DNA of 64,000 nt from Actinobacteria bacterium IMCC26256 (lineage in GTDB: Bacteria; Actinomycetota; Acidimicrobiia; IMCC26256). The stretch is taken from positions 1,239,001 to 1,303,000 of the forward strand of contig CP011489.1 of the NCBI GenBank assembly GCA_001023575.1, in the 5' to 3' direction. The notes beneath the pieces were generated by a model that saw nothing but the letters and a program-made list of their open reading frames with translations, was not told the origin of the DNA and searched no databases. Position numbers and translations under genes: made by a program. Position 1 is the stretch's first letter, and every line of letters begins with the position of its first letter. Below are positions 1 through 64,000 of this stretch, piece by piece.

Positions 1-80
1 CTTGTCATTATCAAGTAAGAGCCATCAACTCCATAGGCAATGGAGCCGCCTCCTCGACAAGCGGTTTCAGTATTCCGTAG
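1..80 (+). CDS. C-terminal end of a fibronectin type III domain protein (partial)
   Basis: Frame 3 is open from the window edge to a TAG at 78-80. It encodes about 25 residues that match the last two strands of a fibronectin type III domain: YQVRAINSIGNG, then a Ser/Thr-rich stretch ending in SIP. Y-x-V-x-A-x-N-x-x-G-x-G is the usual closing signature of such domains in actinobacterial secreted proteins. The rest of the gene lies upstream of the window, so function and localisation cannot be read; an exported or surface protein is likely. Frame 2 is also open here but resembles nothing I know. Confidence 0.6.
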   Translation, partial: CHYQVRAINSIGNGAASSTSGFSIP

Positions 81-140
81 TCAAAATTTTTAGTCGGGGA
101 AGCGGTGCGCGTCCTTGGCTACGCCTAATGTTGCCTCGAA

Positions 141-2162
141 ATGAGCACATCTGAGACTTCGAACGATGCAAAATCTGATTCTCACGAAACATGGCGCGCA
201 GAGTCTCTACCACTCCTCGCAGAGGCTGTGGCAGCGCTCAAAGGCGAGGATCGACCGGGGCAACGCGATTTGGCTACCGCTGTATCCGAGGCGATCCGGT
301 TTGGACACCACTTAGTCTCGGAGGCGCCAACAGGTTCGGGCAAAAGCCTCGCATACCTAGTGCCGGCGATCGCATCCGGTCTACGGGTAGTAGTAGCAAC
401 CTCAACCATTGCACTTCAGGATCAATTGATTGGGAAAGACCTCCCGCAATTGGCGAGTGCGACAGATATACGTTTCACAGCGACAGCATTAAAGGGCCGA
501 GCCAACTATGTCTGCCTCTCAAAGATTCGTACAGCAGATGCACCTGAGACACTCTTCGATCAGCGCCCCGGCGATTCATTCGCTGAGGACTTAAAGACAG
601 TACGAAACTTCAGCGAGGCCTCACCCACCGGGGACCGGGCCGAATTGCCAGGATCCATTCCGGATGCATCGTGGGCTGCATTCTCCTGCACTGGCCAAGA
701 ATGCCCAGGGGCAAAAGAATGCCCCGATGGCGTCGAGTGTTTCGCAGAGAAAGCACGTACTCGAGCAAGTGAGTCTGAGATTATTGTCGTCAACCATGCG
801 CTTGCATGCCTCGATATTGGGGCCGAGGGCAATGTTCTCCCCGACCACGACATACTGATCGTGGATGAGGCTCATGCTCTCGCAGAGGCCGCAACTCGAT
901 CATTCGGAGCAGATCTCAGCCCAAGCGCTATCGGCCGCCTCGCCACGCTATTGGGCAAGCATGGTGCCACTCAGGCGATGGTTAAGAATCTGAAGACCGT
1001 GGAGAAGCATTTGGAGACTCTCCTCAACCAACATAAGGGCGAGCGCCTCACCGGTGAAGCATTCTCGCCGGTGCAAGGCACGCTGGTATCCATTGCAGAG
1101 CATCTCGCAACCGCTAAGGCGGGCTTAAGTAAATCAGATGACCCCGAGAGCAAGAGAGCTAATCGTCTCGCTGCAACCCGGATAGAGACAGTTAGGCGCA
1201 TGGCAGGAGCCACAGCCACAGATGTTGTCTGGGTAGACGGAGACGGGCCAAGTATCCGACTACGTCTTGCTCCCCTCGAGGTCGGCTCCCCCATGGCTAA
1301 TTCATTACTCTCAACACGGCCCTGTATCTTCGTCTCAGCGACCCTTGGAGGCGAGGCGCCCTATCGCGACTTTGCGGCAGCGCTCGGCTTAGACCCAACT
1401 AGCGATGAAGGTTCATGGGGTGATCCGCCAGGGACGCTTTTAGCGGAGGGAGAACCACCCGAGCGCTCAACCGGAGTCGGTTATGCATCCCTAGCGGTAG
1501 ACCCTTCATTCGACTGGCGCGAACAAGGAACACTCTTTGTAGATCCAAAGCTCCCAGACCCTGCGCGCAATCGCGACGAATGGCTCGCTGCGGGTGGCGC
1601 TCACCTTCTACGTTTACTCGAGGCCAGCGATGGCAGAGCTCTTGTGCTCTGCACATCACGCGCCAACGTCGATCATTTTGCATCACTAATTCGTGACTCA
1701 AAATTGGATGTCACTGTTCTAGCCCAGGGAGATGCTGCACCAGCAGAGTTGACCCGGCGCTTTATTGATGACGAGCGTTCGATACTTGTAGGCACTCGCA
1801 CATTCTGGGCAGGAATTGACGCACCGGGAACAGCCTGTGTCTTGGTAGTCATAGACCGGATACCGTTCCCCGTTCCATCCGAACCACTACATGCAGCGCG
1901 TCGCGAATACGCAGAGGCAGAGGGCGAGGATGCGTTCGCAACAGTTGATATCCCAGCAGCAGCACTAACCCTTGCGCAGGGGGCCGGTCGACTCCTGCGG
2001 CGCCGATCTGATCGCGGTGTTGTAGCGGTTCTTGATCCAAGATTAGCTACCCGCGACTACCGCAGGGCGCTGCTTAAAGCCGTTCCTCCATTTAGGCGAA
2101 CTACTGATATTGAGGATGCGTGTGCTGCTCTGAAGCTGGCCGCAGAGGGTGGAGAGAAGTAG
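141..2162 (+). CDS. dinG: DinG/XPD-like ATP-dependent DNA helicase
   Basis: This is a 673-residue superfamily 2 helicase of the DinG/XPD type, expected to unwind DNA 5' to 3' during repair or replication. A Walker A motif (PTGSGKS) lies near residues 63-69 and a DEAH box (IVDEAHAL) near residue 240. A cysteine run, C-x4-C-x4-C-x4-C, sits at about residues 181-196 between them, where DinG and XPD hold a [4Fe-4S] cluster. Motif VI (QGAGRLLRR) is near residue 610. There is no N-terminal exonuclease domain. The ATG has no strong Shine-Dalgarno; TAATGT at 126-131 is a possible -10 box. The gene ends 4 bases before a convergent acyl-CoA dehydrogenase. The family assignment is firm; the biological role is inferred. 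Confidence 0.9.
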   Translation: MSTSETSNDAKSDSHETWRAESLPLLAEAVAALKGEDRPGQRDLATAVSEAIRFGHHLVSEAPTGSGKSLAYLVPAIASGLRVVVATSTIALQDQLIGKDLPQLASATDIRFTATALKGRANYVCLSKIRTADAPETLFDQRPGDSFAEDLKTVRNFSEASPTGDRAELPGSIPDASWAAFSCTGQECPGAKECPDGVECFAEKARTRASESEIIVVNHALACLDIGAEGNVLPDHDILIVDEAHALAEAATRSFGADLSPSAIGRLATLLGKHGATQAMVKNLKTVEKHLETLLNQHKGERLTGEAFSPVQGTLVSIAEHLATAKAGLSKSDDPESKRANRLAATRIETVRRMAGATATDVVWVDGDGPSIRLRLAPLEVGSPMANSLLSTRPCIFVSATLGGEAPYRDFAAALGLDPTSDEGSWGDPPGTLLAEGEPPERSTGVGYASLAVDPSFDWREQGTLFVDPKLPDPARNRDEWLAAGGAHLLRLLEASDGRALVLCTSRANVDHFASLIRDSKLDVTVLAQGDAAPAELTRRFIDDERSILVGTRTFWAGIDAPGTACVLVVIDRIPFPVPSEPLHAARREYAEAEGEDAFATVDIPAAALTLAQGAGRLLRRRSDRGVVAVLDPRLATRDYRRALLKAVPPFRRTTDIEDACAALKLAAEGGEK

Positions 2163-2166
2163 CAAT

Positions 2167-3399
2167 TTAGTTTCGAGGGACGTCCTTGAATGGCAGCACC
2201 TTGTCGGGGCGATTCTCGCTGGGAAGTCCGAGTACCCGCTCGCCGAGAACATTGCGTTGAATCTGCTCTGTTCCGCCACCTATGCGCACAGACCACTGAT
2301 TCAGAAAATATGACTGCCACATTCCGTCGAATGGAGCATCCTCCAGCTTCAGCATTCCTCCGGCGCCCTGCAGAGCCATAACGAGATCGCCATCAGCCGC
2401 CATTTTCTGACTGGCCAACAATTTAAGAACACTTGCCTCTGGCCCGAGATGATCCCCTCGAGACGCGCGTGCACGCGCCCTCCCTGCCAACCACAAAACA
2501 AGGTGGAAGCGCGTATAAGAGTGAGCGAGCTCCTGACGGACGAGAGGGTCATCACCACGATCTAGGGAGTGCGCGAGCTCGAGAATTGATTGGAAGGAAA
2601 TGCCTGAGCCGCTACCGATCATGTTTCTCTCATTAGAGAGGGTTGTATTGGCAACACGCCAACCATTACCTGGTTGGTCGACGAGGTTGGCGGCCGGCAC
2701 TTTGACGTCGGTGAGAAAAACCTCGTTGAAGTGAGCGAATCCTGTGATCTGTACCAGCGGTCGAACCTCTATTCCGGGAGAGCGCATGTCCACGAGGAAA
2801 TATGAAATCCCTCGGTGCTTAGGTACATCCCAATCGGTTCTTGCAATCATCATCCCCCAGTCGGCGACGTGAGCGCTTGAGGTCCAGACTTTCTGACCAT
2901 TAACTAAATACTCATCGCCATCTAGTTCGGCTTTAGTCGTAAGACCAGCAAGATCAGAGCCTGCTCCTGGCTCGGAGAAGAGCTGACACCAGAGCGCTTC
3001 ACCCCTGAGCATCTCGGGAAGGAACTTAAGCTTCTGCTCTTCGGATCCATGCTCTAGAAGTGTCGGGCCAACCATTTGAAGGCCGATGCTTAAGGCGCCC
3101 GTGTTTACTTCATAACGGAGCTCCTCCTCGGAGAAGATTTTGGCCTGCTCCCTGGTGCCGCCTCGCCCTCCGTAGATTTTGGGCCATGCAATACCGGCCC
3201 ACCCATGATCGAACAGGGTTCTCTGCCAAGTCCTAGCAGCAGCAATATGTGCGAGCTCCGCCTCTCTGGAGGCATCAGTGGAGAGCAGCGTCGTGCGGTC
3301 GGTACCCATCCTGAGAGCAGCGTGAGCACTTAGAAATTCTCTTGCTTGGGCTCTGAACTCAGCATCTTCGGCGGAGTCAAGAATCTTTGAGTCATCCAT
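2167..3399 (-). CDS. Acyl-CoA dehydrogenase (FadE-like)
   Basis: This is an FAD-dependent acyl-CoA dehydrogenase of about 410 residues, which oxidises an acyl-CoA to the enoyl-CoA. Visible marks are the FAD-binding LFSEPGAGSDLAG segment, the KVWTSSA strand and the C-terminal GGGTEQIQRNVLGERVLGLP. The Glu of the medium-chain position is Gly here (GGGT), while LSNERN in the substrate helix could hold the base, as in the LCAD/isovaleryl-CoA branch. I start it at the ATG at 3399 (MDDSKILD) rather than 36 bases upstream, because the extra 12 residues look non-homologous. It is convergent with the helicase gene. The substrate is unknown; a second dehydrogenase lies at 48.9 kb. Confidence 0.88.
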   Translation of the reverse strand: MDDSKILDSAEDAEFRAQAREFLSAHAALRMGTDRTTLLSTDASREAELAHIAAARTWQRTLFDHGWAGIAWPKIYGGRGGTREQAKIFSEEELRYEVNTGALSIGLQMVGPTLLEHGSEEQKLKFLPEMLRGEALWCQLFSEPGAGSDLAGLTTKAELDGDEYLVNGQKVWTSSAHVADWGMMIARTDWDVPKHRGISYFLVDMRSPGIEVRPLVQITGFAHFNEVFLTDVKVPAANLVDQPGNGWRVANTTLSNERNMIGSGSGISFQSILELAHSLDRGDDPLVRQELAHSYTRFHLVLWLAGRARARASRGDHLGPEASVLKLLASQKMAADGDLVMALQGAGGMLKLEDAPFDGMWQSYFLNQWSVRIGGGTEQIQRNVLGERVLGLPSENRPDKVLPFKDVPRN

Positions 3400-3511
3400 A
3401 TAAACAGCCTGCCACGCCCGGTGTTGCCCAAGCACACCGGCAGGCGTCCAAACAGGTAAAGATGATTAGAAATGCTGCGGGCATTCCCGCTGACCGCCTT
3501 GAGGAGAGACA

Positions 3512-4678
3512 TTGAACCCCATTGGACCGCTAACAGGGGCCGACGAGTCGTTCGCCCACCAGATTACTGACACGCAGGTTGTGATAGGTACCTCCGACCT
3601 TGCCTGGACAGAGAAGGTCTGCGCTATGGCAGCAGCCAAGGACGGCTCCATACAGATTGGGTTTGGACTGGGAAAATACTCAAACCGTGATGTTATGGAT
3701 GGGTATGCGGGAGTCTCGCGAGGCTGCGAACAGTTAACGGTGAGAGCAAGTCGTCGCCTCTCTCCAAATTTTGACGAGACCTCGATCGGCCCAATTCGAT
3801 ATGAAATCCATGAACCGCTCTCAAGCGTGCGTTTCTCACTCGAACCAAACGATGTATTGCCGCTGGCCTTTAATCTCCGTTTCGATGGAGTGATTCCGTG
3901 TCAACTCGAGGAACGTACACACCAGCGCAACTCCCCTGCCTCGAGAATTAGCGCAGATCTTGTTCGATATCACCAAGTAGGCGTTCCAACCGGATGGCTT
4001 GAACTCGATGGAGTCCGCACGGAGATCAATAGCGAGACTTGGATAGCGACACGTGACCACTCTTGGGGGGTTCGCTACGACGTCGGTCAGCCAATTACTG
4101 ATGTTGAGAAGAATGACCCTTTGGATGGTCTCTCATTCGCAATGATCTGGAGCCCCATTTTGTTTGAGCGTTCTGATGGTTCCAGATACGCAGTTTTCTT
4201 GCATACCGTTCAAGTCGAGGGCTTTGGGCAGACTCTTCATAAGACGGTAACCGGTTCGATAGAGCATGAAGACGGAACGGTGACTCCACTCGTCGATATC
4301 GATTTGAGCGGTCTCAGATTCGACTCAATCAATCGCAGACTCCTTGGAGGAGTGATCGTGACTCGGACTAATACAGGTGAACTCCGTACCTTTACATTGG
4401 AGGTCCCGACAGATACCGGTTTTCATCTCGGAGCAGGTCTCTACTTTGGGTGGAGGGGTCATCATCACGGGGAGTTTCGAGGGCCTCTCAATGTTGAAGG
4501 AGAACGCATCGCCGACTGCAGAGAACCTGAAATAGCAAGAGAACTTCATCAGATTCGAGACACGTTTGTCATCGTCGATGACCCAGCCGGTGGCGGGCGA
4601 GGCTTCGGCAACTGTCAACCTATTGTTGTCGGCCCTTTTGAACGCTGGGGCCTAGATGCCGAGAGTTCCTTCTGGTAG
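3512..4678 (+). CDS. Conserved hypothetical protein, lipocalin-like DUF7064/7065 type
   Basis: This is a soluble 388-residue protein with no signal peptide or membrane segment. Two visible marks are GWLELDGVRTEI followed by TRDHSWGVR (about residues 165-193), and a C-terminal half beginning near GLSFAMIW with alternating beta-strand patterns. A W-x-x-x-R-D-H-S-W-G-x-R signature is typical of the actinobacterial DUF7064/7065 proteins, which are beta-rich and often sit near fatty-acid or steroid catabolism genes. An acyl-CoA dehydrogenase is its divergent neighbour, which fits but does not prove a lipid link. The family name is from memory and no function is known to me. It ends 1 base before the convergent ABC permease gene. 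Confidence 0.7.
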   Translation: MNPIGPLTGADESFAHQITDTQVVIGTSDLAWTEKVCAMAAAKDGSIQIGFGLGKYSNRDVMDGYAGVSRGCEQLTVRASRRLSPNFDETSIGPIRYEIHEPLSSVRFSLEPNDVLPLAFNLRFDGVIPCQLEERTHQRNSPASRISADLVRYHQVGVPTGWLELDGVRTEINSETWIATRDHSWGVRYDVGQPITDVEKNDPLDGLSFAMIWSPILFERSDGSRYAVFLHTVQVEGFGQTLHKTVTGSIEHEDGTVTPLVDIDLSGLRFDSINRRLLGGVIVTRTNTGELRTFTLEVPTDTGFHLGAGLYFGWRGHHHGEFRGPLNVEGERIADCREPEIARELHQIRDTFVIVDDPAGGGRGFGNCQPIVVGPFERWGLDAESSFW

Positions 4679-4679
4679 G

Positions 4680-5504
4680 TCAGCCGCGCTTAACACGACT
4701 CTTTAGCGCTAGTAGCGAGAGGGTCATGCTCAAGATTCCTACGAGTGCAATGGCGAAGAAGGCAGTACCAATAGTTCCCCACTCCCAGCCTCCGCTCAAA
4801 ATAGCTCGCAAACCTGCGAGCATGTAGGTAACAGGATTCCATTCTGCGATCGTGGCTAGCCAACCTGTAAGCGCTTCTTTAGGCAAGAAACTCGTCGTTA
4901 AGAATGCAAACGGGAAGAAGAGAATGAACGATGAGTTCACTGCCGCAGGACTTCCGGTCTTTAAGGCAATGGCATAGGTAAAACCATTAAAGGCGACGCC
5001 CCAGCAACCTGCCATAAATAGGAATGCAAACAAACCTAAGAAGCCTGTAGCGAAGTGCACACCTAGAATTGTTCCAAGAAGGAGCACTGGAATGCATAGC
5101 GCCACAATCATTGCAAAATCAGCCGCCAGCAAGCCCAAAAGCAGAGTGGGGCGCTTTACCGGCGTCATAAGAAGCCGGTCAAAATAGCCATCCTGGATGT
5201 CGTACACGAGCGCCGAGGCTCTGGAGACGCCTGTAGATGCAAAAAGGATCGCCACTGGGAGTTGAAAGGCCTTGAAATTTCCGACGGCCCCCGTGGACTC
5301 GGCAATATTTTGAAGCGACCCCACGTTGACTATGAAGAAGAACAGTGGGACAAGCATCGCCGGAATGAACTGCTCTGGATCGCGCGGAATTGCGCGTATC
5401 ACTCGGCCGGATATCGAGATCAGATCAGAGAGGCTCCCAGCACTTCGAGCCCTAATCACCGTTGGGTCAATTCCGTGTGTTGTCTTTGCTTGAGAAGCGC
5501 TCAT
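4680..5504 (-). CDS. ABC-2 type transporter permease (DrrB-like)
   Basis: This is a 274-residue membrane protein with about six hydrophobic segments, matching the ABC-2 permease family that pairs with DrrA-type ATPases to export drugs or lipids. A cytoplasmic N-terminal stretch is followed by TM1 near residues 47-65. The segment YDIQDGYFDRLLMTPVKRPTLL is the conserved ABC-2 coupling region, and the last TM ends in LKSRVKRG. The start overlaps the stop of the ATPase gene by 4 bases, so the two are translationally coupled. The substrate cannot be deduced; self-resistance, lipid or heme export are all possible for this family. Confidence 0.88.
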   Translation of the reverse strand: MSASQAKTTHGIDPTVIRARSAGSLSDLISISGRVIRAIPRDPEQFIPAMLVPLFFFIVNVGSLQNIAESTGAVGNFKAFQLPVAILFASTGVSRASALVYDIQDGYFDRLLMTPVKRPTLLLGLLAADFAMIVALCIPVLLLGTILGVHFATGFLGLFAFLFMAGCWGVAFNGFTYAIALKTGSPAAVNSSFILFFPFAFLTTSFLPKEALTGWLATIAEWNPVTYMLAGLRAILSGGWEWGTIGTAFFAIALVGILSMTLSLLALKSRVKRG

Positions 5505-6469
5505 TTCGAATCCTTTACTGTGGCCTCTGACTCGATGTGGCTCCCAGTCATCTGGAGGAATACATCATCGAGTGTTGGTGTCCTTAGGGTCAGGCTCTTT
5601 ACGGAGACCCCGACCTCTGCCAGTGCTACCGCAACAGGGCTTAGGAGTGCTGAACCGTTCTCAGTTCGCACCGTAATCTCTCCAGCGTGGGCCTCCACTG
5701 AGTCGATGGCGCCGATAGATGCGAGCGAGGTTGCGGCTAACTCGCCTTGCGCCGGATCAACCTCTGCGACAATCACATCGTTTCCGACGCCACGCTTCAA
5801 TGCCTCTGGTGTTCCCTCTGCGACGATCTTGCCCGCATCGATTATCCCCACACGGTGAGCAAGCTCATCGGCCTCCTCCAAGTACTGAGTTGTGAGGAAT
5901 ATGGTCATCCCTAGTTCTTCGTTGAGCCTGCGAACCTCTCCCCAGACCACAGCACGACTAACCGGGTCAAGCCCTGTTGTTGGTTCATCCAGAAACAGCA
6001 CATCTGGGTTATGCACGAGTGCCGCTGCGAGGTCCAACCTGCGCTTCATTCCACCCGAGTAAGTACCGACCCTGCGATCTAGGGCCTCGCCCAAATCAAT
6101 CAGTCCAGATAGAACTTTGAGTCTCGACTCGGTCTCGTTTTTATTAAGGCCGTATAGGCGCGCCTGCAATTTAAGTATCTCTAAACCAGTCTGCTTCGAG
6201 TCGAGCGACGCGTCCTGAAGAGCGACTCCGATGTGAAGGCGAACGGTATCTGGGTCAGTTACAACATTGAATCCTGCGACCTCGGCTGTGCCCGCCGTAG
6301 GGAGCAGGAGGGTGACCAACATGCGCATGAGCGTGCTCTTCCCTGCACCATTCGGCCCGAGGAATCCATAAATTTCGCCCTTGGGTACCTCAATATCAAC
6401 CCCGTCGACTGCAGTTGTCTCTCCGAATCGACGCACAAGCCCCTCAGTGCGAATCGCAAATGATCTCAT
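5501..6469 (-). CDS. ABC transporter ATP-binding protein (DrrA-like)
   Basis: This is a 322-residue ATPase. Walker A is GPNGAGKST near residue 38, the signature is YSGGMKRRLDLA, Walker B is [13 protein letters not shown], and a switch region follows with TTQYLEEADEL in place of the usual TTHYLEEAD. The last 80 or so residues form the C-terminal regulatory domain of the daunorubicin-resistance (DrrA) type, ending LTLRTPTLDDVFLQMTG. It powers the adjacent permease. It overlaps the ctaA stop by 4 bases, so ctaA, this ATPase and the permease form one minus-strand operon. Linkage of this exporter type to heme A synthase recurs in Actinobacteria, in my recollection. Confidence 0.92.
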   Translation of the reverse strand: MRSFAIRTEGLVRRFGETTAVDGVDIEVPKGEIYGFLGPNGAGKSTLMRMLVTLLLPTAGTAEVAGFNVVTDPDTVRLHIGVALQDASLDSKQTGLEILKLQARLYGLNKNETESRLKVLSGLIDLGEALDRRVGTYSGGMKRRLDLAAALVHNPDVLFLDEPTTGLDPVSRAVVWGEVRRLNEELGMTIFLTTQYLEEADELAHRVGIIDAGKIVAEGTPEALKRGVGNDVIVAEVDPAQGELAATSLASIGAIDSVEAHAGEITVRTENGSALLSPVAVALAEVGVSVKSLTLRTPTLDDVFLQMTGSHIESEATVKDSK

Positions 6470-7422
6470 AGGACGCTCCCTGTCCCCCGAAAATTAGAGA
6501 CGAATTCATTTCCCTGCACTCTGTTCTCTGCACTCATTGCGATCATGGGCATCTGTCTGTTGGTTCTAATTAAGAACCTCAGTGAGGCAATGAATACTAA
6601 GACTGCTCCCACAATATGGAGAGAGACTAAGAGTGCCGGGACGCCCGTAAAGTACTGCACGTACCCGATTGTCATTTGAATGACAACGGCGCTGAGGAGC
6701 AGGGTCCGGTCTCTTCTTCTGCGAGAACTCACACCAGTTTTCGATGAGAGGAAGAGGATGCCTGCAAGAGTTATCAGCAGAATTATGGCGGCAATGCTAT
6801 GAATTCTCACAATATCTGTGAGAACGATATTGAAGCGTCGCGCCGACCGGTCACCCGCATGTGGCCCCGAGTTAGTCGCTACTGTCCCTGCGACTACAAC
6901 AACGCTCACGAATATGAATTGGAGCAAAGGTAACCGTCGTTCCCATTTGAGTTCAGGCTTGTAGCTGCGGCGGTCGTCCGGATATCCAGCACGCTCCACG
7001 AGTATTACCGCATCAGCTAGGAGGAGCATTGAGAGTAGAAAATGACTCATAACAGCAGCAGGGTGCAGATCAGTCAAAACAGTTATTCCGCCGAGAACTA
7101 TCTGAGCAATCACTCCCCCTACTAGGCCCAATGACAGCCATATGAGATCGCGCCGGCGTGGGCTTCTAAAGAAGGATCCAAGCACGGCGGCTATTACCGC
7201 TATGGAGACTGCACCGGTAAAAGTGCGGTTAATGAACTCAATCATTGCGTGATAGGAGGTTGCGTCTCTAGGGGTTAATTGACCAGGAGAGCAGTTTGGC
7301 CAGGAACTGCAGCCAAGACCTGAGCCGGTGAGCCTGACGGCGGCACCCGTAACGATGATTACCGCGACCATCGAACAAGCAGCGATGGTGACTCTGCGAT
7401 AGGCCTCTGGGGATATCTTCAT
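6466..7422 (-). CDS. ctaA: Heme A synthase (COX15/CtaA)
   Basis: This integral membrane protein of 318 residues has about eight hydrophobic segments. Family marks are TGAAVRLTGSGLGCSSWPNC near the N-terminus (Cys pair in the first loop), HAMIEFINRT with a candidate heme-ligand His, a second conserved His near HPAAVMSHFLLS, and later RIHSIAA and SLHIVGAVLV, giving the four His expected for heme binding. It converts heme O to heme A for cytochrome c oxidase. It is the first gene of a three-gene operon with the DrrAB-like exporter and is divergent from the hydrolase at 7484. The last 30 or so residues are polar and not conserved in the family. Confidence 0.93.
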   Translation of the reverse strand: MKISPEAYRRVTIAACSMVAVIIVTGAAVRLTGSGLGCSSWPNCSPGQLTPRDATSYHAMIEFINRTFTGAVSIAVIAAVLGSFFRSPRRRDLIWLSLGLVGGVIAQIVLGGITVLTDLHPAAVMSHFLLSMLLLADAVILVERAGYPDDRRSYKPELKWERRLPLLQFIFVSVVVVAGTVATNSGPHAGDRSARRFNIVLTDIVRIHSIAAIILLITLAGILFLSSKTGVSSRRRRDRTLLLSAVVIQMTIGYVQYFTGVPALLVSLHIVGAVLVFIASLRFLIRTNRQMPMIAMSAENRVQGNEFVSNFRGTGSVL

Positions 7423-7483
7423 CGCTCTAGATGCTAGGAGAAATACCTCAAGTGGGCGTGGTTGGGAGGCTAGGTTTTCAAAG

Positions 7484-8374
7484 ATGGAGAACCATTATGA
7501 CGAGTTCAGTTTCCTAAGAGATAACGCCTCTGAGGTTGGGCTGACGCTTGAGTACCTCCCGCCTGTGAAGCGCGTATTCGTTGACGTTGACGAGGGTCGC
7601 AGACTTGGCGTAATCGTGTGGGGAGACTCAGACCCGGAGATTGTCTTCATCCACGGAGGAGCGCAGAATGCACATACTTGGGACACAGTTGCCCTAGCCC
7701 TTGGGCGCAGTGCTATCGCCGTTGACCTACCCGGGCATGGGCACTCAGATTGGCGCAAAGATAGGTCCTACTGGCCGGCGCAGAATGCATCTGACATCGG
7801 TGACGTCGTCGAGAGGTTGGCGCCGAATGCTCGCATCGTCGTTGGGATGTCGCTAGGAGGGTTGACCGCTTTGGAGCTCTGTGCAAGCCACCCACATACA
7901 GTGCGCGAACTAGTACTCGTCGATATAACTCCGGGGGTCAATAAAGAGAAAGCCTCTGCGATTACCGCATTCATCGCCGGACCCGAGTCGTTTAACTCTT
8001 TCGATGAATTATTAGAGCGAACCATTCTTTATAACCCAACGCGCTCGGAGTCATCGCTTAGGCGTGGAGTCCTACACAATGCTGCACCTCAGAGCGATGG
8101 AACTTGGGCATGGCGATATGACCGCAACCACCTCCCAGAGGGATCAGAGTTGCCTGAATTCAGGGATCTCTGGGATGCCGTCGAGGCGGTTGGCGTCCGA
8201 CTCTCACTCTTTAGAGGCTCCGACTCCCCTGTTGTGGACGACGCAGATGTAGCGGAACTACTCCGCAGGCAACCTAACGCCAATGTCGTGGTAGTTGAGG
8301 GCGCAGGCCACTCCATACAGGGCGATCAACCCGTTGAACTAGCGCGACTCCTCACGGAGATACTCACAGACTGA
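7484..8374 (+). CDS. Alpha/beta hydrolase
   Basis: This is a 296-residue alpha/beta hydrolase. The oxyanion strand is IVFIHGGAQNAHTWD, the nucleophile elbow is GMSLGG (Ser near residue 124), a likely acid lies in the LFRGSDSPVVDDADV segment, and the catalytic His is in GAGHSIQGDQP. There is no signal peptide, so it is cytosolic. The substrate is not visible; the family includes esterases, lactonases and haloperoxidase-like enzymes. It is divergent from ctaA with 61 bases between start codons, so the two promoters must lie close together or overlap. Confidence 0.88.
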   Translation: MENHYDEFSFLRDNASEVGLTLEYLPPVKRVFVDVDEGRRLGVIVWGDSDPEIVFIHGGAQNAHTWDTVALALGRSAIAVDLPGHGHSDWRKDRSYWPAQNASDIGDVVERLAPNARIVVGMSLGGLTALELCASHPHTVRELVLVDITPGVNKEKASAITAFIAGPESFNSFDELLERTILYNPTRSESSLRRGVLHNAAPQSDGTWAWRYDRNHLPEGSELPEFRDLWDAVEAVGVRLSLFRGSDSPVVDDADVAELLRRQPNANVVVVEGAGHSIQGDQPVELARLLTEILTD

Positions 8375-8399
8375 ACGGGAATTGGTTTCTACGAGAGGA

Positions 8400-8888
8400 T
8401 CAACTTGGAATTGTGAAGTCTCGATTTGGGTTTCTCGGAGGTGAGGTAAAACTCTCACCGGGGCGCCAACCGCTCTCTGTTAGATCCTCAATTACGTGTG
8501 TCATGTTCAATGTGTCTTCTTGATACCGGAATAATCCATCTCCGGCGTAAACAAGGCGTGACCAACCGGTTTGAACATAGGGCGAGCCATCAGAGCGGCT
8601 ACCAGGAAGAATCTGCAGCCACTTAATTGAGACATCATCTCCAGAGATTGCAGTGAACTCAACCGGAAACTTCCAGTCTTCGAGACCGGTCATCGACCCG
8701 ACCATGAATGCGCGAATTGATTCGCGACCCTCAACACGACCCCACGCAGGGTCTATGTAGACGCAGTCCTCTGTATAGAAGTCACATAAATCGGTCCAAG
8801 GATTGCGCCCTAGGTCGATTGCTTCCCTGAGCGCAACATACCGTCTCAGAGTCTCCTCGATTTCACTACGGTCAAACATCGCGGCCAC
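8400..8888 (-). CDS. SnoaL/NTF2-like protein
   Basis: This is a 162-residue protein of the nuclear transport factor 2 fold. An N-terminal helix (EIEETLRRYVALREAIDLG) is followed by DFYTEDCVYIDPAWGRVEGRESIRAFM, the hallmark strand-helix segment of SnoaL-like proteins, and then strands that line a pocket. Such proteins are ketosteroid-isomerase-like enzymes, dehydratases or ligand-binding domains, so the reaction cannot be assigned. The GTG at 8888 and an in-frame ATG nine bases later are both possible starts. It is convergent with the alpha/beta hydrolase. Confidence 0.75.
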   Translation of the reverse strand: MAAMFDRSEIEETLRRYVALREAIDLGRNPWTDLCDFYTEDCVYIDPAWGRVEGRESIRAFMVGSMTGLEDWKFPVEFTAISGDDVSIKWLQILPGSRSDGSPYVQTGWSRLVYAGDGLFRYQEDTLNMTHVIEDLTESGWRPGESFTSPPRNPNRDFTIPS

Positions 8889-8975
8889 TCATTCTTCGCT
8901 CCGGATCCCTAAGATTTGAAGGAACAGTGCCTAAATGCACTGCGCCTTTGACTCCATAGGTGCGAGAATACAGTT

Positions 8976-10373
8976 ATGACTGGCTCGGCTTCAACTGATC
9001 GCTACCGGTCCCGCAGTCTTTGGCTCGATGGACTCAAGGAGCCCCTCGTACCCAGAGACGCTCTAAACACAAACACCGCTGTAGATGTCGCAATTATCGG
9101 CGGGGGGTTTACAGGCCTCTGGACAGCGTATTCCCTATTAATCAGCCACCCTGAGATGCGCGTGGCGATCATCGAGAAGGAGATCGTGGGCTTCGGCGCT
9201 TCAGGGCGAAACGGTGGCTGGGCCTCAGCACTATTTGCGGGTAGTCGTGAAGCAATGGCCAAGACTCATGGAGTCGAGGGTGTTCTGAGAATGCACCAAG
9301 CCATGATCGAGTCAATCGCTGATATTGAACGTACATGCATAGATGAAGGAATCGACGCTAGTTTCCTGAGGGGTGGCACGCTCACGGTTTCGCGTTCGCC
9401 TACTCAAGATGCTCGCACTATTGCATCTGTCGCTGATGATCGATTCTGGGGGCTCGGGGAACAACACTCGAGTCTGCTCACCAAAGCCCAATGTGACGAG
9501 ATGATCAAGGTTGCCGGCACTAGAGAAGGAGCCTTTACCCCTAACTGTGCGCGCATTAATCCAGCGGCTCTAGCGCGTGGCCTCGCTGTAGCCATCGAGA
9601 AACTTGGAGGAAGGGTCTTCGAGCAGACAAATGCGCTGGCATTGAGTCCCGGTTCAGTGGTTACCTCAGGAGGCAAAATCTCCGCTGAGACAATAGTGAT
9701 CGCTAACGAAGCTTGGAGCTCGCAGATACCAGAACGCAAGCGGTCGATAGTGCCGGTCTACTCTCTAATGATTGCAACTGAACCCCTGGGAAAAGATTTC
9801 TGGAACGAGATCGGCTGGCGAAATGGGGAGACACTCACAGATGCTCGGAGAATGATTATCTATGCTCAGCGAACTGCTGATGACCGCATCGCATTCGGCG
9901 GACGCGGCGCTCCCTATCACTTTGGATCGCGCATCAAAGATAGCTACGACAACAATCCACGAACCTTTGCTCTCCTTGAGAAAGCCTTAATTGAGATGTT
10001 CCCCTCTACCTCCGGGGCGGCCATCACGCACCGTTGGGGTGGTCCGTTAGGCGTACCGCGCGACTGGGAGAGCAGCGTAGGGATTACCGAGAATCGCAGT
10101 TTGGCTTGGGCCGGGGGCTACGTCGGAGATGGTGTCACCACTACCAACTTGGCGGGGCGCACACTCGCAGACTTAATAACAGGGAACACTTCGCCACTTA
10201 CAGACCTGCCATGGGTCGGGCATAAGTCCAAGAAGTGGGAGGTCGAGCCTCTTCGCTGGCTCGGTATTCGCTCTATGGGCGCCATTACGAGAAGCATTGA
10301 TTCAACCGAGGCTAGGACTAAGCGCCCCGCTCGCCTGCGTAATCGGATACTCGATTCACTTACCGGGCATTAA
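8976..10373 (+). CDS. FAD-dependent amine oxidoreductase (DAO family)
   Basis: This is a 465-residue protein with the N-terminal dinucleotide-binding motif AIIGGGFTGLWTAY (about residues 38-51) and the second signature GFGASGRNGGWASALF, typical of the glycine/D-amino acid and gamma-glutamylputrescine oxidase group. The C-terminal flavin contact is in AGGYVGDGVTTTNLAGR. It is expected to oxidise an amine or N-methylated amino acid with FAD. There is no iron-sulfur motif or signal peptide. It is convergent with the EamA transporter gene at 10422. The substrate is not resolved. Confidence 0.85.
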   Translation: MTGSASTDRYRSRSLWLDGLKEPLVPRDALNTNTAVDVAIIGGGFTGLWTAYSLLISHPEMRVAIIEKEIVGFGASGRNGGWASALFAGSREAMAKTHGVEGVLRMHQAMIESIADIERTCIDEGIDASFLRGGTLTVSRSPTQDARTIASVADDRFWGLGEQHSSLLTKAQCDEMIKVAGTREGAFTPNCARINPAALARGLAVAIEKLGGRVFEQTNALALSPGSVVTSGGKISAETIVIANEAWSSQIPERKRSIVPVYSLMIATEPLGKDFWNEIGWRNGETLTDARRMIIYAQRTADDRIAFGGRGAPYHFGSRIKDSYDNNPRTFALLEKALIEMFPSTSGAAITHRWGGPLGVPRDWESSVGITENRSLAWAGGYVGDGVTTTNLAGRTLADLITGNTSPLTDLPWVGHKSKKWEVEPLRWLGIRSMGAITRSIDSTEARTKRPARLRNRILDSLTGH

Positions 10374-10421
10374 CAACGAAAATACCTCCGGAGTATCTCT
10401 CACGCAAAGACCTATGTGTTA

Positions 10422-11330
10422 CTAGGTTGCTTCGATCTCTACTGGCACGGAGCGATGAGAGACAACCACTCCACTTACTGCTGACAAAACAACAAAAGCT
10501 GCGACCAATTGAGTCGGGAGTAGAGCCTGGTTGAAGAAAATCCATGCGCCGAATGCTGACACGATTGGCGAACCGAGCATAACTATTGAGAGAAGCGATG
10601 CCGTGGCGTGGCGCTGCGCCCAAGTCATCAAACCGTGCCCGAGCACACCGGGAACGACGACAATGAATAGCACCCAAATTAAGTCGACGCCGAGAATCGG
10701 CTTGGGTATTCCCTCTGCTACCAATACGTAGGGCGTGGCCACTAGTGCCGCTACGAACATAACGCCAGCGAGAAGAGGCAGTGTGTCGATGTCATCACGC
10801 CCAGAACGCAGTTGCTTAGTAATAACAAAGTACGAAACCCAGATAATCAATCCCGCAACCGCGAACAGATCCCCCTTTCTAGAGGCTCCTGATGTCTCAC
10901 TAGCTGAAGCGATGAACGCTAGGACTCCGATAAGTGCAACTGCACCGAGAACAAAATCGCGCTTGCGAACCGTCTCGCCGAATATCTTGCTCGCTATTAG
11001 CAATACCAATACTGGCTGGAGCGAAGGGATGATCGTTGCATTCGCAACCGAGGTTGTTCGGATTGCACCCCAGCCTGCGATTAATGACCCGGCGAAGAGA
11101 AATCCGGGCACGATGCTGAGCCTTAGTGTCTTGCGATTAAAACCACCAGAAGAACGAGCAAGCAAGAACATCAGTGGCACTGCAATCCAGAGCCGCCAGA
11201 AAGCCGTTACAGACACGGGTGCATCTATGGCACGGACCGCCAACGGCCCAACACCCCAAGCAAATGCAGCTCCAGCCGCAGCGAACATGGCGAGATGAGC
11301 GCCACGCTCCCCCTGTGTCTTCGGGATCAT
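10422..11330 (-). CDS. EamA/DMT family transporter
   Basis: This is a membrane protein of 302 residues with ten hydrophobic segments in two EamA repeats. The first repeat starts at AAGAAFAWGVGPLAVR and ends near ALIGVLAFI. The second begins at AVAGLIIWVSYFV and ends with VLSAVSGVVV. Drug/metabolite transporters of this type usually export amino acids or other small metabolites. The start codon overlaps the stop of the upstream EthD-like gene as ATGA, so the two are co-translated. The substrate is unknown. Confidence 0.88.
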   Translation of the reverse strand: MIPKTQGERGAHLAMFAAAGAAFAWGVGPLAVRAIDAPVSVTAFWRLWIAVPLMFLLARSSGGFNRKTLRLSIVPGFLFAGSLIAGWGAIRTTSVANATIIPSLQPVLVLLIASKIFGETVRKRDFVLGAVALIGVLAFIASASETSGASRKGDLFAVAGLIIWVSYFVITKQLRSGRDDIDTLPLLAGVMFVAALVATPYVLVAEGIPKPILGVDLIWVLFIVVVPGVLGHGLMTWAQRHATASLLSIVMLGSPIVSAFGAWIFFNQALLPTQLVAAFVVLSAVSGVVVSHRSVPVEIEAT

Positions 11331-12052
11331 TGGGTCTTGAGTAAATACTCGCTCATCGTGACGGAACGTATGCGATCTAGATCTAAGAATGCCATGACGC
11401 TACCGAGCATCTCGCTGAGGTTTGACTTCATCAGGGATGCATCGTCCCCGGCACAGTAGAAAAGCATTGGATCGGTGATGTGCTCTGGGGTTGGCCAGCA
11501 CTCTTCAACAATGCCTCTATACGGTGGTGCGTCTGGAGTAACTGCACGCACGACTGTGTTGCGGACATAGCGGATTCGAGGCTGCATCGCCTCGGAGACT
11601 GGAGACTGAACGGTATGCCAATGATCTAGCCACTCATCGTCGGATAAACGGTCGGGCTTCTCCATCAAAGTCACCATGGTGACCCCCGGAGAGCGCTCAC
11701 CATCCGGCCACGACCGCTTCTCGCTGTGGCGGTTACCGCCGTAATCGGTGTACATCGATTCGAGCACTAAATAGCCAGCGATGCGGCTGGAGTGGGCGTT
11801 CATAGCGTCTTCAAAGGGCGCTCTGTCGTCGTAGCGGTCTAGCCAGATTGAGACGACGGCAATTGGAGCCTGTTCTTCCTCTGGAATCGGAAGGGGAACT
11901 GGCACATCAGCGAATTGATCATCTACCTGTACCCATAGAGACTCTGGATCCAATGCGAGAAGCTTTGCTGAGAGTTCCGTGCGAATCTTGCTGTAATTAT
12001 CCGATGGCATTGATGCAGCGTCGGACCAGAGTAGGTATACCAATTTCTCCAT
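11327..12052 (-). CDS. EthD-domain / dimeric alpha-beta barrel protein
   Basis: This is a 241-residue soluble protein. It has two ferredoxin-like halves: the first opens with MEKLVYLLW, and the second contains MVTLMEKPDRLSDDEWLDHWHTVQSP, which matches the EthD signature (a short strand, then F/W-x-x-x-W and H). EthD-like proteins are small accessory or cyclase-type enzymes in ring-compound and ether degradation; a specific reaction cannot be read. It is translationally coupled to the downstream EamA exporter, suggesting a shared metabolite. Upstream, 83 bases separate it from the end of the aquaporin gene. Confidence 0.65.
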   Translation of the reverse strand: MEKLVYLLWSDAASMPSDNYSKIRTELSAKLLALDPESLWVQVDDQFADVPVPLPIPEEEQAPIAVVSIWLDRYDDRAPFEDAMNAHSSRIAGYLVLESMYTDYGGNRHSEKRSWPDGERSPGVTMVTLMEKPDRLSDDEWLDHWHTVQSPVSEAMQPRIRYVRNTVVRAVTPDAPPYRGIVEECWPTPEHITDPMLFYCAGDDASLMKSNLSEMLGSVMAFLDLDRIRSVTMSEYLLKTQ

Positions 12053-12135
12053 GAACGTTCTCCCTTAAGGCTTAAAGCCCACGAATGGTGCTCGGGTAGG
12101 CGCCTTAGTCGACTTAGAGGCCTCTAATACTTCCC

Positions 12136-12855
12136 TTAGAACTCTTCTGAGGGGCAGAGCGCTCTCCATGCGCCGGCTCCAAGCAGCCCACCAATAATTG
12201 GGAACACAATAAAGACCCAGAGCTGCTCAATTGCCCACCCTCTTTGGAAGACTGCAGTAGCAATTGAGCGTGCGGGATTAACAGATGTGTTGTCTATCGG
12301 AATCGAGATTAGGTGAATCAGCGTCAAAGAGAGGCCCACAACCACACCGGTAAATCCAGGGCTCATACTCTTGCGACTCGTGCTTGCAATGATGAAGACG
12401 AAGACAGCCGTGAAGACAATCTCTGCAATAATTGCCGCACCTAGACCAAAGCCTCCCGGCGAATGATCACCATATCCATTAGAGGCAAACCCGGTTGCGT
12501 TAGCAGTCCAAGCTGTTGTTGATGACCGAGCGATGGCAAAGATAACAAAACCACCTACGACGCCACCTAAAACCTGACCAATCAAATAGAAGGGCACGTC
12601 GCCTCCCTTGGTCTTCTTAATCGCCCAGAGCCCTAGAGTGACTGCAGGATTAATATGGCAGCCACTGATAGAACCGATTGCATAGGCGGCAACGAGTAGT
12701 GAGAGTCCGAATGCAAGCGCCACACCAAGAAGCGTGACGGAGTTTCGAAATCCTCCGAAATAACCCGTTGCCAGAATGGCGGTACCGGGTCCACCGATGA
12801 CGAGAATCATCGTTCCAATTGCTTCAGCTATAAGGATCCTTGTCTTCGTATTCAT
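12136..12855 (-). CDS. Aquaporin / MIP family channel
   Basis: This is a 239-residue channel with six membrane helices and two half-helices carrying the dual NPA boxes, HINPAVTLG near residue 67 and SVNPARSIA near residue 190. The start is MNTKTRILIAEAIGTMILV, with the first conserved Glu of the family. The Arg after the second NPA and the aromatic and Thr context around it point to an AqpZ-like water channel rather than a glycerol facilitator, but this rests on inspection only. It is a single gene with upstream space of 114 bases before the SET-domain gene stop. Confidence 0.92.
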   Translation of the reverse strand: MNTKTRILIAEAIGTMILVIGGPGTAILATGYFGGFRNSVTLLGVALAFGLSLLVAAYAIGSISGCHINPAVTLGLWAIKKTKGGDVPFYLIGQVLGGVVGGFVIFAIARSSTTAWTANATGFASNGYGDHSPGGFGLGAAIIAEIVFTAVFVFIIASTSRKSMSPGFTGVVVGLSLTLIHLISIPIDNTSVNPARSIATAVFQRGWAIEQLWVFIVFPIIGGLLGAGAWRALCPSEEF

Positions 12856-12969
12856 AGGGCTCTCCCAATCTCTCGCCGTTAAAGTCGGCCGACTAATTAG
12901 AACGAGATTTTATGGATGCGAGGCTCTACTTAGAGGGATACCCTCAAAAAGGACGCCATACCCTCCGTG

Positions 12970-13506
12970 CTAGTGCTGCAAACCCTGCCCTGATGCTTGG
13001 TCAAAGGCAGGCGAATTTTGGCGAATTTTGGCAGAAATGTAGTTAGAGAACCATCCTTTATACGCTCTCTGGAGTTCTGGGCGTCTCCAATCGGCGCCGG
13101 TGATCAGTCTTCGACAGCCAATCTCGCCGCATTCGCAGACGAACTCGTCGTAGTCATCTGCATCTGACATGGCGTAGTCAAAACTGAGTTCTTCACCCTC
13201 TTGGATTTCACGCATGGCGACTAGGAGAATGTTTCCTCCTATGCCGCAGTTAGGAGCGCAGGAATGGTTAAAGAGGTCTGCAGGTTCATCTTCGTCGGGG
13301 CAGAGCAGAAAGAGATCTTCATCGATCTGCAGGGAATGCGTACGTCGATATTCCGGGAGTATCGAGAACTCGTCTCGGTGCGTAATACTTCCACCAAAGG
13401 CGGCAACGGTAGTGCCAGCGGGAATTACAGAGGTAGCAAAAATACCACGACCTTTTCTTCCGGCCGAGTTGACCTTCGCACTAGATGTAATAAAGGAGAT
13501 CGGCAC
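12970..13506 (-). CDS. SET-domain protein (putative lysine methyltransferase)
   Basis: This is a 178-residue protein. SET motifs are visible in order: GRKGRGIFATSVIPAGT (residues 16-32), DLFNHSCAPNCGIGGN (about 78-93), GEELSFDYA (about 103-111), and a post-SET CECGEIGCR with Cys spacing suited to zinc. These include the catalytic Tyr of F-D-Y and the NHS-C-x-P-N cofactor motif, so it should bind S-adenosylmethionine and methylate a lysine. The target is unknown. Bacterial stand-alone SET proteins are scattered and often horizontally acquired. The C-terminal end carries a short direct repeat, GGCGAATTTT, at about 13010-13030. Confidence 0.85.
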   Translation of the reverse strand: MPISFITSSAKVNSAGRKGRGIFATSVIPAGTTVAAFGGSITHRDEFSILPEYRRTHSLQIDEDLFLLCPDEDEPADLFNHSCAPNCGIGGNILLVAMREIQEGEELSFDYAMSDADDYDEFVCECGEIGCRRLITGADWRRPELQRAYKGWFSNYISAKIRQNSPAFDQASGQGLQH

Positions 13507-13680
13507 GGCTGCCTCCCAACTGTTGAGCTGACGGGGAACGAGGAGAATAGCAAAGGCAGATTCGCAAATACCAAAACTTGATAATCAACTCAAGACCAGA
13601 GATCAGAACCACAATTTAGCCCTCAAACTCGCCCATTAATTGCGGCCAAAAATTAGTCCCGAGCTTTAGGCCAGAACTGA

Positions 13681-15957
13681 CTACCCAGGCCCGACGAAGT
13701 AGCCAACTACGTCGACGACTAGATCTGGGCAGCCGCCGTTCGTGGTAAAGGCGTCATATCCGGATACACCGACTTTCACCAGTGCCCCGTTGGGCACTAC
13801 CTGCCTAGCATTGAAGTTCACGGTAGAGGCAGTAGGCGGCTCTACACCGAAGGGATACGCGGTTATGAAACCTGGGACAGAACCACCAATCGCAGTCACA
13901 TTCAAAGCCACAGCCCCCGCATTGAGTGGAACATCGGGGGCGGCTGCGGAACCGGCTACCAGTTGAGTTACCGACCTGTTTAAGCAGGAAGAGCCAAAAG
14001 TCGAACGTGTATCAACCAATCGAGCGGGAGTGATCCCAACGAATCCACCGAGAGTTGGAATCCCCGGTGCGAACCATCCGACTACATCAACAACTACATG
14101 GGGACACCCTGCATTCGCAAATACTCTTATCTGCCCTGCATTTCCGATCTTTAGAAGCGTGCCATTAGGAACAACCTGACCCGCGGTGAAGTTCAAGGTT
14201 GAGACAACGGGGCGAGTTATTCCTTCGGGGTAGACCGTTAAGTACCCTGCCGCCCCAGGAGTGACCACTGTGACGTTAAGAGCCGCGGCGACTGCGTCGG
14301 ACGGAATTCCCGTAACTCCACCAGTAACTTGGAAAGAACGAGGCCCGGCTACACACCCTGCGCCACCGTCGGAGCGGGTATCACCTATGCGAACCGGAGT
14401 GATACCGGTGAATCCACCCGAAGAGGCGTCCCCGGAACTAAAGGAGCCAACGAGATCAACAACAACATCAGGGCAGCCGCCGTTGGCGTAGATATTTACT
14501 GCCCCATCAGCACCAGTCTTTACATTGACATTATTTGCAACAACCTGACCAGTTGAAAAATTCAGATTAGACGCCAGAGGCAACGAAGAATCAGAGGGGT
14601 AGACCGTCAGAAACCCTGCTGATCGCGGACCAACAACAGTGACATTTAAAGCAACAGCTGCCGCATTCGAAGGGACACCACTCCCCTCCACTCCTGCTAC
14701 TTGGAGACTGCGGACCCCGGAGATACATGCGCCTCCTCCAACGGAACGAGTATCGAGTATTCGATACGGAGTTATGCCTGTGAAGCCCCCGGCAATTGTC
14801 GTGAAGCCGAGCACGCTGGTCGGCACCGATCGGTCTAAATTTAATCCGTCCCCAATCTCGCCAAAACCTCCAGCCCCCCAGCATCGAAGAGTGTTATTGA
14901 CGAGTCGAGCACAAGTGTGGGAATCGGCTGCTACGGGCAGCACTGCTGTTGTCATAGCCAGAACGGTGACCGGATTCGTGGCGTTATTTGTGGTCCCATC
15001 GCCGAGTTTTCCATTGAAGTTATCCCCCCAGCACCTCATCGCACCTGAAGAGAGTGCTGCGCAAGAATGCTTCGCTCCCCCGGCAACATTGATCGCTCCA
15101 GTGACACCAGGGACCTCGATCGGGGTTTTTGCGTTAGACGGGGTGTCAACACCTATCTGCTTGTTGGCGTTCTCGCCCCAACAGGAGACAAGACCATTGG
15201 AGCGAATCGCACAGGTGTGCTGGTCTCCACTCGCTATCCCAACAGCATCGGTTATTCCCGTCACTGTGGTTGCATTTGAGGACTGGGCAGTGGTTCCATC
15301 CCCAAGCTGTCCGTTGCCGTTCCCTCCCCAACAATGCACCGAATTATCTGAGATAACTGCACAGGCAAAGGTGTTGCCTGCAGAGATTGAGACGGCATTC
15401 GAGATGCCGAGAACCTCAATGGATGTACTTCTCTGATTAGTTGTGCCGTCACCGAGCTGGCCTTGATTGTTAGCGCCCCAGCATCGGACTTTTCCTGTAG
15501 TAAGGAGAGCGCAGGTGTGCGCATTTCCAGCTGAGACTCGCACCGCATTGGAGATACCAGTTACAGGGGTTGGTACCTTTTTCGGGGCATTAGTCCCGTC
15601 TCCGAGCTGCCCGCTCCCGTTGTTACCCCAGCAGTAAACCGCTCCCGAGATTGTGGTGGCGCACGAATGCCCTGATCCAGCAGCGACACTCACGGCCCCA
15701 ACCAAATTCTTGGCAGTTACCGGAGCGTTGCGAGCTTGGCTCGTCGAGTCGCCTAATTCACCATTTACGTTGCGCCCCCAGCATGCGACAAGTCCCCCGG
15801 AGACGGTCGCGCAGGTATGGCTGCCACCAGCAGCAAGGGTCGGCGGCGGCGGTGTCGTTACTAGCGCAGAAGCTGGATTAGATGTACCGACAAGACCGAG
15901 CAGGCTTGCAATAAACGCTAGATAAACCAGATGCTTCGAGGCCCGACTAAACAACAA
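13681..15957 (-). CDS. Secreted RCC1-repeat protein with three C-terminal repeat domains
   Basis: A signal peptide (LLFSRASKHLVYL, then a hydrophobic core, cut near NPASA) leads into at least seven RCC1-like repeats of about 50 residues. Their pattern is AGxxHTCA..S.G.V.CWG.N..GQLGDGT (residues 40-400), and they should form a seven-bladed propeller. Three copies of a domain of about 115 residues follow, each opening GGF(T/V)GITP.R..DTR and closing GGCPD(V/L)VVD(L/V)VG.F. I choose the TTG at 15957, which has GGGAG six bases upstream, over the TTG at 15990. No LPxTG tail or C-terminal membrane anchor is visible. A surface or extracellular binding role is inferred. It is monocistronic. Confidence 0.88.
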   Translation of the reverse strand: MLFSRASKHLVYLAFIASLLGLVGTSNPASALVTTPPPPTLAAGGSHTCATVSGGLVACWGRNVNGELGDSTSQARNAPVTAKNLVGAVSVAAGSGHSCATTISGAVYCWGNNGSGQLGDGTNAPKKVPTPVTGISNAVRVSAGNAHTCALLTTGKVRCWGANNQGQLGDGTTNQRSTSIEVLGISNAVSISAGNTFACAVISDNSVHCWGGNGNGQLGDGTTAQSSNATTVTGITDAVGIASGDQHTCAIRSNGLVSCWGENANKQIGVDTPSNAKTPIEVPGVTGAINVAGGAKHSCAALSSGAMRCWGDNFNGKLGDGTTNNATNPVTVLAMTTAVLPVAADSHTCARLVNNTLRCWGAGGFGEIGDGLNLDRSVPTSVLGFTTIAGGFTGITPYRILDTRSVGGGACISGVRSLQVAGVEGSGVPSNAAAVALNVTVVGPRSAGFLTVYPSDSSLPLASNLNFSTGQVVANNVNVKTGADGAVNIYANGGCPDVVVDLVGSFSSGDASSGGFTGITPVRIGDTRSDGGAGCVAGPRSFQVTGGVTGIPSDAVAAALNVTVVTPGAAGYLTVYPEGITRPVVSTLNFTAGQVVPNGTLLKIGNAGQIRVFANAGCPHVVVDVVGWFAPGIPTLGGFVGITPARLVDTRSTFGSSCLNRSVTQLVAGSAAAPDVPLNAGAVALNVTAIGGSVPGFITAYPFGVEPPTASTVNFNARQVVPNGALVKVGVSGYDAFTTNGGCPDLVVDVVGYFVGPG

Positions 15958-15990
15958 CGCTTGCTCCCATGATGGCGGACATATATCCAA

Positions 15991-16200
15991 CTTCTAGATC
16001 GGGATTTAACCCCCGAGACCGGGTAATCCTACCCCGATATTCAGGGAATAAAACCTCGCCAAAATTGAGGAAAAGGGAGTGGCACGAAGCCTTTTAGGGA
16101 TTGGATTATCCCGAGTGGCCTGACCAGTTAGCGCCACATGGAGAGGCGCCAAGGTTGTACACAGCGTTCAAAGGTACGACAAGCGCAGGTGGCTAAGTAT
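15991..16200. other. Intergenic region between the RCC1 gene and the carbonic anhydrase gene
   Basis: These 210 bases hold the upstream region of the RCC1-repeat gene and the 3' end of the carbonic anhydrase gene, both on the minus strand. GCGCC at about 16132 can pair with GGCGC at 16144, a short weak hairpin downstream of the carbonic anhydrase stop. It has no T tract, so it is at best a poor terminator. I see no other gene. Confidence 0.35.
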
Positions 16201-16689
16201 CTATATCCCAGGCTGAGGGGCTAACAAACCAGACCCAACGTCATAGATGAAGCCGGCGACAGCAGTATCTGGAGGGATCAACGAGCAATTCCTAACTAAA
16301 TCCACGTCAGCATTGAGGGTCTCGAGTTGATTACTAATCGCAAGAAACTCCATCGCTGCAGCATCGGGGGTATTCCCTAGAGCCCCCCGAATCTCCTCAT
16401 CGCTTGTCCCTGCCATACGGCACTGCGTGTGCGCAACTATGCAGATTCGGTCTACCCCTAAAAGGTTCGTCGCTAGAACTAACGAGCGGAGCACGTCATC
16501 AGTAACGCGCGCACCTGCATTACGAAGAATTTTCGCATCTCCTGGAACGAGACCAAGCATTGCTAATGGTTCGATCCGGGAGTCGATACAGGTAACCACA
16601 CCGAGACCCTTGGCGGCTGTTGGGTCTAGACCGGCGAGTTTGAAACCGGCTGCGTACCGGCTATTTGCTTCGAGAATGTCGTCAAACAT
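16201..16689 (-). CDS. Beta-carbonic anhydrase-like protein
   Basis: This is a small 162-residue protein of the beta-carbonic anhydrase family, similar to the short mycobacterial Rv1284 type. Zinc ligands are visible: Cys and Asp in TCIDSRIEP (about residues 34-42), and His plus Cys in VAHTQCRM (about 88-95). The Asp-Arg pair of CIDSR is the catalytic dyad. It would interconvert CO2 and bicarbonate in the cytosol. It is downstream of the phosphodiesterase gene on the same strand with 22 bases between, so it may be co-transcribed. Some proteins of this size class have lost activity, but the ligands look intact. Confidence 0.85.
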   Translation of the reverse strand: MFDDILEANSRYAAGFKLAGLDPTAAKGLGVVTCIDSRIEPLAMLGLVPGDAKILRNAGARVTDDVLRSLVLATNLLGVDRICIVAHTQCRMAGTSDEEIRGALGNTPDAAAMEFLAISNQLETLNADVDLVRNCSLIPPDTAVAGFIYDVGSGLLAPQPGI

Positions 16690-16710
16690 GAAGATTATTC
16701 TACCTATTTC

Positions 16711-17835
16711 TCAACTCGAGATCGTAGCGGCACGCCTTCTCGTCGCATGGACAAGTACTGCGCCAATAAATGTGGCGCTAATACCTAAAGCCCATAGCGA
16801 ATTGTCGTTACCGGTATTAGCCAGAGCGGCGATCTCTGGAGCGCTTGCTGGGACTGAGGTGGTGGTGACGGCTACCGCGGCGGCATTGGCTGCCGCAATA
16901 TATGGCTCTGCCTCCGCTGGCTTCCCGGTGAGAATTCCGTCTACTCCGAGCCCCATAAGACGAACCCATGTTGCTGGTACATCATCTTCGTCACCGTTGA
17001 ACCACACCCAGACGCCGAGCCCATTTGCATGTGCATCATCTACAAATTTCTGAGTAACAACCTCGATCTCTCCATAGAACGGTGGGACTTGCAGAACTCT
17101 GTGGCCTGGAAGTGCACCTCTTGAGCCAAACCAAGAGGTGATTAGATTCAGTCCTGGGCTAGTGAAAACATCGGGTGCAAGCTCTTTAAAATGATAGAGA
17201 ATCGCATCGTCAAAGGACGCTACGACATAGCGATTCGTTGGCCCATGAGAATTGATGAAGGCAGCTAAGGCCTCGGCAGCCGCCATCCCTGTGGGTCCGT
17301 CTTTGATCTCAACGTTGAGGCGCTGCCCGGGAAATGTGGAGACAACATCGAGAAGAGTAGGTATGCGGAAATCATCAGATACATACCCTGCCGGTGGCGC
17401 TGCGTCTCCTGTGCGCACACCTCGTAACACATAATCTTCAATTGGTTGGCTATGGCAAGACCAGCAGTGCGGATAGAACCAATACGCGTTGTCCATGTCT
17501 TGAAGCTGCAAAGAGGTAAACGAAATAACCGGCCCGGTCGCCCCTGTTGTCCTATCTACAGTGTCGTCATGCTGGATCATGAGCACGTTGTCACTACTTA
17601 AGCGCACATCCATCTCCAAGACATTCGCACCTGCGGCTACCGCTCTTTTCATCGCGTAGAGAGTGCTGTGCGGAGACTCAAGGTCTCCCCCGGCGTGAGC
17701 AATGCTGATGAACCTTCTGGAGTTCCAGATTGGAGCATCTGCAGCGTGGGCCGGGATCATCGTTGCCCCGATACCGATTACCAGTGCCAGTGATGCAGAG
17801 GCGACATTCTTTAAGCGTTTCAATTCTCGGAGCAT
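16711..17835 (-). CDS. Exported glycerophosphodiester phosphodiesterase with LANTG sortase-like tail
   Basis: This is a 374-residue protein with a Sec signal peptide (basic start, hydrophobic core, cut after PAHA) and a GDPD domain. IAHAGGDLESPHST holds the first catalytic His and Glu, EMDVRLSSDN the metal-binding pair, and MIQHDDTVDRTT the second His. NVEIKDGP and DGILTGKP are further family strands. It would hydrolyse glycerophosphodiesters to glycerol-3-phosphate outside the cell. The C-terminus has LANTG, a hydrophobic helix and RRR, the layout of a class E sortase substrate (LAxTG), so anchoring to the cell wall is likely. No sortase gene is in the window. Confidence 0.88.
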   Translation of the reverse strand: MLRELKRLKNVASASLALVIGIGATMIPAHAADAPIWNSRRFISIAHAGGDLESPHSTLYAMKRAVAAGANVLEMDVRLSSDNVLMIQHDDTVDRTTGATGPVISFTSLQLQDMDNAYWFYPHCWSCHSQPIEDYVLRGVRTGDAAPPAGYVSDDFRIPTLLDVVSTFPGQRLNVEIKDGPTGMAAAEALAAFINSHGPTNRYVVASFDDAILYHFKELAPDVFTSPGLNLITSWFGSRGALPGHRVLQVPPFYGEIEVVTQKFVDDAHANGLGVWVWFNGDEDDVPATWVRLMGLGVDGILTGKPAEAEPYIAAANAAAVAVTTTSVPASAPEIAALANTGNDNSLWALGISATFIGAVLVHATRRRAATISS

Positions 17836-17896
17836 TGAAAAACTCTACTCCCATGAGGCCTCAAAATTGAGCAACAAACCCTGAGGTTAGTGACTC

Positions 17897-19495
17897 TTAA
17901 CGCATAGAGACGACGTCAATATCCTCTTCGCGCCAGAAGTCGAAGCGCTCATCTGGCAGGCGTAAACAGTGTGTCGGCGCTAGCGCCTCAACGAACGCTG
18001 GCTCATGGCTAACAACCACTACCGTTCCCTCCCAGTGACGGAACATACGCCCAACTGCGTCTACTGAGGCGGGGTCGAGGTTGTTGGTGGGCTCGTCAAG
18101 TATCAATAGGTTCGAGCCACCAGCAGCGAGCATTGCAAGACCTAACTTGGCTCGCTCTCCACCTGATAGGGACCCCGCTGGCTGCTCCATCGCTGCGCCA
18201 CTCAGCCCGAAGGAGCCGAGAAGTGCGCGACGTTCTGCCTCGAGTTTCAAGACTGTGTCGTCAATGTTGTCGAGTGCGCGAGCCTCAAGATCAATCTGTT
18301 CGTGCTCTTGGGCGAAGTAACCAAGGCTGACGTTTGGGCCTAGCTTCACCGTGCCGCCCGATGGAATCTGCACCCCGGCGAGACAACGCAGAAGACTTGA
18401 CTTACCTGCTCCGTTTCGCCCCACTACTGCGATCCTGTCGCCGCGATGCGCATTCATAGCGATGCGCTTTAGAACGGTCTTGACTCCATACTGCACGCCT
18501 ACGCCATCTACCTCTAGAGGAGTAGCGCCTGAGCGAGCAGGAGTAGGAAGCTTGAGACGAACCGCCTTCTCAACACGGTGGACCTCAGTACGATTCTTTT
18601 GAATCCTCTCAACACGCTTGTCCAAGGCCTTAGCGGTCTTGGCTCGCTTCTCAGTCTGCCCGCGCATGGTATTAGCGAGAGTTGAGATTCGTTTGATCTC
18701 TCGCTCCTCCTGTACCGACGCCTTGGCACGCTGGACCTGGTCCGCTGCCAAACTCCCCGTAAAGGTCGTGTAGTTGCCCTTATATTCGGTCAGGCGACCA
18801 TCTGAGAGATGGATAACTTTGTCGATCGCCTTGTCAAGCAGGTCTAGGTCGTGACTTATTACAAGAATCGTTCCACCGAAAGATGAAAGCTCGTCCATAA
18901 GCCAACTCTTAGCGCTCATATCGAGGTGGTTAGTTGGCTCATCGAGAATCATTATTTCTGGCGTCTGGAAAAGCAGTCGAATGATGTCGACCCTTCGACG
19001 CTGACCACCTGAGAGAGTCTCAATATCCTCGAAAAGCAAGTCTTGTCGGAGTCCTACTCCATCGGCGAGGCGCGCCATTGTTGCCTCAGCCTCGTAACCG
19101 CCAAGCGAGCCGTACTGCTCCTCGAGTTCGCTGAATAGTTCAATCGCTTCTGAGGTTGGATCCTCAGCCATTGCATTTCTAGCTGCAACCAACTTCTCGT
19201 CTAATACATCTAGACCTCGACCACTAAGGACATGCGAGAAACCTGTGGCATCTACACCGAGCCCCTTAGCGTTTGGAACCTGAGGCAGGTAACCAACCGT
19301 CCCTTGAGTTTTCACCTCTCCGAAGGAGCGCACCTCTGGATCAGGTTCGCCCACGAGCACCGAGATGAGAGTGGACTTTCCAGTACCGTTGCGCCCAACT
19401 AAGCCGACCTTCTCGCCAGTCGCAACAAGAAATTGGGCGTCCTTGACAAGGGCTCTATGGCCAATCTCGATAGTCATTCCGGTGCCGCTAATCAT
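17897..19495 (-). CDS. ABC-F family ATPase
   Basis: This is a duplicated 532-residue ATPase. The first half has Walker A GRNGTGKST (about residues 37-45), signature LSGGQRRRVD and Walker B IMILDEPTNHLD. The second has GRNGAGKSS, LSGGERAKLG and LLILDEPTNNLD. A charged linker of about 80 residues between them (near residues 230-310, with KRISTLANTMRGQTEKRAKTAKALDKR) is the P-site tRNA interaction motif of ABC-F proteins. There are no membrane segments, so it acts on the ribosome or in translation control, not in transport. Which ABC-F subgroup, and whether it gives antibiotic resistance, cannot be told. Confidence 0.93.
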   Translation of the reverse strand: MISGTGMTIEIGHRALVKDAQFLVATGEKVGLVGRNGTGKSTLISVLVGEPDPEVRSFGEVKTQGTVGYLPQVPNAKGLGVDATGFSHVLSGRGLDVLDEKLVAARNAMAEDPTSEAIELFSELEEQYGSLGGYEAEATMARLADGVGLRQDLLFEDIETLSGGQRRRVDIIRLLFQTPEIMILDEPTNHLDMSAKSWLMDELSSFGGTILVISHDLDLLDKAIDKVIHLSDGRLTEYKGNYTTFTGSLAADQVQRAKASVQEEREIKRISTLANTMRGQTEKRAKTAKALDKRVERIQKNRTEVHRVEKAVRLKLPTPARSGATPLEVDGVGVQYGVKTVLKRIAMNAHRGDRIAVVGRNGAGKSSLLRCLAGVQIPSGGTVKLGPNVSLGYFAQEHEQIDLEARALDNIDDTVLKLEAERRALLGSFGLSGAAMEQPAGSLSGGERAKLGLAMLAAGGSNLLILDEPTNNLDPASVDAVGRMFRHWEGTVVVVSHEPAFVEALAPTHCLRLPDERFDFWREEDIDVVSMR

Positions 19496-19573
19496 GTTGT
19501 TTCAATCTTTTAATTGGCAGAAAGACGCAACAGATATACGTTTGTCACTGCTGCCAGAGGGTTTGTAGTACGT

Positions 19574-19843
19574 ATGGGCCCGCAGAGCGTGCCGAGGGGA
19601 CCACAGTCTACGGCCTATGACTTGCAATGGCTGCCATCAGGCGTTTTTGACTCGGAAATCGTGCTCTATTTTGAGGAGAAATGCGCAGTTACTGCTTGGA
19701 ACACGGTACTTTGGAACTGCGAAGTTCCGCATGCATTACAAGGAAGACTAGGCGGATCCAAGATCCCGGAAGGGTCTTGGGACCGAGTAACTGAGTTCTC
19801 ACGCCGCTCAATTCAACGAGCAGGGTCATTACGTTGCTCTTAG
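19574..19843 (+). CDS. Possible small hypothetical protein
   Basis: An 89-codon frame from ATG 19574 to TAG 19843 fills most of the gap between the divergent ABC-F gene and the small membrane gene. The translation is of mixed composition with several Trp (LQWLP, VTAWNTVLWN, GSWDRVTEF) and looks more protein-like than random, but I recognise no family. No clear Shine-Dalgarno precedes the ATG. Its stop overlaps the stop of the 41-residue minus-strand gene. It could instead be untranslated sequence. Confidence 0.35.
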   Translation: MGPQSVPRGPQSTAYDLQWLPSGVFDSEIVLYFEEKCAVTAWNTVLWNCEVPHALQGRLGGSKIPEGSWDRVTEFSRRSIQRAGSLRCS

Positions 19844-19965
19844 GAGCCTTCTATTTCGTTTCGCTCAGCCCAGCGTCCAAAACTGAACATCGCATATAGG
19901 AATCCACCAGTGAACACAATCGCGGTAACGATGGTCCCCGCTACGAAGATTCCGGTCTGGTCCAT
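19840..19965 (-). CDS. 41-residue single-span membrane protein
   Basis: This reading frame is very short. It starts at ATG 19965 and ends at TAA 19840-19842. The translation begins MDQTGIFVAGTIVTAIVF, continues through a hydrophobic helix to about residue 28, then RWAERNEIEGS. It has one transmembrane segment with a polar C-terminal tail. The ATG shares its A with the TAA stop of the upstream 63-residue gene (TAATG), so it depends on translational coupling and lacks its own Shine-Dalgarno. The coupling and clean helix argue that it is real. Function unknown. Confidence 0.6.
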   Translation of the reverse strand: MDQTGIFVAGTIVTAIVFTGGFLYAMFSFGRWAERNEIEGS

Positions 19966-20156
19966 TAAGGCGTCTTGCGGTGGGCGAGCAGGAACGTACC
20001 GAGGGCGAGAATCGAAGGGACCCAGATGCCGATGAAAATTCCATTCAGCCTGCCGTTCATATCATCGCCTGCGTTGAAATAGATCCCTACGCTAAGCAAG
20101 AAACTTGCAAAGGCAGCAAATAGGAGTGTTCCTTTGAGTATTACTTCTGGTTTCAT
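19965..20156 (-). CDS. 63-residue two-span membrane protein
   Basis: This is a small protein with two hydrophobic segments, LLFAAFASFLLSVGIYF and GIFIGIWVPSILALGTFLLA, joined by a short polar loop (NAGDDMNGRLN). It ends HRKTP. It is coupled to the downstream 41-residue membrane protein by a TAATG overlap, so the pair likely forms a two-gene unit, and they may form a complex. It lies between tRNA-Leu(AAG) and the ABC-F gene. I do not recognise the family. Confidence 0.65.
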   Translation of the reverse strand: MKPEVILKGTLLFAAFASFLLSVGIYFNAGDDMNGRLNGIFIGIWVPSILALGTFLLAHRKTP

Positions 20157-20296
20157 GGCGTCAAACTAACACTCTCGCTAGGAATTAATGCGAATTTTTA
20201 GTGTGCCTGATGGCGCATGTTAATTCAAAACTGGTCTCTCACTCTCATGGTTTTGAGTGATTCGGTCTGCGCAGTTCGCGCCGATGTTCCTTAAAT

Positions 20297-20383
20297 TGGT
20301 GTCGAAGGGGGGACTTGAACCCCCACGCCCTTACGGGCACTAGCTCCTTAAGCTAGCGCGTCTGCCGATTCCGCCACTCCGAC
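20297..20383 (-). tRNA. tRNA-Leu (anticodon AAG)
   Basis: The complement folds as a class II tRNA. The acceptor stem is GTCGGAG/CTTCGAC and the D arm is followed by an anticodon stem CTAGC/GCTAG with loop TTAAGGA. The variable arm is GTGCCC..GGGC-like, and the T arm is GGGGG/CCCCC around TTCAAGT. Discriminator A and an encoded CCA complete it. Aligned with E. coli tRNA-Leu(CAG), the anticodon positions read A-A-G. A34 would need deamination to inosine to read CTC as well as CTT codons. Confidence 0.93.
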
Positions 20384-20411
20384 GTGGAGCCGACACTTTA
20401 GCGCGTACCCT

Positions 20412-21989
20412 TCAACGATTCTCTAGCCCGGCATACCCAGAGAAGATGCCACCGAGAGCATCGACACTGAGAGCCTTCACAGTGTTGCGAGCAATGAACC
20501 TAGATCGATACTGGACGACGGGCTTGATGGCCACTTGCTGAAGAATGGCCCGCTCTGCTTTCGCATATAGCCCGGCACGCTTCTTAGGGTTCCCCGTGGT
20601 TGAGGCCGAGATCACAAGTAGGTCCGAGGCCAGGGACTTGATGTGGGCAACGTTCTCGGGAGCATCGGAGGCGAATACTGGGAATAAAAATGCCTCCGCA
20701 CTCGGGTCAAGCGCCACCCAACCGAGGCGGAATAGGTCGGGCTCTCCGTTCGCCAGGAAATCGTCGTAATCGGATATCGGGTGTGGCCGCGGGGTGGTCT
20801 CGATCCCTGCTGCACGGAGCTGCTCCTGCGCCGCCAGAGCGAGGTTCGCCTGCGCCGGCGTATCGTCGTAATCAATTGAGAAAGTGGGTACTCCGCCCGC
20901 AGGGAAGGCTCTAGCTAATGCTGCTTTCGCTGCGGTTAGGTTGAAGTCGCAGACATTTTTACAAGGGTCCTCTCCGTGCCCAGCCACAGTCTCGGGCAGA
21001 ACACCATTAGCCACCCCTACCGTTGGCCCGAAGGTTTTACGGACCAAGGAGGCTGAATCAAGAGCACGGAGAATGGCCTCCCGGAAATCGACATCTGCGA
21101 ATTTAGGGTTCTCTAGGTTCAACGCATAATTAGAGACAGCGACATAGGGTGCCGATACCGGCCGAAGCCCGCCCTTAAATGTTGTTCCTGCCTCGCGAGT
21201 GATAGCTGCAATATCTGCCTTACCGGCCTCAACTGCGCGCCTCGCCTCATCGGCCGAGTCGTATTTAGTGATACGGATCTTTCGAGCTCCTGGTCCCCGC
21301 AGCCGTGTCATCTCCCAGTCGCCCTCGGTTATCCCCGATACGCGGTAAGGACCGGTACCGAATAGCCCGCCAGGTTCATCCACGTCAGGGGCGACTATGC
21401 CTAGGCCGGGGTGGCCGAGTGATATCGGGAAGGTGGCATCGGGTCTCGAGATGTTAAAGACGACAGTCGTTGCATTCTTCGCCACTATCCCAGTTATTGG
21501 ACCGCCGGCTGCATGCGCCGCGTCATAGCCGACTACTACCGATAGGAGTCCGGCTATCGGAGAGCGCGTCCCTGGCGCCACCACTCGCTCTAGCGACGCT
21601 TTTACATCAGCAGCGCCGACAAGAGCCCCTGCGGAGAATCGAGCACGTTGATCAATCTTGAATGTGAAGGATGTCTGCTCCTTATTTCCGCGCCACGATT
21701 TAGCGATGCCTGGAAGCACCTCGGAAGTATTCGGATCGAGCTGCACGAGAGGGAGGCTTATCAATTCAGCGAGCGATATTGACTCCGGATTTGAAGCGAC
21801 GGCAGGGTCAAGCGTGGTGGTAGCAGAGACAGCAAATCGCAGAAGCCCTAAGCGTTGCGGCTTCGCCTTTGAACCCCCCGTGCTGCAACTAAGCGAGGAG
21901 AACAACGCTGCAGCCACGCATATAGCGCTAACCGCCCGCCGTCTCGATAGCGGGCTCAGAAGACTACCTCTGTAGTTGAGAAATGGCAC
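20412..21989 (-). CDS. ABC transporter substrate-binding lipoprotein, family 5 (second of two)
   Basis: This is a 525-residue solute-binding protein of the peptide/nickel (SBP_bac_5) family. The N-terminus has Arg residues, a hydrophobic core and lipobox LSSLSC, so it is a lipoprotein on the outer face. Family marks are [31 protein letters not shown] and [20 protein letters not shown]. Its ATG overlaps the end of the dppF-like gene by 34 bases, which makes it the last gene of the importer operon. It is clearly different in sequence from the 560-residue binding protein at the head of the operon. The exact start is uncertain because the overlap is large. Confidence 0.88.
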
Positions 21990-22963
21990 GCTGATACTTG
22001 TGCCTCGCTCAAGCCATGCGGGGCTAACTCAGGCACAACTTCGGCACATAATTGCTCGGCCTTCCAGCAACGCGTTCGGAAACGGCATCCGCTAGGAGGG
22101 TTGGAGGGGCTTGGAACATCGCCTTCGAGAATGCGTCGTTTACGCAGGCGTTCTTTACGAGGATCAGGGATCGGCACTGCGCTAAGTAATGCCTGCGTAT
22201 AAGGGTGCTGTGGATTTTCGTAGACTTCATCTGCTGGACCCATCTCGACAATCTTCCCGAGGTACATCACTGCGACCGTGTCGCAGATGTGGCGAACCAC
22301 GGAGAGATCATGTGCAATGAAGACGTACGCCAAACCCAGCCTCTCCTGGATATCCTCGAGCAGATTCACCACACCAGCTTGAATGCTCACATCGAGGGCA
22401 GAGACGGGTTCATCAAGAATTAAAAGCGAAGGCTCGAGTGCAAGGGCTCTCGCGATACCGATTCTCTGGCGCTGCCCTCCAGAGAATTCATGCGGGAAAC
22501 GAGTCGCATGCTCCGGATTCAGGCCAACTATCTCCATCAGTGATCGAACTCTCTCGTCACCGCCATCTTTGTACCTCCCATATATACGAAGAGGCTCTGC
22601 GATTGTCGAGTGAACAGTCATCCGCGGATTGAGTGACGCATAGGGATCTTGGAATACCATCTGCATTCGTGCCCGCAGCGCTCTGAGCTTCCGACCATCT
22701 GCTTTGGTTACGTCTCCGCCCTCAAACTCAATCGAACCAGAGGTTGCATCGATGAGGCGAGTGAGCATCCGCCCTGTCGTTGATTTTCCACACCCTGACT
22801 CCCCGACGATTCCGAGGGTCTCGCCTGGACTCACTGAGAAAGAAACCCCCGAGACGGCTTGAACCGCTCCTGTTCGACGACGGAGGAAGCCACTGCGGAT
22901 GGGGAACTCTTTAACTAGGTTCTTGACCTCGAGTATCGGACTCCCGAGATTGGATTCGTTCAT
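21956..22963 (-). CDS. dppF: Oligopeptide ABC transporter ATPase (OppF/DppF-like)
   Basis: The domain starts at ATG 22963 (MNESNLGSP), overlapping the upstream stop as ATGA. An in-frame start 45 bases earlier would add 15 unlikely residues. Walker A is GESGCGKST, the signature is [15 protein letters not shown] and Walker B is [12 protein letters not shown]. The C-terminal 60 residues carry the oligopeptide-type extension ([16 protein letters not shown], then CRFRTRC near the end). Such C-terminal segments can hold an iron-sulfur site; Cys residues are visible in [13 protein letters not shown] and again in ACHFS. It pairs with the DppD-like ATPase. Confidence 0.92.
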
Positions 22964-23970
22964 GACTCGGTGCCTAGGAGTTTCACTGCTTCGTCCGGGT
23001 AGTGGCACGAAGCCATCTGCGACGAACCCAAGTCCTTAAAAACAGGTTTATCGGTGATGCAGCGTTCCTGATCAGCTATTGGGCAACGTGGGTGGAAAGC
23101 ACATCCGGACGGAACGAATACCAGACTCGGGGGCTGCCCGTGAATGCGGTAGAGCCGAGAGGTGGAGTCTGTGCGTCGGTCGAGTCTGGGGAGAGACTCG
23201 AGTAAGCCGGCGGTATAAGGATGTTTGGGTTCGTAAAAGATTTGATCGACGCTCCCAAACTCTGCCTGGCGCCCTGCGTACATCACCATCACCCGATCTG
23301 CAGTACCGGCGACTACTCCTAGGTCATGCGTTATGAGCATGACCGTGGTTTTCGTGCGCTCCTGAATGCGGCGAAAGACATCTAGAACCTGGGCCTGAAT
23401 TGTTACATCAAGTGCGGTAGTCGGTTCATCAGCGATAAGAACCGCTGGATCGTTTGCAAGTGCCATTGCGATCATGGCGCGCTGGCGCATTCCACCTGAG
23501 TACTCATGCGGGTATTGAGCAGCGCGTTCTCCTGGGTCAGGAATCCCGACTATCTCTAGTAACTCGATCACGCGGGCTTTGCGTGTGGAGTCAGAATTAT
23601 CGCTCTGGTGCACCTTGAGAGCCTCAAGAATCTGAGCCCCAACAGTAATTACGGGATTCAAAGCAGCCAAGGCATCCTGGAAAATTACTGATATCTCTGC
23701 TCCCCGAATACTTCGCATCGATTTCTCGGATTTGCCTAAGAGTTCCTCACCCCGGAATTTAATGCTCCCCTCAACAACCGCATACTTCGGAAGCAACCCC
23801 ATTATTGCCATCGCAGAGACGCTCTTACCTGAACCGCTCTCCCCGACAATTCCAAGAGTCTCACCCTCGTAAAGGTCATAGGTGACACCATCGACTGCTC
23901 GGACTAGACCATCAGGAGATGGGAACGAAACGTGAAGATCGAGGACCTCGAGAACCGGACTCTGCGTCAT
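22960..23970 (-). CDS. dppD: Oligopeptide ABC transporter ATPase (OppD/DppD-like)
   Basis: This is a 336-residue ATPase. Walker A is GESGSGKSV, the signature is [15 protein letters not shown] and Walker B is [12 protein letters not shown]. The C-terminal region has [15 protein letters not shown] followed by a Cys-rich end ([22 protein letters not shown]) typical of OppD/DppD. The two ATPases would drive one importer. The start overlaps the permease stop by 4 bases (ATGA). Confidence 0.92.
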
Positions 23971-24932
23971 CCGTTACTCCCGTGAGGATCTAATGCGTCG
24001 CGTAGCCCGTCACCTAGAAAATTAACTGCGAGAACAGTGATGAGAATCATCATTCCTGGGAAATATATGAGATAGGCCTGAGGAGTCCCCACATATCCGC
24101 GCGCGCTGCTGAGAAGGTTCCCCCAAGAAGTCGCTGGTAACTGCACACCGAAACCAAGATAAGAGAGGGCGGACTCGGTGAGAATTGCACCCGCTACTGC
24201 GAGAGTGGCCCCAACTAATATCGGACCTAAGCAGTTAGGGATTATGTGCCGGAATACGACCCTCATTGGACTGGCCCCGATGGATCGTGCCGCCTCAACA
24301 AATTCTCGCTCTCGTAACGCGAGGACTTGACCGCGCACAACACGGGCCTCCCCCATCCAAAAAAGTGCAGCGAGCGAGAGAGCGATCACAACCTGTGTCG
24401 ATCCAAACCCTTGAATAGCGATCGCGAGAACAACTAGTTGGGGGATCACCAGAAACAAATCAGTCAGGCGCATAAGTCCTTGGTCTGCCCATTTTCCAAA
24501 ATAACCAGATACGGCACCGACGAGCGTTCCAAGCAACGTGCTTAAGAATGCAACCGTTAGACCTATACGTAGTGATGTGCGACCCGCATAGAGGATCTCA
24601 CTAAGCATGTCCCGACCAAGCTCATCGGTACCGAACCAATGATGAGCATTCGGACCAACAGCGCCGATTACTAGATCCTGCTGATTAGCCGGAAATGGTG
24701 CGACCAAATTTGCAGCAAAACAAGCAAAAATCAAGAGAATCAATAGGATTAAGGAGAATACTGCCAGTCTGTGTTTTAGGAATCGGGATCGAAATAGTTG
24801 CCACTGGGATCGCGGTTTATGTCCGTCGATCCCTCCGATTCCCAACTCGGCCCCGATTGGCATGGACGGGCTGCCTCCTACGAGCCCGAGGCCTTCTAGA
24901 GGCTGGGCTCCCTCACGTGAATCTCTACTCAC
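23967..24932 (-). CDS. dppC: Oligopeptide ABC transporter permease (OppC/DppC-like)
   Basis: This is a permease of 321 residues with a cytoplasmic N-terminal stretch, a first helix near residues 57-75 and about five further helices. The periplasmic HHWFGTDELGRDMLSEILYAGRTSLRIG segment and the coupling loop ARSIGASPMRVVFRHIIPN are typical of OppC/DppC. The start overlaps the upstream permease stop by 4 bases. Confidence 0.92.
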   Translation of the reverse strand: MSRDSREGAQPLEGLGLVGGSPSMPIGAELGIGGIDGHKPRSQWQLFRSRFLKHRLAVFSLILLILLIFACFAANLVAPFPANQQDLVIGAVGPNAHHWFGTDELGRDMLSEILYAGRTSLRIGLTVAFLSTLLGTLVGAVSGYFGKWADQGLMRLTDLFLVIPQLVVLAIAIQGFGSTQVVIALSLAALFWMGEARVVRGQVLALREREFVEAARSIGASPMRVVFRHIIPNCLGPILVGATLAVAGAILTESALSYLGFGVQLPATSWGNLLSSARGYVGTPQAYLIYFPGMMILITVLAVNFLGDGLRDALDPHGSNG

Positions 24933-25897
24933 GCGACACGCACCCTAGGGTCGAGCCAGCCATATGCAAGGTCAGCAATGAGGTTGAAGAGGAGAACAAA
25001 GAAAGCAGCGACCACGGTCCAAGATGTGAGGACCGCAGCATCTCCATTCGTAATCGCTTGGACAAAGATGCGCCCCATCCCTGGTATCGAGAAAATTTGT
25101 TCGGTAATCACCAATCCCCCGAACAACAATCCGATATCAAGCGCCATAACCGTAACAACTGGAATCAAAGCGTTACGGAGTGCGTGCCTAGTAATTACCT
25201 GGCGCCTCGGGACACCCTTAGCGCGAGCGGTTCTGATGTAGTCCGAGTTCAATGTGTCGAGCATTGAGGCGCGCTGATACCTACTCCAACCGGCAATGTT
25301 TTGGACAGTGAGGACGAGCACGGGTAGAAACAAATGTTGGAGGTAATCAATGTTGAAGCCTGATGCTCCAGTGCTGTGGAGGCCTACGAAGTAGAAAATA
25401 GGTCGCGAGAGATTCAGCCATGCCATCAGTTGGAACACAAAGAATTGAATGGCAATAAATGCAAACCAAAATGGGGGTATAGATATCCCGATGAAGGAGA
25501 TAGTTGTGAATATGTAGTCCCCGGCTGAGTACTGCCTTACTGCGCTATACACGCCGATTGCTATCGCAGCGATAATGGAGAGGATTACCGCCCAGAGCAT
25601 AAGTTGCATTGTGTAACCAAGCCCACTGCCCAGCATCGTCGCCACAGGCTGTCGAGTTACCTCACTAGTCCCCATATCGCCTTGGGCAAAATCCCCAACC
25701 CACTTGGCGTATTGAACAGCAATTGGCTTATCGAGGCCAAGGCGCTCCCGTTCTCGTTCGCGCACCTGCTTATCCCGAACTTGTGCCAAGCGAGCTGTCG
25801 GGTCGAAAGCTATGCGTGTACCGACGAATGCGACTATGGAGGCCAGGAGTAGGACAACTATGGAATAAAGAAGTCGCCTACCTAAAAACTGAATCAC
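24929..25897 (-). CDS. dppB: Oligopeptide ABC transporter permease (OppB/DppB-like)
   Basis: This is a 322-residue integral membrane permease. It starts MIQFLGRRLLYSIVVLLLAS, has six helices, and shows the coupling motif RTARAKGVPRRQVITRHALRNALIPVV. The C-terminus is LIADLAYGWLDPRVRV, the conserved OppB ending. It forms a heterodimer with the DppC-like permease. It lies 86 bases downstream of the first binding protein, and that gap holds an 11-base-pair hairpin that probably sets their relative expression. Confidence 0.92.
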   Translation of the reverse strand: MIQFLGRRLLYSIVVLLLASIVAFVGTRIAFDPTARLAQVRDKQVRERERERLGLDKPIAVQYAKWVGDFAQGDMGTSEVTRQPVATMLGSGLGYTMQLMLWAVILSIIAAIAIGVYSAVRQYSAGDYIFTTISFIGISIPPFWFAFIAIQFFVFQLMAWLNLSRPIFYFVGLHSTGASGFNIDYLQHLFLPVLVLTVQNIAGWSRYQRASMLDTLNSDYIRTARAKGVPRRQVITRHALRNALIPVVTVMALDIGLLFGGLVITEQIFSIPGMGRIFVQAITNGDAAVLTSWTVVAAFFVLLFNLIADLAYGWLDPRVRVA

Positions 25898-25930
25898 AGG
25901 GGCCTCACTGCAATATCCATCTGCCAGAAA

Positions 25931-25956
25931 TGGCCCGCCTCAAGAGAGGCGGGCCA
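25931..25956 (-). terminator. Intercistronic hairpin after the binding-protein gene
   Basis: TGGCCCGCCTC (25931-25941) and GAGGCGGGCCA (25946-25956) form a perfect 11-base-pair stem with a 4-base loop, in the gap after the binding-protein stop. On the minus strand it is followed by only three T, so it is a weak or partial terminator. A common purpose at this position is to leave more binding-protein mRNA than permease mRNA. Confidence 0.7.
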
Positions 25957-25982
25957 TACCAGTCGAGCATGATTCAATATTC

Positions 25983-27665
25983 TCAGCCCTTCAGGGTCCA
26001 GAGATTCATGTTCCAGAATGGACCCAGCGTGGCGTTATCCGCTACGGGGCCACGTACCGAATTACGGAAAATAAGTGTATTGGGCAATGGATCCAGCGGA
26101 ATGGAGGTCGCACTCAGACCAGTAAGAAGGTCCGCTTGCTTCGAGTCACTAATCCGCTGAGCTGTATCGGTCTCGACATCAACCTTCGCTAGGAGCTCAT
26201 CCAGCCCTGCAACATTCGTTCGAGTCCAGTTATTTCCAGAGCCGCCATTGGCCTCAGTGGGGATGTTGACCGAACAGAAGATATTGCAGTTTCCCGGCTC
26301 CGGACCGGTCGCAACCTGAGCATATAGCGTCATCTCGAAGTCGCCTGATGGTGCGGTCTTGCCGAATAGCACGCCTGCGTCTTGAGTCTTGATCTTCATC
26401 TCAAAGCCAGCAGTCTTGAATCCCGCTTGGAGAATTTGCGCGGTCAACTCTCGACGCTTGTTTCCCACGGTTGTCTTGAGCGTGAAGGAGAGTTTGGCTC
26501 CGTCCTTGGCCCAGTAACCATCGCTGCCCTTCGCATAGCCCTGAGAGGACATCAACTCCGCGACCTTCGCCAAGTCCAAGGTGTACCCGCTAAAGCCAGC
26601 TGGATCTGCGTACGCGGCAACTATCGGTGGATTGAACGACTGCCACGCTTTATTGACACCAAGCGGACCAAAGAGACGCTTCACGATTGCATCTCGATCA
26701 AGAGAGTATGCAATCGCCTTACGTATGGACTCGTTGTCAAATGGTGGTTTCGAATTATTCAACCAGAGCGCCTCAACTGAGGAGGTGTCCGCTGTGGCCT
26801 TGATTGTTGCTCCATCGATGCCGCCCTTGACAGCCGGGAACCAATCAGGCTGTGGCTGCGGGTAGAGGAAATCAACCTCTCCTGCTTTGAACGCCTGAAA
26901 AAGCGCTGAGGTGTCAGTTATAAAACGGAAGACAACCTTCTTAATTGTTGCCTTAGTTCCCCAATAATTCTCGTTTGGCACAAGGGTGATTGAGACACCT
27001 TTTTTCCAGCCCGATTTTCCGCCGTCTAACTTCCACGGGCCTCCTGAGAATGTATATCCATCTTTCATAATGGCGTTGCGATTCTTGCCATCTAGAAGGT
27101 GCGAGGGCATGATCCCATAGCCGCTTCCAAAGAGACCTTTCCATCCAGCGAAGCGCTCCTTGTAACTAACCACAACTGTCGTCGGGTCGGGAGTCTCGAC
27201 AGACTCGATGTTGGCGTAGCCGGTCGTGTCGTAGATATCTTCACCTGACATGATCTGGTCGAACGTGTATTTAAAGTCAGTACTCGTGATCGCAACGCCA
27301 TCTGACCAAACAGCTGCGGGGTTCAGTCTGTAAGTGATGATCTGCTTATCTCCTGGCGCTACCGTTGCCTCGCCAGCTAAAAGTGGGCTCGGCTCGTAAA
27401 CGTAGGCTGCGGAACTGCCACTGGATGCATGACTGAAATACGCCTGCGGTAGCGTCGTAACGAGAGCAGCCCAACTTCCCCATGATGTTCCAGAGCAAGT
27501 AGCGACCCAGTCCAGGCACTCGGGCTCTTGATCGGCACCTACAACGAGTGTGCCATCAGCGGCGGCCGAATTGCCGTTACTCCCATTGCTGCCGCATGCC
27601 GCAAGCGAAATTGAGAGCAGTGCGAATACGGCTATTGGAGCAACTAAGTATTTACGAAGTTTCAT
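25983..27665 (-). CDS. dppA: ABC transporter substrate-binding lipoprotein, family 5 (first of two)
   Basis: This is a 560-residue solute-binding protein. The signal peptide ends in lipobox SLAACG (Cys near residue 24). Family 5 marks are VGADQEPECLDW, SDGVAITSTDFKYTFDQIM, ESVETPDPTTVVVSYKE and SIRKAIAYSLDRDAIVKRLFG. It opens the importer operon and has the Shine-Dalgarno GGAGG eight bases before the ATG. The Gly-Ser-Asn run after the Cys is an ordinary lipoprotein linker. Substrate: probably oligopeptides, but other family 5 members bind nickel, sugars or opines. Confidence 0.9.
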   Translation of the reverse strand: MKLRKYLVAPIAVFALLSISLAACGSNGSNGNSAAADGTLVVGADQEPECLDWVATCSGTSWGSWAALVTTLPQAYFSHASSGSSAAYVYEPSPLLAGEATVAPGDKQIITYRLNPAAVWSDGVAITSTDFKYTFDQIMSGEDIYDTTGYANIESVETPDPTTVVVSYKERFAGWKGLFGSGYGIMPSHLLDGKNRNAIMKDGYTFSGGPWKLDGGKSGWKKGVSITLVPNENYWGTKATIKKVVFRFITDTSALFQAFKAGEVDFLYPQPQPDWFPAVKGGIDGATIKATADTSSVEALWLNNSKPPFDNESIRKAIAYSLDRDAIVKRLFGPLGVNKAWQSFNPPIVAAYADPAGFSGYTLDLAKVAELMSSQGYAKGSDGYWAKDGAKLSFTLKTTVGNKRRELTAQILQAGFKTAGFEMKIKTQDAGVLFGKTAPSGDFEMTLYAQVATGPEPGNCNIFCSVNIPTEANGGSGNNWTRTNVAGLDELLAKVDVETDTAQRISDSKQADLLTGLSATSIPLDPLPNTLIFRNSVRGPVADNATLGPFWNMNLWTLKG

Positions 27666-27723
27666 TCTCTAGACCTCCGGAGGGGTTATGGCTATGCATA
27701 CCCTAGGGTCTAGCGACCACAGA
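27666..27723 (-). promoter_or_regulatory. Short leader with a possible stem at the binding-protein Shine-Dalgarno
   Basis: Between secG and the binding-protein gene, CTAGACC and GGTCTAG form a potential 7-base-pair stem with a loop of about 30 bases on the minus strand. The downstream arm touches the Shine-Dalgarno (GGAGGTCTAG), so folding could hide it. No terminator is visible after secG, so read-through from the glycolytic cluster is possible. Confidence 0.3.
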
Positions 27724-27957
27724 TCAGGTGACCCTTAAGCCCAGAAGAATCACTGAGATGAAGAAGATGAGAGCAGCGATCACCGTGAGGCGATCGAGGT
27801 TGCGCTCAACGACGGTGCTCCCGGCCATTGAGCCACCGAGCTGACCCCCACCAAACATGTCAGAGAGTCCGCCACCGCGACCAGCGTGGAGGAGGATCAA
27901 AAGGATGAGCGTGAGCGCCATGGCTACACATACAACGAGAATTATTGAGGTAAGCAC
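27724..27957 (-). CDS. secG: Preprotein translocase subunit SecG
   Basis: This is a 77-residue protein with two hydrophobic helices: the first begins IILVVCVAMALTLILLI, and the second is TVIAALIFFISVILLGL. Between them is the conserved loop with GGGLSDMFGG, the SecG hallmark. It supports SecYE in protein export. It lies downstream of tpiA, matching the order gap-pgk-tpi-secG common in Actinobacteria, with 122 bases between. Confidence 0.93.
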   Translation of the reverse strand: MLTSIILVVCVAMALTLILLILLHAGRGGGLSDMFGGGQLGGSMAGSTVVERNLDRLTVIAALIFFISVILLGLRVT

Positions 27958-28079
27958 ATTTCTCCCTTAGAGGACGGGCAGAAAACTACCACGCAGAAAG
28001 CTGCAATTGGCTAGTCCTGCCTGAAAAACACTGCTTAATGGGCTTGGGACAACCAGCAACTGTTTGCGGGGCCAAGTGA

Positions 28080-28862
28080 TCAGCCGAATCTCACAATTCG
28101 GGCAAAATCATCTGGGTCAAGCGAGGCGCCACCAACTAGGGCTCCGTCGATATCTGCGCAGGCCATGAGCTCGCCGATATTGCCAGGCTTGACGCTTCCT
28201 CCGTATTGAATTCGAAGGCTCTGGGCAGCAGCTACTCCGGCTATCTCCTCAACCTGCTTACGAATGAACCCGCACATCGCCTGGGCATCTTCAGTGCTAG
28301 CTGTACGCCCAGTGCCGATCGCCCATATCGGTTCGTAGGCAATAACGAGGGTTGCAATATTGCCTTTCGAGACCCCGGCCAATCCGGCGACGAGTTGCGC
28401 CGCTACCTTTGCCTCAGCTCCATCGGCCTCTCGCTCGGCGAGCGTCTCCCCCACGCAGAGAATTGGAGTCATCGCAGACTTTAGAACGGCTTTGAGTTTG
28501 AGATTCACAGTCTCATCGGTCTCGCCGAAAATTTCACGCCGCTCCGAATGCCCAACGATCACGTACTTGACATTGAGTTTTGCGAGCATCCCTGGGCTTA
28601 CTTCCCCTGTGAAAGCACCACTATCTTCATGGAAACAATTCTGAGCACCAAGGGCCATAGGGATTCGATCGGCGTCGAGCATCGTCTGTAAGGATCGGAG
28701 GTCAGTAAAGGGTGGGCAGATCACGACCTCAACGTGCTCGTAATCAGTCTTATCTAACTGGTACGAAAGCTTCTGAGTCACTTGTATTGCTTGGTAGTGA
28801 TCGTGATTCATCTTCCAATTACCAGCGATAATTGGCATGCGGGCGTTCTGTGTCGAACTCAT
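28080..28862 (-). CDS. tpiA: Triosephosphate isomerase
   Basis: This is a 260-residue TIM barrel. GNWKMN (catalytic Lys) is near residue 16, GHSERREIF holds the electrophilic His, AYEPIWAIGTG the catalytic Glu, and GGASLDPDDF the phosphate-binding end. It interconverts dihydroxyacetone phosphate and glyceraldehyde-3-phosphate. The start overlaps the pgk stop by four bases (ATGA). All catalytic residues are present. Confidence 0.97.
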   Translation of the reverse strand: MSSTQNARMPIIAGNWKMNHDHYQAIQVTQKLSYQLDKTDYEHVEVVICPPFTDLRSLQTMLDADRIPMALGAQNCFHEDSGAFTGEVSPGMLAKLNVKYVIVGHSERREIFGETDETVNLKLKAVLKSAMTPILCVGETLAEREADGAEAKVAAQLVAGLAGVSKGNIATLVIAYEPIWAIGTGRTASTEDAQAMCGFIRKQVEEIAGVAAAQSLRIQYGGSVKPGNIGELMACADIDGALVGGASLDPDDFARIVRFG

Positions 28863-30046
28863 TGTGACGTTCTCCCTTTTCGAAGTGCGGCAAGCCCAGG
28901 AAGGTCGCCTAACTCGAGGAACTCTAGTGAGGCACCTCCACCTGTGCTCATGTGATCAATCTGATCGTCTAAATGCATAGCTCTGACAGCAGCGGCACTA
29001 TCTCCTCCGCCAACAACCGTGAACCCTGGGCACTCCGCTACAGCCTCGGCAACCGTGATTGTGCCGCCTGCAAACGGAGCGACCTCGAAGACACCCATAG
29101 GCCCATTCCAGAGGATGGTTCGCGCCTCGCCGATTTGATCAGCAAATAATGCGGCGGTCTCAGGGCCAATATCGAGCCCCTTCCAGCCATCAGGAATAGC
29201 CTCCGCCTTTACGACGTCTGCTTCAGCGTCCTCAGATATCTCTTCTGCAATCACGATGTCTACGGGAACATCCACGCGCCCCGTTGCCAGAAGCTCCCTG
29301 CAGGCAGCAACGAAATCAGGCTCTAGTAGCGAGTCGCCGACTGAATACCCCTGTGCAGCGAGGAAAGTGAATGCCATTGCGCCGCCTACAAGGATGCGAT
29401 CGCATTTGTTCAGCAACGCCTCGATTACCCCTAATTTGTCCGATACTTTCGACCCACCTAGTACTGCAATAAAAGGCTTTGCCGGTTGACCGAGGAGCCC
29501 GCCCAAGGTCTCTACCTCGCTACGGAGAAGTAGACCAGCCGCTGATGGAAGCAGCAGAGGTGGGCCAACTATTGAGCCATGCGATCGATGGGACGCCCCG
29601 AAGGCATCATTGACATAGAGGTCAAAGGGAGCCACAAGGTTCGCAACGAAGGTTGGGCTATTGGCCTCTTCACCCGCATCAAAGCGGAGGTTCTCAAGCA
29701 TCATCACATCGCCACCACCGAGCGAGGCGATCATCGAGTCTGCTTCCGAGCCATAGATTCGATCTGAGAGTTCAATCTCTGTACCGATTAACTCTGAGAG
29801 TCGGCGTGCAACCGGAGCGAGTGAGAACTTTTGATCAACGACTCCCTTTGGTCTCCCTAGGTGCGCGGCTATTACGACCGCTGCCCCTTGGTCACGTAAC
29901 CACTCAATTGTCGGAATTGCAGAGGAGAGCCGTAGATCATCGACCACAACACCATCGGCGATCGGTGCATTGATCTCGCAGCGCAGGAGAACCCTTGCAC
30001 CTCTGATCGACGGGAGATCCTCAAGTAGAGGTAATTCAGTCGACAT
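28859..30046 (-). CDS. pgk: Phosphoglycerate kinase
   Basis: This is a 395-residue two-domain kinase. The N-terminal domain has VLLRCEINAPI (the usual R-x-D-x-N-V-P, with E in place of D) and HLGRPKG. MLENLRFDAGEE and FVNDAFG-like YVNDAFGASHR follow. The nucleotide domain has AVLGGSKVSDKLGVI, GGAMAFTFL, LWNGPMGVFE and GGGDSAAAV. It transfers phosphate from 1,3-bisphosphoglycerate to ADP. It is 4 bases downstream of gapA and coupled to tpiA. The Asp-to-Glu change in the first motif is conservative but worth noting. Confidence 0.96.
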   Translation of the reverse strand: MSTELPLLEDLPSIRGARVLLRCEINAPIADGVVVDDLRLSSAIPTIEWLRDQGAAVVIAAHLGRPKGVVDQKFSLAPVARRLSELIGTEIELSDRIYGSEADSMIASLGGGDVMMLENLRFDAGEEANSPTFVANLVAPFDLYVNDAFGASHRSHGSIVGPPLLLPSAAGLLLRSEVETLGGLLGQPAKPFIAVLGGSKVSDKLGVIEALLNKCDRILVGGAMAFTFLAAQGYSVGDSLLEPDFVAACRELLATGRVDVPVDIVIAEEISEDAEADVVKAEAIPDGWKGLDIGPETAALFADQIGEARTILWNGPMGVFEVAPFAGGTITVAEAVAECPGFTVVGGGDSAAAVRAMHLDDQIDHMSTGGGASLEFLELGDLPGLAALRKGRTSQ

Positions 30047-30049
30047 CTA

Positions 30050-31075
30050 TCAACCGATGAAGCGAACCAGGTCGACAAGGCGGTTTGAGTAGCCCCACTC
30101 GTTGTCGTACCAGCCGAGCACCTTTACAAGATTTCCGTTCGCTGATGTGTCAACCGCTGAGAAGATGCAGGAAGAGGCATTACCCACGATGTCAGCTGAG
30201 ACGAGAGGCTCTTCGCTGTACTGGAGCACCCCACGGAACGCCGGGTTAGCAGCCGCAGCGGCAAACGCTGCGTTGATCTCCTCCGGTGATGCACCCTTGC
30301 GTAGCTCAACTGTCAAGTCTGTAATTGAGCCTGTAGGCGTCGGCACACGAAGCGCCATCCCGTCGAGGCGACCCTTCAACTGGGGCAGCACAAGCCCAAT
30401 GGCGCGAGCCGCTCCGGTGCTGCTGGGGATAATTGAGAGTGCAGCTGCTCGCATGCGTCGCAGATCCGGCTTTCCTGAACGCGATGTAGCAGCGAGATCC
30501 TGTAGGGATTGGTCAGAGGTATACGCATGCACAGTTGTCATAAACCCCTTCTCTATGCCGTATGTGTCGTCGAGGACTTTTGCGAGAGGGGCTAAGCAGT
30601 TTGTAGTGCAGGAGGCATTCGAGATAACCGTGTGGAGCGCTGCGTCATAATCGGAGTCGTTGACGCCCATGCAGATTGTTACATCGGCATCGTTAGAGGG
30701 CGCAGAGATGATGACTCGTTTGGCCCCACCCGCAATGTGCCCCGCCGCTCCATCTCTCGCAGTGAACACACCGGTTGATTCAATTACAACATCTACGCCC
30801 TCATCGCCCCAAGGCACATCTGCCGGATTCTTGGACTCGAGCTTTTTGATGTTTACACCGTCAATGGAGAATCCATTAGAGGAGACGGCCACGGCGTTAG
30901 CGAGCATTCCGCCGACAGAATCGTGCTTGAGAAGGAAGGCTGCAGTCTCGCTGTCACCGAATGGGTCGTTGACCGCTACGAGCTCAATCCCAGACTCAGC
31001 ACCGCGGGCGAGAATCGCGCGAGTGAAAGAACGACCGATGCGCCCAAAACCATTGATGCCGACCCGTACCGTCAT
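30050..31075 (-). CDS. gapA: Glyceraldehyde-3-phosphate dehydrogenase
   Basis: This is a 341-residue enzyme: Rossmann motif INGFGRIGRSFTRA, catalytic SNASCTTNCLAPL (Cys near residue 154), and later WYDNEWGYSNRLVD. It oxidises glyceraldehyde-3-phosphate using NAD and phosphate. The position after the first strands reads VNDPFGDSE, which fits an NAD-linked enzyme. It is the first gene of gap-pgk-tpi-secG. Its upstream neighbour is rapZ, 175 bases away on the same strand; yvcK and whiA, usual between them, are missing. Confidence 0.97.
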   Translation of the reverse strand: MTVRVGINGFGRIGRSFTRAILARGAESGIELVAVNDPFGDSETAAFLLKHDSVGGMLANAVAVSSNGFSIDGVNIKKLESKNPADVPWGDEGVDVVIESTGVFTARDGAAGHIAGGAKRVIISAPSNDADVTICMGVNDSDYDAALHTVISNASCTTNCLAPLAKVLDDTYGIEKGFMTTVHAYTSDQSLQDLAATSRSGKPDLRRMRAAALSIIPSSTGAARAIGLVLPQLKGRLDGMALRVPTPTGSITDLTVELRKGASPEEINAAFAAAAANPAFRGVLQYSEEPLVSADIVGNASSCIFSAVDTSANGNLVKVLGWYDNEWGYSNRLVDLVRFIG

Positions 31076-31250
31076 TTGATTCTCCTATTTCGAGGTTGAT
31101 TGATACTCATTGCAGTCTTATCTAATGCTGTGGCGCCATTATCTACGCCACGAGGGTCAGGCTGTCGGATTCAAGGCCCGATGATCCAAATTTATCGCCG
31201 AAACCAAGGCCGAAATCTATGCCGGATTATTTTGAGGACCGATTTTGGAA

Positions 31251-32126
31251 CTATTCCTTGAGCCGATCTCGGTGCCGCACAGTGGCGGAGTACCCCAGCC
31301 CCTCAAGTATCCCAACAAACGCCTCAGAGACAGCAACGCTACGGTGCCTACCGCCGGTGCAGCCGAATGCCACAGAGAGGTACGACTTACCTTCACTCTC
31401 ATATGCAGGGAGCGTAAGGGAGAAGAGATCCGTGACTGACTCCAAATATTTTGGGGTTACAGGCTGGTTGAGCACATATTCTTTAACCGCCAAATCAGTT
31501 CCGTCTAAGGGTCGCAACTCCTCTACCCAATGTGGATTGGGGATGAAGCGAACATCAAAGACCAGGTCGACATCGACTGGAAGTCCATGTTTATATCCAA
31601 AGGAGACTACTGAGATCTGGAGTGTTCCAGGCCTGTGCTCGCCTAGGCAGACTTCGTGCACTCGGTCGCGCAGTTCATGCACATTTAAACTCGAGGTATC
31701 GAGCACAACATCGGCTCGACCCTTGAGGTTCTCTAAAAGAGACCGCTCCCTTGCTATTCCGTCGACGACTCGCTCACTATCCGCTAGCGGATGTCGACGC
31801 CTTGTTGCTTCGTAACGGCGAACCAATACATCATCGGCTGCGTCCAAGAAGATGACGCGCGTCTGCGCACCAGTTGCCTCCAAGTCGGAGAGTGCATCTA
31901 TCAAATCCTCGACGAAGAGACCAGATCGCACATCAACGACGAGTACATATTTGTTTACACGTTCACCGCTGCGTGCAAGGTCAGCGACTTTGCCAATCAG
32001 TGCTGGTGGGAGATTGTCAATTACAAAGTAACCGAGATCCTCCAATGCGTCGGCAGCGGTGGAGCGCCCGGCACCGGACATTCCTGTGAGCACGGTCACC
32101 TCGAGGGGTGAGCTCTGCGGGTTCAT
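31251..32126 (-). CDS. rapZ: RapZ/YvcJ family nucleotide-binding protein
   Basis: This is a 291-residue P-loop protein. The nucleotide motif is LTGMSGAGRST (Arg where E. coli has Lys, normal for actinobacterial members), followed by DLGYFVIDNLPP. The C-terminal half carries FGYKHGLPVDVDLVFDVRF(I/L)PNPHW and AFGCTGGRHRSV, the conserved sugar-phosphate-binding region. In E. coli RapZ controls glucosamine-6-phosphate synthase via a small RNA; in Gram-positives its role is less clear. The start overlaps the uvrC stop as ATGA. Confidence 0.92.
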   Translation of the reverse strand: MNPQSSPLEVTVLTGMSGAGRSTAADALEDLGYFVIDNLPPALIGKVADLARSGERVNKYVLVVDVRSGLFVEDLIDALSDLEATGAQTRVIFLDAADDVLVRRYEATRRRHPLADSERVVDGIARERSLLENLKGRADVVLDTSSLNVHELRDRVHEVCLGEHRPGTLQISVVSFGYKHGLPVDVDLVFDVRFIPNPHWVEELRPLDGTDLAVKEYVLNQPVTPKYLESVTDLFSLTLPAYESEGKSYLSVAFGCTGGRHRSVAVSEAFVGILEGLGYSATVRHRDRLKE

Positions 32127-34069
32127 GGTTCTAACAATGGCAGGTCTGGAGTGTCATTGGGTTGTTCTTCCGCAATATCACCCTCCTCAAGATGCAGATC
32201 GTTTGGAAGAGCCGCGCCATGAAGTGCACGGTACAGAGCCTCCCCGGCGGATTCTGGGAGCCAGCCCAACCCGGTAAGCGTCTCTGCGCTCTGCTCCCTT
32301 AGGCGCTTTACCGACCCGAACTCTTTGAGTAGACGCTTCCTTCTCACCGGCCCCAGCCCCGGCACTTCGTCGAGGACCGAGGTAGTCATACGTTTGTCTC
32401 GACGCGACCTGTGGAAAGTAATTGCGAATCTATGCGCCTCATCCCTTACTTGCTGGAGGAGATAGAGCGCCTCCGAGTTGCGGTTGATCTCAATCGGCTC
32501 ACTCTGGCCGGGGACATAAACCTCTTCAAAACGTTTAGCGAGGCCCACTACGGGAATGTGCGAAAGCCCAAGTCTCCGCAGCACATCGACCGCCACGCTT
32601 AGCTGCCCCTTCCCTCCATCAACAACAACTAGTTGCGGTGGGTAACCAAAACGCTTGCCTGCCTGAGCACCCTCATCCCTGTCGCGTAGATATGCAGTAA
32701 ACCTGCGGGTGAGTACTTCATCCATCGATGCGAAGTCATCCTGCCCTAGCGAGTGTTTCATCGCAAAGCGACGATACTCAGAGCGTTTAGGGAGCCCATC
32801 CTCTAGAACAGTCATTGACGCAACAATCTCTGTGCCCTGAAGGTTGGAGATATCGAAACACTCGATGCGTAATGGCGCCTCTGGGAGACCTAGCGCTTGC
32901 TGTAGTTCGTTTAAGGATCTAGCTCGTGCATTGTGATCGCTCGATCGTTTCAAACGGTGGCGAGCAAAGGCATCCACCGCGTTGCGCTCCACGGTCTCGG
33001 CGAGCACTTTCTTTGGACCGCGCTTAGCGACTCGCACTACAGAGCGCTTACCTCGCACAGAGGAGAGCAACTCTTCGATGCTCGCCTGATCTGCTGGTAG
33101 GACTGGCACCAATATCTCCGGAGGCACGTCATCGGCGGCGGCCCCCGCATAGAGAAGCTGGAGTACCCGCGCAATCAATGCTTCGGGCCCTAGGTCCTCG
33201 ACCTTGTCTACGATCAAACCGCGTCGACCGATGACGCGACCGCGACGCACGTGAAAGACCTGCACCGATGCCTCCAATGCATCATCAACAAGTGCGATCA
33301 CGTCAAGGTCTTCATCTCTCTCCCCGACCATCACCTGGCGCTCTAAAACGCGTTCAATTGATCCAAGTTGATCGCGAAGTCGACCAGCCTTCTCGTACTC
33401 CATTGCCTCAGAAGCAGCCCTCATCTCCGCCGTTAGACGCTCTACGACGTTCTCCGTATTGCCCGCTAGGAATGAAGAGAGCTCTGCTACCAGCGAGTCG
33501 TAATCCTCCTTAGTGACTGCATCGACGCAGGGAGCCACACATTGCCCCAAGTCCGCGTAGAGGCACGCTCGCCCTAACCGTTCATGCCGCTTATATTTTG
33601 CTGCGGTGCAAGTTCGAATTGGGAACGTCTTCAGGAGCAAGTCGAGTGTCTCGCGTATTGCCCACGCATGCGCATAAGGGCCGAAATATCGCACACCGGG
33701 TTTCTTGGCGCCTCTCATAACCATTGCTCTAGGCCACTGTTCGCCGATTGTTACAGCGAGAAATGGATATGACTTGTCATCCTTAAGGTCGATGTTGAAA
33801 CGAGGTTGGAAGCGTTTGATCAAATTGAATTCAAGGAAGAGCGCCTCTACCTCATTACGTACTTCTATCCACTCAACTGAGGTCGCCGCCTCGATCATTG
33901 AGCGGGTGCGGTGATGGAGGGTCTCGGGCCTTGCGAAATAGGAACCAACCCGGTTTCTTAAATTCTTGGCCTTACCTACGTAGATAACCCGACCGTCTAG
34001 GTCCTTAAATTGATAGGAGCCTGGCGAATCTGGGATGGTTGATGGGGCCGGGCGATCAAGCATTCTCAT
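32123..34069 (-). CDS. uvrC: Excinuclease ABC subunit C
   Basis: UvrC of 648 residues. The N-terminal GIY-YIG nuclease has DSPGSYQFKD and VIYVGKAKNLRNRVGSYF (residues 15-45) for the 3' incision. A UVR motif lies near residue 210 (MEYEKAGRLRDQL). The C-terminal RNase H-like domain has ECFDISNLQGTEIVASM, VVDGGKGQLSVA and HRFAI for the 5' incision. Two helix-hairpin-helix motifs (VPGLGPVRRKRLLKEFGSV and LTGLGWLP) are near the end. The 25-residue tail is acidic. Divergent from nadA. Confidence 0.96.
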   Translation of the reverse strand: MRMLDRPAPSTIPDSPGSYQFKDLDGRVIYVGKAKNLRNRVGSYFARPETLHHRTRSMIEAATSVEWIEVRNEVEALFLEFNLIKRFQPRFNIDLKDDKSYPFLAVTIGEQWPRAMVMRGAKKPGVRYFGPYAHAWAIRETLDLLLKTFPIRTCTAAKYKRHERLGRACLYADLGQCVAPCVDAVTKEDYDSLVAELSSFLAGNTENVVERLTAEMRAASEAMEYEKAGRLRDQLGSIERVLERQVMVGERDEDLDVIALVDDALEASVQVFHVRRGRVIGRRGLIVDKVEDLGPEALIARVLQLLYAGAAADDVPPEILVPVLPADQASIEELLSSVRGKRSVVRVAKRGPKKVLAETVERNAVDAFARHRLKRSSDHNARARSLNELQQALGLPEAPLRIECFDISNLQGTEIVASMTVLEDGLPKRSEYRRFAMKHSLGQDDFASMDEVLTRRFTAYLRDRDEGAQAGKRFGYPPQLVVVDGGKGQLSVAVDVLRRLGLSHIPVVGLAKRFEEVYVPGQSEPIEINRNSEALYLLQQVRDEAHRFAITFHRSRRDKRMTTSVLDEVPGLGPVRRKRLLKEFGSVKRLREQSAETLTGLGWLPESAGEALYRALHGAALPNDLHLEEGDIAEEQPNDTPDLPLLEP

Positions 34070-34087
34070 AGTCTCGCGGCTCAGCCC

Positions 34088-34116
34088 TTATAAATGTCAC
34101 ATAAGGCGGTTACACT
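34088..34116 (+). promoter_or_regulatory. Putative nadA promoter
   Basis: TACACT at 34111-34116 is a reasonable -10 box, with TTATAA at 34088-34093 at a 17-base spacing as a poor -35. The start would be near 34123, exactly where the structured leader begins. It also faces the uvrC promoter on the other strand. Confidence 0.4.
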
Positions 34117-34121
34117 CTTGG

Positions 34122-34244
34122 TAGGCCGGCCTGGTAATCCGGTCATACATATGGATTCCGGGGCCTACAACCCCGCGGAGGGCGACCAGGCTGTCCCCGC
34201 AGGCCAATTCCGGAGACCAGAGCCAAGCCCCAGAAGGGCATTAG
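34122..34244 (+). ncRNA. Structured nadA leader, candidate riboswitch
   Basis: About 120 bases with dense pairing precede nadA. A first hairpin pairs AATCC (34136-34140) with GGATT (34153-34157) and extends outward through CTGG/CCGG. GGCCT (34162-34166) can pair with an upstream AGGCC (34123-34127) or with AGGCC at 34201-34205. The second choice builds a domain with a 5' bulge ACAACCCC (34167-34174), then stem GCGG/CCGC (34175-34178 with 34197-34200). This layout and the ACAACCCCG core match my memory of the NAD+-I (nadA) riboswitch domain. Just before the start, GCCC/GGGC (34227-34230 with 34236-34239) overlaps the Shine-Dalgarno AGAAGGG. The structure is seen by eye; ligand control is inferred. 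Confidence 0.6.
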
Positions 34245-35336
34245 ATGCTTCGAATTCAGACTCCCCTACCTGACCGCTACACAACTGCGTCTGCAGAGGA
34301 ATTAGCCAATTGGATCTCCGAGGCAAAGGAGATTCTTGGTTCCCGTCTATTGATCCTCGGTCATCACTATCAGCGCGACGAGGTCATCAAGTGGGCAGAT
34401 GCTCGTGGCGACTCGTTCCTTCTTGCACAGATTGCTCAAGAGAGCGTCGCAACCGAGATCATCTTCTGTGGAGTCCATTTCATGGCCGAATCAGCGGATG
34501 TGCTCACAGGCGATCACCAGAATGTGATCCTCCCTGATTTGAATGCTGGCTGCTCAATGGCAGACATGGCCGACATAGATCAAGTCGAGGAGGCATGGGA
34601 CTCTTTATCCGAGGTGATCGAGATTGAGAATCTCATTCCGATTACATATATGAACTCCTCTGCAGCAATCAAAGCCTTTGTAGGTCGAAATGGCGGAGCT
34701 GTATGCACCTCTTCAAATGCTCGAGCGGTTCTTGAATGGGCATTGAAGCAGGGCTCACGAGTCCTCTTCTTCCCCGATCAGCACCTAGGTAGAAATACTG
34801 GATTCGAGATGGGGTTCAAAGAAGAACAAATGCTCCTTTGGGACCCTCGCAAGGAACTCGGCGGATTAACCGCAGCGGAGATAGAGCAATCCACGCTCCT
34901 GCTCTGGCGTGGTTGGTGCTCAGTGCACCAGCGCTTTACGCCTGCTCATGTTGAGAAATTTAGGGCTGATCACCCGAATGGTGAGGTCATTGTGCATCCT
35001 GAATGCTCACATGATGTAGTCGAGGTCGCAGACAGAGTTGGCTCAACTGAGCGTATTCTCAATTGGGTACAGAGTGCACCTCCCGGCTCAGCAATTGGGA
35101 TTGGTACAGAGATTCACATGGTGCAGAGACTCGCTGCAGAGAACCCTGACAAGACAATCGTCTCTTTAGATCCTCTTGTGTGCCCATGCTCGACAATGTT
35201 TCGAATCGACGCTCCACATCTTGCTTGGTGCTTAGAGTCGATAATCGCTGGTGATCCGGTCAATCGCATCTCTGTCGATCCGAGCGTTAGCGAGTGGGCT
35301 CGTGTCGCTCTACAGCGGATGCTCGACATTACGTAG
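34245..35336 (+). CDS. nadA: Quinolinate synthase
   Basis: This is a 363-residue NadA. It condenses iminoaspartate with dihydroxyacetone phosphate to give quinolinate. LILGHHYQRDEV carries substrate-binding His. The iron-sulfur Cys are in NAGCSMADM, PECSHDVV and LVCPCSTMF, and CTSSNA precedes a conserved Asn. The start is ATG 34245 with Shine-Dalgarno AGAAGGG eight bases upstream. It is alone; nadB and nadC are not in the window. The leader implies that its translation is regulated. Confidence 0.95.
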   Translation: MLRIQTPLPDRYTTASAEELANWISEAKEILGSRLLILGHHYQRDEVIKWADARGDSFLLAQIAQESVATEIIFCGVHFMAESADVLTGDHQNVILPDLNAGCSMADMADIDQVEEAWDSLSEVIEIENLIPITYMNSSAAIKAFVGRNGGAVCTSSNARAVLEWALKQGSRVLFFPDQHLGRNTGFEMGFKEEQMLLWDPRKELGGLTAAEIEQSTLLLWRGWCSVHQRFTPAHVEKFRADHPNGEVIVHPECSHDVVEVADRVGSTERILNWVQSAPPGSAIGIGTEIHMVQRLAAENPDKTIVSLDPLVCPCSTMFRIDAPHLAWCLESIIAGDPVNRISVDPSVSEWARVALQRMLDIT

Positions 35337-35355
35337 CGAGATCTAGGGCACTAAA

Positions 35356-36078
35356 TTAGATACGTAATGCCTGCAGCACTAGTAGGCGCGGGAACTCAGA
35401 GGCCTCCGCGTACTCGGGAGCCTTCGAGAGGAACCCAGCTGGTGGCGCAGGTTCAAGCATTCGATCCAAGACCAAACCGTTCTCTGCCATGGTATTCACG
35501 TACCGACTAAGCGGGCGATGAACAAAGGGAAGAATTACCCCCGGCTCCATCTGTTCATTGGTGATGCTCTCCGTGAGGTAAGCCCCGACACGCCAGTACT
35601 GCTCGCCGAGAATGTGGTCATCAATCCAACCGCTTCCAGGCGCCTGGAGCAGCGGGTGATTGAGCATAAAGAGAAAACGACCACCCACTCGAAGAACGCG
35701 GGCAACCTCGGCTAGAGCTGAGTCGGGGTCCTCAAGATGCTCGAATACTAAGCATGCGATTGCAGCATCGAAGGCGCCATCGGCAAATGGGAGAGCGGCA
35801 GCATCGCCCTGCGAATACACCGGACCACCACCGCGCTTTGTCGCTTCGAGAGTCTGCGCCGGAATTGGATCTAACCCAACTACACGCGCTCCTACAGCGG
35901 CGGCACGACGAGAGAGTTGCCCTTCTCCGCATCCAATATCCAAGACGCGGTCATATCCAGCTAGAGACTCAGCAACAATGGGGAGAATCTGCTCTTCATA
36001 CTCTGGGTCAGCGCCGTCAGTGAATCCCTCCTGCCACCAGGCAGCATGCTCCGACCAAGCTGAGTATCGATCACTCAA
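35356..36078 (-). CDS. Class I SAM-dependent methyltransferase
   Basis: This is a 240-residue methyltransferase_11-type protein. Motif I is VLDIGCGEGQLSRRAA (about residues 44-59), with the acidic end of strand 2 at VGLDPIP. Motif II DAAALPFADGAFDAAIACLVFEHLEDP precedes ARVLRVGGRFLFML. The N-terminal WWQEGFTDGADPEYEEQI is typical of small-molecule methyltransferases found near uvrA in Actinobacteria. The substrate is unknown. It ends 20 bases from the convergent nadA stop and follows uvrA by 11 bases on the same strand, so it may be co-transcribed with uvrA. Confidence 0.87.
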   Translation of the reverse strand: MSDRYSAWSEHAAWWQEGFTDGADPEYEEQILPIVAESLAGYDRVLDIGCGEGQLSRRAAAVGARVVGLDPIPAQTLEATKRGGGPVYSQGDAAALPFADGAFDAAIACLVFEHLEDPDSALAEVARVLRVGGRFLFMLNHPLLQAPGSGWIDDHILGEQYWRVGAYLTESITNEQMEPGVILPFVHRPLSRYVNTMAENGLVLDRMLEPAPPAGFLSKAPEYAEASEFPRLLVLQALRI

Positions 36079-36088
36079 AGTCTCACTC

Positions 36089-39000
36089 TTATCTCTGCGC
36101 CAGTAGAACCGGCTCCAGATACTTGCCCGTCCATGAACCCTTGATCTTCACAACATCCTCTGGTGTTCCCTCCGCGATTAGAAGCCCTCCTCCATCGCCA
36201 CCCTCCGGGCCGAGATCGACGATCCAGTCAGCGCACTTAATCACATCAAGGTTGTGTTCAATAACCAAAACGGTGTTCCCGCCATCGACGAGCCGCTGCA
36301 GCACCCCTAGCAATCGACGAACATCCTCAAAGTGGAGACCAGTTGTGGGTTCGTCGAGAATATAGATGGTCCTGCCAGTCGAGCGTTTCCCTAATTCGGT
36401 TGAGAGTTTAACCCTTTGTGCCTCTCCCCCACTGAGGGTCGGTGCAGGCTGACCAAGTCGTACATAGCCAAGACCAACATCGACGAGGGTCTGTAATTGA
36501 CGTGCGATTGTTGGTTGATTCTGGAAAAACTCCAGTGCTTCTTCAGCAGGTAGATCCAGAACCTCTGCGATGTTCTTCCCCTTAAAGGTCACCTCTAGCG
36601 TGTCTCGGTTGTAGCGCGCTCCCTTGCAGATTTCGCAAGGGACGTACACATCGGGAAGAAAATGCATCTCAATCTTTATCGTGCCATCGCCTGAACAAGA
36701 TTCACAGCGACCACCCTTTACATTGAAAGAGAATCGTCCTTGCTGGTAACCGCGAATCTTCGCCTCAGGAGTCCCCGAAAACAGTGTGCGAATCTTGTCA
36801 AATACTTTTGTGTAGGTAGCTGGATTTGATCTAGGTGTCCGCCCAATTGGAGATTGATCAATGGTGATCACCTTGTCGAGGTGCTCTATGCCGGTGACAC
36901 TCTTGTGCTTGCCAGGAACTGTGCGTGATTTATAGACAGACTGCATAAGCACATTATTGAGAATGTCATTAACAAGAGTGCTCTTTCCACTCCCGCTCAC
37001 TCCGGTGACTGCCACAAAACAGGCGAGTGGAAACCCAACATCTATCCCACGCAGGTTGTGTTCCTTAGCGCCGATTACTCGTAACCAGTTCTCACTCGTC
37101 GGCCTTCGCTTCTTAGGCACCTCTATCATCCGCGCACCCGAGAGATACTGCCCTGTAATTGATCTCGGCTCCGATAGGAGATCCTCCAAAGATCCAGAGA
37201 CGACAACCTCTCCGCCATGCTCCCCTGCGCCAGGGCCAATATCGACGATGTGATCGGCTATTCGAATCGTCTCCTCATCGTGCTCGACAACGAGCACAGT
37301 GTTACCGAGGTCCCGGAGTCTCACCATCGTGTCAATTAAGCGCTGGTTATCTCGTTGATGAAGCCCTATGGATGGCTCGTCTAAAACATAAAGCACGCCA
37401 ACCAAGCCGCTACCGATCTGAGAAGCAAGCCGGATGCGCTGCGCCTCACCACCCGCCAATGAACCGGCAGATCGATTCAAACTCAAGTAATCAAGGCCAA
37501 CATCAAGCAGAAACTGAAGCCGATCGTTGACCTCCTTCAAGACGCGATCCGCAATGATTCGATCGCGCGCTGAGAAAACAATGCTGCGAAAGAAAGCGGC
37601 TACGTCTCTAATGCTCAGATTTCCAACCTCTGAGATGCTGCGCCCATCAACCTTTACCGCTAGAGATGAAGGACGGAGTCGCTGGCCCAGGCATGCAGGG
37701 CACGGCACCTCGCGCATGTAGCCCTCGATCTGCTCGCGAAGGCGATCGCTATCAGCATCGGTGTGTCGTCTTTCTAGCCACGGAATAACGCCTTCGTATC
37801 CTGAGCGGTACTCACGTTTACGCCCGTAGCGATTCTTGTATTTCACAAGCACTTGGGAATCGCCAGATCCGTACAGAACAATCTTTCGTTTTGCAGCGCT
37901 CAGTTTCTTCCATGGCGTATCAACCGAGAATGAATGCTCCTCGCCCACCGCAATCAGGAGTCTGGTAAAAAACTCGCCTCTGAAACCAGACCACGGAGCG
38001 ATCGCCCCCTCCTGAATTGAGAGGTCTTCGTCGCGAATAACGAGTTCCGGGTCCACTTCGTAGCGAGTCCCGAGGCCGTCGCATTTCTCACATGCGCCAT
38101 ATGGCGAATTAAACGAGAAATTGCGCGGGGCCAACTCATCGAACGAAACACCGCAGTAGTTACAGGCGAGGTGCTCTGAGAAGGTCAAAGCCTCTGAAGT
38201 CTCCTCGCCCTCCGCTGGAACAATCTCGATCTCTGCAACGCCCTCTGCGAGCCTGAGAGCTGTCTCTAACGAATCGGTTAAACGGCGCTCAATGCCTTCT
38301 CGCTTCACAAGGCGATCGACTACGACGTCGATCGTATGCTGCTCATATCGCGCCAGTCTCTCTTTTGATCGGTCAGCTAACTCAACGACCTCACCATCAA
38401 TACGCGCACGAGTAAAACCTTGTTGCTCGAGGTCAGCGAGGAGCGCTTCGTACTCGCCTTTGCGGCCACGTACCACTGGCGCGAGAACTTGGAAGCGAGT
38501 GCCCTCGGGGAGTTCGAGTATCCGATCAACGATCTGCTGCGGAGTTTGGCGAGTAATGACACGCCCGCAATCTGGGCAATGAGGGACGCCTACGCGTGCA
38601 AAAAGTAACCTCAGATAGTCGTAGATCTCCGTGATTGTTCCTACAGTGGAGCGCGGATTTCTAGATGAAGATTTTTGATCAATGGAGATCGCTGGCGAGA
38701 GCCCCTCGATGAAATCAACATCGGGCTTATCCATCTGGCCGAGGAATTGACGCGCGTACGACGAGAGAGACTCTACGTAACGTCGCTGGCCCTCGGCGTA
38801 GATCGTGTCAAAGGCGAGGGAAGATTTACCTGACCCTGAGAGCCCTGTAATGACTACAAGTCGGTCACGTGGTAAGTCAATATCGATTCCACGCAGGTTG
38901 TGCTCACGTGCACCGCGCACCGAGATCATGTCGGGTTCACCCTTGGGGGCGGCTTTGAATCGCTCGACTGCGGCCTTTTTGACCGGAAGCTTCTTATCCG

Positions 39001-39154
39001 GGGCAATCTTCAATGCTGTTTTCGCTGGCTGAGACTTCGGAGTCGCTACCGACTTAGCGCCGGTCGCTGGCTTCGCCTTCGAGGTGGATGCAGCACGCTT
39101 CTTCTTCGCCTCGTCACCAACTGCAGACTTAGGTTTGCGGGGTGGCTGGGGCAC
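36089..39154 (-). CDS. uvrA: Excinuclease ABC subunit A with lysine-rich N-terminal extension
   Basis: UvrA of 1021 residues. The conserved protein begins at [18 protein letters not shown] (near residue 77). Walker A motifs are GLSGSGKSS and GVSGSGKST. Zinc-finger pairs are CPDCGR-like and [16 protein letters not shown], and signatures are [10 protein letters not shown] and [10 protein letters not shown]. The first 75 residues are a Lys/Ala/Pro/Ser-rich, histone H1-like basic tail absent from ordinary UvrA. The GTG at 39154 is 6 bases after TACGAT, fitting leaderless initiation there. A rival start is the ATG at 38929 (AAGGGTG upstream), which would give a standard UvrA. I favour the long form because the tail composition is not random. 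Confidence 0.93.
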
Positions 39155-39157
39155 CCC

Positions 39158-39174
39158 CGAATCGTACCTATTCG
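39158..39174 (-). promoter_or_regulatory. uvrA leaderless promoter with overlapping dyad
   Basis: On the minus strand TACGAT (39161-39166) stands six bases before the GTG start. CGAAT and ATTCG (39158-39162 and 39170-39174), separated by seven bases, form a dyad that overlaps the -10 box. Its spacing differs from the actinobacterial LexA box (CGAAC-N4-GTTCG), so I do not call it an SOS box. Confidence 0.35.
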
Positions 39175-39250
39175 GAGAGGTGGGATCGTGATCGCCGCCC
39201 TTGGAGAAGGAGTTCCGCCCCTCGAGAGAACCTGCAAATCAACGGCCGCT

Positions 39251-41278
39251 CTATCCTGACGCTCGAATTTCTCGCTTGAGTTCGTTTACTTCATCGCGAA
39301 TCCGGGCTGCCTCTTCGAATCGGAGATCTTTAGCGGCCTGGTGCATCTCCTCTTGAAGTTGTGCAACGAGTCTTCCCAGTTCCTCTGGAGCGACACCGGC
39401 AAGATCAGCGAATATTGCCGACTTCTTTCTGCCTCTACGGCCCCCTGTATTGCTCCCTGCTTCGTCGTCGTCCCCCTCGCGGGCCCGGACCATCTCCATG
39501 ATGTCAGCAACCTTCTTGATAATGGTCTTCGGATCAATACCATGCTCAAGGTTGTAGGCCATCTGATGCTGGCGTCGTCTGTTGGTCTCAGAGATCGCAT
39601 GCTTCATCGAGTCAGTGACGCGATCTGCGTACATGATTACTTGACCATCTACATTGCGCGCTGCCCGCCCAATAATCTGAATAAGGCTTGTGGCAGACCG
39701 AAGAAACCCTTCTTTATCTGCGTCGAGAATTGCAACGAGCGATACCTCTGGGAGGTCTAATCCTTCACGGAGCAAGTTGATGCCAACTAGTACGTCGAAC
39801 TCGCCGAGCCGCAGGCCTCTAAGCAACTCGACTCTCTCTAGTGTGTCGATATCACTATGGAGATAGCGAACGCGAATGCCTAGTTCAACCAAGTAATCAG
39901 TCAAATCCTCGGACATCTTCTTTGTAAGGGTTGTTACTAAGACGCGATTGCCACGTTCTACGCGTCCCCTAATCTCGTGAACAAGGTCATCAATCTGACC
40001 CTTAGTTGGGCGCACCACTACCTCTGGATCGAGGAGCCCAGTTGGGCGAATGATCTGCTCAACGATCTGATCTGAGCGCTCCACCTCATACTTTGAGGGG
40101 GTCGCCGACATGAAGACAATTTGTTTGACCTTCTCCATGAACTCCTCGAACTGCAGCGGCCGATTATCCAATGCCGAAGGCAGCCTGAAACCGTGCTCAA
40201 CGAGAGTCTCTTTACGCGAACGGTCGCCTGCATACTGTCCATGCAACTGCGGGACGGTTACATGACTTTCATCCAGAACAATAAGACAATCATCTGGGAA
40301 ATAATCGAGGAGCGTGTAGGGCGGATCGCCTGCAGCACGTCCATCTAAGTGGCGCGAGTAATTCTCAATACCGGAGCAGAAACCAACCTCTCGCATCATC
40401 TCGAGATCAAAGGTTGTGCGCATGCGCAGCCGCTGTGCCTCAAGCAATTTCTCACTCGAATGGAATGAGCGCAACTGCTCCTCCAACTCTGCCTCTATAC
40501 CGACGACCGCCGCCTTCATCTGCTCTTCCTCAGTCGCGTAATGGGAGGCGGGGAAAAGCACCATTGTCTCTAGCTCTTCGTAGACCTCTCCGGTTAGTGG
40601 ATCAACTGTGGAGATGCGTTCAACCTCGTCACCGAAGAGAGATATACGAATTCCTCGCTCTTCGTAGGCCGGGAAAATTTCAATTGTGTCGCCACGCACA
40701 CGAAACTTATTACGAACAAATGACATGTCATTTCGCTCATACTGCATCTCCACGAGACGCCGAAGCAATGCTCTCTGCTCATACTCCTCACCAATTTTTA
40801 TCGTCAGCAATTGGCGCGCATACATCTCAGGCGATCCGAGCCCATAAATTGCAGAGACAGAGGCAACAATTACAACATCGCGTCTTGAGAGCAGCGCTGC
40901 AGTGGCTGAGTGGCGCAGCCGATCAATCTCAGAGTTGATCGACGAATCCTTCTCAATGAAGGTGTCAGAAGAAGGCAAGTAGGCCTCGGGCTGGTAATAG
41001 TCGTAGTAGGAGACGAAGTATTCGACGCGGTTCTTCGGAAAGAACTCTCTGAACTCGGAGGCCAACTGCGCAGCAAGACTTTTGTTAGGCGCAAGCACAA
41101 GAGTTGGTCGCTGCACCTCTGCTATCAGGCCGGCGATTGTGAATGACTTTCCGGAGCCCGTGATTCCAAGGAGGGTCTGTGCGGCGTCGCCGCGCCGGAG
41201 CCCTACCGCTAGTGCCGCTATTGCTTCGGGCTGATCCCCGGCCGGTGCGAAGTCGGAGACGAGTTCAAATGGCGGCAT
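39251..41278 (-). CDS. uvrB: Excinuclease ABC subunit B
   Basis: UvrB of 675 residues. Walker A is [12 protein letters not shown], the beta-hairpin region is [20 protein letters not shown], and the DEAD-like box is [30 protein letters not shown] and [18 protein letters not shown] are the later helicase motifs. The C-terminal UVR domain ([21 protein letters not shown]) binds UvrC. It lies 30 bases after coaE on the minus strand, and uvrA follows 96 bases downstream. Confidence 0.97.
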
Positions 41279-41308
41279 ACTTCTCAGTCTAAGTGGTCGT
41301 TACTCGAA

Positions 41309-41968
41309 TTAAGGAGCGAGTTCCTCTGCCTGCGCAGCCAATGCTGCATTCTCGTCTCGCAGGATCAATAGGTCGTTCCACAATCCATCTATTAAGTACT
41401 CGAGAGTGTCATGGTCTCCTTGATTGTCAATTACATGGGTGGCGATCTCCCGACGCTCTTCATCAGTTGCCTGAGCCGCCATTCGTGCCTCTGCATCCGC
41501 CCTAGGAACGCCGCGCCCGTCAAGTCTAAGTAGGCGCAATTCTTTAGGTGCCTCCACAACGACGATTGCTCCATAACCACGAGCCAACGCCCCAGCCGAC
41601 TCGGCTAGGAGCGGCACATCGTGCACTACGACTGCATCTGCCGGAGCCTCGGCGAGGCGTTTAAAGAAAACCTCCCCAATTGCCGGATGGGTAATCGACT
41701 CGAGTTCCTTGCGCAGTTCGCTAGATGCGAAAGCAATATTGGCGAGTGCGCTTCGATTGAGAGCGCCGTCTGGGCCGAGGATCTCTGGCCCGAAACGCTC
41801 GACTAAGAGAGCCAGCGTCGGAGATCCCGGCTCGACAACCTCGCGAGCAATGGCATCCGCATCCACAATTAGTGCGCCCCTTGCCTCTAGTAGGGCAGCG
41901 ACCGTCGATTTACCCGAACCGATCCCGCCTGTGAGTCCAATAAGCAGCACAGGGTGAGCGTAGAGCAT
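41309..41968 (-). CDS. coaE: Dephospho-CoA kinase
   Basis: This is a 219-residue P-loop kinase that phosphorylates dephospho-CoA in the last step of CoA synthesis. GLTGGIGSGKSTVAALLEARGA lies near residues 11-32, VDADAIAREVVEPG follows, and HDVPLLAESAG is the conserved acidic-to-leucine segment. The standard length matches the CoaE core of about 200 residues, without the C-terminal GrpB-like fusion common in Actinobacteria. An in-frame GTG at 41950 is an alternative start. It precedes uvrB, a neighbour often seen in this phylum. Confidence 0.92.
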   Translation of the reverse strand: MLYAHPVLLIGLTGGIGSGKSTVAALLEARGALIVDADAIAREVVEPGSPTLALLVERFGPEILGPDGALNRSALANIAFASSELRKELESITHPAIGEVFFKRLAEAPADAVVVHDVPLLAESAGALARGYGAIVVVEAPKELRLLRLDGRGVPRADAEARMAAQATDEERREIATHVIDNQGDHDTLEYLIDGLWNDLLILRDENAALAAQAEELAP

Positions 41969-42135
41969 TGGAAGACTGGAGAAAAACCGAGTCCACCATT
42001 GGGCTGAGTGAGATGTGGGAGGAAAATTCCAAAGAGCTGGGTTTTTGCCCTTGAGTCGCCCTATTCGCGTGCCGATGAAGCATCTACAGGAAGAGATCCT
42101 GAGACACAGGGCTAAATCCGACTAGGAGCAAAGCA

Positions 42136-42711
42136 ATGACTTCAGTACTCGTAATCCATGATCAGCGACTCGTCAGAGATGCCGTCCGATCTATCTGCGC
42201 CGAGGGTGGTGCCACTGTTATTGCAGAGGCCGAAGAGGCCCTAGATGGGGCAAGGCTTGCAGCTGGGTTATCGCCCGATGTTGTGGTCGTATCATCGATA
42301 GCGAGCGTAAAGGCAGTTGCACAGCAGGCTCCCGACTCTCGTATCGTTTTGATTGGAGCATCGGGTTCGGCTGAACGCTCAAATGCAATGGTCTCTGGCG
42401 CCTCGGCAGTGATTGGACCCCAAGATGGCAGCGCAGAGTTTCTCTCCGCAGTCACATCTATTGAATATCCTGTAATACTTCGTCTGGTCTCGAATGCCTC
42501 TGAACGCGGGCCGCTTACACGTCGCGAGCATGAAGTACTGCAGCAACTTGCCGAAGGGCGAAGCAGCCAGGAGATCGCGGCAGAACTCTTCATCAGTCTC
42601 AAGACCGTGAAGAATCATCTGGGGTCGATCTACATGAAGCTTGAGGCTCATAATCGCACCCAGGCCGTACTGAGCGGTATGCGCTTAGGGCTAGTCCGAA
42701 TCGCTTCATAA
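42136..42711 (+). CDS. LuxR-family orphan regulator with degenerate receiver
   Basis: This is a 191-residue protein with the receiver plus LuxR HTH layout. The receiver fold is present (VLVIHDQRLVRDAVRSICAE, then DVVVVSSIASV), but the phospho-acceptor Asp is replaced by Ser (VVVVSS) and the conserved Lys is not at its place. Phosphorylation is therefore doubtful. The C-terminal HTH is intact: PLTRREHEVLQQLAEGRSSQEIAAELFISLKTVKNHLGSIYMKL. It is a single gene with Shine-Dalgarno AGGAG and no adjacent histidine kinase. The target is unknown. Confidence 0.88.
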   Translation: MTSVLVIHDQRLVRDAVRSICAEGGATVIAEAEEALDGARLAAGLSPDVVVVSSIASVKAVAQQAPDSRIVLIGASGSAERSNAMVSGASAVIGPQDGSAEFLSAVTSIEYPVILRLVSNASERGPLTRREHEVLQQLAEGRSSQEIAAELFISLKTVKNHLGSIYMKLEAHNRTQAVLSGMRLGLVRIAS

Positions 42712-42759
42712 ACAAGTTCGCATCCAAGAAAACAACACAGCAAATTTAGTAGTAGTTAA

Positions 42760-42799
42760 ATAGAGAGTGGCACGAGCAATTGCTCGGGCCACTCTCTAT
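42760..42799. terminator. Bidirectional hairpin between the LuxR-type gene and rpsA
   Basis: ATAGAGAGTGGC (42760-42771) and GCCACTCTCTAT (42788-42799) form a perfect 12-base-pair stem. Within it CGAGCA..TGCTCG (42773-42786) extends the stem after one mismatch. It lies between two convergent genes, so it can terminate both. Flanks have few T, so efficiency is uncertain. Confidence 0.75.
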
Positions 42800-42841
42800 G
42801 ACTAATTCCGCCTACGCCAAGGCGTTTAAGGCTGGGAGGCT

Positions 42842-44329
42842 CTAGGCCTCGGGGGCTAGTTCTGGATTCTCCTCGATTGCCTCAGGTGTCTCTGGGACTG
42901 TTTCCAAAACTGCTTCTGGGACAGTCTCCAAAACTGCTTCTGGGACTGTCTCTGAAACATCTGTTACTTGAGGTGTCTCGATTGCTTCGGAAGCGACTAC
43001 CGCATCAACAGCAGCAGCGTCAGGCTCGTCTCCAACAATTGGGTCGCCTATGTAATTGCCAGCCTCGTCGAAGGCATGCTCACCGAATGCGTCTTGATAC
43101 TCGGCGGCAACTGTTCCACCCTCGGCAGCTTGTTTGATCGAGAGGGAGATTCTGCGGCGCTCAAGATCAACATCGATGATCTTGACCCATAGTTCTTCCC
43201 CACCGTTGACAACCTGCTCAGGCGCCTCGACATGGTGCACAGCCATCTCGCTGATGTGCACAAGGCCCTCGATACCCTCGCCGACCTGGACGAAAGCACC
43301 GAACGGTACGAGTTTCGTAACTCGGCCGTATACAAGCTCTCCGACCTGGTGACCGGAGGCGAACTCCTGCCATGGGTCCTGCTGACAGGCCTTGAGAGAG
43401 AGCGAGATGCGCTCACGACTCAGGTCAACCTCGAGAACTTGAACGGTGACTTCGTCGCCGACGGTTACGACCGATGACGGGTGATCAACATGCTTCCATG
43501 AGAGCTCTGATACGTGGACGAGTCCGTCCATACCACCAAGGTCTACGAATGCACCGAAGTTAACAACGGAGGAGACGACTCCCTCTCGAATCTCGCCTGG
43601 CTTGAGATTCGTTAAGAAATCATCACGCTGCTCGCGCTGGTTCTCCTCAAGAAATCCTCTGCGGGAGAGAACAACATTATTGCGATTCTTGTCGAGCTCG
43701 ATAATTTTGCACTCGAGCTGACGACCGATGAACGGAGCCAAGTCGCGCACGCGCCGAAGATCAACGAGTGACGCGGGGAGGAATCCTCGAAGCCCGATGT
43801 CTACGATCAATCCACCCTTAACAACCTCAATCACGAGGCCAGTAACAATTCCTTCTTCGGCTTTGACCTTCTCAATCGTGCCCCAAGCGCGCTCGTACTG
43901 TGCGCGCTTCTTCGAGAGAATTAGCTGTCCTTCTTTATCTTCCTTCTGAAGAACCAGTGCTTCAATACGCTCACCGATGGAGACGATCTCCGAGGGATTT
44001 ACGTCGTTGCGAATCGAGAGTTCTTTCTTTGGAATGATCCCCTCGGACTTGAATCCAATGTCGAGCAGAACTTCATCTGCATCGATCTTTACAACAATTC
44101 CGCTGACAAGCCCACCCTCCTCAAACTCGACGAGCGTTGCATCAATGGCATCGGAGAGAGACATTGAACCGAGGTCGTTTAAAACGACTTCGGTTAAGCC
44201 ACCCTCTTCGAATACTCGTGCTGGCGGCTCTGCCAATGCAACGGCTGCGGGGGCGGACTGGGACTCGGGGGTCACTGCTGTGACCTCAGGCTGATCGGAC
44301 ACGGAATTTGCTCCTGGATTTTCACTCAC
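42842..44329 (-). CDS. rpsA: 30S ribosomal protein S1
   Basis: S1 of 495 residues. After an N-terminal Pro/Ala/Ser-rich stretch of about 45 residues come four S1 (OB-fold) domains: GGLVSGIVVKIDADEVLLDIGFKSEG, GIVTGLVIEVVKGGLIVDIGLRGF, GVVSSVVNFGAFVDLGGMDGLVHVSELS and GRVTKLVPFGAFVQVGEGIEGLVHISEM. A disordered acidic tail of about 90 residues contains a tandem repeat (LETVPEAV) encoded by 24-base units at 42891-42962. It binds mRNA on the small subunit. The start is the GTG at 44329. Four domains is the usual count in Actinobacteria, and the repeat tail is lineage-specific. Confidence 0.94.
   Translation of the reverse strand: MSENPGANSVSDQPEVTAVTPESQSAPAAVALAEPPARVFEEGGLTEVVLNDLGSMSLSDAIDATLVEFEEGGLVSGIVVKIDADEVLLDIGFKSEGIIPKKELSIRNDVNPSEIVSIGERIEALVLQKEDKEGQLILSKKRAQYERAWGTIEKVKAEEGIVTGLVIEVVKGGLIVDIGLRGFLPASLVDLRRVRDLAPFIGRQLECKIIELDKNRNNVVLSRRGFLEENQREQRDDFLTNLKPGEIREGVVSSVVNFGAFVDLGGMDGLVHVSELSWKHVDHPSSVVTVGDEVTVQVLEVDLSRERISLSLKACQQDPWQEFASGHQVGELVYGRVTKLVPFGAFVQVGEGIEGLVHISEMAVHHVEAPEQVVNGGEELWVKIIDVDLERRRISLSIKQAAEGGTVAAEYQDAFGEHAFDEAGNYIGDPIVGDEPDAAAVDAVVASEAIETPQVTDVSETVPEAVLETVPEAVLETVPETPEAIEENPELAPEA
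42891..42962 (-). repeat. Three 24-base tandem repeats in rpsA
   Basis: Three near-identical units begin at 42891, 42915 and 42939 (core TCTGGGACTGTTTCCAAAAC, 20 bases). They encode an acidic eight-residue repeat in the S1 tail, a likely slippage-prone region. Confidence 0.85.
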
Positions 44330-44410
44330 TCGGGCAGGGTCTCCATCATCGGGTTTTGGCCGTTGATTAGAGAGTGCGTCTGAATGCCTCCGGTTGAAGG
44401 CTCACGCAGG

Positions 44411-45145
44411 CTACAGGCCAGAGCCCCTGGATGCGACAAAGAGGATTTCAGGGCGATCTAGGGCAGGTGGTCGAATGCCGTAATCGCCAGGAGTGCAGCC
44501 ATATGTAACTGCGTTGCTCAGCCCAGCCGCTTCCCCCAACAGCAGCAACTCTCGAGACGTGAAACAAGTAGTCCAGAGGTCAAATGGGGCCTCTACCCCA
44601 TCGATATTGCGGAGGTTTGATACTTCGTGGAGGACACCAACCCTCGGATCGAACTCCTCTCCCGCCTCTAAGTGGTGTAGAGCGAAATAGGAAGAGAAGG
44701 CGCTCAGTGCGACTCCTCCGCCACGCTTCACAGCCCGAGATACTCGGAGGAAAACATCTGCATCGTCGTCGCCACCGAGTAGTCCAAAGCCACCTTGACA
44801 GAGGCAAATTACAGCATCGAACTTCTCTTCAAACGCAAGTTCGCGGACGTCAAGTACCTGAAATTCAATATCTAAGCTCTCTGAACTCGCGCTCTCCCTT
44901 GCGAGGGATATGAACTCCGGAGAGAGGTCAACCCCGACTACTTCATATCCGCGCCTTGAGAGTTCGAGGCTGTGCCGACCAGGTCCGCAACCGACGTCAA
45001 GCACATTCATCCCAGGTTTTAGACCCAAGATTTCAATGATGAAATCGACCTCCTGAACAGTCCCATAAGTAAATGCATTACGGAGATAGGCAGGCCCTAA
45101 ATATGACGCAAGTGCGTTGAACCACGGACCACTGGGAGTCTCCAT
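44411..45145 (-). CDS. Class I SAM-dependent methyltransferase
   Basis: This is a 244-residue methyltransferase with motif I MNVLDVGCGPGRHSLELSRRG near residue 45 and VGVDLSPEFISLARE after it. A shift to DAVICLCQGGFGLLGGDDDADVFL follows. It resembles the putative methyltransferases of the Methyltransf_25 type. The substrate is unknown. It is between polA (8 bases downstream of its stop on the minus strand) and rpsA, with which it is collinear. Confidence 0.85.
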   Translation of the reverse strand: METPSGPWFNALASYLGPAYLRNAFTYGTVQEVDFIIEILGLKPGMNVLDVGCGPGRHSLELSRRGYEVVGVDLSPEFISLARESASSESLDIEFQVLDVRELAFEEKFDAVICLCQGGFGLLGGDDDADVFLRVSRAVKRGGGVALSAFSSYFALHHLEAGEEFDPRVGVLHEVSNLRNIDGVEAPFDLWTTCFTSRELLLLGEAAGLSNAVTYGCTPGDYGIRPPALDRPEILFVASRGSGL

Positions 45146-45153
45146 TCAGCGTG

Positions 45154-47823
45154 TTACTTAGCCTCAGCCCAGTTGGGTCCAAATCCAATATCAACTACTA
45201 GGGGGACAAGAAGATGGGCGGCGCCCTCCATCACTGAACGAGTCAGCGCCTCGCACGCGTCCTTCTCACTCAAGGGAACTTCAAGGACAAGCTCGTCGTG
45301 CACCGTAAGCACAATACGACTGAGCAGGCCCTCTTCCTTGAGAGCGTGAGCTAAGCGAACTGTTGCAACCTTGAATACATCTGCGGCCGAGCCCTGCACA
45401 GGCGCGTTTTGTGCCATACGCTCACCCATCTGCCTAATACGAAAATTATCGGATGCCAGTTCGGGGATGCGACGCCTACGCCCCATGATTGTCGAGGTAT
45501 ACCCAAGCCTTCTCGCCTCAACAACGGTCTGGTCCATAAATTCACGGACTCTTGGGAATCCAGCGAAGAACGCATCGAGAATATCGCGCGCCTGATCGTT
45601 GGGAATATCCATACGCTGCGCTAGCCCATAGGCCTCCATGCCGTACGCAAGGCCATAGTTGATGACCTTGGCAAACCGACGCTGATGGGAATCAACATCG
45701 ACCTCAGCAACACCAAAAACCTTCGAAGCCGTAACTGTGTGAATATCGGTGCCGCTCTCAAAGGCGTCTACCAACCCTGGATCATTCGCAAGGTGAGCCA
45801 GTATGCGCAGTTCAATCTGGCTGTAGTCAGATGAGAGGAGCACACATCCATCGGCAGGAATAAAAGCCTTTCTTAGAGCTCGCCCCTCCTCGGTACGAAT
45901 GGGGATGTTCTGTAGATTCGGAGTCTCACTTGAGATTCTCCCCGTCGAGGTTGAGAGCTGGTTGAGCGTCGCGTGTATTCGCCCATCGGCTGCCACGAGG
46001 GGAGGAAGCGCCTCTGCGTAGGTACTGCGGAGTTTCTCAACCTCGCGGTACCTCATTAGCTCGGCAACGAATGGATGCTCGCCCGCCAGTTTTGAGAGTG
46101 AATCGGCGTCGGTAGAGGGTTGACCGGTACTTGTCTTCTTAACTGGGGTGAGCCCCAACTTCTCAAACAGGACACGCCTCAACTGCGTAGTGCTATTGAC
46201 ATTAAAAGTCTCGCCGGCATATTCGTGAAGTGCAGCCTCATGCTTCGCACAGGAGGCAGTCAGCTCAACTCTTAGAGTCTCGAGGAATGCGATATCTATA
46301 CGTACACCTAACTCCTCAATATCAGCGAGTATCTCAACTAACGGCAGCTCCACATCTTGATAGAGGTGCATCTGCTCTCGCTCAATTAATGAAGCCTCAA
46401 GAGACGTAGCCAATCGGAGAATTGCTGCTGCACGCCGCCCTGCCTCAATAAATGACTCCTCGCCACCAAGATCAAGGGTCCCCTCTTCACGGTCTCGGCT
46501 CTTTATCTCGATCCCGAGATGACGTGCGGAGAGTGCCTCTAATTCATATGTACTCTCGCCTGGCTCAATTAGGTACGCCATCACCGCAGTGTCGTAGGTA
46601 AGGCCTGGAAGAGTATTCGTACCACCTACGTCGAATGTGCGCCGAAGTCCGTGAAGAAGTTCCTTGGCCCCGTGCGCAGCAACTACACCGTCACGGATTA
46701 ACTCGATTAGAGAAGTCTGAACATCACCACTTCTTAACGCTTCTGGATTGAGCACCAGGCAATCTTCGCCAGACGCCAAGGCAAGCGCATCGATAGAACT
46801 TCGCCCTCGCACGCCAGCCCAGACAGGTTCGAGCGCTAACGGAGACGCAGTAGACGCAGTTATCGCACTCAAGACCGCTAGAGCGGAGTTTGAGCCGAGC
46901 ACCTGAACCTCTACATCGAATGCTTCATCCGGGCTCGGGGCGATATCGACGGTTTTAAGCGCGCTGAGAATCCTCGGGAATAATGTTCGAAACTCAAGCT
47001 GATTGAAGAGAGACCTCGCTTCCTCGATCTCAAAAGGCCTTGAGAGAAGGTCGTCGATTGTGATCGAGAGTTCAACATCATGGCGTAGCACCGACATATC
47101 GTGGTTGTGTCGAACCTGCTCCTCCCACTCCCCTAAGTTTGTTCGTTGCTTCGGGGGGAGTTCATTGACGTTTGCAAATATTCCGTCGAGATCCCCATAG
47201 GCGTTAACGAGCTTGGCAGCGGTTTTCTCGCCGATCCCAGGTACTCCAGGCAGATTGTCAGAGGGATCACCGCGCAGCGCTGCGTACTCTGGATACTGAG
47301 CTGGAGTCACACCAGTACGCTCCAGAATTCCGGCCTCGTCATATAGGGCGTAATCAGAGACCCCACGCTTGTTGTAAAGCACCTTTATGTGAGGGTCATT
47401 GACGAGTTGATATGAATCTCGATCTCCAGTGACCACAATTACGTCGTGACCTTGTGCCTCGGCGGCCGTAGCGAGTGTCGCAATTACATCATCGGCCTCA
47501 AAACCGGGTGCCTCAATAATTGGAATCCCTAAAGATTCAAGGACTTGATGGATTAAGGGCAATTGCTGGCGAAATAGATCTGGCGTCTCCTTTCGACCTG
47601 CCTTATAACTCTCGTCCTTCTCCTTGCGAAAGGTTGGTGTTGGTGTATCAAATGCAACACCGACGCCATCCGGGGCGAGATCGCCGACAACTTTCGCGAG
47701 CATTGAGGTAAATCCGTATGCCGCGTTCGTCACCTGGCCTGATGACGTTGCTAAATCTGCGGGCAACGCGTAGAAAGCGCGATATGCCAGAGAGTGTCCG
47801 TCAAGGAGAAGAAAAAGTGCCAC
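45154..47823 (-). CDS. polA: DNA polymerase I
   Basis: PolA of about 890 residues. The 5'-nuclease domain is N-terminal (DGHSLAYRAFYAL, EADDVIATLA, VVTGDRDSYQLV, LRGDPSDNLPGVPGIGEKTA). A central domain corresponds to the 3'-5' exonuclease but lacks the DxE motif (LALEPVW there), as in other Actinobacteria. The polymerase domain has motif A LLSSDYSQIELRILAHL, motif B RRFAKVINYGLAYGM and motif C VLTVHDELVLEVP. I choose the GTG at 47823, with TACGAT exactly six bases upstream. An in-frame GTG at 47850 would add 9 residues. It fills repair gaps after UvrABC excision. Confidence 0.95.
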   Translation of the reverse strand: MALFLLLDGHSLAYRAFYALPADLATSSGQVTNAAYGFTSMLAKVVGDLAPDGVGVAFDTPTPTFRKEKDESYKAGRKETPDLFRQQLPLIHQVLESLGIPIIEAPGFEADDVIATLATAAEAQGHDVIVVTGDRDSYQLVNDPHIKVLYNKRGVSDYALYDEAGILERTGVTPAQYPEYAALRGDPSDNLPGVPGIGEKTAAKLVNAYGDLDGIFANVNELPPKQRTNLGEWEEQVRHNHDMSVLRHDVELSITIDDLLSRPFEIEEARSLFNQLEFRTLFPRILSALKTVDIAPSPDEAFDVEVQVLGSNSALAVLSAITASTASPLALEPVWAGVRGRSSIDALALASGEDCLVLNPEALRSGDVQTSLIELIRDGVVAAHGAKELLHGLRRTFDVGGTNTLPGLTYDTAVMAYLIEPGESTYELEALSARHLGIEIKSRDREEGTLDLGGEESFIEAGRRAAAILRLATSLEASLIEREQMHLYQDVELPLVEILADIEELGVRIDIAFLETLRVELTASCAKHEAALHEYAGETFNVNSTTQLRRVLFEKLGLTPVKKTSTGQPSTDADSLSKLAGEHPFVAELMRYREVEKLRSTYAEALPPLVAADGRIHATLNQLSTSTGRISSETPNLQNIPIRTEEGRALRKAFIPADGCVLLSSDYSQIELRILAHLANDPGLVDAFESGTDIHTVTASKVFGVAEVDVDSHQRRFAKVINYGLAYGMEAYGLAQRMDIPNDQARDILDAFFAGFPRVREFMDQTVVEARRLGYTSTIMGRRRRIPELASDNFRIRQMGERMAQNAPVQGSAADVFKVATVRLAHALKEEGLLSRIVLTVHDELVLEVPLSEKDACEALTRSVMEGAAHLLVPLVVDIGFGPNWAEAK

Positions 47824-47835
47824 GCCCTGATCGTA
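47824..47835 (-). promoter_or_regulatory. polA leaderless promoter
   Basis: TACGAT on the minus strand (47830-47835) lies six bases before the GTG start at 47823, the same arrangement as in uvrA. TTGAGA further upstream at 19-base spacing is a candidate -35. Confidence 0.4.
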
Positions 47836-47877
47836 CGGCAGTCTGGCCACTAAGTCTCAAGGCGAGTATCTGATGCC

Positions 47878-48474
47878 CTAGGAGGTGGGTTCTATCTCTC
47901 CGGAGAGCACAAGCGCTGCGACCTCGTGGACCTTGGATCGACGATTCATGGCCTCGGTCTGCAGAAAACGCCAAGCCTCTTGCTCGCTCAAGCCAGAGTT
48001 GTCCATGAGGGAACCTTTGGCCCGATCAATCACCTTTCGAGCATCAAGGCGTTCGGAGAGATTCTCTATTTCGCTCTCTAAGCTCTTCATCTCCTGATGT
48101 CGGCCGATGGCTAATTCAAGAGCGGGAATCAAATCGCTTTTCTGAAACGGCTTGACCAGATAGCCGATAGCACCAGCATCCCTCGCTTGCTCTACCAATT
48201 CACGCTGCGAAAACGCGGTGAGGATCAAGACAGCGGCTAACCGCTCGGAGGCAATATGTCTTGCGGCGGTAAGGCCGTCTAGCCCTGGCATTTTGATATC
48301 GAGAATCGCGATGTCAGGCATAAGGCTCCGAACAAGGTCGACCGCCTCGTCTCCCCTGCCCGTCTCACCGACTACCTCGTAGCCCTCCTCCTCAAGGAGT
48401 TCTTTGAGGTCGAGGCGAATTATTGCTTCGTCCTCTGCGATGACAACTCTCGTACGAATTGATCCGCTACTCAC
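47878..48474 (-). CDS. ANTAR-domain response regulator
   Basis: This is a 198-residue protein with an intact receiver (VVIAEDEAIIRLDLKELLEE, phospho-acceptor in AILDIKMPG, Lys in YLVKPF) and a C-terminal ANTAR domain. The latter begins RLDARKVIDRAKGSLMDNSGLSEQEAWRFLQTEAMNRR. It should bind paired RNA hairpins and prevent termination in target transcripts. It overlaps the coiled-coil gene upstream by 8 bases. No sensor kinase is adjacent. Actinobacterial counterparts are often monocistronic near polA. Confidence 0.93.
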   Translation of the reverse strand: MSSGSIRTRVVIAEDEAIIRLDLKELLEEEGYEVVGETGRGDEAVDLVRSLMPDIAILDIKMPGLDGLTAARHIASERLAAVLILTAFSQRELVEQARDAGAIGYLVKPFQKSDLIPALELAIGRHQEMKSLESEIENLSERLDARKVIDRAKGSLMDNSGLSEQEAWRFLQTEAMNRRSKVHEVAALVLSGEIEPTS

Positions 48475-48835
48475 TCTTTACTCCAGCGTTCTCTGAGGGG
48501 GTTTTCTCTAAGGGGGTTTTCTCTGAGGGGGTTTTATCTCGTGGTGAGAGTTCCCCTGCCAAACGATCTAGGAGCGAATCCTGCTCCAACTCAAGTTCCT
48601 TTATAGAACTCGCAAGTTCAATTTGATACTCGGCGAGCGCTGAACTGTGACGCGTCGCTTCTTGAGCCTCAAACTCGGCAATGGGGGTCTCGGCCATTAG
48701 GGACCTGAGTCGTTTCTCTGCGGTGTCATCCTCCATAAATGCGAGCTGCTCCGCACCAACACTGAATTCAGCCCGCAGACGCTTCAGGCGCTCGCTGACA
48801 TCCACTAGCCGGCGTTCGAGGATTCTTCGATTCAC
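48467..48835 (-). CDS. Small coiled-coil protein with KTPSE repeats
   Basis: This is a 122-residue hypothetical starting at the GTG at 48835 (VNRRILERRLVD), seven bases after TACACT. An upstream ATG at 48886 would give 17 extra residues. The first 80 residues are charged and helical with heptad-like leucines (RLVDVSERLKRLRAEF, IELASSIKELELEQDSLLDRL), suggesting a coiled coil. The C-terminus holds a tandem repeat, KTPSE-KTPLE-KTPSE. It overlaps the ANTAR gene, so the two are coupled. Function unknown. Confidence 0.65.
   Translation of the reverse strand: MNRRILERRLVDVSERLKRLRAEFSVGAEQLAFMEDDTAEKRLRSLMAETPIAEFEAQEATRHSSALAEYQIELASSIKELELEQDSLLDRLAGELSPRDKTPSEKTPLEKTPSENAGVKSE
48491..48535 (-). 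repeat. Three 15-base tandem repeats
   Basis: Units of CTCTGAGGGGGTTTT begin at 48491, 48506 and 48521, with one changed base in the middle unit. They encode the repeated KTPSE of the coiled-coil protein. Five-codon repeats with a G run are prone to slippage but keep frame. Confidence 0.85.
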
Positions 48836-48867
48836 CTCTGAGAGTGTAGAGCCTCGACCACACTGAC

Positions 48868-48879
48868 TAGCCTGAGAGA
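48868..48879 (+). promoter_or_regulatory. Leaderless promoter of the acyl-CoA dehydrogenase gene
   Basis: TAGCCT (48868-48873) lies exactly six bases before the GTG at 48880. It sits back to back with the coiled-coil gene's TACACT box on the other strand (48843-48848), so this is a compact divergent promoter. Confidence 0.4.
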
Positions 48880-50034
48880 GTGGCAAACCCGATCTTTACC
48901 CCAGAGCATGAGGCACTTCGAGCAAGCATCAGAACCTATGTATCTAAAGAAATAGAGCCCTTTGTGGACGAATGGGAGGCCGATGGCTTCTTCCCAGACT
49001 CGGTATTCCGAAGGTGTGGCGAACTGGGGTTCCTCGGGCTTCACTACCCCGAGAAGTGGGGAGGCTCTGGTGGCGACTTCACAACCGGCATCGTCCTTAT
49101 GGAGGAGCTGGGCAGAGCCGGGTGCGGTGCAATCTCAATGGCCATTGGGGTGCAGACCCATATGGCGACACCCGCTCTGGCGGAGTTCGGTACAGACGAC
49201 CAGCGCGAGCGTTATCTCAGACCTGCGATTGCAGGGACCAAAATTTGCGCAGTCGCCATCACGGAACCCGATGCCGGGTCAGATGTTGCTTCTATAAAAA
49301 CGCGCGCGGTTAGAGATGGCGATGAGTGGATCGTTGACGGCGCTAAGACTTACATCACAAACGGAGTGCGCGCTGATTTTCTAACTTGTGTAGTCAAAAC
49401 CGATCCTTCACAAGGAGCGCGCGGTGTCTCGTTAATGCTTATCGATACCGATCTCGAAGGCGTGACTGTTAGTCGAAACCTCAAGAAGCTCGGAATGAAA
49501 TCGAGCGATACTGCCGAATTCTCTTTAGTTGGCGTTCGAGTACCGAATGACAATTTGATTGGCCTTGTGCCTGGCCAAGGATTTGCTCAGCTCATGTGGC
49601 AGCTTCAATACGAACGCCTTGCTGGCGCTGCGGCGGGCATAGGGCAGGCCGACGACATCCTTGCCGAGACTATTGAGTTTGCACGCAATCGCGAAACGTT
49701 CGGAAGGCCCATCGCTCAGCATCAAGTAATTGCGCACAAGATCGCTGATGCAGCGACAGAGTTGGAGGCCGCTAGAGCTCTTCTCTACTCGGTTGTCTGG
49801 CGAATTCAGAACGGCGAATACCCAGTTGCAGAGATCTCAATGGCGAAGAAATATGTCGCACAGGTCCAGAACAGGGTCGCAGATGTCTGCCTACAGATCC
49901 ACGGCGGCGCTGGCTATATGGATGAGTACAGGGTGAGCCGCCAATTTCGAGATGCACGTCTATGGAGAATTGGGGCTGGCACCGACGAGGTCATGAATGA
50001 GGTAATCGCTAAACGCCTCGGCCTATCCTCCTGA
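48880..50034 (+). CDS. Acyl-CoA dehydrogenase
   Basis: This is a 384-residue enzyme with FAD and substrate motifs CAVAITEPDAGSDVASI, YITNGVRAD, and C-terminal YRVSRQFRDARLWRIGAGTDEV. The Glu of medium-chain enzymes is replaced (GAGT), and QLQYERLAGAAAGIGQ carries a candidate Glu in the helix used by LCAD and isovaleryl-CoA dehydrogenases. It begins with GTG. The 3' end overlaps the convergent small membrane gene by 12 bases. Substrate class is inferred. Confidence 0.9.
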   Translation: MANPIFTPEHEALRASIRTYVSKEIEPFVDEWEADGFFPDSVFRRCGELGFLGLHYPEKWGGSGGDFTTGIVLMEELGRAGCGAISMAIGVQTHMATPALAEFGTDDQRERYLRPAIAGTKICAVAITEPDAGSDVASIKTRAVRDGDEWIVDGAKTYITNGVRADFLTCVVKTDPSQGARGVSLMLIDTDLEGVTVSRNLKKLGMKSSDTAEFSLVGVRVPNDNLIGLVPGQGFAQLMWQLQYERLAGAAAGIGQADDILAETIEFARNRETFGRPIAQHQVIAHKIADAATELEAARALLYSVVWRIQNGEYPVAEISMAKKYVAQVQNRVADVCLQIHGGAGYMDEYRVSRQFRDARLWRIGAGTDEVMNEVIAKRLGLSS

Positions 50035-50424
50035 ATTACTAGAAACGCAAGCCTCTACATCGCCGTTACGGCAACGTTCAAGGAGTTTCTTTGCCTTGCC
50101 TGTGGGAGGCTCACTCTTGAGGTCTTTCAACTTAAGGCCGCCTGGAAGGGTAATGGAACTGGGCTTCTTCTCTGAAGGACACTCAGTGGTTTTGCCCCGC
50201 AGGCAGGCATCAGGAATTTGATTAGATGATGCAGGTGAAAAAACCTTGACCGTGATAGCAGTCAGAGCGATGAAAACAATAACTCCAATCACAGATCCGA
50301 TGAAGATGGAGATCATACGTTTTCGCAGCGCTAACTCAGATTGACTTAGCGGCTGTTCGTCTTCTGATTCCTCGGGAGAGTCGTCATCCCAAAGCCAGTC
50401 TTGAACCAACACCTCATCATCCAT
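50023..50424 (-). CDS. Small membrane-anchored hypothetical protein
   Basis: Starting at ATG 50424 (MDDEVLVQDWLW), the 133-residue protein has an acidic N-terminal stretch, one transmembrane helix (ISIFIGSVIGVIVFIALTAI), and an exported Ser/Pro-rich region. Four Cys follow the helix (DACLRGKTTEC, then RCRNGDVEACV), enough for two disulfides. The topology resembles a small anchored domain. The frame runs upstream into tRNA-Leu(CAA), but that extension is not coding. I do not recognise the family. Confidence 0.65.
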   Translation of the reverse strand: MDDEVLVQDWLWDDDSPEESEDEQPLSQSELALRKRMISIFIGSVIGVIVFIALTAITVKVFSPASSNQIPDACLRGKTTECPSEKKPSSITLPGGLKLKDLKSEPPTGKAKKLLERCRNGDVEACVSSNSGG

Positions 50425-50523
50425 GGGAGTAAACGTACTATCAAAAATCGTCACTAAAATCGCGCTATTAATGCGGGCACGCACTACCTCTACGCCGTAT
50501 TCAATCTTGATTTGCCTTGATAG

Positions 50524-50607
50524 TGCCCGGAGCGGGACTTGAACCCGCACACCCTTTCGGGCAACGGAGTTTGAGTCCGTCGCGTCTGCCGATTCCGCCA
50601 TCCGGGC
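50524..50607 (-). tRNA. tRNA-Leu (anticodon CAA)
   Basis: The complement folds as a class II tRNA: acceptor GCCCGGA/TCCGGGC, D arm, anticodon stem ACGGA/TCCGT around loop CTCAAAC (anticodon C-A-A), a long variable arm, and T arm GCGGG/CCCGC around TTCAAGT. The discriminator is A; CCA is not encoded, unlike the tRNA-Leu at 20.3 kb. Confidence 0.93.
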
Positions 50608-50676
50608 AAGTCGGGAGAGTGATAATGCCACAGGAGCAGCAATCTAACGGCCATCAGCCAATAAGGATCCGAGGGG

Positions 50677-51147
50677 TTAGTGCCCAGACTCTAAAGCCTT
50701 AGTCACCTTGCCTACGGTGTCTTTCGGGCTCACTTTGTAGAAAACCCCGGAGACCTTTCCCTTTGGATCGACGACAAAGGCAGATCGAATTATCCCCATA
50801 TATTTCTTCCCATACATTGACTTCTCCCCCCATGCGCCCCACGCCTCGGCAACCGCATGATCCTCGTCTGCCAATAGCTCAAATCCGAGGGAGTACTTGT
50901 CGTCGAACTTCAGCAGACGACTCGGCGCATCAGGACTAATTCCTAAAACCACCGCATCTAAACCCGCAAACTCGTCGCTAGCATCACGTAGCGCACATGA
51001 CTGTGTAGTGCATCCTGGAGTATCAGCCTTTGGGTAGAAGTAGATAACTACCGACTTACCCTTGAAACTAGAGAGGCGAACCTTCTCTCCTCGCTGATTC
51101 TCTAGCGTGAAAAGGGGTGCCTTATCCCCCACCTTAAGTACTGACAT
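50677..51147 (-). CDS. bcp: Peroxiredoxin, Bcp/PrxQ type
   Basis: This is a 156-residue thiol peroxidase. YFYPKADTPGCTTQSCALRD carries the peroxidatic Cys (near residue 46) and a second Cys five residues on, the 1-Cys/atypical 2-Cys PrxQ pattern. VGDKAPLFTLENQRG begins the thioredoxin fold. It reduces hydroperoxides using thioredoxin. It lies between tRNA-Leu(CAA) and the divergent MFS gene. Confidence 0.94.
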   Translation of the reverse strand: MSVLKVGDKAPLFTLENQRGEKVRLSSFKGKSVVIYFYPKADTPGCTTQSCALRDASDEFAGLDAVVLGISPDAPSRLLKFDDKYSLGFELLADEDHAVAEAWGAWGEKSMYGKKYMGIIRSAFVVDPKGKVSGVFYKVSPKDTVGKVTKALESGH

Positions 51148-51225
51148 TCTCTGCTCCTAAAAACTGCGTCGGAAATTCGTATAGGCAATGCTCAATGATC
51201 TGACCTACTCCCGTAGCATGCCATC

Positions 51226-52791
51226 GTGGAGCGTAGAACAACGATCGCAGCAATCGAGTCCCCTGCCCTAGTTGCTGCTGCTCTCGAATCCTCATTACGG
51301 CTAGAGAAGAACCCAAGCGGTTCATTCTCAGGCCCGCTCTCGGGCGATGTACATGCTCGCTTAGAGGTATTCGTCACAGAGAACGCAGATGGTTCAACTA
51401 TTGATCTCTGCGCTACTCAGCCAATTGAGATTCCATTCTTTGGCTGGGCGTTCGATCCAGTCCATCGATGGGTCCTCCGGAGGGGGCTGAGATACTCCGC
51501 CCAATGCATTAGAGCCGCGCTCTCCGGCCAAGCTGCGCCAACGGAGTTGAAGCGATCCCCCCTCTCCGCCCCTGCAGAGTTCTCAGAGCATCAGATCAAT
51601 TTTCTAGCTACTACCTCCCTAGCGGCAGGGATTGCAGCGTTTGGGGCTGCGCTCTTCGGTCAAAATGCAAGTTCGATTGCAGATTCATTCGGAGTCGAAG
51701 ATGCAGGGCTCGGAACTGCGCTCGCAATCACACGGCTTGGAGTCCTCTTCGCCCTCATTGCAGCGATCGCATCGGATCGCATTGGGCGTCGCAAGGTAAT
51801 TCTCTGGTCTGTGGCAGTGGTATGTATCGCAAATGCCGTATCGGGTCTCGCCCCAAACTTCGAAATCTTCACTGGCTCCCAATTATTTCTCCGCGCTGCG
51901 GTCAACTCGGCACTCGTAATTGGAGGCATAGCAGTAATAGAAGAAGCACCCGATGGCGCGCGAGCTTGGGCGGTATCGATCCTGAGTCTCGCTGCGGGTG
52001 CCGGGTTTGCCATTGCGGTTGTTTTATTGCCTCTCGCTGATAGGAGCCCTGAATCATGGCGTATCGCATTCGGGCTAAGCGCTCTAGCTCTGGTTCTGCT
52101 CCCCGGTATCAGAAATCACCTGCCCGAGACAACAAGATTCAAGAAAGTTGCTCCTGGAGGACGAGCCCCCCTTCGTCTGCGAGAAATTTTCGACGCCTCA
52201 TACCGGAATCGCTTCATACTTCTAGCGGCAATTGGCTTCTTGACAAATATCTTCTCAGCGCCATCTGCTCAATTAACCAATCGATATCTCGCAGATGTCC
52301 ATGAGTTCTCGTCTTCAAGCATTGCTGCGTTTAGAGGTATAACAAACGGCGTACCCGGTGTGATTGGAATACTGATTGCCGGACGCTTGGCCGAGACACG
52401 CGGTAGGCGGCCGGTTGCAATAGTTAGCCTCTTTTTAGGCACCTGCCTATCAATGGCCTTCTTCTTGGTAAGCGGGCCTCTTCTCTGGATCGCTTCAACT
52501 CTCGCGATTGTTGCTGCTGCATCATCGACGCTGACCATCGGCACTATGGACGCAGAGATGTTCCCCACCGAGGTTCGCGGGAGTAGCAACGGCTTGATGC
52601 TCCTTGCCTACGTAATTGGGTCAGCCTCTGGACTCCTAATTGCCGGGTGGCTGAGCGACCCTCTCGGAGGAATCGGCAGAGCAATTGCGCTCTGTGGAAT
52701 TGCTCCCCTAATCGCAGCAGCATTCTTACTTAGAAGGCTCCCGGAGACAGCCCATGTGGCTTTAGATGACGTAAGCCCCAGCGAAATTTGA
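51226..52791 (+). CDS. MFS transporter with an N-terminal soluble domain
   Basis: This is a 521-residue protein. Residues 1-120 are hydrophilic: they start MERRTTIAAIESPALVAAAL and include RLEVFVTENADGSTIDLCA and PFFGWAFDPVHRWVLRRGLRYSA, suggestive of an SRPBCC-like or other alpha/beta fold. From about residue 125 a twelve-helix MFS domain follows, with AAIASDRIGRRKVIL near residue 180 as the A-motif-like loop, and IAGRLAETRGRRPVAI in the second half. The N-terminal domain is not part of a standard MFS protein. It starts with GTG and is divergent from bcp. The substrate is unknown. Confidence 0.87.
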   Translation: MERRTTIAAIESPALVAAALESSLRLEKNPSGSFSGPLSGDVHARLEVFVTENADGSTIDLCATQPIEIPFFGWAFDPVHRWVLRRGLRYSAQCIRAALSGQAAPTELKRSPLSAPAEFSEHQINFLATTSLAAGIAAFGAALFGQNASSIADSFGVEDAGLGTALAITRLGVLFALIAAIASDRIGRRKVILWSVAVVCIANAVSGLAPNFEIFTGSQLFLRAAVNSALVIGGIAVIEEAPDGARAWAVSILSLAAGAGFAIAVVLLPLADRSPESWRIAFGLSALALVLLPGIRNHLPETTRFKKVAPGGRAPLRLREIFDASYRNRFILLAAIGFLTNIFSAPSAQLTNRYLADVHEFSSSSIAAFRGITNGVPGVIGILIAGRLAETRGRRPVAIVSLFLGTCLSMAFFLVSGPLLWIASTLAIVAAASSTLTIGTMDAEMFPTEVRGSSNGLMLLAYVIGSASGLLIAGWLSDPLGGIGRAIALCGIAPLIAAAFLLRRLPETAHVALDDVSPSEI

Positions 52792-52842
52792 ACGTAAACG
52801 CAGCCTGAGTGCACGCCTCAAAGACCCGATAGATTCCTCGCC

Positions 52843-53649
52843 ATGACTGATTACCGAGACGAACTGCAGGACTTCCAAGCCGAACAAGTAACTCTCTTAG
52901 GCGTCACGCGTGAAGTGTTCCGACTTGGGGAGGGTCCCTGCATCATCATCATTCCTGAGATCCCAGGGATCACGCCGGAGCATGCTGAGCTTGCTAGACG
53001 AGTTGCATCGCATGGCTACACCACAGTTACGCCTTCGGTATTCGGCACACCGGGTAAACCAATGGCGAATTCATACGCTGCATCCTCCCTCATTAAGGGA
53101 TGTATCTCAAAGGAATTTGCTGCTTTTGCCACCGGCTCAACTAGGCCTATAACTCTCTGGCTTCGAGCATTAGCCGAGAGCGAGCACGATAAATGCGGTG
53201 GGCCAGGTGTCGGCGTGATTGGTATGTGTTTCACAGGGGGGTTCGGCTTAGCAATGATGCTCTCAGACTCAGTCATAGCTCCGGTGATGAGTCAACCGTC
53301 CCTACCGTTACCAATCGGCGCAGCGCGCAGATCTGATATTGGTCTGACCCCTGAAGATCTAGAGCGAATTCAGATCAAGACTGCGGCCGGTGCTTGCATC
53401 ATGGGCCTACGCTTTACCGAGGACCGAGCAGTACCTGCTGAGCGATTCGCTTCGTTACGCGATGCTTTAGGCGACGCATTCATCTCGATTGAGATTGACT
53501 CCTCAGCCGGTAATGATCACGGCATTAAGAAGAGTTCCCATAGCGTATTGACCCACGACTTCGTCGATGATCCTGACCACCCTACGAAGGATGCATTCTC
53601 CAAGGTCCTAGAGTTCTTCGCCGCAAGACTCCGAACTACCAGAACCTAG
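52843..53649 (+). CDS. Dienelactone hydrolase family protein
   Basis: This is a 268-residue alpha/beta hydrolase. VGVIGMCFTGGFGLAMM carries the Cys nucleophile elbow (G-x-C-x-G-G, near residue 128), IIIPEIPGI is the oxyanion strand with E in the usual family position, and DHGIKKSSHSV near the C-terminus holds the candidate catalytic His. Dienelactone hydrolases open lactones in aromatic degradation, but the family is broader. It follows the MFS gene by 51 bases on the same strand and could be co-transcribed with it. Confidence 0.87.
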   Translation: MTDYRDELQDFQAEQVTLLGVTREVFRLGEGPCIIIIPEIPGITPEHAELARRVASHGYTTVTPSVFGTPGKPMANSYAASSLIKGCISKEFAAFATGSTRPITLWLRALAESEHDKCGGPGVGVIGMCFTGGFGLAMMLSDSVIAPVMSQPSLPLPIGAARRSDIGLTPEDLERIQIKTAAGACIMGLRFTEDRAVPAERFASLRDALGDAFISIEIDSSAGNDHGIKKSSHSVLTHDFVDDPDHPTKDAFSKVLEFFAARLRTTRT

Positions 53650-53653
53650 GGTC

Positions 53654-53683
53654 GCTGCGGGGGGTATCTTGACCCCCCGCAGC
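53654..53683. terminator. Bidirectional terminator between dienelactone hydrolase and fasciclin genes
   Basis: GCTGCGGGGGGT (53654-53665) and ACCCCCCGCAGC (53672-53683) form a perfect 12-base-pair stem with a six-base loop. It sits between two convergent genes and is the strongest terminator-like hairpin in the window. T tracts are lacking. Confidence 0.85.
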
Positions 53684-53708
53684 ACTCCCAAGTAATTAGG
53701 GTTTCCCC

Positions 53709-54251
53709 TTAGCCCATCGGAAATGCGACTGTGTCAATTACGTGGATCACGCCATTGCATGTCTCAATGTCAGTGGTAACAACTTTTCCACCTGCATAGG
53801 TGACACCAGCATCAGAGACGACTATCTCTGCCTCTTCACCATTCACAGTAACAACCTTCTGCGAACCTGGCTTTAGATCAGCTGCCATTACTTTGCCACC
53901 CACAACGTGGTAGGTGAGGATAGATGTCAGCTTCTCTTTGTCGGCAAGGACTGCATCGAGATCGGCTGCAGGGATCTTCGCAAACGCCTCGTTCGTCGGG
54001 GCGAATACCGTAAAGGGACCTTCGCCGTTGAGGGTATCAACAAGGCCAGCCTCTGTTACCGCCGCAACGAGGGTAGAGAAGTCAGGGTTCCCAACTGCTA
54101 CGTCAACAATTGTGTTGTCGCACTTTGTAGGTGCCGCGGCTGTAGTTGTGGTGGGCTTCTCCGCTGTCTCATCGTCGCTGCTGCAAGCAGCAAATCCCAT
54201 TGAGAGTAGGGACATAACACCAATGCTTACTATCAACTTTCGTAATTTCAC
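53709..54251 (-). CDS. Fasciclin-domain lipoprotein
   Basis: This is a 180-residue protein. The signal peptide has a basic start and lipobox GFAACS (Cys near residue 23). After an Asp/Thr/Ala linker comes one FAS1 domain: FSTLVAAVTEAGLVDTLNGEGPFTVFAPTNEAFAKIPA, then YHVVGGKVMAADL and ETCNGVIHVIDTVAFPM. FAS1 domains mediate adhesion or carbohydrate binding. It is monocistronic, attached to the outer face of the membrane. Confidence 0.93.
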   Translation of the reverse strand: MKLRKLIVSIGVMSLLSMGFAACSSDDETAEKPTTTTAAAPTKCDNTIVDVAVGNPDFSTLVAAVTEAGLVDTLNGEGPFTVFAPTNEAFAKIPAADLDAVLADKEKLTSILTYHVVGGKVMAADLKPGSQKVVTVNGEEAEIVVSDAGVTYAGGKVVTTDIETCNGVIHVIDTVAFPMG

Positions 54252-54403
54252 TATTTCTCCGTCTGTTGGTTATTCGGATAGGCAAACACGAAACTTTGAT
54301 AATCTCATAAAGATAGGTATCAAGCCCGCGGGCGAATAGTACATACGTTCGCAGAACGGATAACGACCGGGGAAAGTTAATAACAGGTAAACGAACGAGT
54401 CTG

Positions 54404-54730
54404 TTACTGCTGTCCCCGGGGAAGTCCGTGGCCGAAAAAACCACCTACTGGGCGAGCATGAGCGTGGTAGTGATCTGGGATATTGCGCATGTTGTCATCA
54501 ACAAAATGCTCAAATGTGAAATGCGTCTCAACTACATTTGCAAGTTTTTCATGCATATATGACTTTAAGTCACTCGCCGGCGAGGTGCTGTGAACTCTCC
54601 AGACAACCATCGGCACTGCGCATATCTCGCACTCAGCAATCCAACAAACGTCGTCTTCGTAGAACCACTCGGTTAGACGAGCCGCTTCACATAGATCGCA
54701 ATGCTCCGGTCCGGGGAATGCACTGGGCAT
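54404..54730 (-). CDS. Small CxxC protein coupled to trpA
   Basis: Starting at ATG 54730, the protein has 108 residues and two Cys pairs, CDLC (about residue 11) and CEIC (about residue 35), which could bind zinc or iron. A His-rich motif (DDNMRNIPDHYHAHARPVG) is near the C-terminus. The start lies 1 base after the trpA stop, with Shine-Dalgarno AAGGAG seven bases upstream inside the trpA end, so it is a member of the trp operon. I do not recognise a family; a HIT-like or zinc-ribbon fold is possible. Function unknown. Confidence 0.7.
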   Translation of the reverse strand: MPSAFPGPEHCDLCEAARLTEWFYEDDVCWIAECEICAVPMVVWRVHSTSPASDLKSYMHEKLANVVETHFTFEHFVDDNMRNIPDHYHAHARPVGGFFGHGLPRGQQ

Positions 54731-54731
54731 C

Positions 54732-55508
54732 TCAGACTCCTTCGTCAAGGCCAGCGCGTAGCGTGGCGACGAAATCCCCAGCCTCCCTTGGAGATGCCCC
54801 TTCCAACAATCTGCGCACTAACGCACTCCCGACAATCACGCCGTCGGCCGCTCCAGATGCCTCTCTGGCTTGTTTCGGATTAGAGATTCCTAGACCTAGA
54901 AGCACAGGTTTATCAGTCGCGTTCTTCAGTCTTGTCCCCATCTGAAGCGCCTCAGAGGAGACTGATTCGCGTTCACCTGTCACACCTAATAACGCTATTC
55001 CGTAGACAAAGCCATGTGATCGTTCGCAGATCGTTGCCAAGCGTTCATCCGTAGTTGTTGGGGCTGCGAGCAGCACAGTCTCAATACCTGCATTGGTGGC
55101 TGCATCAGCCCACTCATCGATTTCGTCTACCGGTAGATCTGGAACTATTGCACCATCAACACCCGCTGATGCGAGTGCCTCAGCAAACCTCACATGACCA
55201 AAATGATGCACAGGGTTGTAATAGGTCATCACAACAAGAGGCACATCTATGTCTAGGGCAGCGAGTTCGGCTACGACGCCGTAAGGAGTTGCACCACGCA
55301 GGAGTGCCTGCTGCGAGGCAGCCTGAATCACAGGGCCATCCATAATTGGATCCGAGAATGGAATCCCGATCTCAATCGCATCCGCTCCACGGGCTGCTAC
55401 CTCTTCAATCGTTGCGAGCCAGTCATCATTTATCCCACCAGTTATATAAGGGACAAGCAGTCGTCGCTCGCGATCACGTTGAGCGCGTAAATGGGACTCA
55501 AGATTCAT
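54732..55508 (-). CDS. trpA: Tryptophan synthase alpha chain
   Basis: This is a 258-residue TIM barrel. VPYITGGIND, then EIGIPFSDPIMDGPVIQ with the catalytic Glu and Asp, and MTYYNPVHHFG mark the active site. It cleaves indole-3-glycerol phosphate to indole. The start overlaps the trpB stop by one base (TGATG). Usual length. Confidence 0.96.
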   Translation of the reverse strand: MNLESHLRAQRDRERRLLVPYITGGINDDWLATIEEVAARGADAIEIGIPFSDPIMDGPVIQAASQQALLRGATPYGVVAELAALDIDVPLVVMTYYNPVHHFGHVRFAEALASAGVDGAIVPDLPVDEIDEWADAATNAGIETVLLAAPTTTDERLATICERSHGFVYGIALLGVTGERESVSSEALQMGTRLKNATDKPVLLGLGISNPKQAREASGAADGVIVGSALVRRLLEGASPREAGDFVATLRAGLDEGV

Positions 55509-56743
55509 CAGTCTTTACTCAAATCAAGGAGTTCAGATACTTGCTGAGCGTCTTTGTCTCCACGGCCAGACATTGTCAGCACAACACTCGAACCCTTGGG
55601 GATCATTTTCCCAGCATCACGCGCCAACCAACCGACAGCATGCGCAGGCTCTAGGGCTGGAACAATCCCCTCTGTAATCGATAGGAGCTTGAAACCAGCA
55701 AGGGCCTCCTCATCAGTAGCGGAGACGTACTCGGCTCGGCCATCTGCACTCAAGGAGGCGTGCTCGGGCCCGACCCCGGGGTAGTCAAGACCTGCACTAA
55801 TTGAGTGGGCCTCAAGGATCTGCCCCTCTTCATCCTGCAAATACTGCGATCTTGCGCCGTGCAGAATTCCGGGGACGCCACGGCTCAGCGAGGCGCCATG
55901 CTGCCCGGACTCAAGACCGAGTCCTGCCGCCTCAACTCCAATAAGGCGCGACTTGGTATTGAGGAAACCTGCGAAGGTACCCATAGCGTTGCTGCCGCCA
56001 CCTACGCACGCCACTACAAAATCAGGGTCGCCACCGAGTACAGCACGAGCTTGCTCACGGGCTTCGTCGCCCACAACTCGCTGAAATTCGCGAACAATCC
56101 ACGGATAGGGATGGGGCCCAACTACAGAGCCAATGCAGTAATAAGTGTCTTCAACACTCGCAACCCAGTCGCGCATTGCGTCGTTGATCGCATCTTTTAA
56201 GGTTCCGCTACCTGAGGTTACGGGCACTACTTCGGCACCGAGAAGTCGCATCCTCCACACGTTTAAAGCCTGGCGTTCAACATCCACAGCGCCCATGAAG
56301 ACCTTGCACTCGAGACCGAACAGTGCTGCCGCAGTTGCCGTCGCTACTCCGTGCTGACCTGCACCGGTCTCTGCGATTACTTTCTGTTTCCCCATACGTT
56401 TGGCGAGAAGGGCTTGTCCGAGAACGTTATTAATCTTGTGAGAACCGGTATGAGTTAGATCTTCTCGCTTAAGTAATACCCGAATACCAAACAGCTCGGA
56501 GAGATTGTGGCACTCAGTCAGTGGTGTCGGCCTGCCCGCGTAAGACGCGAGTAAGCCCCCAAGCTCGGCTCGGAAATCCTCCGAGTACCAAGCCTTGCGG
56601 AACTCAGCCTCAAGTTGCTCTAGTGCTGCAACGAGCGTCTCTGGGACAAAACGCCCTCCGAATTCACCAAACCTTCCAAGTCCTTCCGGGGCTGGTCCAG
56701 GTGGGTCAAGGCGGACTCCGCCACCTCTATGTGGTGCTGCCAT
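55508..56743 (-). CDS. trpB: Tryptophan synthase beta chain
   Basis: This is a 411-residue PLP enzyme. [14 protein letters not shown] carries the PLP Lys, [13 protein letters not shown] the phosphate-binding loop, and GRFVPETLV the N-terminal signature. It condenses indole with serine. Its Shine-Dalgarno is GGGAG, 8 bases before ATG 56743. The preceding gap carries hairpins that may affect translation. Confidence 0.97.
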
Positions 56744-56865
56744 CGAATTGCTCCCGTTGATTGAGGACTAAATGCGCTGAAAGATTCTGCAATGCAGAAT
56801 GTTGTCATTCGAGATTGCTCCCAATGTTACGGGAGACAACGGGTTAAACAACAAAGGAGAAGGGA
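56744..56865 (-). promoter_or_regulatory. trpF-trpB intercistronic hairpins and alternative pairing
   Basis: On the minus strand, CTCCCGT (56829-56835) can pair with GGGAG in its own hairpin (56818-56822, with an outer stem GTTGT/ACAAC) or with the trpB Shine-Dalgarno ACGGGAG (56751-56757). Between them, ATTCTGC/GCAGAAT (56784-56800) forms a 7-base-pair hairpin followed by CTTT. This could be a weak terminator or switch. It is seen by eye and not folded by software. Confidence 0.4.
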
Positions 56866-57600
56866 TCAGACGATGCGGAGCGATGGAGGTCCCGGCCGCT
56901 CAGCGTCCCGACTCTGACCAGGATTGCCCTCACCATCTAAATCCCAGTCGTATGGGCGCAGCGTCTCAACATTCTGGGGCTCCGCAAGCAGAGCATCACC
57001 AGCCTCTTTGGCCGAGGAGATGAACCGCCTTAATTTGCGAGCGTCTTTTCTCCCCGGCGCAGACTCGACCCCTGTAGCTACATCAACGCCCCACGGCCTT
57101 ACCTGCGCAATCGCAGCCGCTATGTTCTCCGGATTCAATCCGCCTGCAAGCATCAACCTCAGTCCGCCCGGTATTCCCTCGGCTAGGGACCAGTCAAAGA
57201 CTTGCCCTGTACCGGGAGCGGGGGAATCAATCAGTACAACATCTGCTGGACCTGCTGCAGCGGCTGCGATGCCTCGATCATGAGCCGCGAAGGCCTGAAT
57301 AACAAAAGAGAGCCGAGCCCTAACCCACTGAACCTCTGTAATTGGTTCATGCCCATGGAGCTGAGCTCCTGATAGACCGCACCGCTGCACAATCTCAACG
57401 ACTCGCTCCGGTCTCTCATTTCTAAAGACGCCGAACGTCGCAATCCCAGGCGGAATTCTCTTGATGATGTCGCGAACGTGCTCGCTACTCATCAATCGAG
57501 GGCTCCCCGCAGCGAAAATAAACCCCAGGGCATCAGCGCCCATGGCGACAGAGAGAAGTGCATCCTCTTCGTTGGTAATTCCGCAGATCTTTACAAACAT
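56866..57600 (-). CDS. trpF: Phosphoribosylanthranilate isomerase
   Basis: This is a 244-residue TIM barrel. KICGITNEEDAL carries the catalytic Cys, QLHGHEP and DSPAPGTGQVFDW follow, and LAGGLNPENIAAAI and VDVATGVESAPGRKD are phosphate-binding loops. The typical enzyme has about 205 residues; the last 40 here (AEPQNVETLRPYD onward) are a polar extension. It converts phosphoribosylanthranilate to carboxyphenylaminodeoxyribulose phosphate. It follows trpC after 73 bases. Confidence 0.93.
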   Translation of the reverse strand: MFVKICGITNEEDALLSVAMGADALGFIFAAGSPRLMSSEHVRDIIKRIPPGIATFGVFRNERPERVVEIVQRCGLSGAQLHGHEPITEVQWVRARLSFVIQAFAAHDRGIAAAAAGPADVVLIDSPAPGTGQVFDWSLAEGIPGGLRLMLAGGLNPENIAAAIAQVRPWGVDVATGVESAPGRKDARKLRRFISSAKEAGDALLAEPQNVETLRPYDWDLDGEGNPGQSRDAERPGPPSLRIV

Positions 57601-57673
57601 TGATCAAAATCTAACCCGCGATGGGTCGCATAGATGGGAAATATCCTGATTTTCGCCCCGAAACAAGAAAGGA

Positions 57674-58474
57674 TTAACGCGACGAGACTGAAACAGCAGA
57701 CATAGCGGCAACCAGCGATGACGGGTCGGGGTGGCGCACTAAGGCCTCGCCGACCAGCACGGCATTAAACCCTGCATCTGCCATCTTTGCTGCATCCTCA
57801 AGACTCCGGATGGCGCTCTCTGCAACGGCAACAACCCCCGGAGGAATTTGAGTCGCTAGTGCTGCTACCCCCTCTCGATCCTCAGCGAAGTCCGCAAGGT
57901 TCCGAGCATTAACTCCAACAATCCCTAGACCGAGACCCACAACTCTCTCAACTTCATCCTCCGAGTGCGCCTCCACAAGTACACCCATCCCGAGAGATAC
58001 TGCGCAAGCGTGAAGGTCCATCAGTAGCGAATCCTCAGGGATTGCTGCGAGAATGAGAAGAATGGCGTCCGCTCCGATTGCTCGAGACTCATAGATTTGA
58101 ACCTCGTCAATAATAAAATCCTTTCGCAGCACAGGGATGCTCATCGCTGCCCGAGCGTTCTGGAGATCTGCGACGGAGCCCCCGAAATACTGCTGGTCGG
58201 TAAGCACGCTCATCGCAGCAGCCCCGCCCTGCTCATAGCAGAGCGCCATCATGCTTGGGTCTAAGTTCGGTGCCAATTCACCCTTAGAGGGTGACCTACG
58301 TTTGAACTCCGAGATTACTTTCAGGTGCGAGTCCCGAACAGATAGCGCGCCCAAAAAATCACGAGGTGGCTCTGCATCTAGAGCAGTCCGTCGAAGCAGG
58401 TCGCGGGTTTGAGGTAGACGTAAGACTGTGACCTCGTCGCGCTTAGTCGCAAGAATTTCATTTAGCACACTCAC
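57674..58474 (-). CDS. trpC: Indole-3-glycerol phosphate synthase
   Basis: This is a 266-residue TIM barrel. VISEFKRRSPSKGEL carries the catalytic Lys and Glu, VLRKDFIIDEVQIYE the second Lys, LVEAHSEDEV the Glu, GVNARNLADF the ring-binding strand, and AVLVGEALVRHPDP the phosphate loop. It is a single-domain enzyme, separate from trpF. It follows the ygfZ-like gene by 35 bases. Confidence 0.96.
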   Translation of the reverse strand: MSVLNEILATKRDEVTVLRLPQTRDLLRRTALDAEPPRDFLGALSVRDSHLKVISEFKRRSPSKGELAPNLDPSMMALCYEQGGAAAMSVLTDQQYFGGSVADLQNARAAMSIPVLRKDFIIDEVQIYESRAIGADAILLILAAIPEDSLLMDLHACAVSLGMGVLVEAHSEDEVERVVGLGLGIVGVNARNLADFAEDREGVAALATQIPPGVVAVAESAIRSLEDAAKMADAGFNAVLVGEALVRHPDPSSLVAAMSAVSVSSR

Positions 58475-58509
58475 TAAGCCACCACTTTAGAAAGCCGGCA
58501 AATCGTCGG

Positions 58510-59178
58510 TCATGTTGCGACCGGTCGTTCCAGAACCCTAACCACGGTTCCAGAGACCTCAAGGGTTGACCCAATCTCTACCTCTCTGCGGACATAACCC
58601 AGTGCAAACCCTGGGGCAGAACTCGTAATCTCCCCCACAACCTTCCCACCTTGGAGGAGAGAGTCACCCTTAACAAGGGTGACTTCTGAGCTATTCGTGA
58701 TTAGTCGCAGGTGCCTATTTACATGCCCACGACTATCAATACGGCAGACCAACTCCTGACCAACGAAGCAGCCTTTTGTGAATGAGACTGATTCGATCTC
58801 AAGAGCAGCCTCTTGAGGAATCACCGATGAGTCGAGGTCAAAACCCATACGCGGAGTTCCATTTTGTATGCGCTCCAACTCACTCTGATCGCTGGGCTCA
58901 TCTCCTAGCGACTCAAGACTGACCTCAACTGCTGTTCGAATTTTGTAACGAGATAGAACGTTCTTCAGGGCCTCTCCCCATCCAGAGTCTGTGTCAAGCA
59001 GAGCGTCATCTCCTTCCCGCACTACGCCAAGGAGGACCTCTACCTTTCCCTGAGGGGTGAGCATTAATGCTGAGCGACGCTCGCCTTGCTCCATGCCAAG
59101 TACATCCTGCGAGAGAAGGCTCTGCAGAAAACTCCAAGTATCAGCTCCTGTTACGCGAACTACATCTTTATCGTTCAT
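58510..59178 (-). CDS. ygfZ: YgfZ-like folate-binding protein
   Basis: This is a 222-residue protein of the GcvT/YgfZ fold. FTKGCFVGQELVCRID is the YgfZ hallmark (K-G-C-x-x-G-Q-E, Cys near residue 138), and the N-terminus shows RVTGADTWSFLQSLLSQDV. YgfZ assists iron-sulfur protein maintenance with tetrahydrofolate. It is shorter than the E. coli protein. Its ATG shares a base with the trpE stop (TGATG), placing it firmly within the trp operon between trpE and trpC. Confidence 0.9.
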   Translation of the reverse strand: MNDKDVVRVTGADTWSFLQSLLSQDVLGMEQGERRSALMLTPQGKVEVLLGVVREGDDALLDTDSGWGEALKNVLSRYKIRTAVEVSLESLGDEPSDQSELERIQNGTPRMGFDLDSSVIPQEAALEIESVSFTKGCFVGQELVCRIDSRGHVNRHLRLITNSSEVTLVKGDSLLQGGKVVGEITSSAPGFALGYVRREVEIGSTLEVSGTVVRVLERPVAT

Positions 59179-60722
59179 CAGGAACCCATCTCCTTAGTAG
59201 ACCCAAAAATGCGCTTCGAAGCCTCAGCCGCCGTGAGCAGGGCCCGCGCCTTGTTATGGCACTCAAGATCCTCGAGCGCTGGGTCAGAATCAGCGACGAC
59301 CCCTGCACCTGCTTGAACCGATGCTTTCCCATCGCGCCAGAGCATGGTGCGAATCGTAATGGCAGTATCAAGATTGCCGGAGAAATCAAGGTAGCCAACT
59401 ACGCCCGCGTATGGACCGCGTTTCACTGGCTCAAGTTCGTCAATGATCTCCATTGCCCTTACCTTTGGAGCTCCACTAACTGTTCCAGCAGGGAATGTAG
59501 CCCTCAAAACATCAACCGCAGATTTTCCCTCCGCCAACTCGCCGGAGACCTGGCTCGTTATGTGCATGACGTGGCTATAGCGCTCAAGCGACATCAGTTC
59601 ATCCATCTTCTCGGTTCCGAACTTCACGACACGCCCGAGATCATTACGAGCAAGGTCGACAAGCATCACGTGCTCGGCTCGCTCCTTTGGGTGCTCCATT
59701 AGTTCTGCCGCTAACACGTCGTCATGTGCGTCGTCGCGTCCTCGAAAACGAGTACCAGCAATTGGTCGGCTTATTACTCTGCCTCCAAGAACCTGCACCA
59801 TCGGTTCAGGCGAGGATCCAACGAGGGTTACGTCATTATTGCGTAACAAATACATATACGGAGAGGGATTTACTAAGCGCAGAACCCTATAAACAGAGAA
59901 GGGATCGAACTCACCCTCTAGGTCGAAGCGTTGAGAGAGTACAACCTGGAATATGTCTCCGGCGAGTATGTGCTCTTTAGCGGCTTCAATACTTAGTTGA
60001 AACTCCTCAGAACTAAGCGCAGTCGTATGAGGAGGCAGGTCCGTTAAACGTGAGGCTGGTGGCGCAACAGGAGGATACGGAAGTGGCTGCCCGAGGCTAT
60101 TGACGCGTGTTGCAATCTTCTTGAGAGCAGCATCGTATAAAGCATCGAGTGCTTGACCCGATTCATTACCCTTGAGAAATACGTTCTCCATTAGATATAG
60201 ACGCTGGGCAAAATGATCAAATGCCGTGACGTGACCCGTAACTGTCAGTACCGCATCTGGCCAGCCAAGATCATCTGCCGGAGCATTTCGTAGGTACTCA
60301 ACCTCGCGCACGACGTCGTAGCCGAGATACCCGACCACTCCACCGTGGAAGGGCGGTAGATCCTCAAAACTGGGTGCCTTGTAATGCGAGAGCAGAGCCT
60401 CAATAGCATTGAGTGCACCGCTATCGGTAGGTACGCCAACAGGAATCTCACCAGTCACCACTACATCGTTTCCTCGAGCCACAAGAGTGAGCTCAGGGTC
60501 GCTCCCAATAAACGAGAAACGACCCCACCGAACGCCATGTTCAACAGACTCGAGTAAAAAGCCGTCACTATCGCCCACCAATTTCGCAAATACGCTGACA
60601 GGCGTCTCAAAATCCGCAAGCAGCGTTCTCCAGATAGGAACGACTGTGAACTTTGTCGCTAATTCGCGAAACTCTCCACGTGTAGGTCGCGCAGCTCCAG
60701 CAAGTTTCTGTTCCACGTTCAT
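59178..60722 (-). CDS. trpE: Anthranilate synthase component I
   Basis: Starting at ATG 60722 (MNVEQKLAG) it has 514 residues. The N-terminal domain carries PVSVFAKLVGD and the Trp-feedback-like ESVEHGVRWGRFSFIG (LLES..E). The chorismate domain has VVLSQRFDLE, RPIAGTRFRGRDD, ELMEHPKERAEHVMLVDLARNDLGRV, PAGTVSGAPKVRAMEIIDELEP and AGAGVVADSDP. It aminates chorismate with ammonia from TrpG, which is not in the window. It overlaps hisI by 4 bases. An upstream in-frame start would add 22 residues inside hisI. Confidence 0.96.
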   Translation of the reverse strand: MNVEQKLAGAARPTRGEFRELATKFTVVPIWRTLLADFETPVSVFAKLVGDSDGFLLESVEHGVRWGRFSFIGSDPELTLVARGNDVVVTGEIPVGVPTDSGALNAIEALLSHYKAPSFEDLPPFHGGVVGYLGYDVVREVEYLRNAPADDLGWPDAVLTVTGHVTAFDHFAQRLYLMENVFLKGNESGQALDALYDAALKKIATRVNSLGQPLPYPPVAPPASRLTDLPPHTTALSSEEFQLSIEAAKEHILAGDIFQVVLSQRFDLEGEFDPFSVYRVLRLVNPSPYMYLLRNNDVTLVGSSPEPMVQVLGGRVISRPIAGTRFRGRDDAHDDVLAAELMEHPKERAEHVMLVDLARNDLGRVVKFGTEKMDELMSLERYSHVMHITSQVSGELAEGKSAVDVLRATFPAGTVSGAPKVRAMEIIDELEPVKRGPYAGVVGYLDFSGNLDTAITIRTMLWRDGKASVQAGAGVVADSDPALEDLECHNKARALLTAAEASKRIFGSTKEMGS

Positions 60723-61096
60723 AGCGCGCCGGGGGTAGCGCCAGAGCCGAAGTCGCGAAAAAAGCATGACCTCTCGCCCGTGTGGCAAGCACCGTTGCCC
60801 TCTTGCTCGACGATAAAAAGGATCGCATCAACGTCGCAGTCATAAGCAGCGCGACGTATGAATTGACGGTCTCCGGAGGTCTCTCCCTTGCACCAAAACT
60901 CTTGCCTGCTTCTGCTCCAGAACCAAGTGCGGCCTGTCTCAAGGCTCTTGCGAAGAGACTCCTCGTTGACCCATGCAAGCATCAAAACCTGCCCTGTCGA
61001 CTCCTCTTGGACGATCGCAGTGGCCAAGCCATCTTGACTCCACCGCACAGAGGCGATCTCGTGTTCAGTAAAAGTAATGGGCTCGGCGATTGGCAT
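60719..61096 (-). CDS. hisI: Phosphoribosyl-AMP cyclohydrolase
   Basis: Starting at ATG 61096 (MPIAEPITFTEHEI) it has 125 residues. Metal motifs SRSRQEFWCKGETSGDRQFI, YDCDVDAILFIVEQEGNGACHTGERSCFF carry the zinc Cys and magnesium Asp. It opens the purine ring of PR-AMP in histidine synthesis. It is the HisI domain only, without the HisE fusion. It is the first gene of the trp operon, a hisI-trpE linkage also seen in other Actinobacteria. A longer frame upstream is not coding. Confidence 0.94.
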   Translation of the reverse strand: MPIAEPITFTEHEIASVRWSQDGLATAIVQEESTGQVLMLAWVNEESLRKSLETGRTWFWSRSRQEFWCKGETSGDRQFIRRAAYDCDVDAILFIVEQEGNGACHTGERSCFFRDFGSGATPGAL

Positions 61097-61173
61097 CCCT
61101 GAGAGCGTAGCCAATGCCCGGGTCAAAATTCGATGGTTTAGGTGTAAGACCCTCCCCGTGCGAGAATGCCCGA

Positions 61174-63339
61174 ATGGAGCCAACTCAGACGACCGCCGAG
61201 ATCGCATCCCAGATCGCATCATCGTTAGCGGCATCGATCGAGGCACCGATAGCAGCGAAGCACTCTTTTAAGCACGTTGCCCATGGCACCGAGCGCAGCG
61301 ATGATTACAGATGGCTGCAGGACCGCAACGACCCGGCGGTCATCGCATATCTCCTTGAAGAGAATAGGTACGCAGACGCCATCTTGGCCGAGACAATCGC
61401 CGAGAGAGACGCAATATATGGCGAGATTGAATCACGCGTGCTCCCTGTCGCTGACAGTGCCCCTGTCCGAAAAGGGCCGTGGGAGTATTTTGAGAGGAGC
61501 TTCTCGGACCAGCCGTATGTAAAACATTTGAGGCGGTCCTGGGATGCCGGAGTCGGGGCAGGCGCAGAAGAAGTGGTGTTGGATGAGAACGCTCTTGCAG
61601 TTGGGCACGAGTTTTTTGAGGTTGGTTCTTATGAAATAAGCCCTGATCATCGCTTACTTGCTTACGCTCTCGACACCAACGGAGGCGAGGTCTACGAACT
61701 TCGGATTCGAGACCTCGAGACCTCCGAGGATCTCCCCGATGAAATTCCAAATCTTTATTACGGCGTTGCCTGGTCAAAAGACTCGCGATGGATTTTTTAT
61801 ACGCGCCCGGATGAAGCTGTTCGGCCTTATCAAGTGTGGCGCCACGAAATCGGCTCATCCTCAAGCGAAGACGCCCTCGTCTTTGAGGAGCCGGACGAAT
61901 CCTTCTTCGTCAGCGTCTATGAGTCTCGGAGTGGGGATTACATACTCATCGGAACCTGTTCACGTATCACGTCAGATGTCAGATTCATCCCCAGTGATGT
62001 TCCCACGGCAGAACCACGCCTAGTAGCGCAGCGTCGCCACGGAATCGAGTACGAGGTAGATCATCTTCGCGCGGCGAGCAGTACCTCAGTTGTGGACATT
62101 CGTGGGGATTCGGCGAGCGATCAATGGGCCATCCTCACAAATGACAATGCACTTGATTTTCGCGTCGCCATAGCAACCATTGGAGACTCGGAGCCCGAGA
62201 CTTGGAGAGACTTAGCCCCGCATCGTCTCGGCACGCGGATTGCGGAGATGGATGTCTTTGCTGAGCACGTCGTAATTTCTGAGAGACATGATGGCTTGGA
62301 GCACCTACGAGTTATTCGAGTCTCCGATGGCAGCGAACGACACATCGACATGGCGGATCCTGTGTACACCGTCGCTACCGGGGCTAACCCGGAGTATGCG
62401 TCTGAGGCACTTAGATATAACTACGCATCCCCTACGCAGCCATTGCAAGATCTTGATTACAACTTCGAATCAGGCTCCTCTTTAATAGTTAAGGAGGCCG
62501 AGATTCCGGGCTTCGATAAAGAGCAGTACACCTGCAAGCGATCGTGGGCTACAGCCACTGATGGCACCCAGATTCCGATCTCAATTGTCTACAAAAATAC
62601 GACCCCCATTGATGGAACCGCTCCATGTCTTCTCTATGGCTACGGCTCCTACGAGATTTGTATCGAACCTTCGTTCTCTAGCGCACGCCTTAGCCTTCTT
62701 GACCGTGGTTTTGTATACGCGATCGCCCATATTCGAGGCGGCGGGGAGATGGGGCGCTCCTGGTACGAGCAAGGCAGGCTTCTCCAGAAGCGAAATACCT
62801 TCACAGATTTTATTACATGCGCCGAGTATCTCTGTGCAGAGAAGTACACCTCAGCTCAACGCCTAGGTGCGCGCGGTCGCAGCGCCGGCGGTTTACTCAT
62901 GGGTGCAGTCTCGAATCTTGCCCCGCAGGCTTTTAGTGCCATCTCTGCGGAGGTGCCCTTCGTGGACTGCGTCTCCACGATGAGCGACCCTGCACTCCCT
63001 CTCACGATCGGGGAATGGGAGGAGTGGGGAAACCCAATTGAGAGCAAAGAAGACTACGAATACATGCTCTCGTACTCGCCTTATGACAATGTAGAGAGCC
63101 ATCCTTACCCGGCGATGTTTGTAGCGGCTGGCCTCAATGATCCTCGTGTCATGTACTGGGAACCAGCAAAATGGGTTGCCAAACATCGGGCAATGCGCAA
63201 CGACAGCAACCTCTTAATTCTGCGCACAGAGATGGGATCGGGTCACGGCGGCCCATCTGGGCGCCAAGATGCTTGGAGGGATGAAGCGGTGGTTCTAGCC
63301 TTCTTCGTTCACGCTCTAACTACACCGAAGAGCGATTAG
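61174..63339 (+). CDS. Oligopeptidase B-like S9A serine peptidase
   Basis: Starting at ATG 61174 (MEPTQTTAEI), 721 residues. GAGAAT-like GAGAAT (61162-61167) is six bases upstream, fitting leaderless initiation. The N-terminal beta-propeller opens DDYRWLQDRNDPAVIAYL, the typical start of S9A. The catalytic domain shows YGYGSYEICIEPSFSS, GRSAGGLLMGAV (nucleophile Ser), LNDPRVMYWEPAKW (Asp) and MGSGHGGPSGR (His). It cleaves short peptides, probably after basic residues. No signal peptide. It overlaps the convergent thioesterase by 4 bases. Confidence 0.93.
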   Translation: MEPTQTTAEIASQIASSLAASIEAPIAAKHSFKHVAHGTERSDDYRWLQDRNDPAVIAYLLEENRYADAILAETIAERDAIYGEIESRVLPVADSAPVRKGPWEYFERSFSDQPYVKHLRRSWDAGVGAGAEEVVLDENALAVGHEFFEVGSYEISPDHRLLAYALDTNGGEVYELRIRDLETSEDLPDEIPNLYYGVAWSKDSRWIFYTRPDEAVRPYQVWRHEIGSSSSEDALVFEEPDESFFVSVYESRSGDYILIGTCSRITSDVRFIPSDVPTAEPRLVAQRRHGIEYEVDHLRAASSTSVVDIRGDSASDQWAILTNDNALDFRVAIATIGDSEPETWRDLAPHRLGTRIAEMDVFAEHVVISERHDGLEHLRVIRVSDGSERHIDMADPVYTVATGANPEYASEALRYNYASPTQPLQDLDYNFESGSSLIVKEAEIPGFDKEQYTCKRSWATATDGTQIPISIVYKNTTPIDGTAPCLLYGYGSYEICIEPSFSSARLSLLDRGFVYAIAHIRGGGEMGRSWYEQGRLLQKRNTFTDFITCAEYLCAEKYTSAQRLGARGRSAGGLLMGAVSNLAPQAFSAISAEVPFVDCVSTMSDPALPLTIGEWEEWGNPIESKEDYEYMLSYSPYDNVESHPYPAMFVAAGLNDPRVMYWEPAKWVAKHRAMRNDSNLLILRTEMGSGHGGPSGRQDAWRDEAVVLAFFVHALTTPKSD

Positions 63340-64000
63340 TTGAGCGGAAGCACGACCGCTAATTGTCGACTCTGAGCTATGAGTGTCCCGTCAGGTGCCC
63401 ATATCTCTCCGTCCTCCTCCAAGAAGCCATCTGCAATGACATTCGTACGGAAAACAGCTAGGACAAAGTCGTCATCTTTTAAACCTGGATGAGGCAGAGA
63501 TGATCTGAAATGGATTGTTAGGTCAACCGTCGGAACTGCTAGCGCAGTATCTACCTTTGAGAAAATTGGGGGCAACCATCCATCGGTGATCGCCGCAGCA
63601 ACTACAGCATCAATTGGTTGACACTCAGGGAGACGTATCCAACCCCCTGCTACCGCTTTGGAAGACGCTGAATCCCCCTGCATCGGTGGACGCCCAATCG
63701 CCCAGCGCGTGTCCCATCTTCGACCAATTGGGATTGCATGCTCTGGAATCTTTGGGACCGCATAATGCGACGGCCCCGGGACCTGTGGCATGACCAGATC
63801 GCAGAAGTCATTACCCGGCCTTGCGAGAGAGAAGGCGCCAATCGCTAAAGCAATTAGGCGATCGCCCTGCATTAAACGCGCCGATAGCGTTGTTAGCGAC
63901 CTCCCCGATCTCTCTATTGTCACCTCAACGACTGCCTCACCCTCAACAGCTGGGCGCAGGTAATGCAGTGTCAAGGACCTCGGTGTACGCGCCTCGTCAT
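63336..64000 (-). CDS. Acyl-CoA thioesterase-like protein (5' end beyond the window)
   Basis: The frame is open through the right edge, reading DEARTPRSLTLHYLRPA, so the gene begins outside the window. The visible 221 or so residues form a TesB-type double hotdog: TPRSLTLHYLRPA opens the last part of the first hotdog, and the second has WIRLPECQPIDAVVAAAITDGWLPP and TVDLTIHFRS. EDGEIWAPDGTLIAQSRQLAV is a conserved family ending. It would hydrolyse acyl-CoA. It is convergent with the S9A peptidase gene. Confidence 0.8.
   Translation of the reverse strand, partial: DEARTPRSLTLHYLRPAVEGEAVVEVTIERSGRSLTTLSARLMQGDRLIALAIGAFSLARPGNDFCDLVMPQVPGPSHYAVPKIPEHAIPIGRRWDTRWAIGRPPMQGDSASSKAVAGGWIRLPECQPIDAVVAAAITDGWLPPIFSKVDTALAVPTVDLTIHFRSSLPHPGLKDDDFVLAVFRTNVIADGFLEEDGEIWAPDGTLIAQSRQLAVVLPLN

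Follow-up and report, generated by a model that had tools for sequence, protein, structure and literature searches.

A one-domain nadA leader RNA of Acidimicrobiia with the ADP-pocket features of the NAD+-I riboswitch

Known NAD+ riboswitches and the nadA locus of IMCC26256

The NAD+-I riboswitch has been described, in a statement of Malkowski et al. (2019) as relayed by citing papers, from 101 representatives limited to Acidobacteria (PMC7749635). Its two domains always occur in tandem (PMC7708056), domain 2 always following a domain 1, and the RNA represses nadA with the Shine-Dalgarno (SD) sequence in a helix (PMC10702441). Crystals of domain 1 revealed that the ligand adenine stacks on A8 and hydrogen-bonds to the C6:G47 pair, that Mg2+ at A8 and C14-C15 holds the phosphates, and that A10 binds another Mg2+ (PMC7297122; PMC7708056). 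The double mutation C6U:G47A abolishes ADP binding, and the structures show only the ADP half of the ligand (PMC7297122). Full-length NAD+-I RNA binds ATP (KD 11 uM) better than NAD+ (31.5 uM), and both the need for two domains and the discrimination between NAD+ and ATP are considered open questions (PMC10702441). NAD+-II (pnuC motif) is another sensor of NAD+ with a pseudoknot in its fold (PMC7749635; PMC10085692), and would share both traits with the leader described here, for which NAD+ is the presumed ligand; it differs in its fold, in sensing the nicotinamide riboside half and in its position upstream of pnuC, and gave no match here. No report of nadA riboswitches in Acidimicrobiia or Armatimonadetes was found in the open-licence literature.

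The window analyzed is a stretch of 64,000 nucleotides from Actinobacteria bacterium IMCC26256. It contains an open reading frame of 363 amino acids on the forward strand (34245-35336, ATG at 34245), the product of which we take to be the quinolinate synthase NadA on the basis of homology and established NadA features; a homologue search returned 80 relatives at 54-73% identity. NadA makes quinolinate for NAD+, such that repression of its gene by NAD+ would constitute feedback. A structured leader spans 34123-34239, directly before the gene. The initial annotation had described it as densely paired, and the helices, bulge and SD hairpin that it listed were all located in the sequence. The folding energy of the single leader, on the other hand, is no better than that of dinucleotide shuffles (z = 0.02), so dense pairing alone is no evidence of function, and proof of a structured RNA comes from covariation in relatives instead.

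Architecture, covariation and distribution of the leader

Transcription is predicted to start at about 34123, the 5'-most base of the element, at the 5' hairpin P0. A -10 element (TACACT, 34111-34116, forward strand as for all features below) precedes it. Across the 88 distinct leaders, TANNNT occurs 96 times within 60 nt upstream, and about 88 of these occurrences lie 10-16 nt before P0; nearly all leaders have such a box. A box held at such a fixed distance argues for initiation at P0 and against a start near 34240, which the initial annotation had named as the case contrary to its reading. A strict sigma-70 promoter scan found nothing.

P0 (34124-34144) pairs GGCCGG (34124-34129) with CCGGUC (34139-34144) around a 9-nt loop (34130-34138); its two helix parts are 92.6% and 98.3% paired, with compensatory changes in 6/6 pairs. 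A linker (34145-34153) leads to the outer helix P2, in which GAUUCCG (34154-34160) pairs with CGGAGAC (34211-34217); P2 is 94.4% paired and compensated in 7/7 pairs across relatives, with one A.A mismatch in the window's own copy. Helix P1 joins GGCCU (34162-34166) to AGGCC (34201-34205) and is 98.6% paired across relatives; another copy of AGGCC is present at 34123-34127. It is followed by bulge J1 (34167-34174), the putative ligand pocket, where ACAACCCC reads as the NAD+-I bulge ACANCCCC (PMC7297122). Above J1, the 5' strands of P1a and P1b (GCGG, the bulged A34179 and GGGCG; 34175-34184) face the 3' strands UGUCC and CCGC (34192-34200), P1a pairing GCGG (34175-34178) with CCGC (34197-34200); the bulge between P1a and P1b on the 5' strand measures 1-3 nt in relatives. 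Finally, CCUGG in the P0 loop (34130-34134) pairs with CCAGG in the apical loop (34186-34190), forming a kissing interaction. The linker between P0 and P2 tends to read ACAUA in relatives, with five positions at 51-69%, which is beyond the need of a plain spacer; a tertiary contact is possible.

Covariation in the nadA leaders of relatives, which the initial annotation had proposed as a check, is present in P0, P2, P1, P1a and P1b. The structure alignment comprises 97 sequences, 88 of them distinct, and over the distinct sequences 95.7% of cells in these helices and the pseudoknot hold standard pairs. Double-sided changes occur in 26 of 32 pairs, with 318 such cells observed against 79 +/- 8 in shuffles, and 0/500 shuffles reached the observed values on any measure. 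The shuffle control ignores relatedness, whereas a control that keeps it, sliding the partners by 1-3 columns, reduced pairing to 29-46%. The nested structure guided the alignment, but the pseudoknot was never part of the model, nor does it appear in the single-sequence fold; CCUGG/CCAGG is nonetheless paired in 99.3% of cells and compensated, its middle pair occurring as all four Watson-Crick types (UA 58, CG 18, GC 6, AU 2). G.U cells number 100 and A.C cells 42, of which a single mismatch position accounts for 23; an excess of G.U is expected of RNA transcribed from the nadA strand. The nadA leader is thus a real, strongly covarying structured RNA, and its kissing loops are established together with its helices. 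The most distinctive features of the RNA, namely P2, P0 and the pseudoknot between the two loops, had been overlooked in the fold of the initial annotation.

Most nadA leaders of Acidimicrobiia homologues share the pattern. Among 395 genomes of the class, a set that overlaps the training species, a covariance model, R1, built from 27 of these leaders had matches in 96, spread over 64 of 184 genera and with E-values down to 3.6e-19; the IMCC26256 genome contains exactly one site. The link to nadA is exclusive: all 97 class matches, including the weakest (E = 0.0077), immediately precede nadA in the same orientation, and none of the 97 stands before a gene for ATP, CoA or FAD metabolism. Within the order, nadA was found in 45 of 58 genomes, and by our reading of the scan results roughly 35 of the 42 genomes in which the nadA 5' end is included carry the element. 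It is absent from the leaders of a low-G+C family of the same order (L215-L217, in genomes G003, G076 and G162); in this small-genome, A+T-rich family nadA seems leaderless, with TANNNT immediately ahead of the start codon. In a sample of 296 Actinomycetota genomes, a single match fell outside the class (E = 0.04; G591/L185), within a nusA-like coding sequence and with no nadA, and was rejected as spurious.

Several individual leaders deserve mention. L028 is the one nearest to the consensus. Four from Acidimicrobiia (L037, L177, L178 and L179) carry the bulge CCAUCCCC, in which A8 is replaced by C, along with altered apical loops, possibly reflecting altered specificity or decay. Another (L181) keeps the bulge and has a longer P1a, without P0 and the kissing loop, and might represent an intermediate form. 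Genome assembly G203 contains nadA twice (L122 and L162), each copy with the element, for which contamination (4%) or a true duplicate is possible. In one Acidimicrobiia metagenome-assembled genome (L036), a sub-threshold cobalamin riboswitch match (162-326) and a CRISPR repeat (CRISPR-DR9; 4261-4296) occur near nadA.

Relationship to NAD+-I and to leaders of other phyla

In a scan with Rfam 15, which the initial annotation had proposed for the nadA and cobalamin models, no family reached its cut-off on the leader; RF03013 (nadA, NAD+-I) gave the best and only meaningful match, at 34163-34204, scoring 18.6 bits where the cut-off asks for 37.5. The leader is the top RF03013 match in the whole 2.46-Mb genome (E = 0.16; next 1.6). 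Across 16 relatives RF03013 picked up the leader in four, at 14.1-18.0 bits, and is too weak to serve as a detector there.

The proposed likeness to NAD+-I domain 1 is borne out at the level of individual nucleotides. As in that domain, a helix, a ACANCCCC bulge and a further helix succeed one another upstream of nadA and before the SD, with C:G one step beneath the bulge, G:C as the first pair above it and UG 7 nt from it on the 3' strand. The bulge is conserved at A8 (95%), C9 (100%), A10 (99%), C12 (89%; A in 11%) and C13-C15 (97-99%), while position 11 varies, as it does in the known motif. The pair C34165:G34202, equivalent to C6:G47 with C34165 as C6, is CG in 87 of 88 sequences. A8, C9, A10, C13-C15 and C6:G47, which in the NAD+-I crystal structure touch ADP or Mg2+ or take part in stacking, are the most conserved nucleotides in these leaders, and the identity of the pocket nucleotides is established; both features of domain 1 known to contact ADP, the bulge and the C:G pair beneath it at a distance of one step, are kept. 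At the GYG distance from the bulge lies CUG (34191-34193; spacing taken from the sequence), in which UG is retained and the first G is C in 98%; these columns are invariant, hence covariation is uninformative on the tertiary pair. As far as sequence can tell, the leader would work like NAD+-I.

The differences from NAD+-I are equally clear. A single domain is present here instead of two in tandem: 81 of 88 leaders hold one bulge, the others being loose pattern matches or diverged bulges, and no second domain was found between the end of the model and the start codon in the Acidimicrobiia leaders. P1a comprises 4 bp followed by a 1-3-nt bulge and P1b, in contrast to the uninterrupted 7-bp P1a of domain 1; CUG replaces the GYG of J2, which there pairs with C13 and C14; the closing pair of P1 is usually G:C rather than A:U; and P2 and P0 with its kissing loop are additions, in a different phylum. 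With domain 2 the leader shares the bulge and C:G pair, proximity to the SD and possibly the lack of a proper GYG contact, but its SD lies in a separate small hairpin, whereas domain 2 hides it in its own P1. Rfam cut-off, tandem domains and the 7-bp P1a, which define NAD+-I, are thus all lacking, and the leader is filed outside RF03013 as a variant that shares the NAD+-I ADP-pocket module. The suggestion of a one-domain variant or new class outside Acidobacteria therefore stands, while membership in RF03013 does not. What is new here is the combination of one domain, the outer helix P2 and the 5' hairpin P0, the loop of which kisses the apical loop.

A second group of one-hairpin leaders was encountered in Armatimonadota. 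Sub-cut-off RF03013 matches were present in 26 of 151 genomes of this phylum, to which an Armatimonadetes locus belonged, and 13 of the fetched loci lay directly before nadA, giving about 13 nadA leaders with simpler versions that remain sub-threshold for RF03013. Matches fetched from 201 Chloroflexota and 199 Planctomycetota genomes included none near nadA, which indicates that those in Armatimonadota are not an effect of searching many genomes. The Armatimonadota hairpins resemble the leaders described above in their ACA[U/A]CCCC bulge, in the C:G pair below it (11/11) and in lying directly before nadA; P1 is 5-13 bp and varies between genomes. They differ from the Acidimicrobiia leaders in having neither P0 nor a kissing loop, with the SD directly behind P1, and are nearest to NAD+-I domain 2. 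A domain-2-like ACAUCCCC bulge was noted in L187, L192-L195, L198, L199, L202, L203, L206-L209 and L062. A joint core alignment of all types (A3), in which the 3' side was not structurally aligned, was not used for any model.

Expression platform, proposed mechanism and alternatives

Downstream of P2, a small hairpin pairs GCCC (34227-34230) with GGGC (34236-34239) and contains the SD AGAAGGG (34232-34238), although the scoring credited it with 2 nt of SD overlap. In many leaders P2 is followed by a hairpin formed by a C-run and a G-run, with the SD in its 3' arm (ACCUC-ACG-GAGGU in L013, L014 and L021). By a definition of at least 4 bp of stem and at least 3 SD nucleotides, 35 of 71 relatives have such a hairpin, whereas shuffling the upstream part leaves 25.4 +/- 3.3; these hairpins are thus common and moderately above chance. 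Of the parts of a translational switch claimed earlier, the SD hairpin is supported to this extent; the two exclusive partners of GGCCU are not, since the P1/P0 alternative is available in 49 of 85 leaders and in 47.8 +/- 2.0 when P0s are swapped. A four-segment switch involving the P2 3' strand and an anti-SD was rejected, its pairing being weaker than in swapped controls. Predicted SD accessibility was 0.28 in the free leader and 0.33 with the aptamer forced, with no consistent direction, and no conserved competing pairing emerged from the P2-3'/anti-SD, P1/P0 and SD-accessibility comparisons.

The leader is probably a one-domain riboswitch that places the ADP pocket of NAD+-I domain 1 in a new architecture and through which NAD+ represses nadA translation. 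The ligand, ligand-dependent switching, its direction (off) and its translational level are what we infer, repression by NAD+ being deduced from feedback logic and the NAD+-I precedent of repression with the SD in a helix (PMC10702441). Transcription would start at P0, and P2, P1, P1a and P1b would stack into one long arm. The ACANCCCC bulge that separates P1 from P1a would serve as the pocket, with the ADP half of NAD+ inserted into the minor groove at the C:G pair beneath it. P0 would fold back so that its loop kisses the apical loop, and the kissing loops may replace the bulge-GYG contact, the second domain or both, which stabilize the known riboswitch. At high levels of NAD+, the closed arm would favor the SD-hiding hairpin directly behind P2, and less nadA would be translated. 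A bolder extension, that the P0 kissing hairpin takes over from the second domain and makes the pocket complete, such that the RNA reads whole NAD+ and rejects ATP, a feat beyond the acidobacterial NAD+-I RNA, as a distinct class built on an ancient portable ADP bulge, is speculative and has perhaps one chance in a few.

NAD+ is not certain to be the true ligand, because the known NAD+-I RNA binds ATP too, and better than NAD+ (PMC10702441). With only the ADP half seen in the NAD+-I structures (PMC7297122), the same pocket might accept another ADP-bearing molecule (ATP or ADP as an energy signal, NADH, NaAD, CoA or FAD), so that nadA follows the energy or redox state, and the newly added P0/kissing part might influence specificity in either direction; we consider this unlikely, given that 97/97 matches precede nadA and none precedes an ATP, CoA or FAD gene. 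Structure alone is no proof of ligand binding, and a regulatory-protein site, or a fold that sets mRNA stability or basal translation, would agree with the lack of a conserved alternative pairing in silico. A position-by-position likeness of the unpaired ACANCCCC bulge and flanking C:G pair to an ADP pocket, before the same gene in three phyla, would be unexpected for a protein site, however, and a leader working without a small-molecule ligand seems quite improbable.

Repressors of the NrtR or NiaR type regulate NAD genes in other bacteria, and the inverted repeats could in principle be a DNA operator of this kind. Against an operator stand the compensated helices, which include G.U pairs, the pseudoknot, the invariant bulge that stays unpaired, and a location that is in every case on the strand of nadA and past a -10 box; covariation already contradicts an operator, which we regard as very improbable. 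A chance likeness to RF03013 in a G+C-rich leader would be compatible with 18.6 bits, an E-value of 0.16 per genome and the shuffled fold energy taken alone; it is refuted by the R1 model and by covariation in 88 distinct sequences, and its likelihood is negligible.

Natural one-domain relatives before nadA in two other phyla make the questions of domain number and of NAD+/ATP discrimination directly testable. They indicate that evolution can dispense with the second domain, and that a kissing-loop clamp appears where the long-range contact of domain 1 seems altered. One-domain leaders also fit the view of the ADP-binding bulge as a reusable module, as suggested earlier (PMC7297122). An NAD+ riboswitch considered rare and nearly confined to a single phylum is probably wider in distribution and more varied than has been thought.
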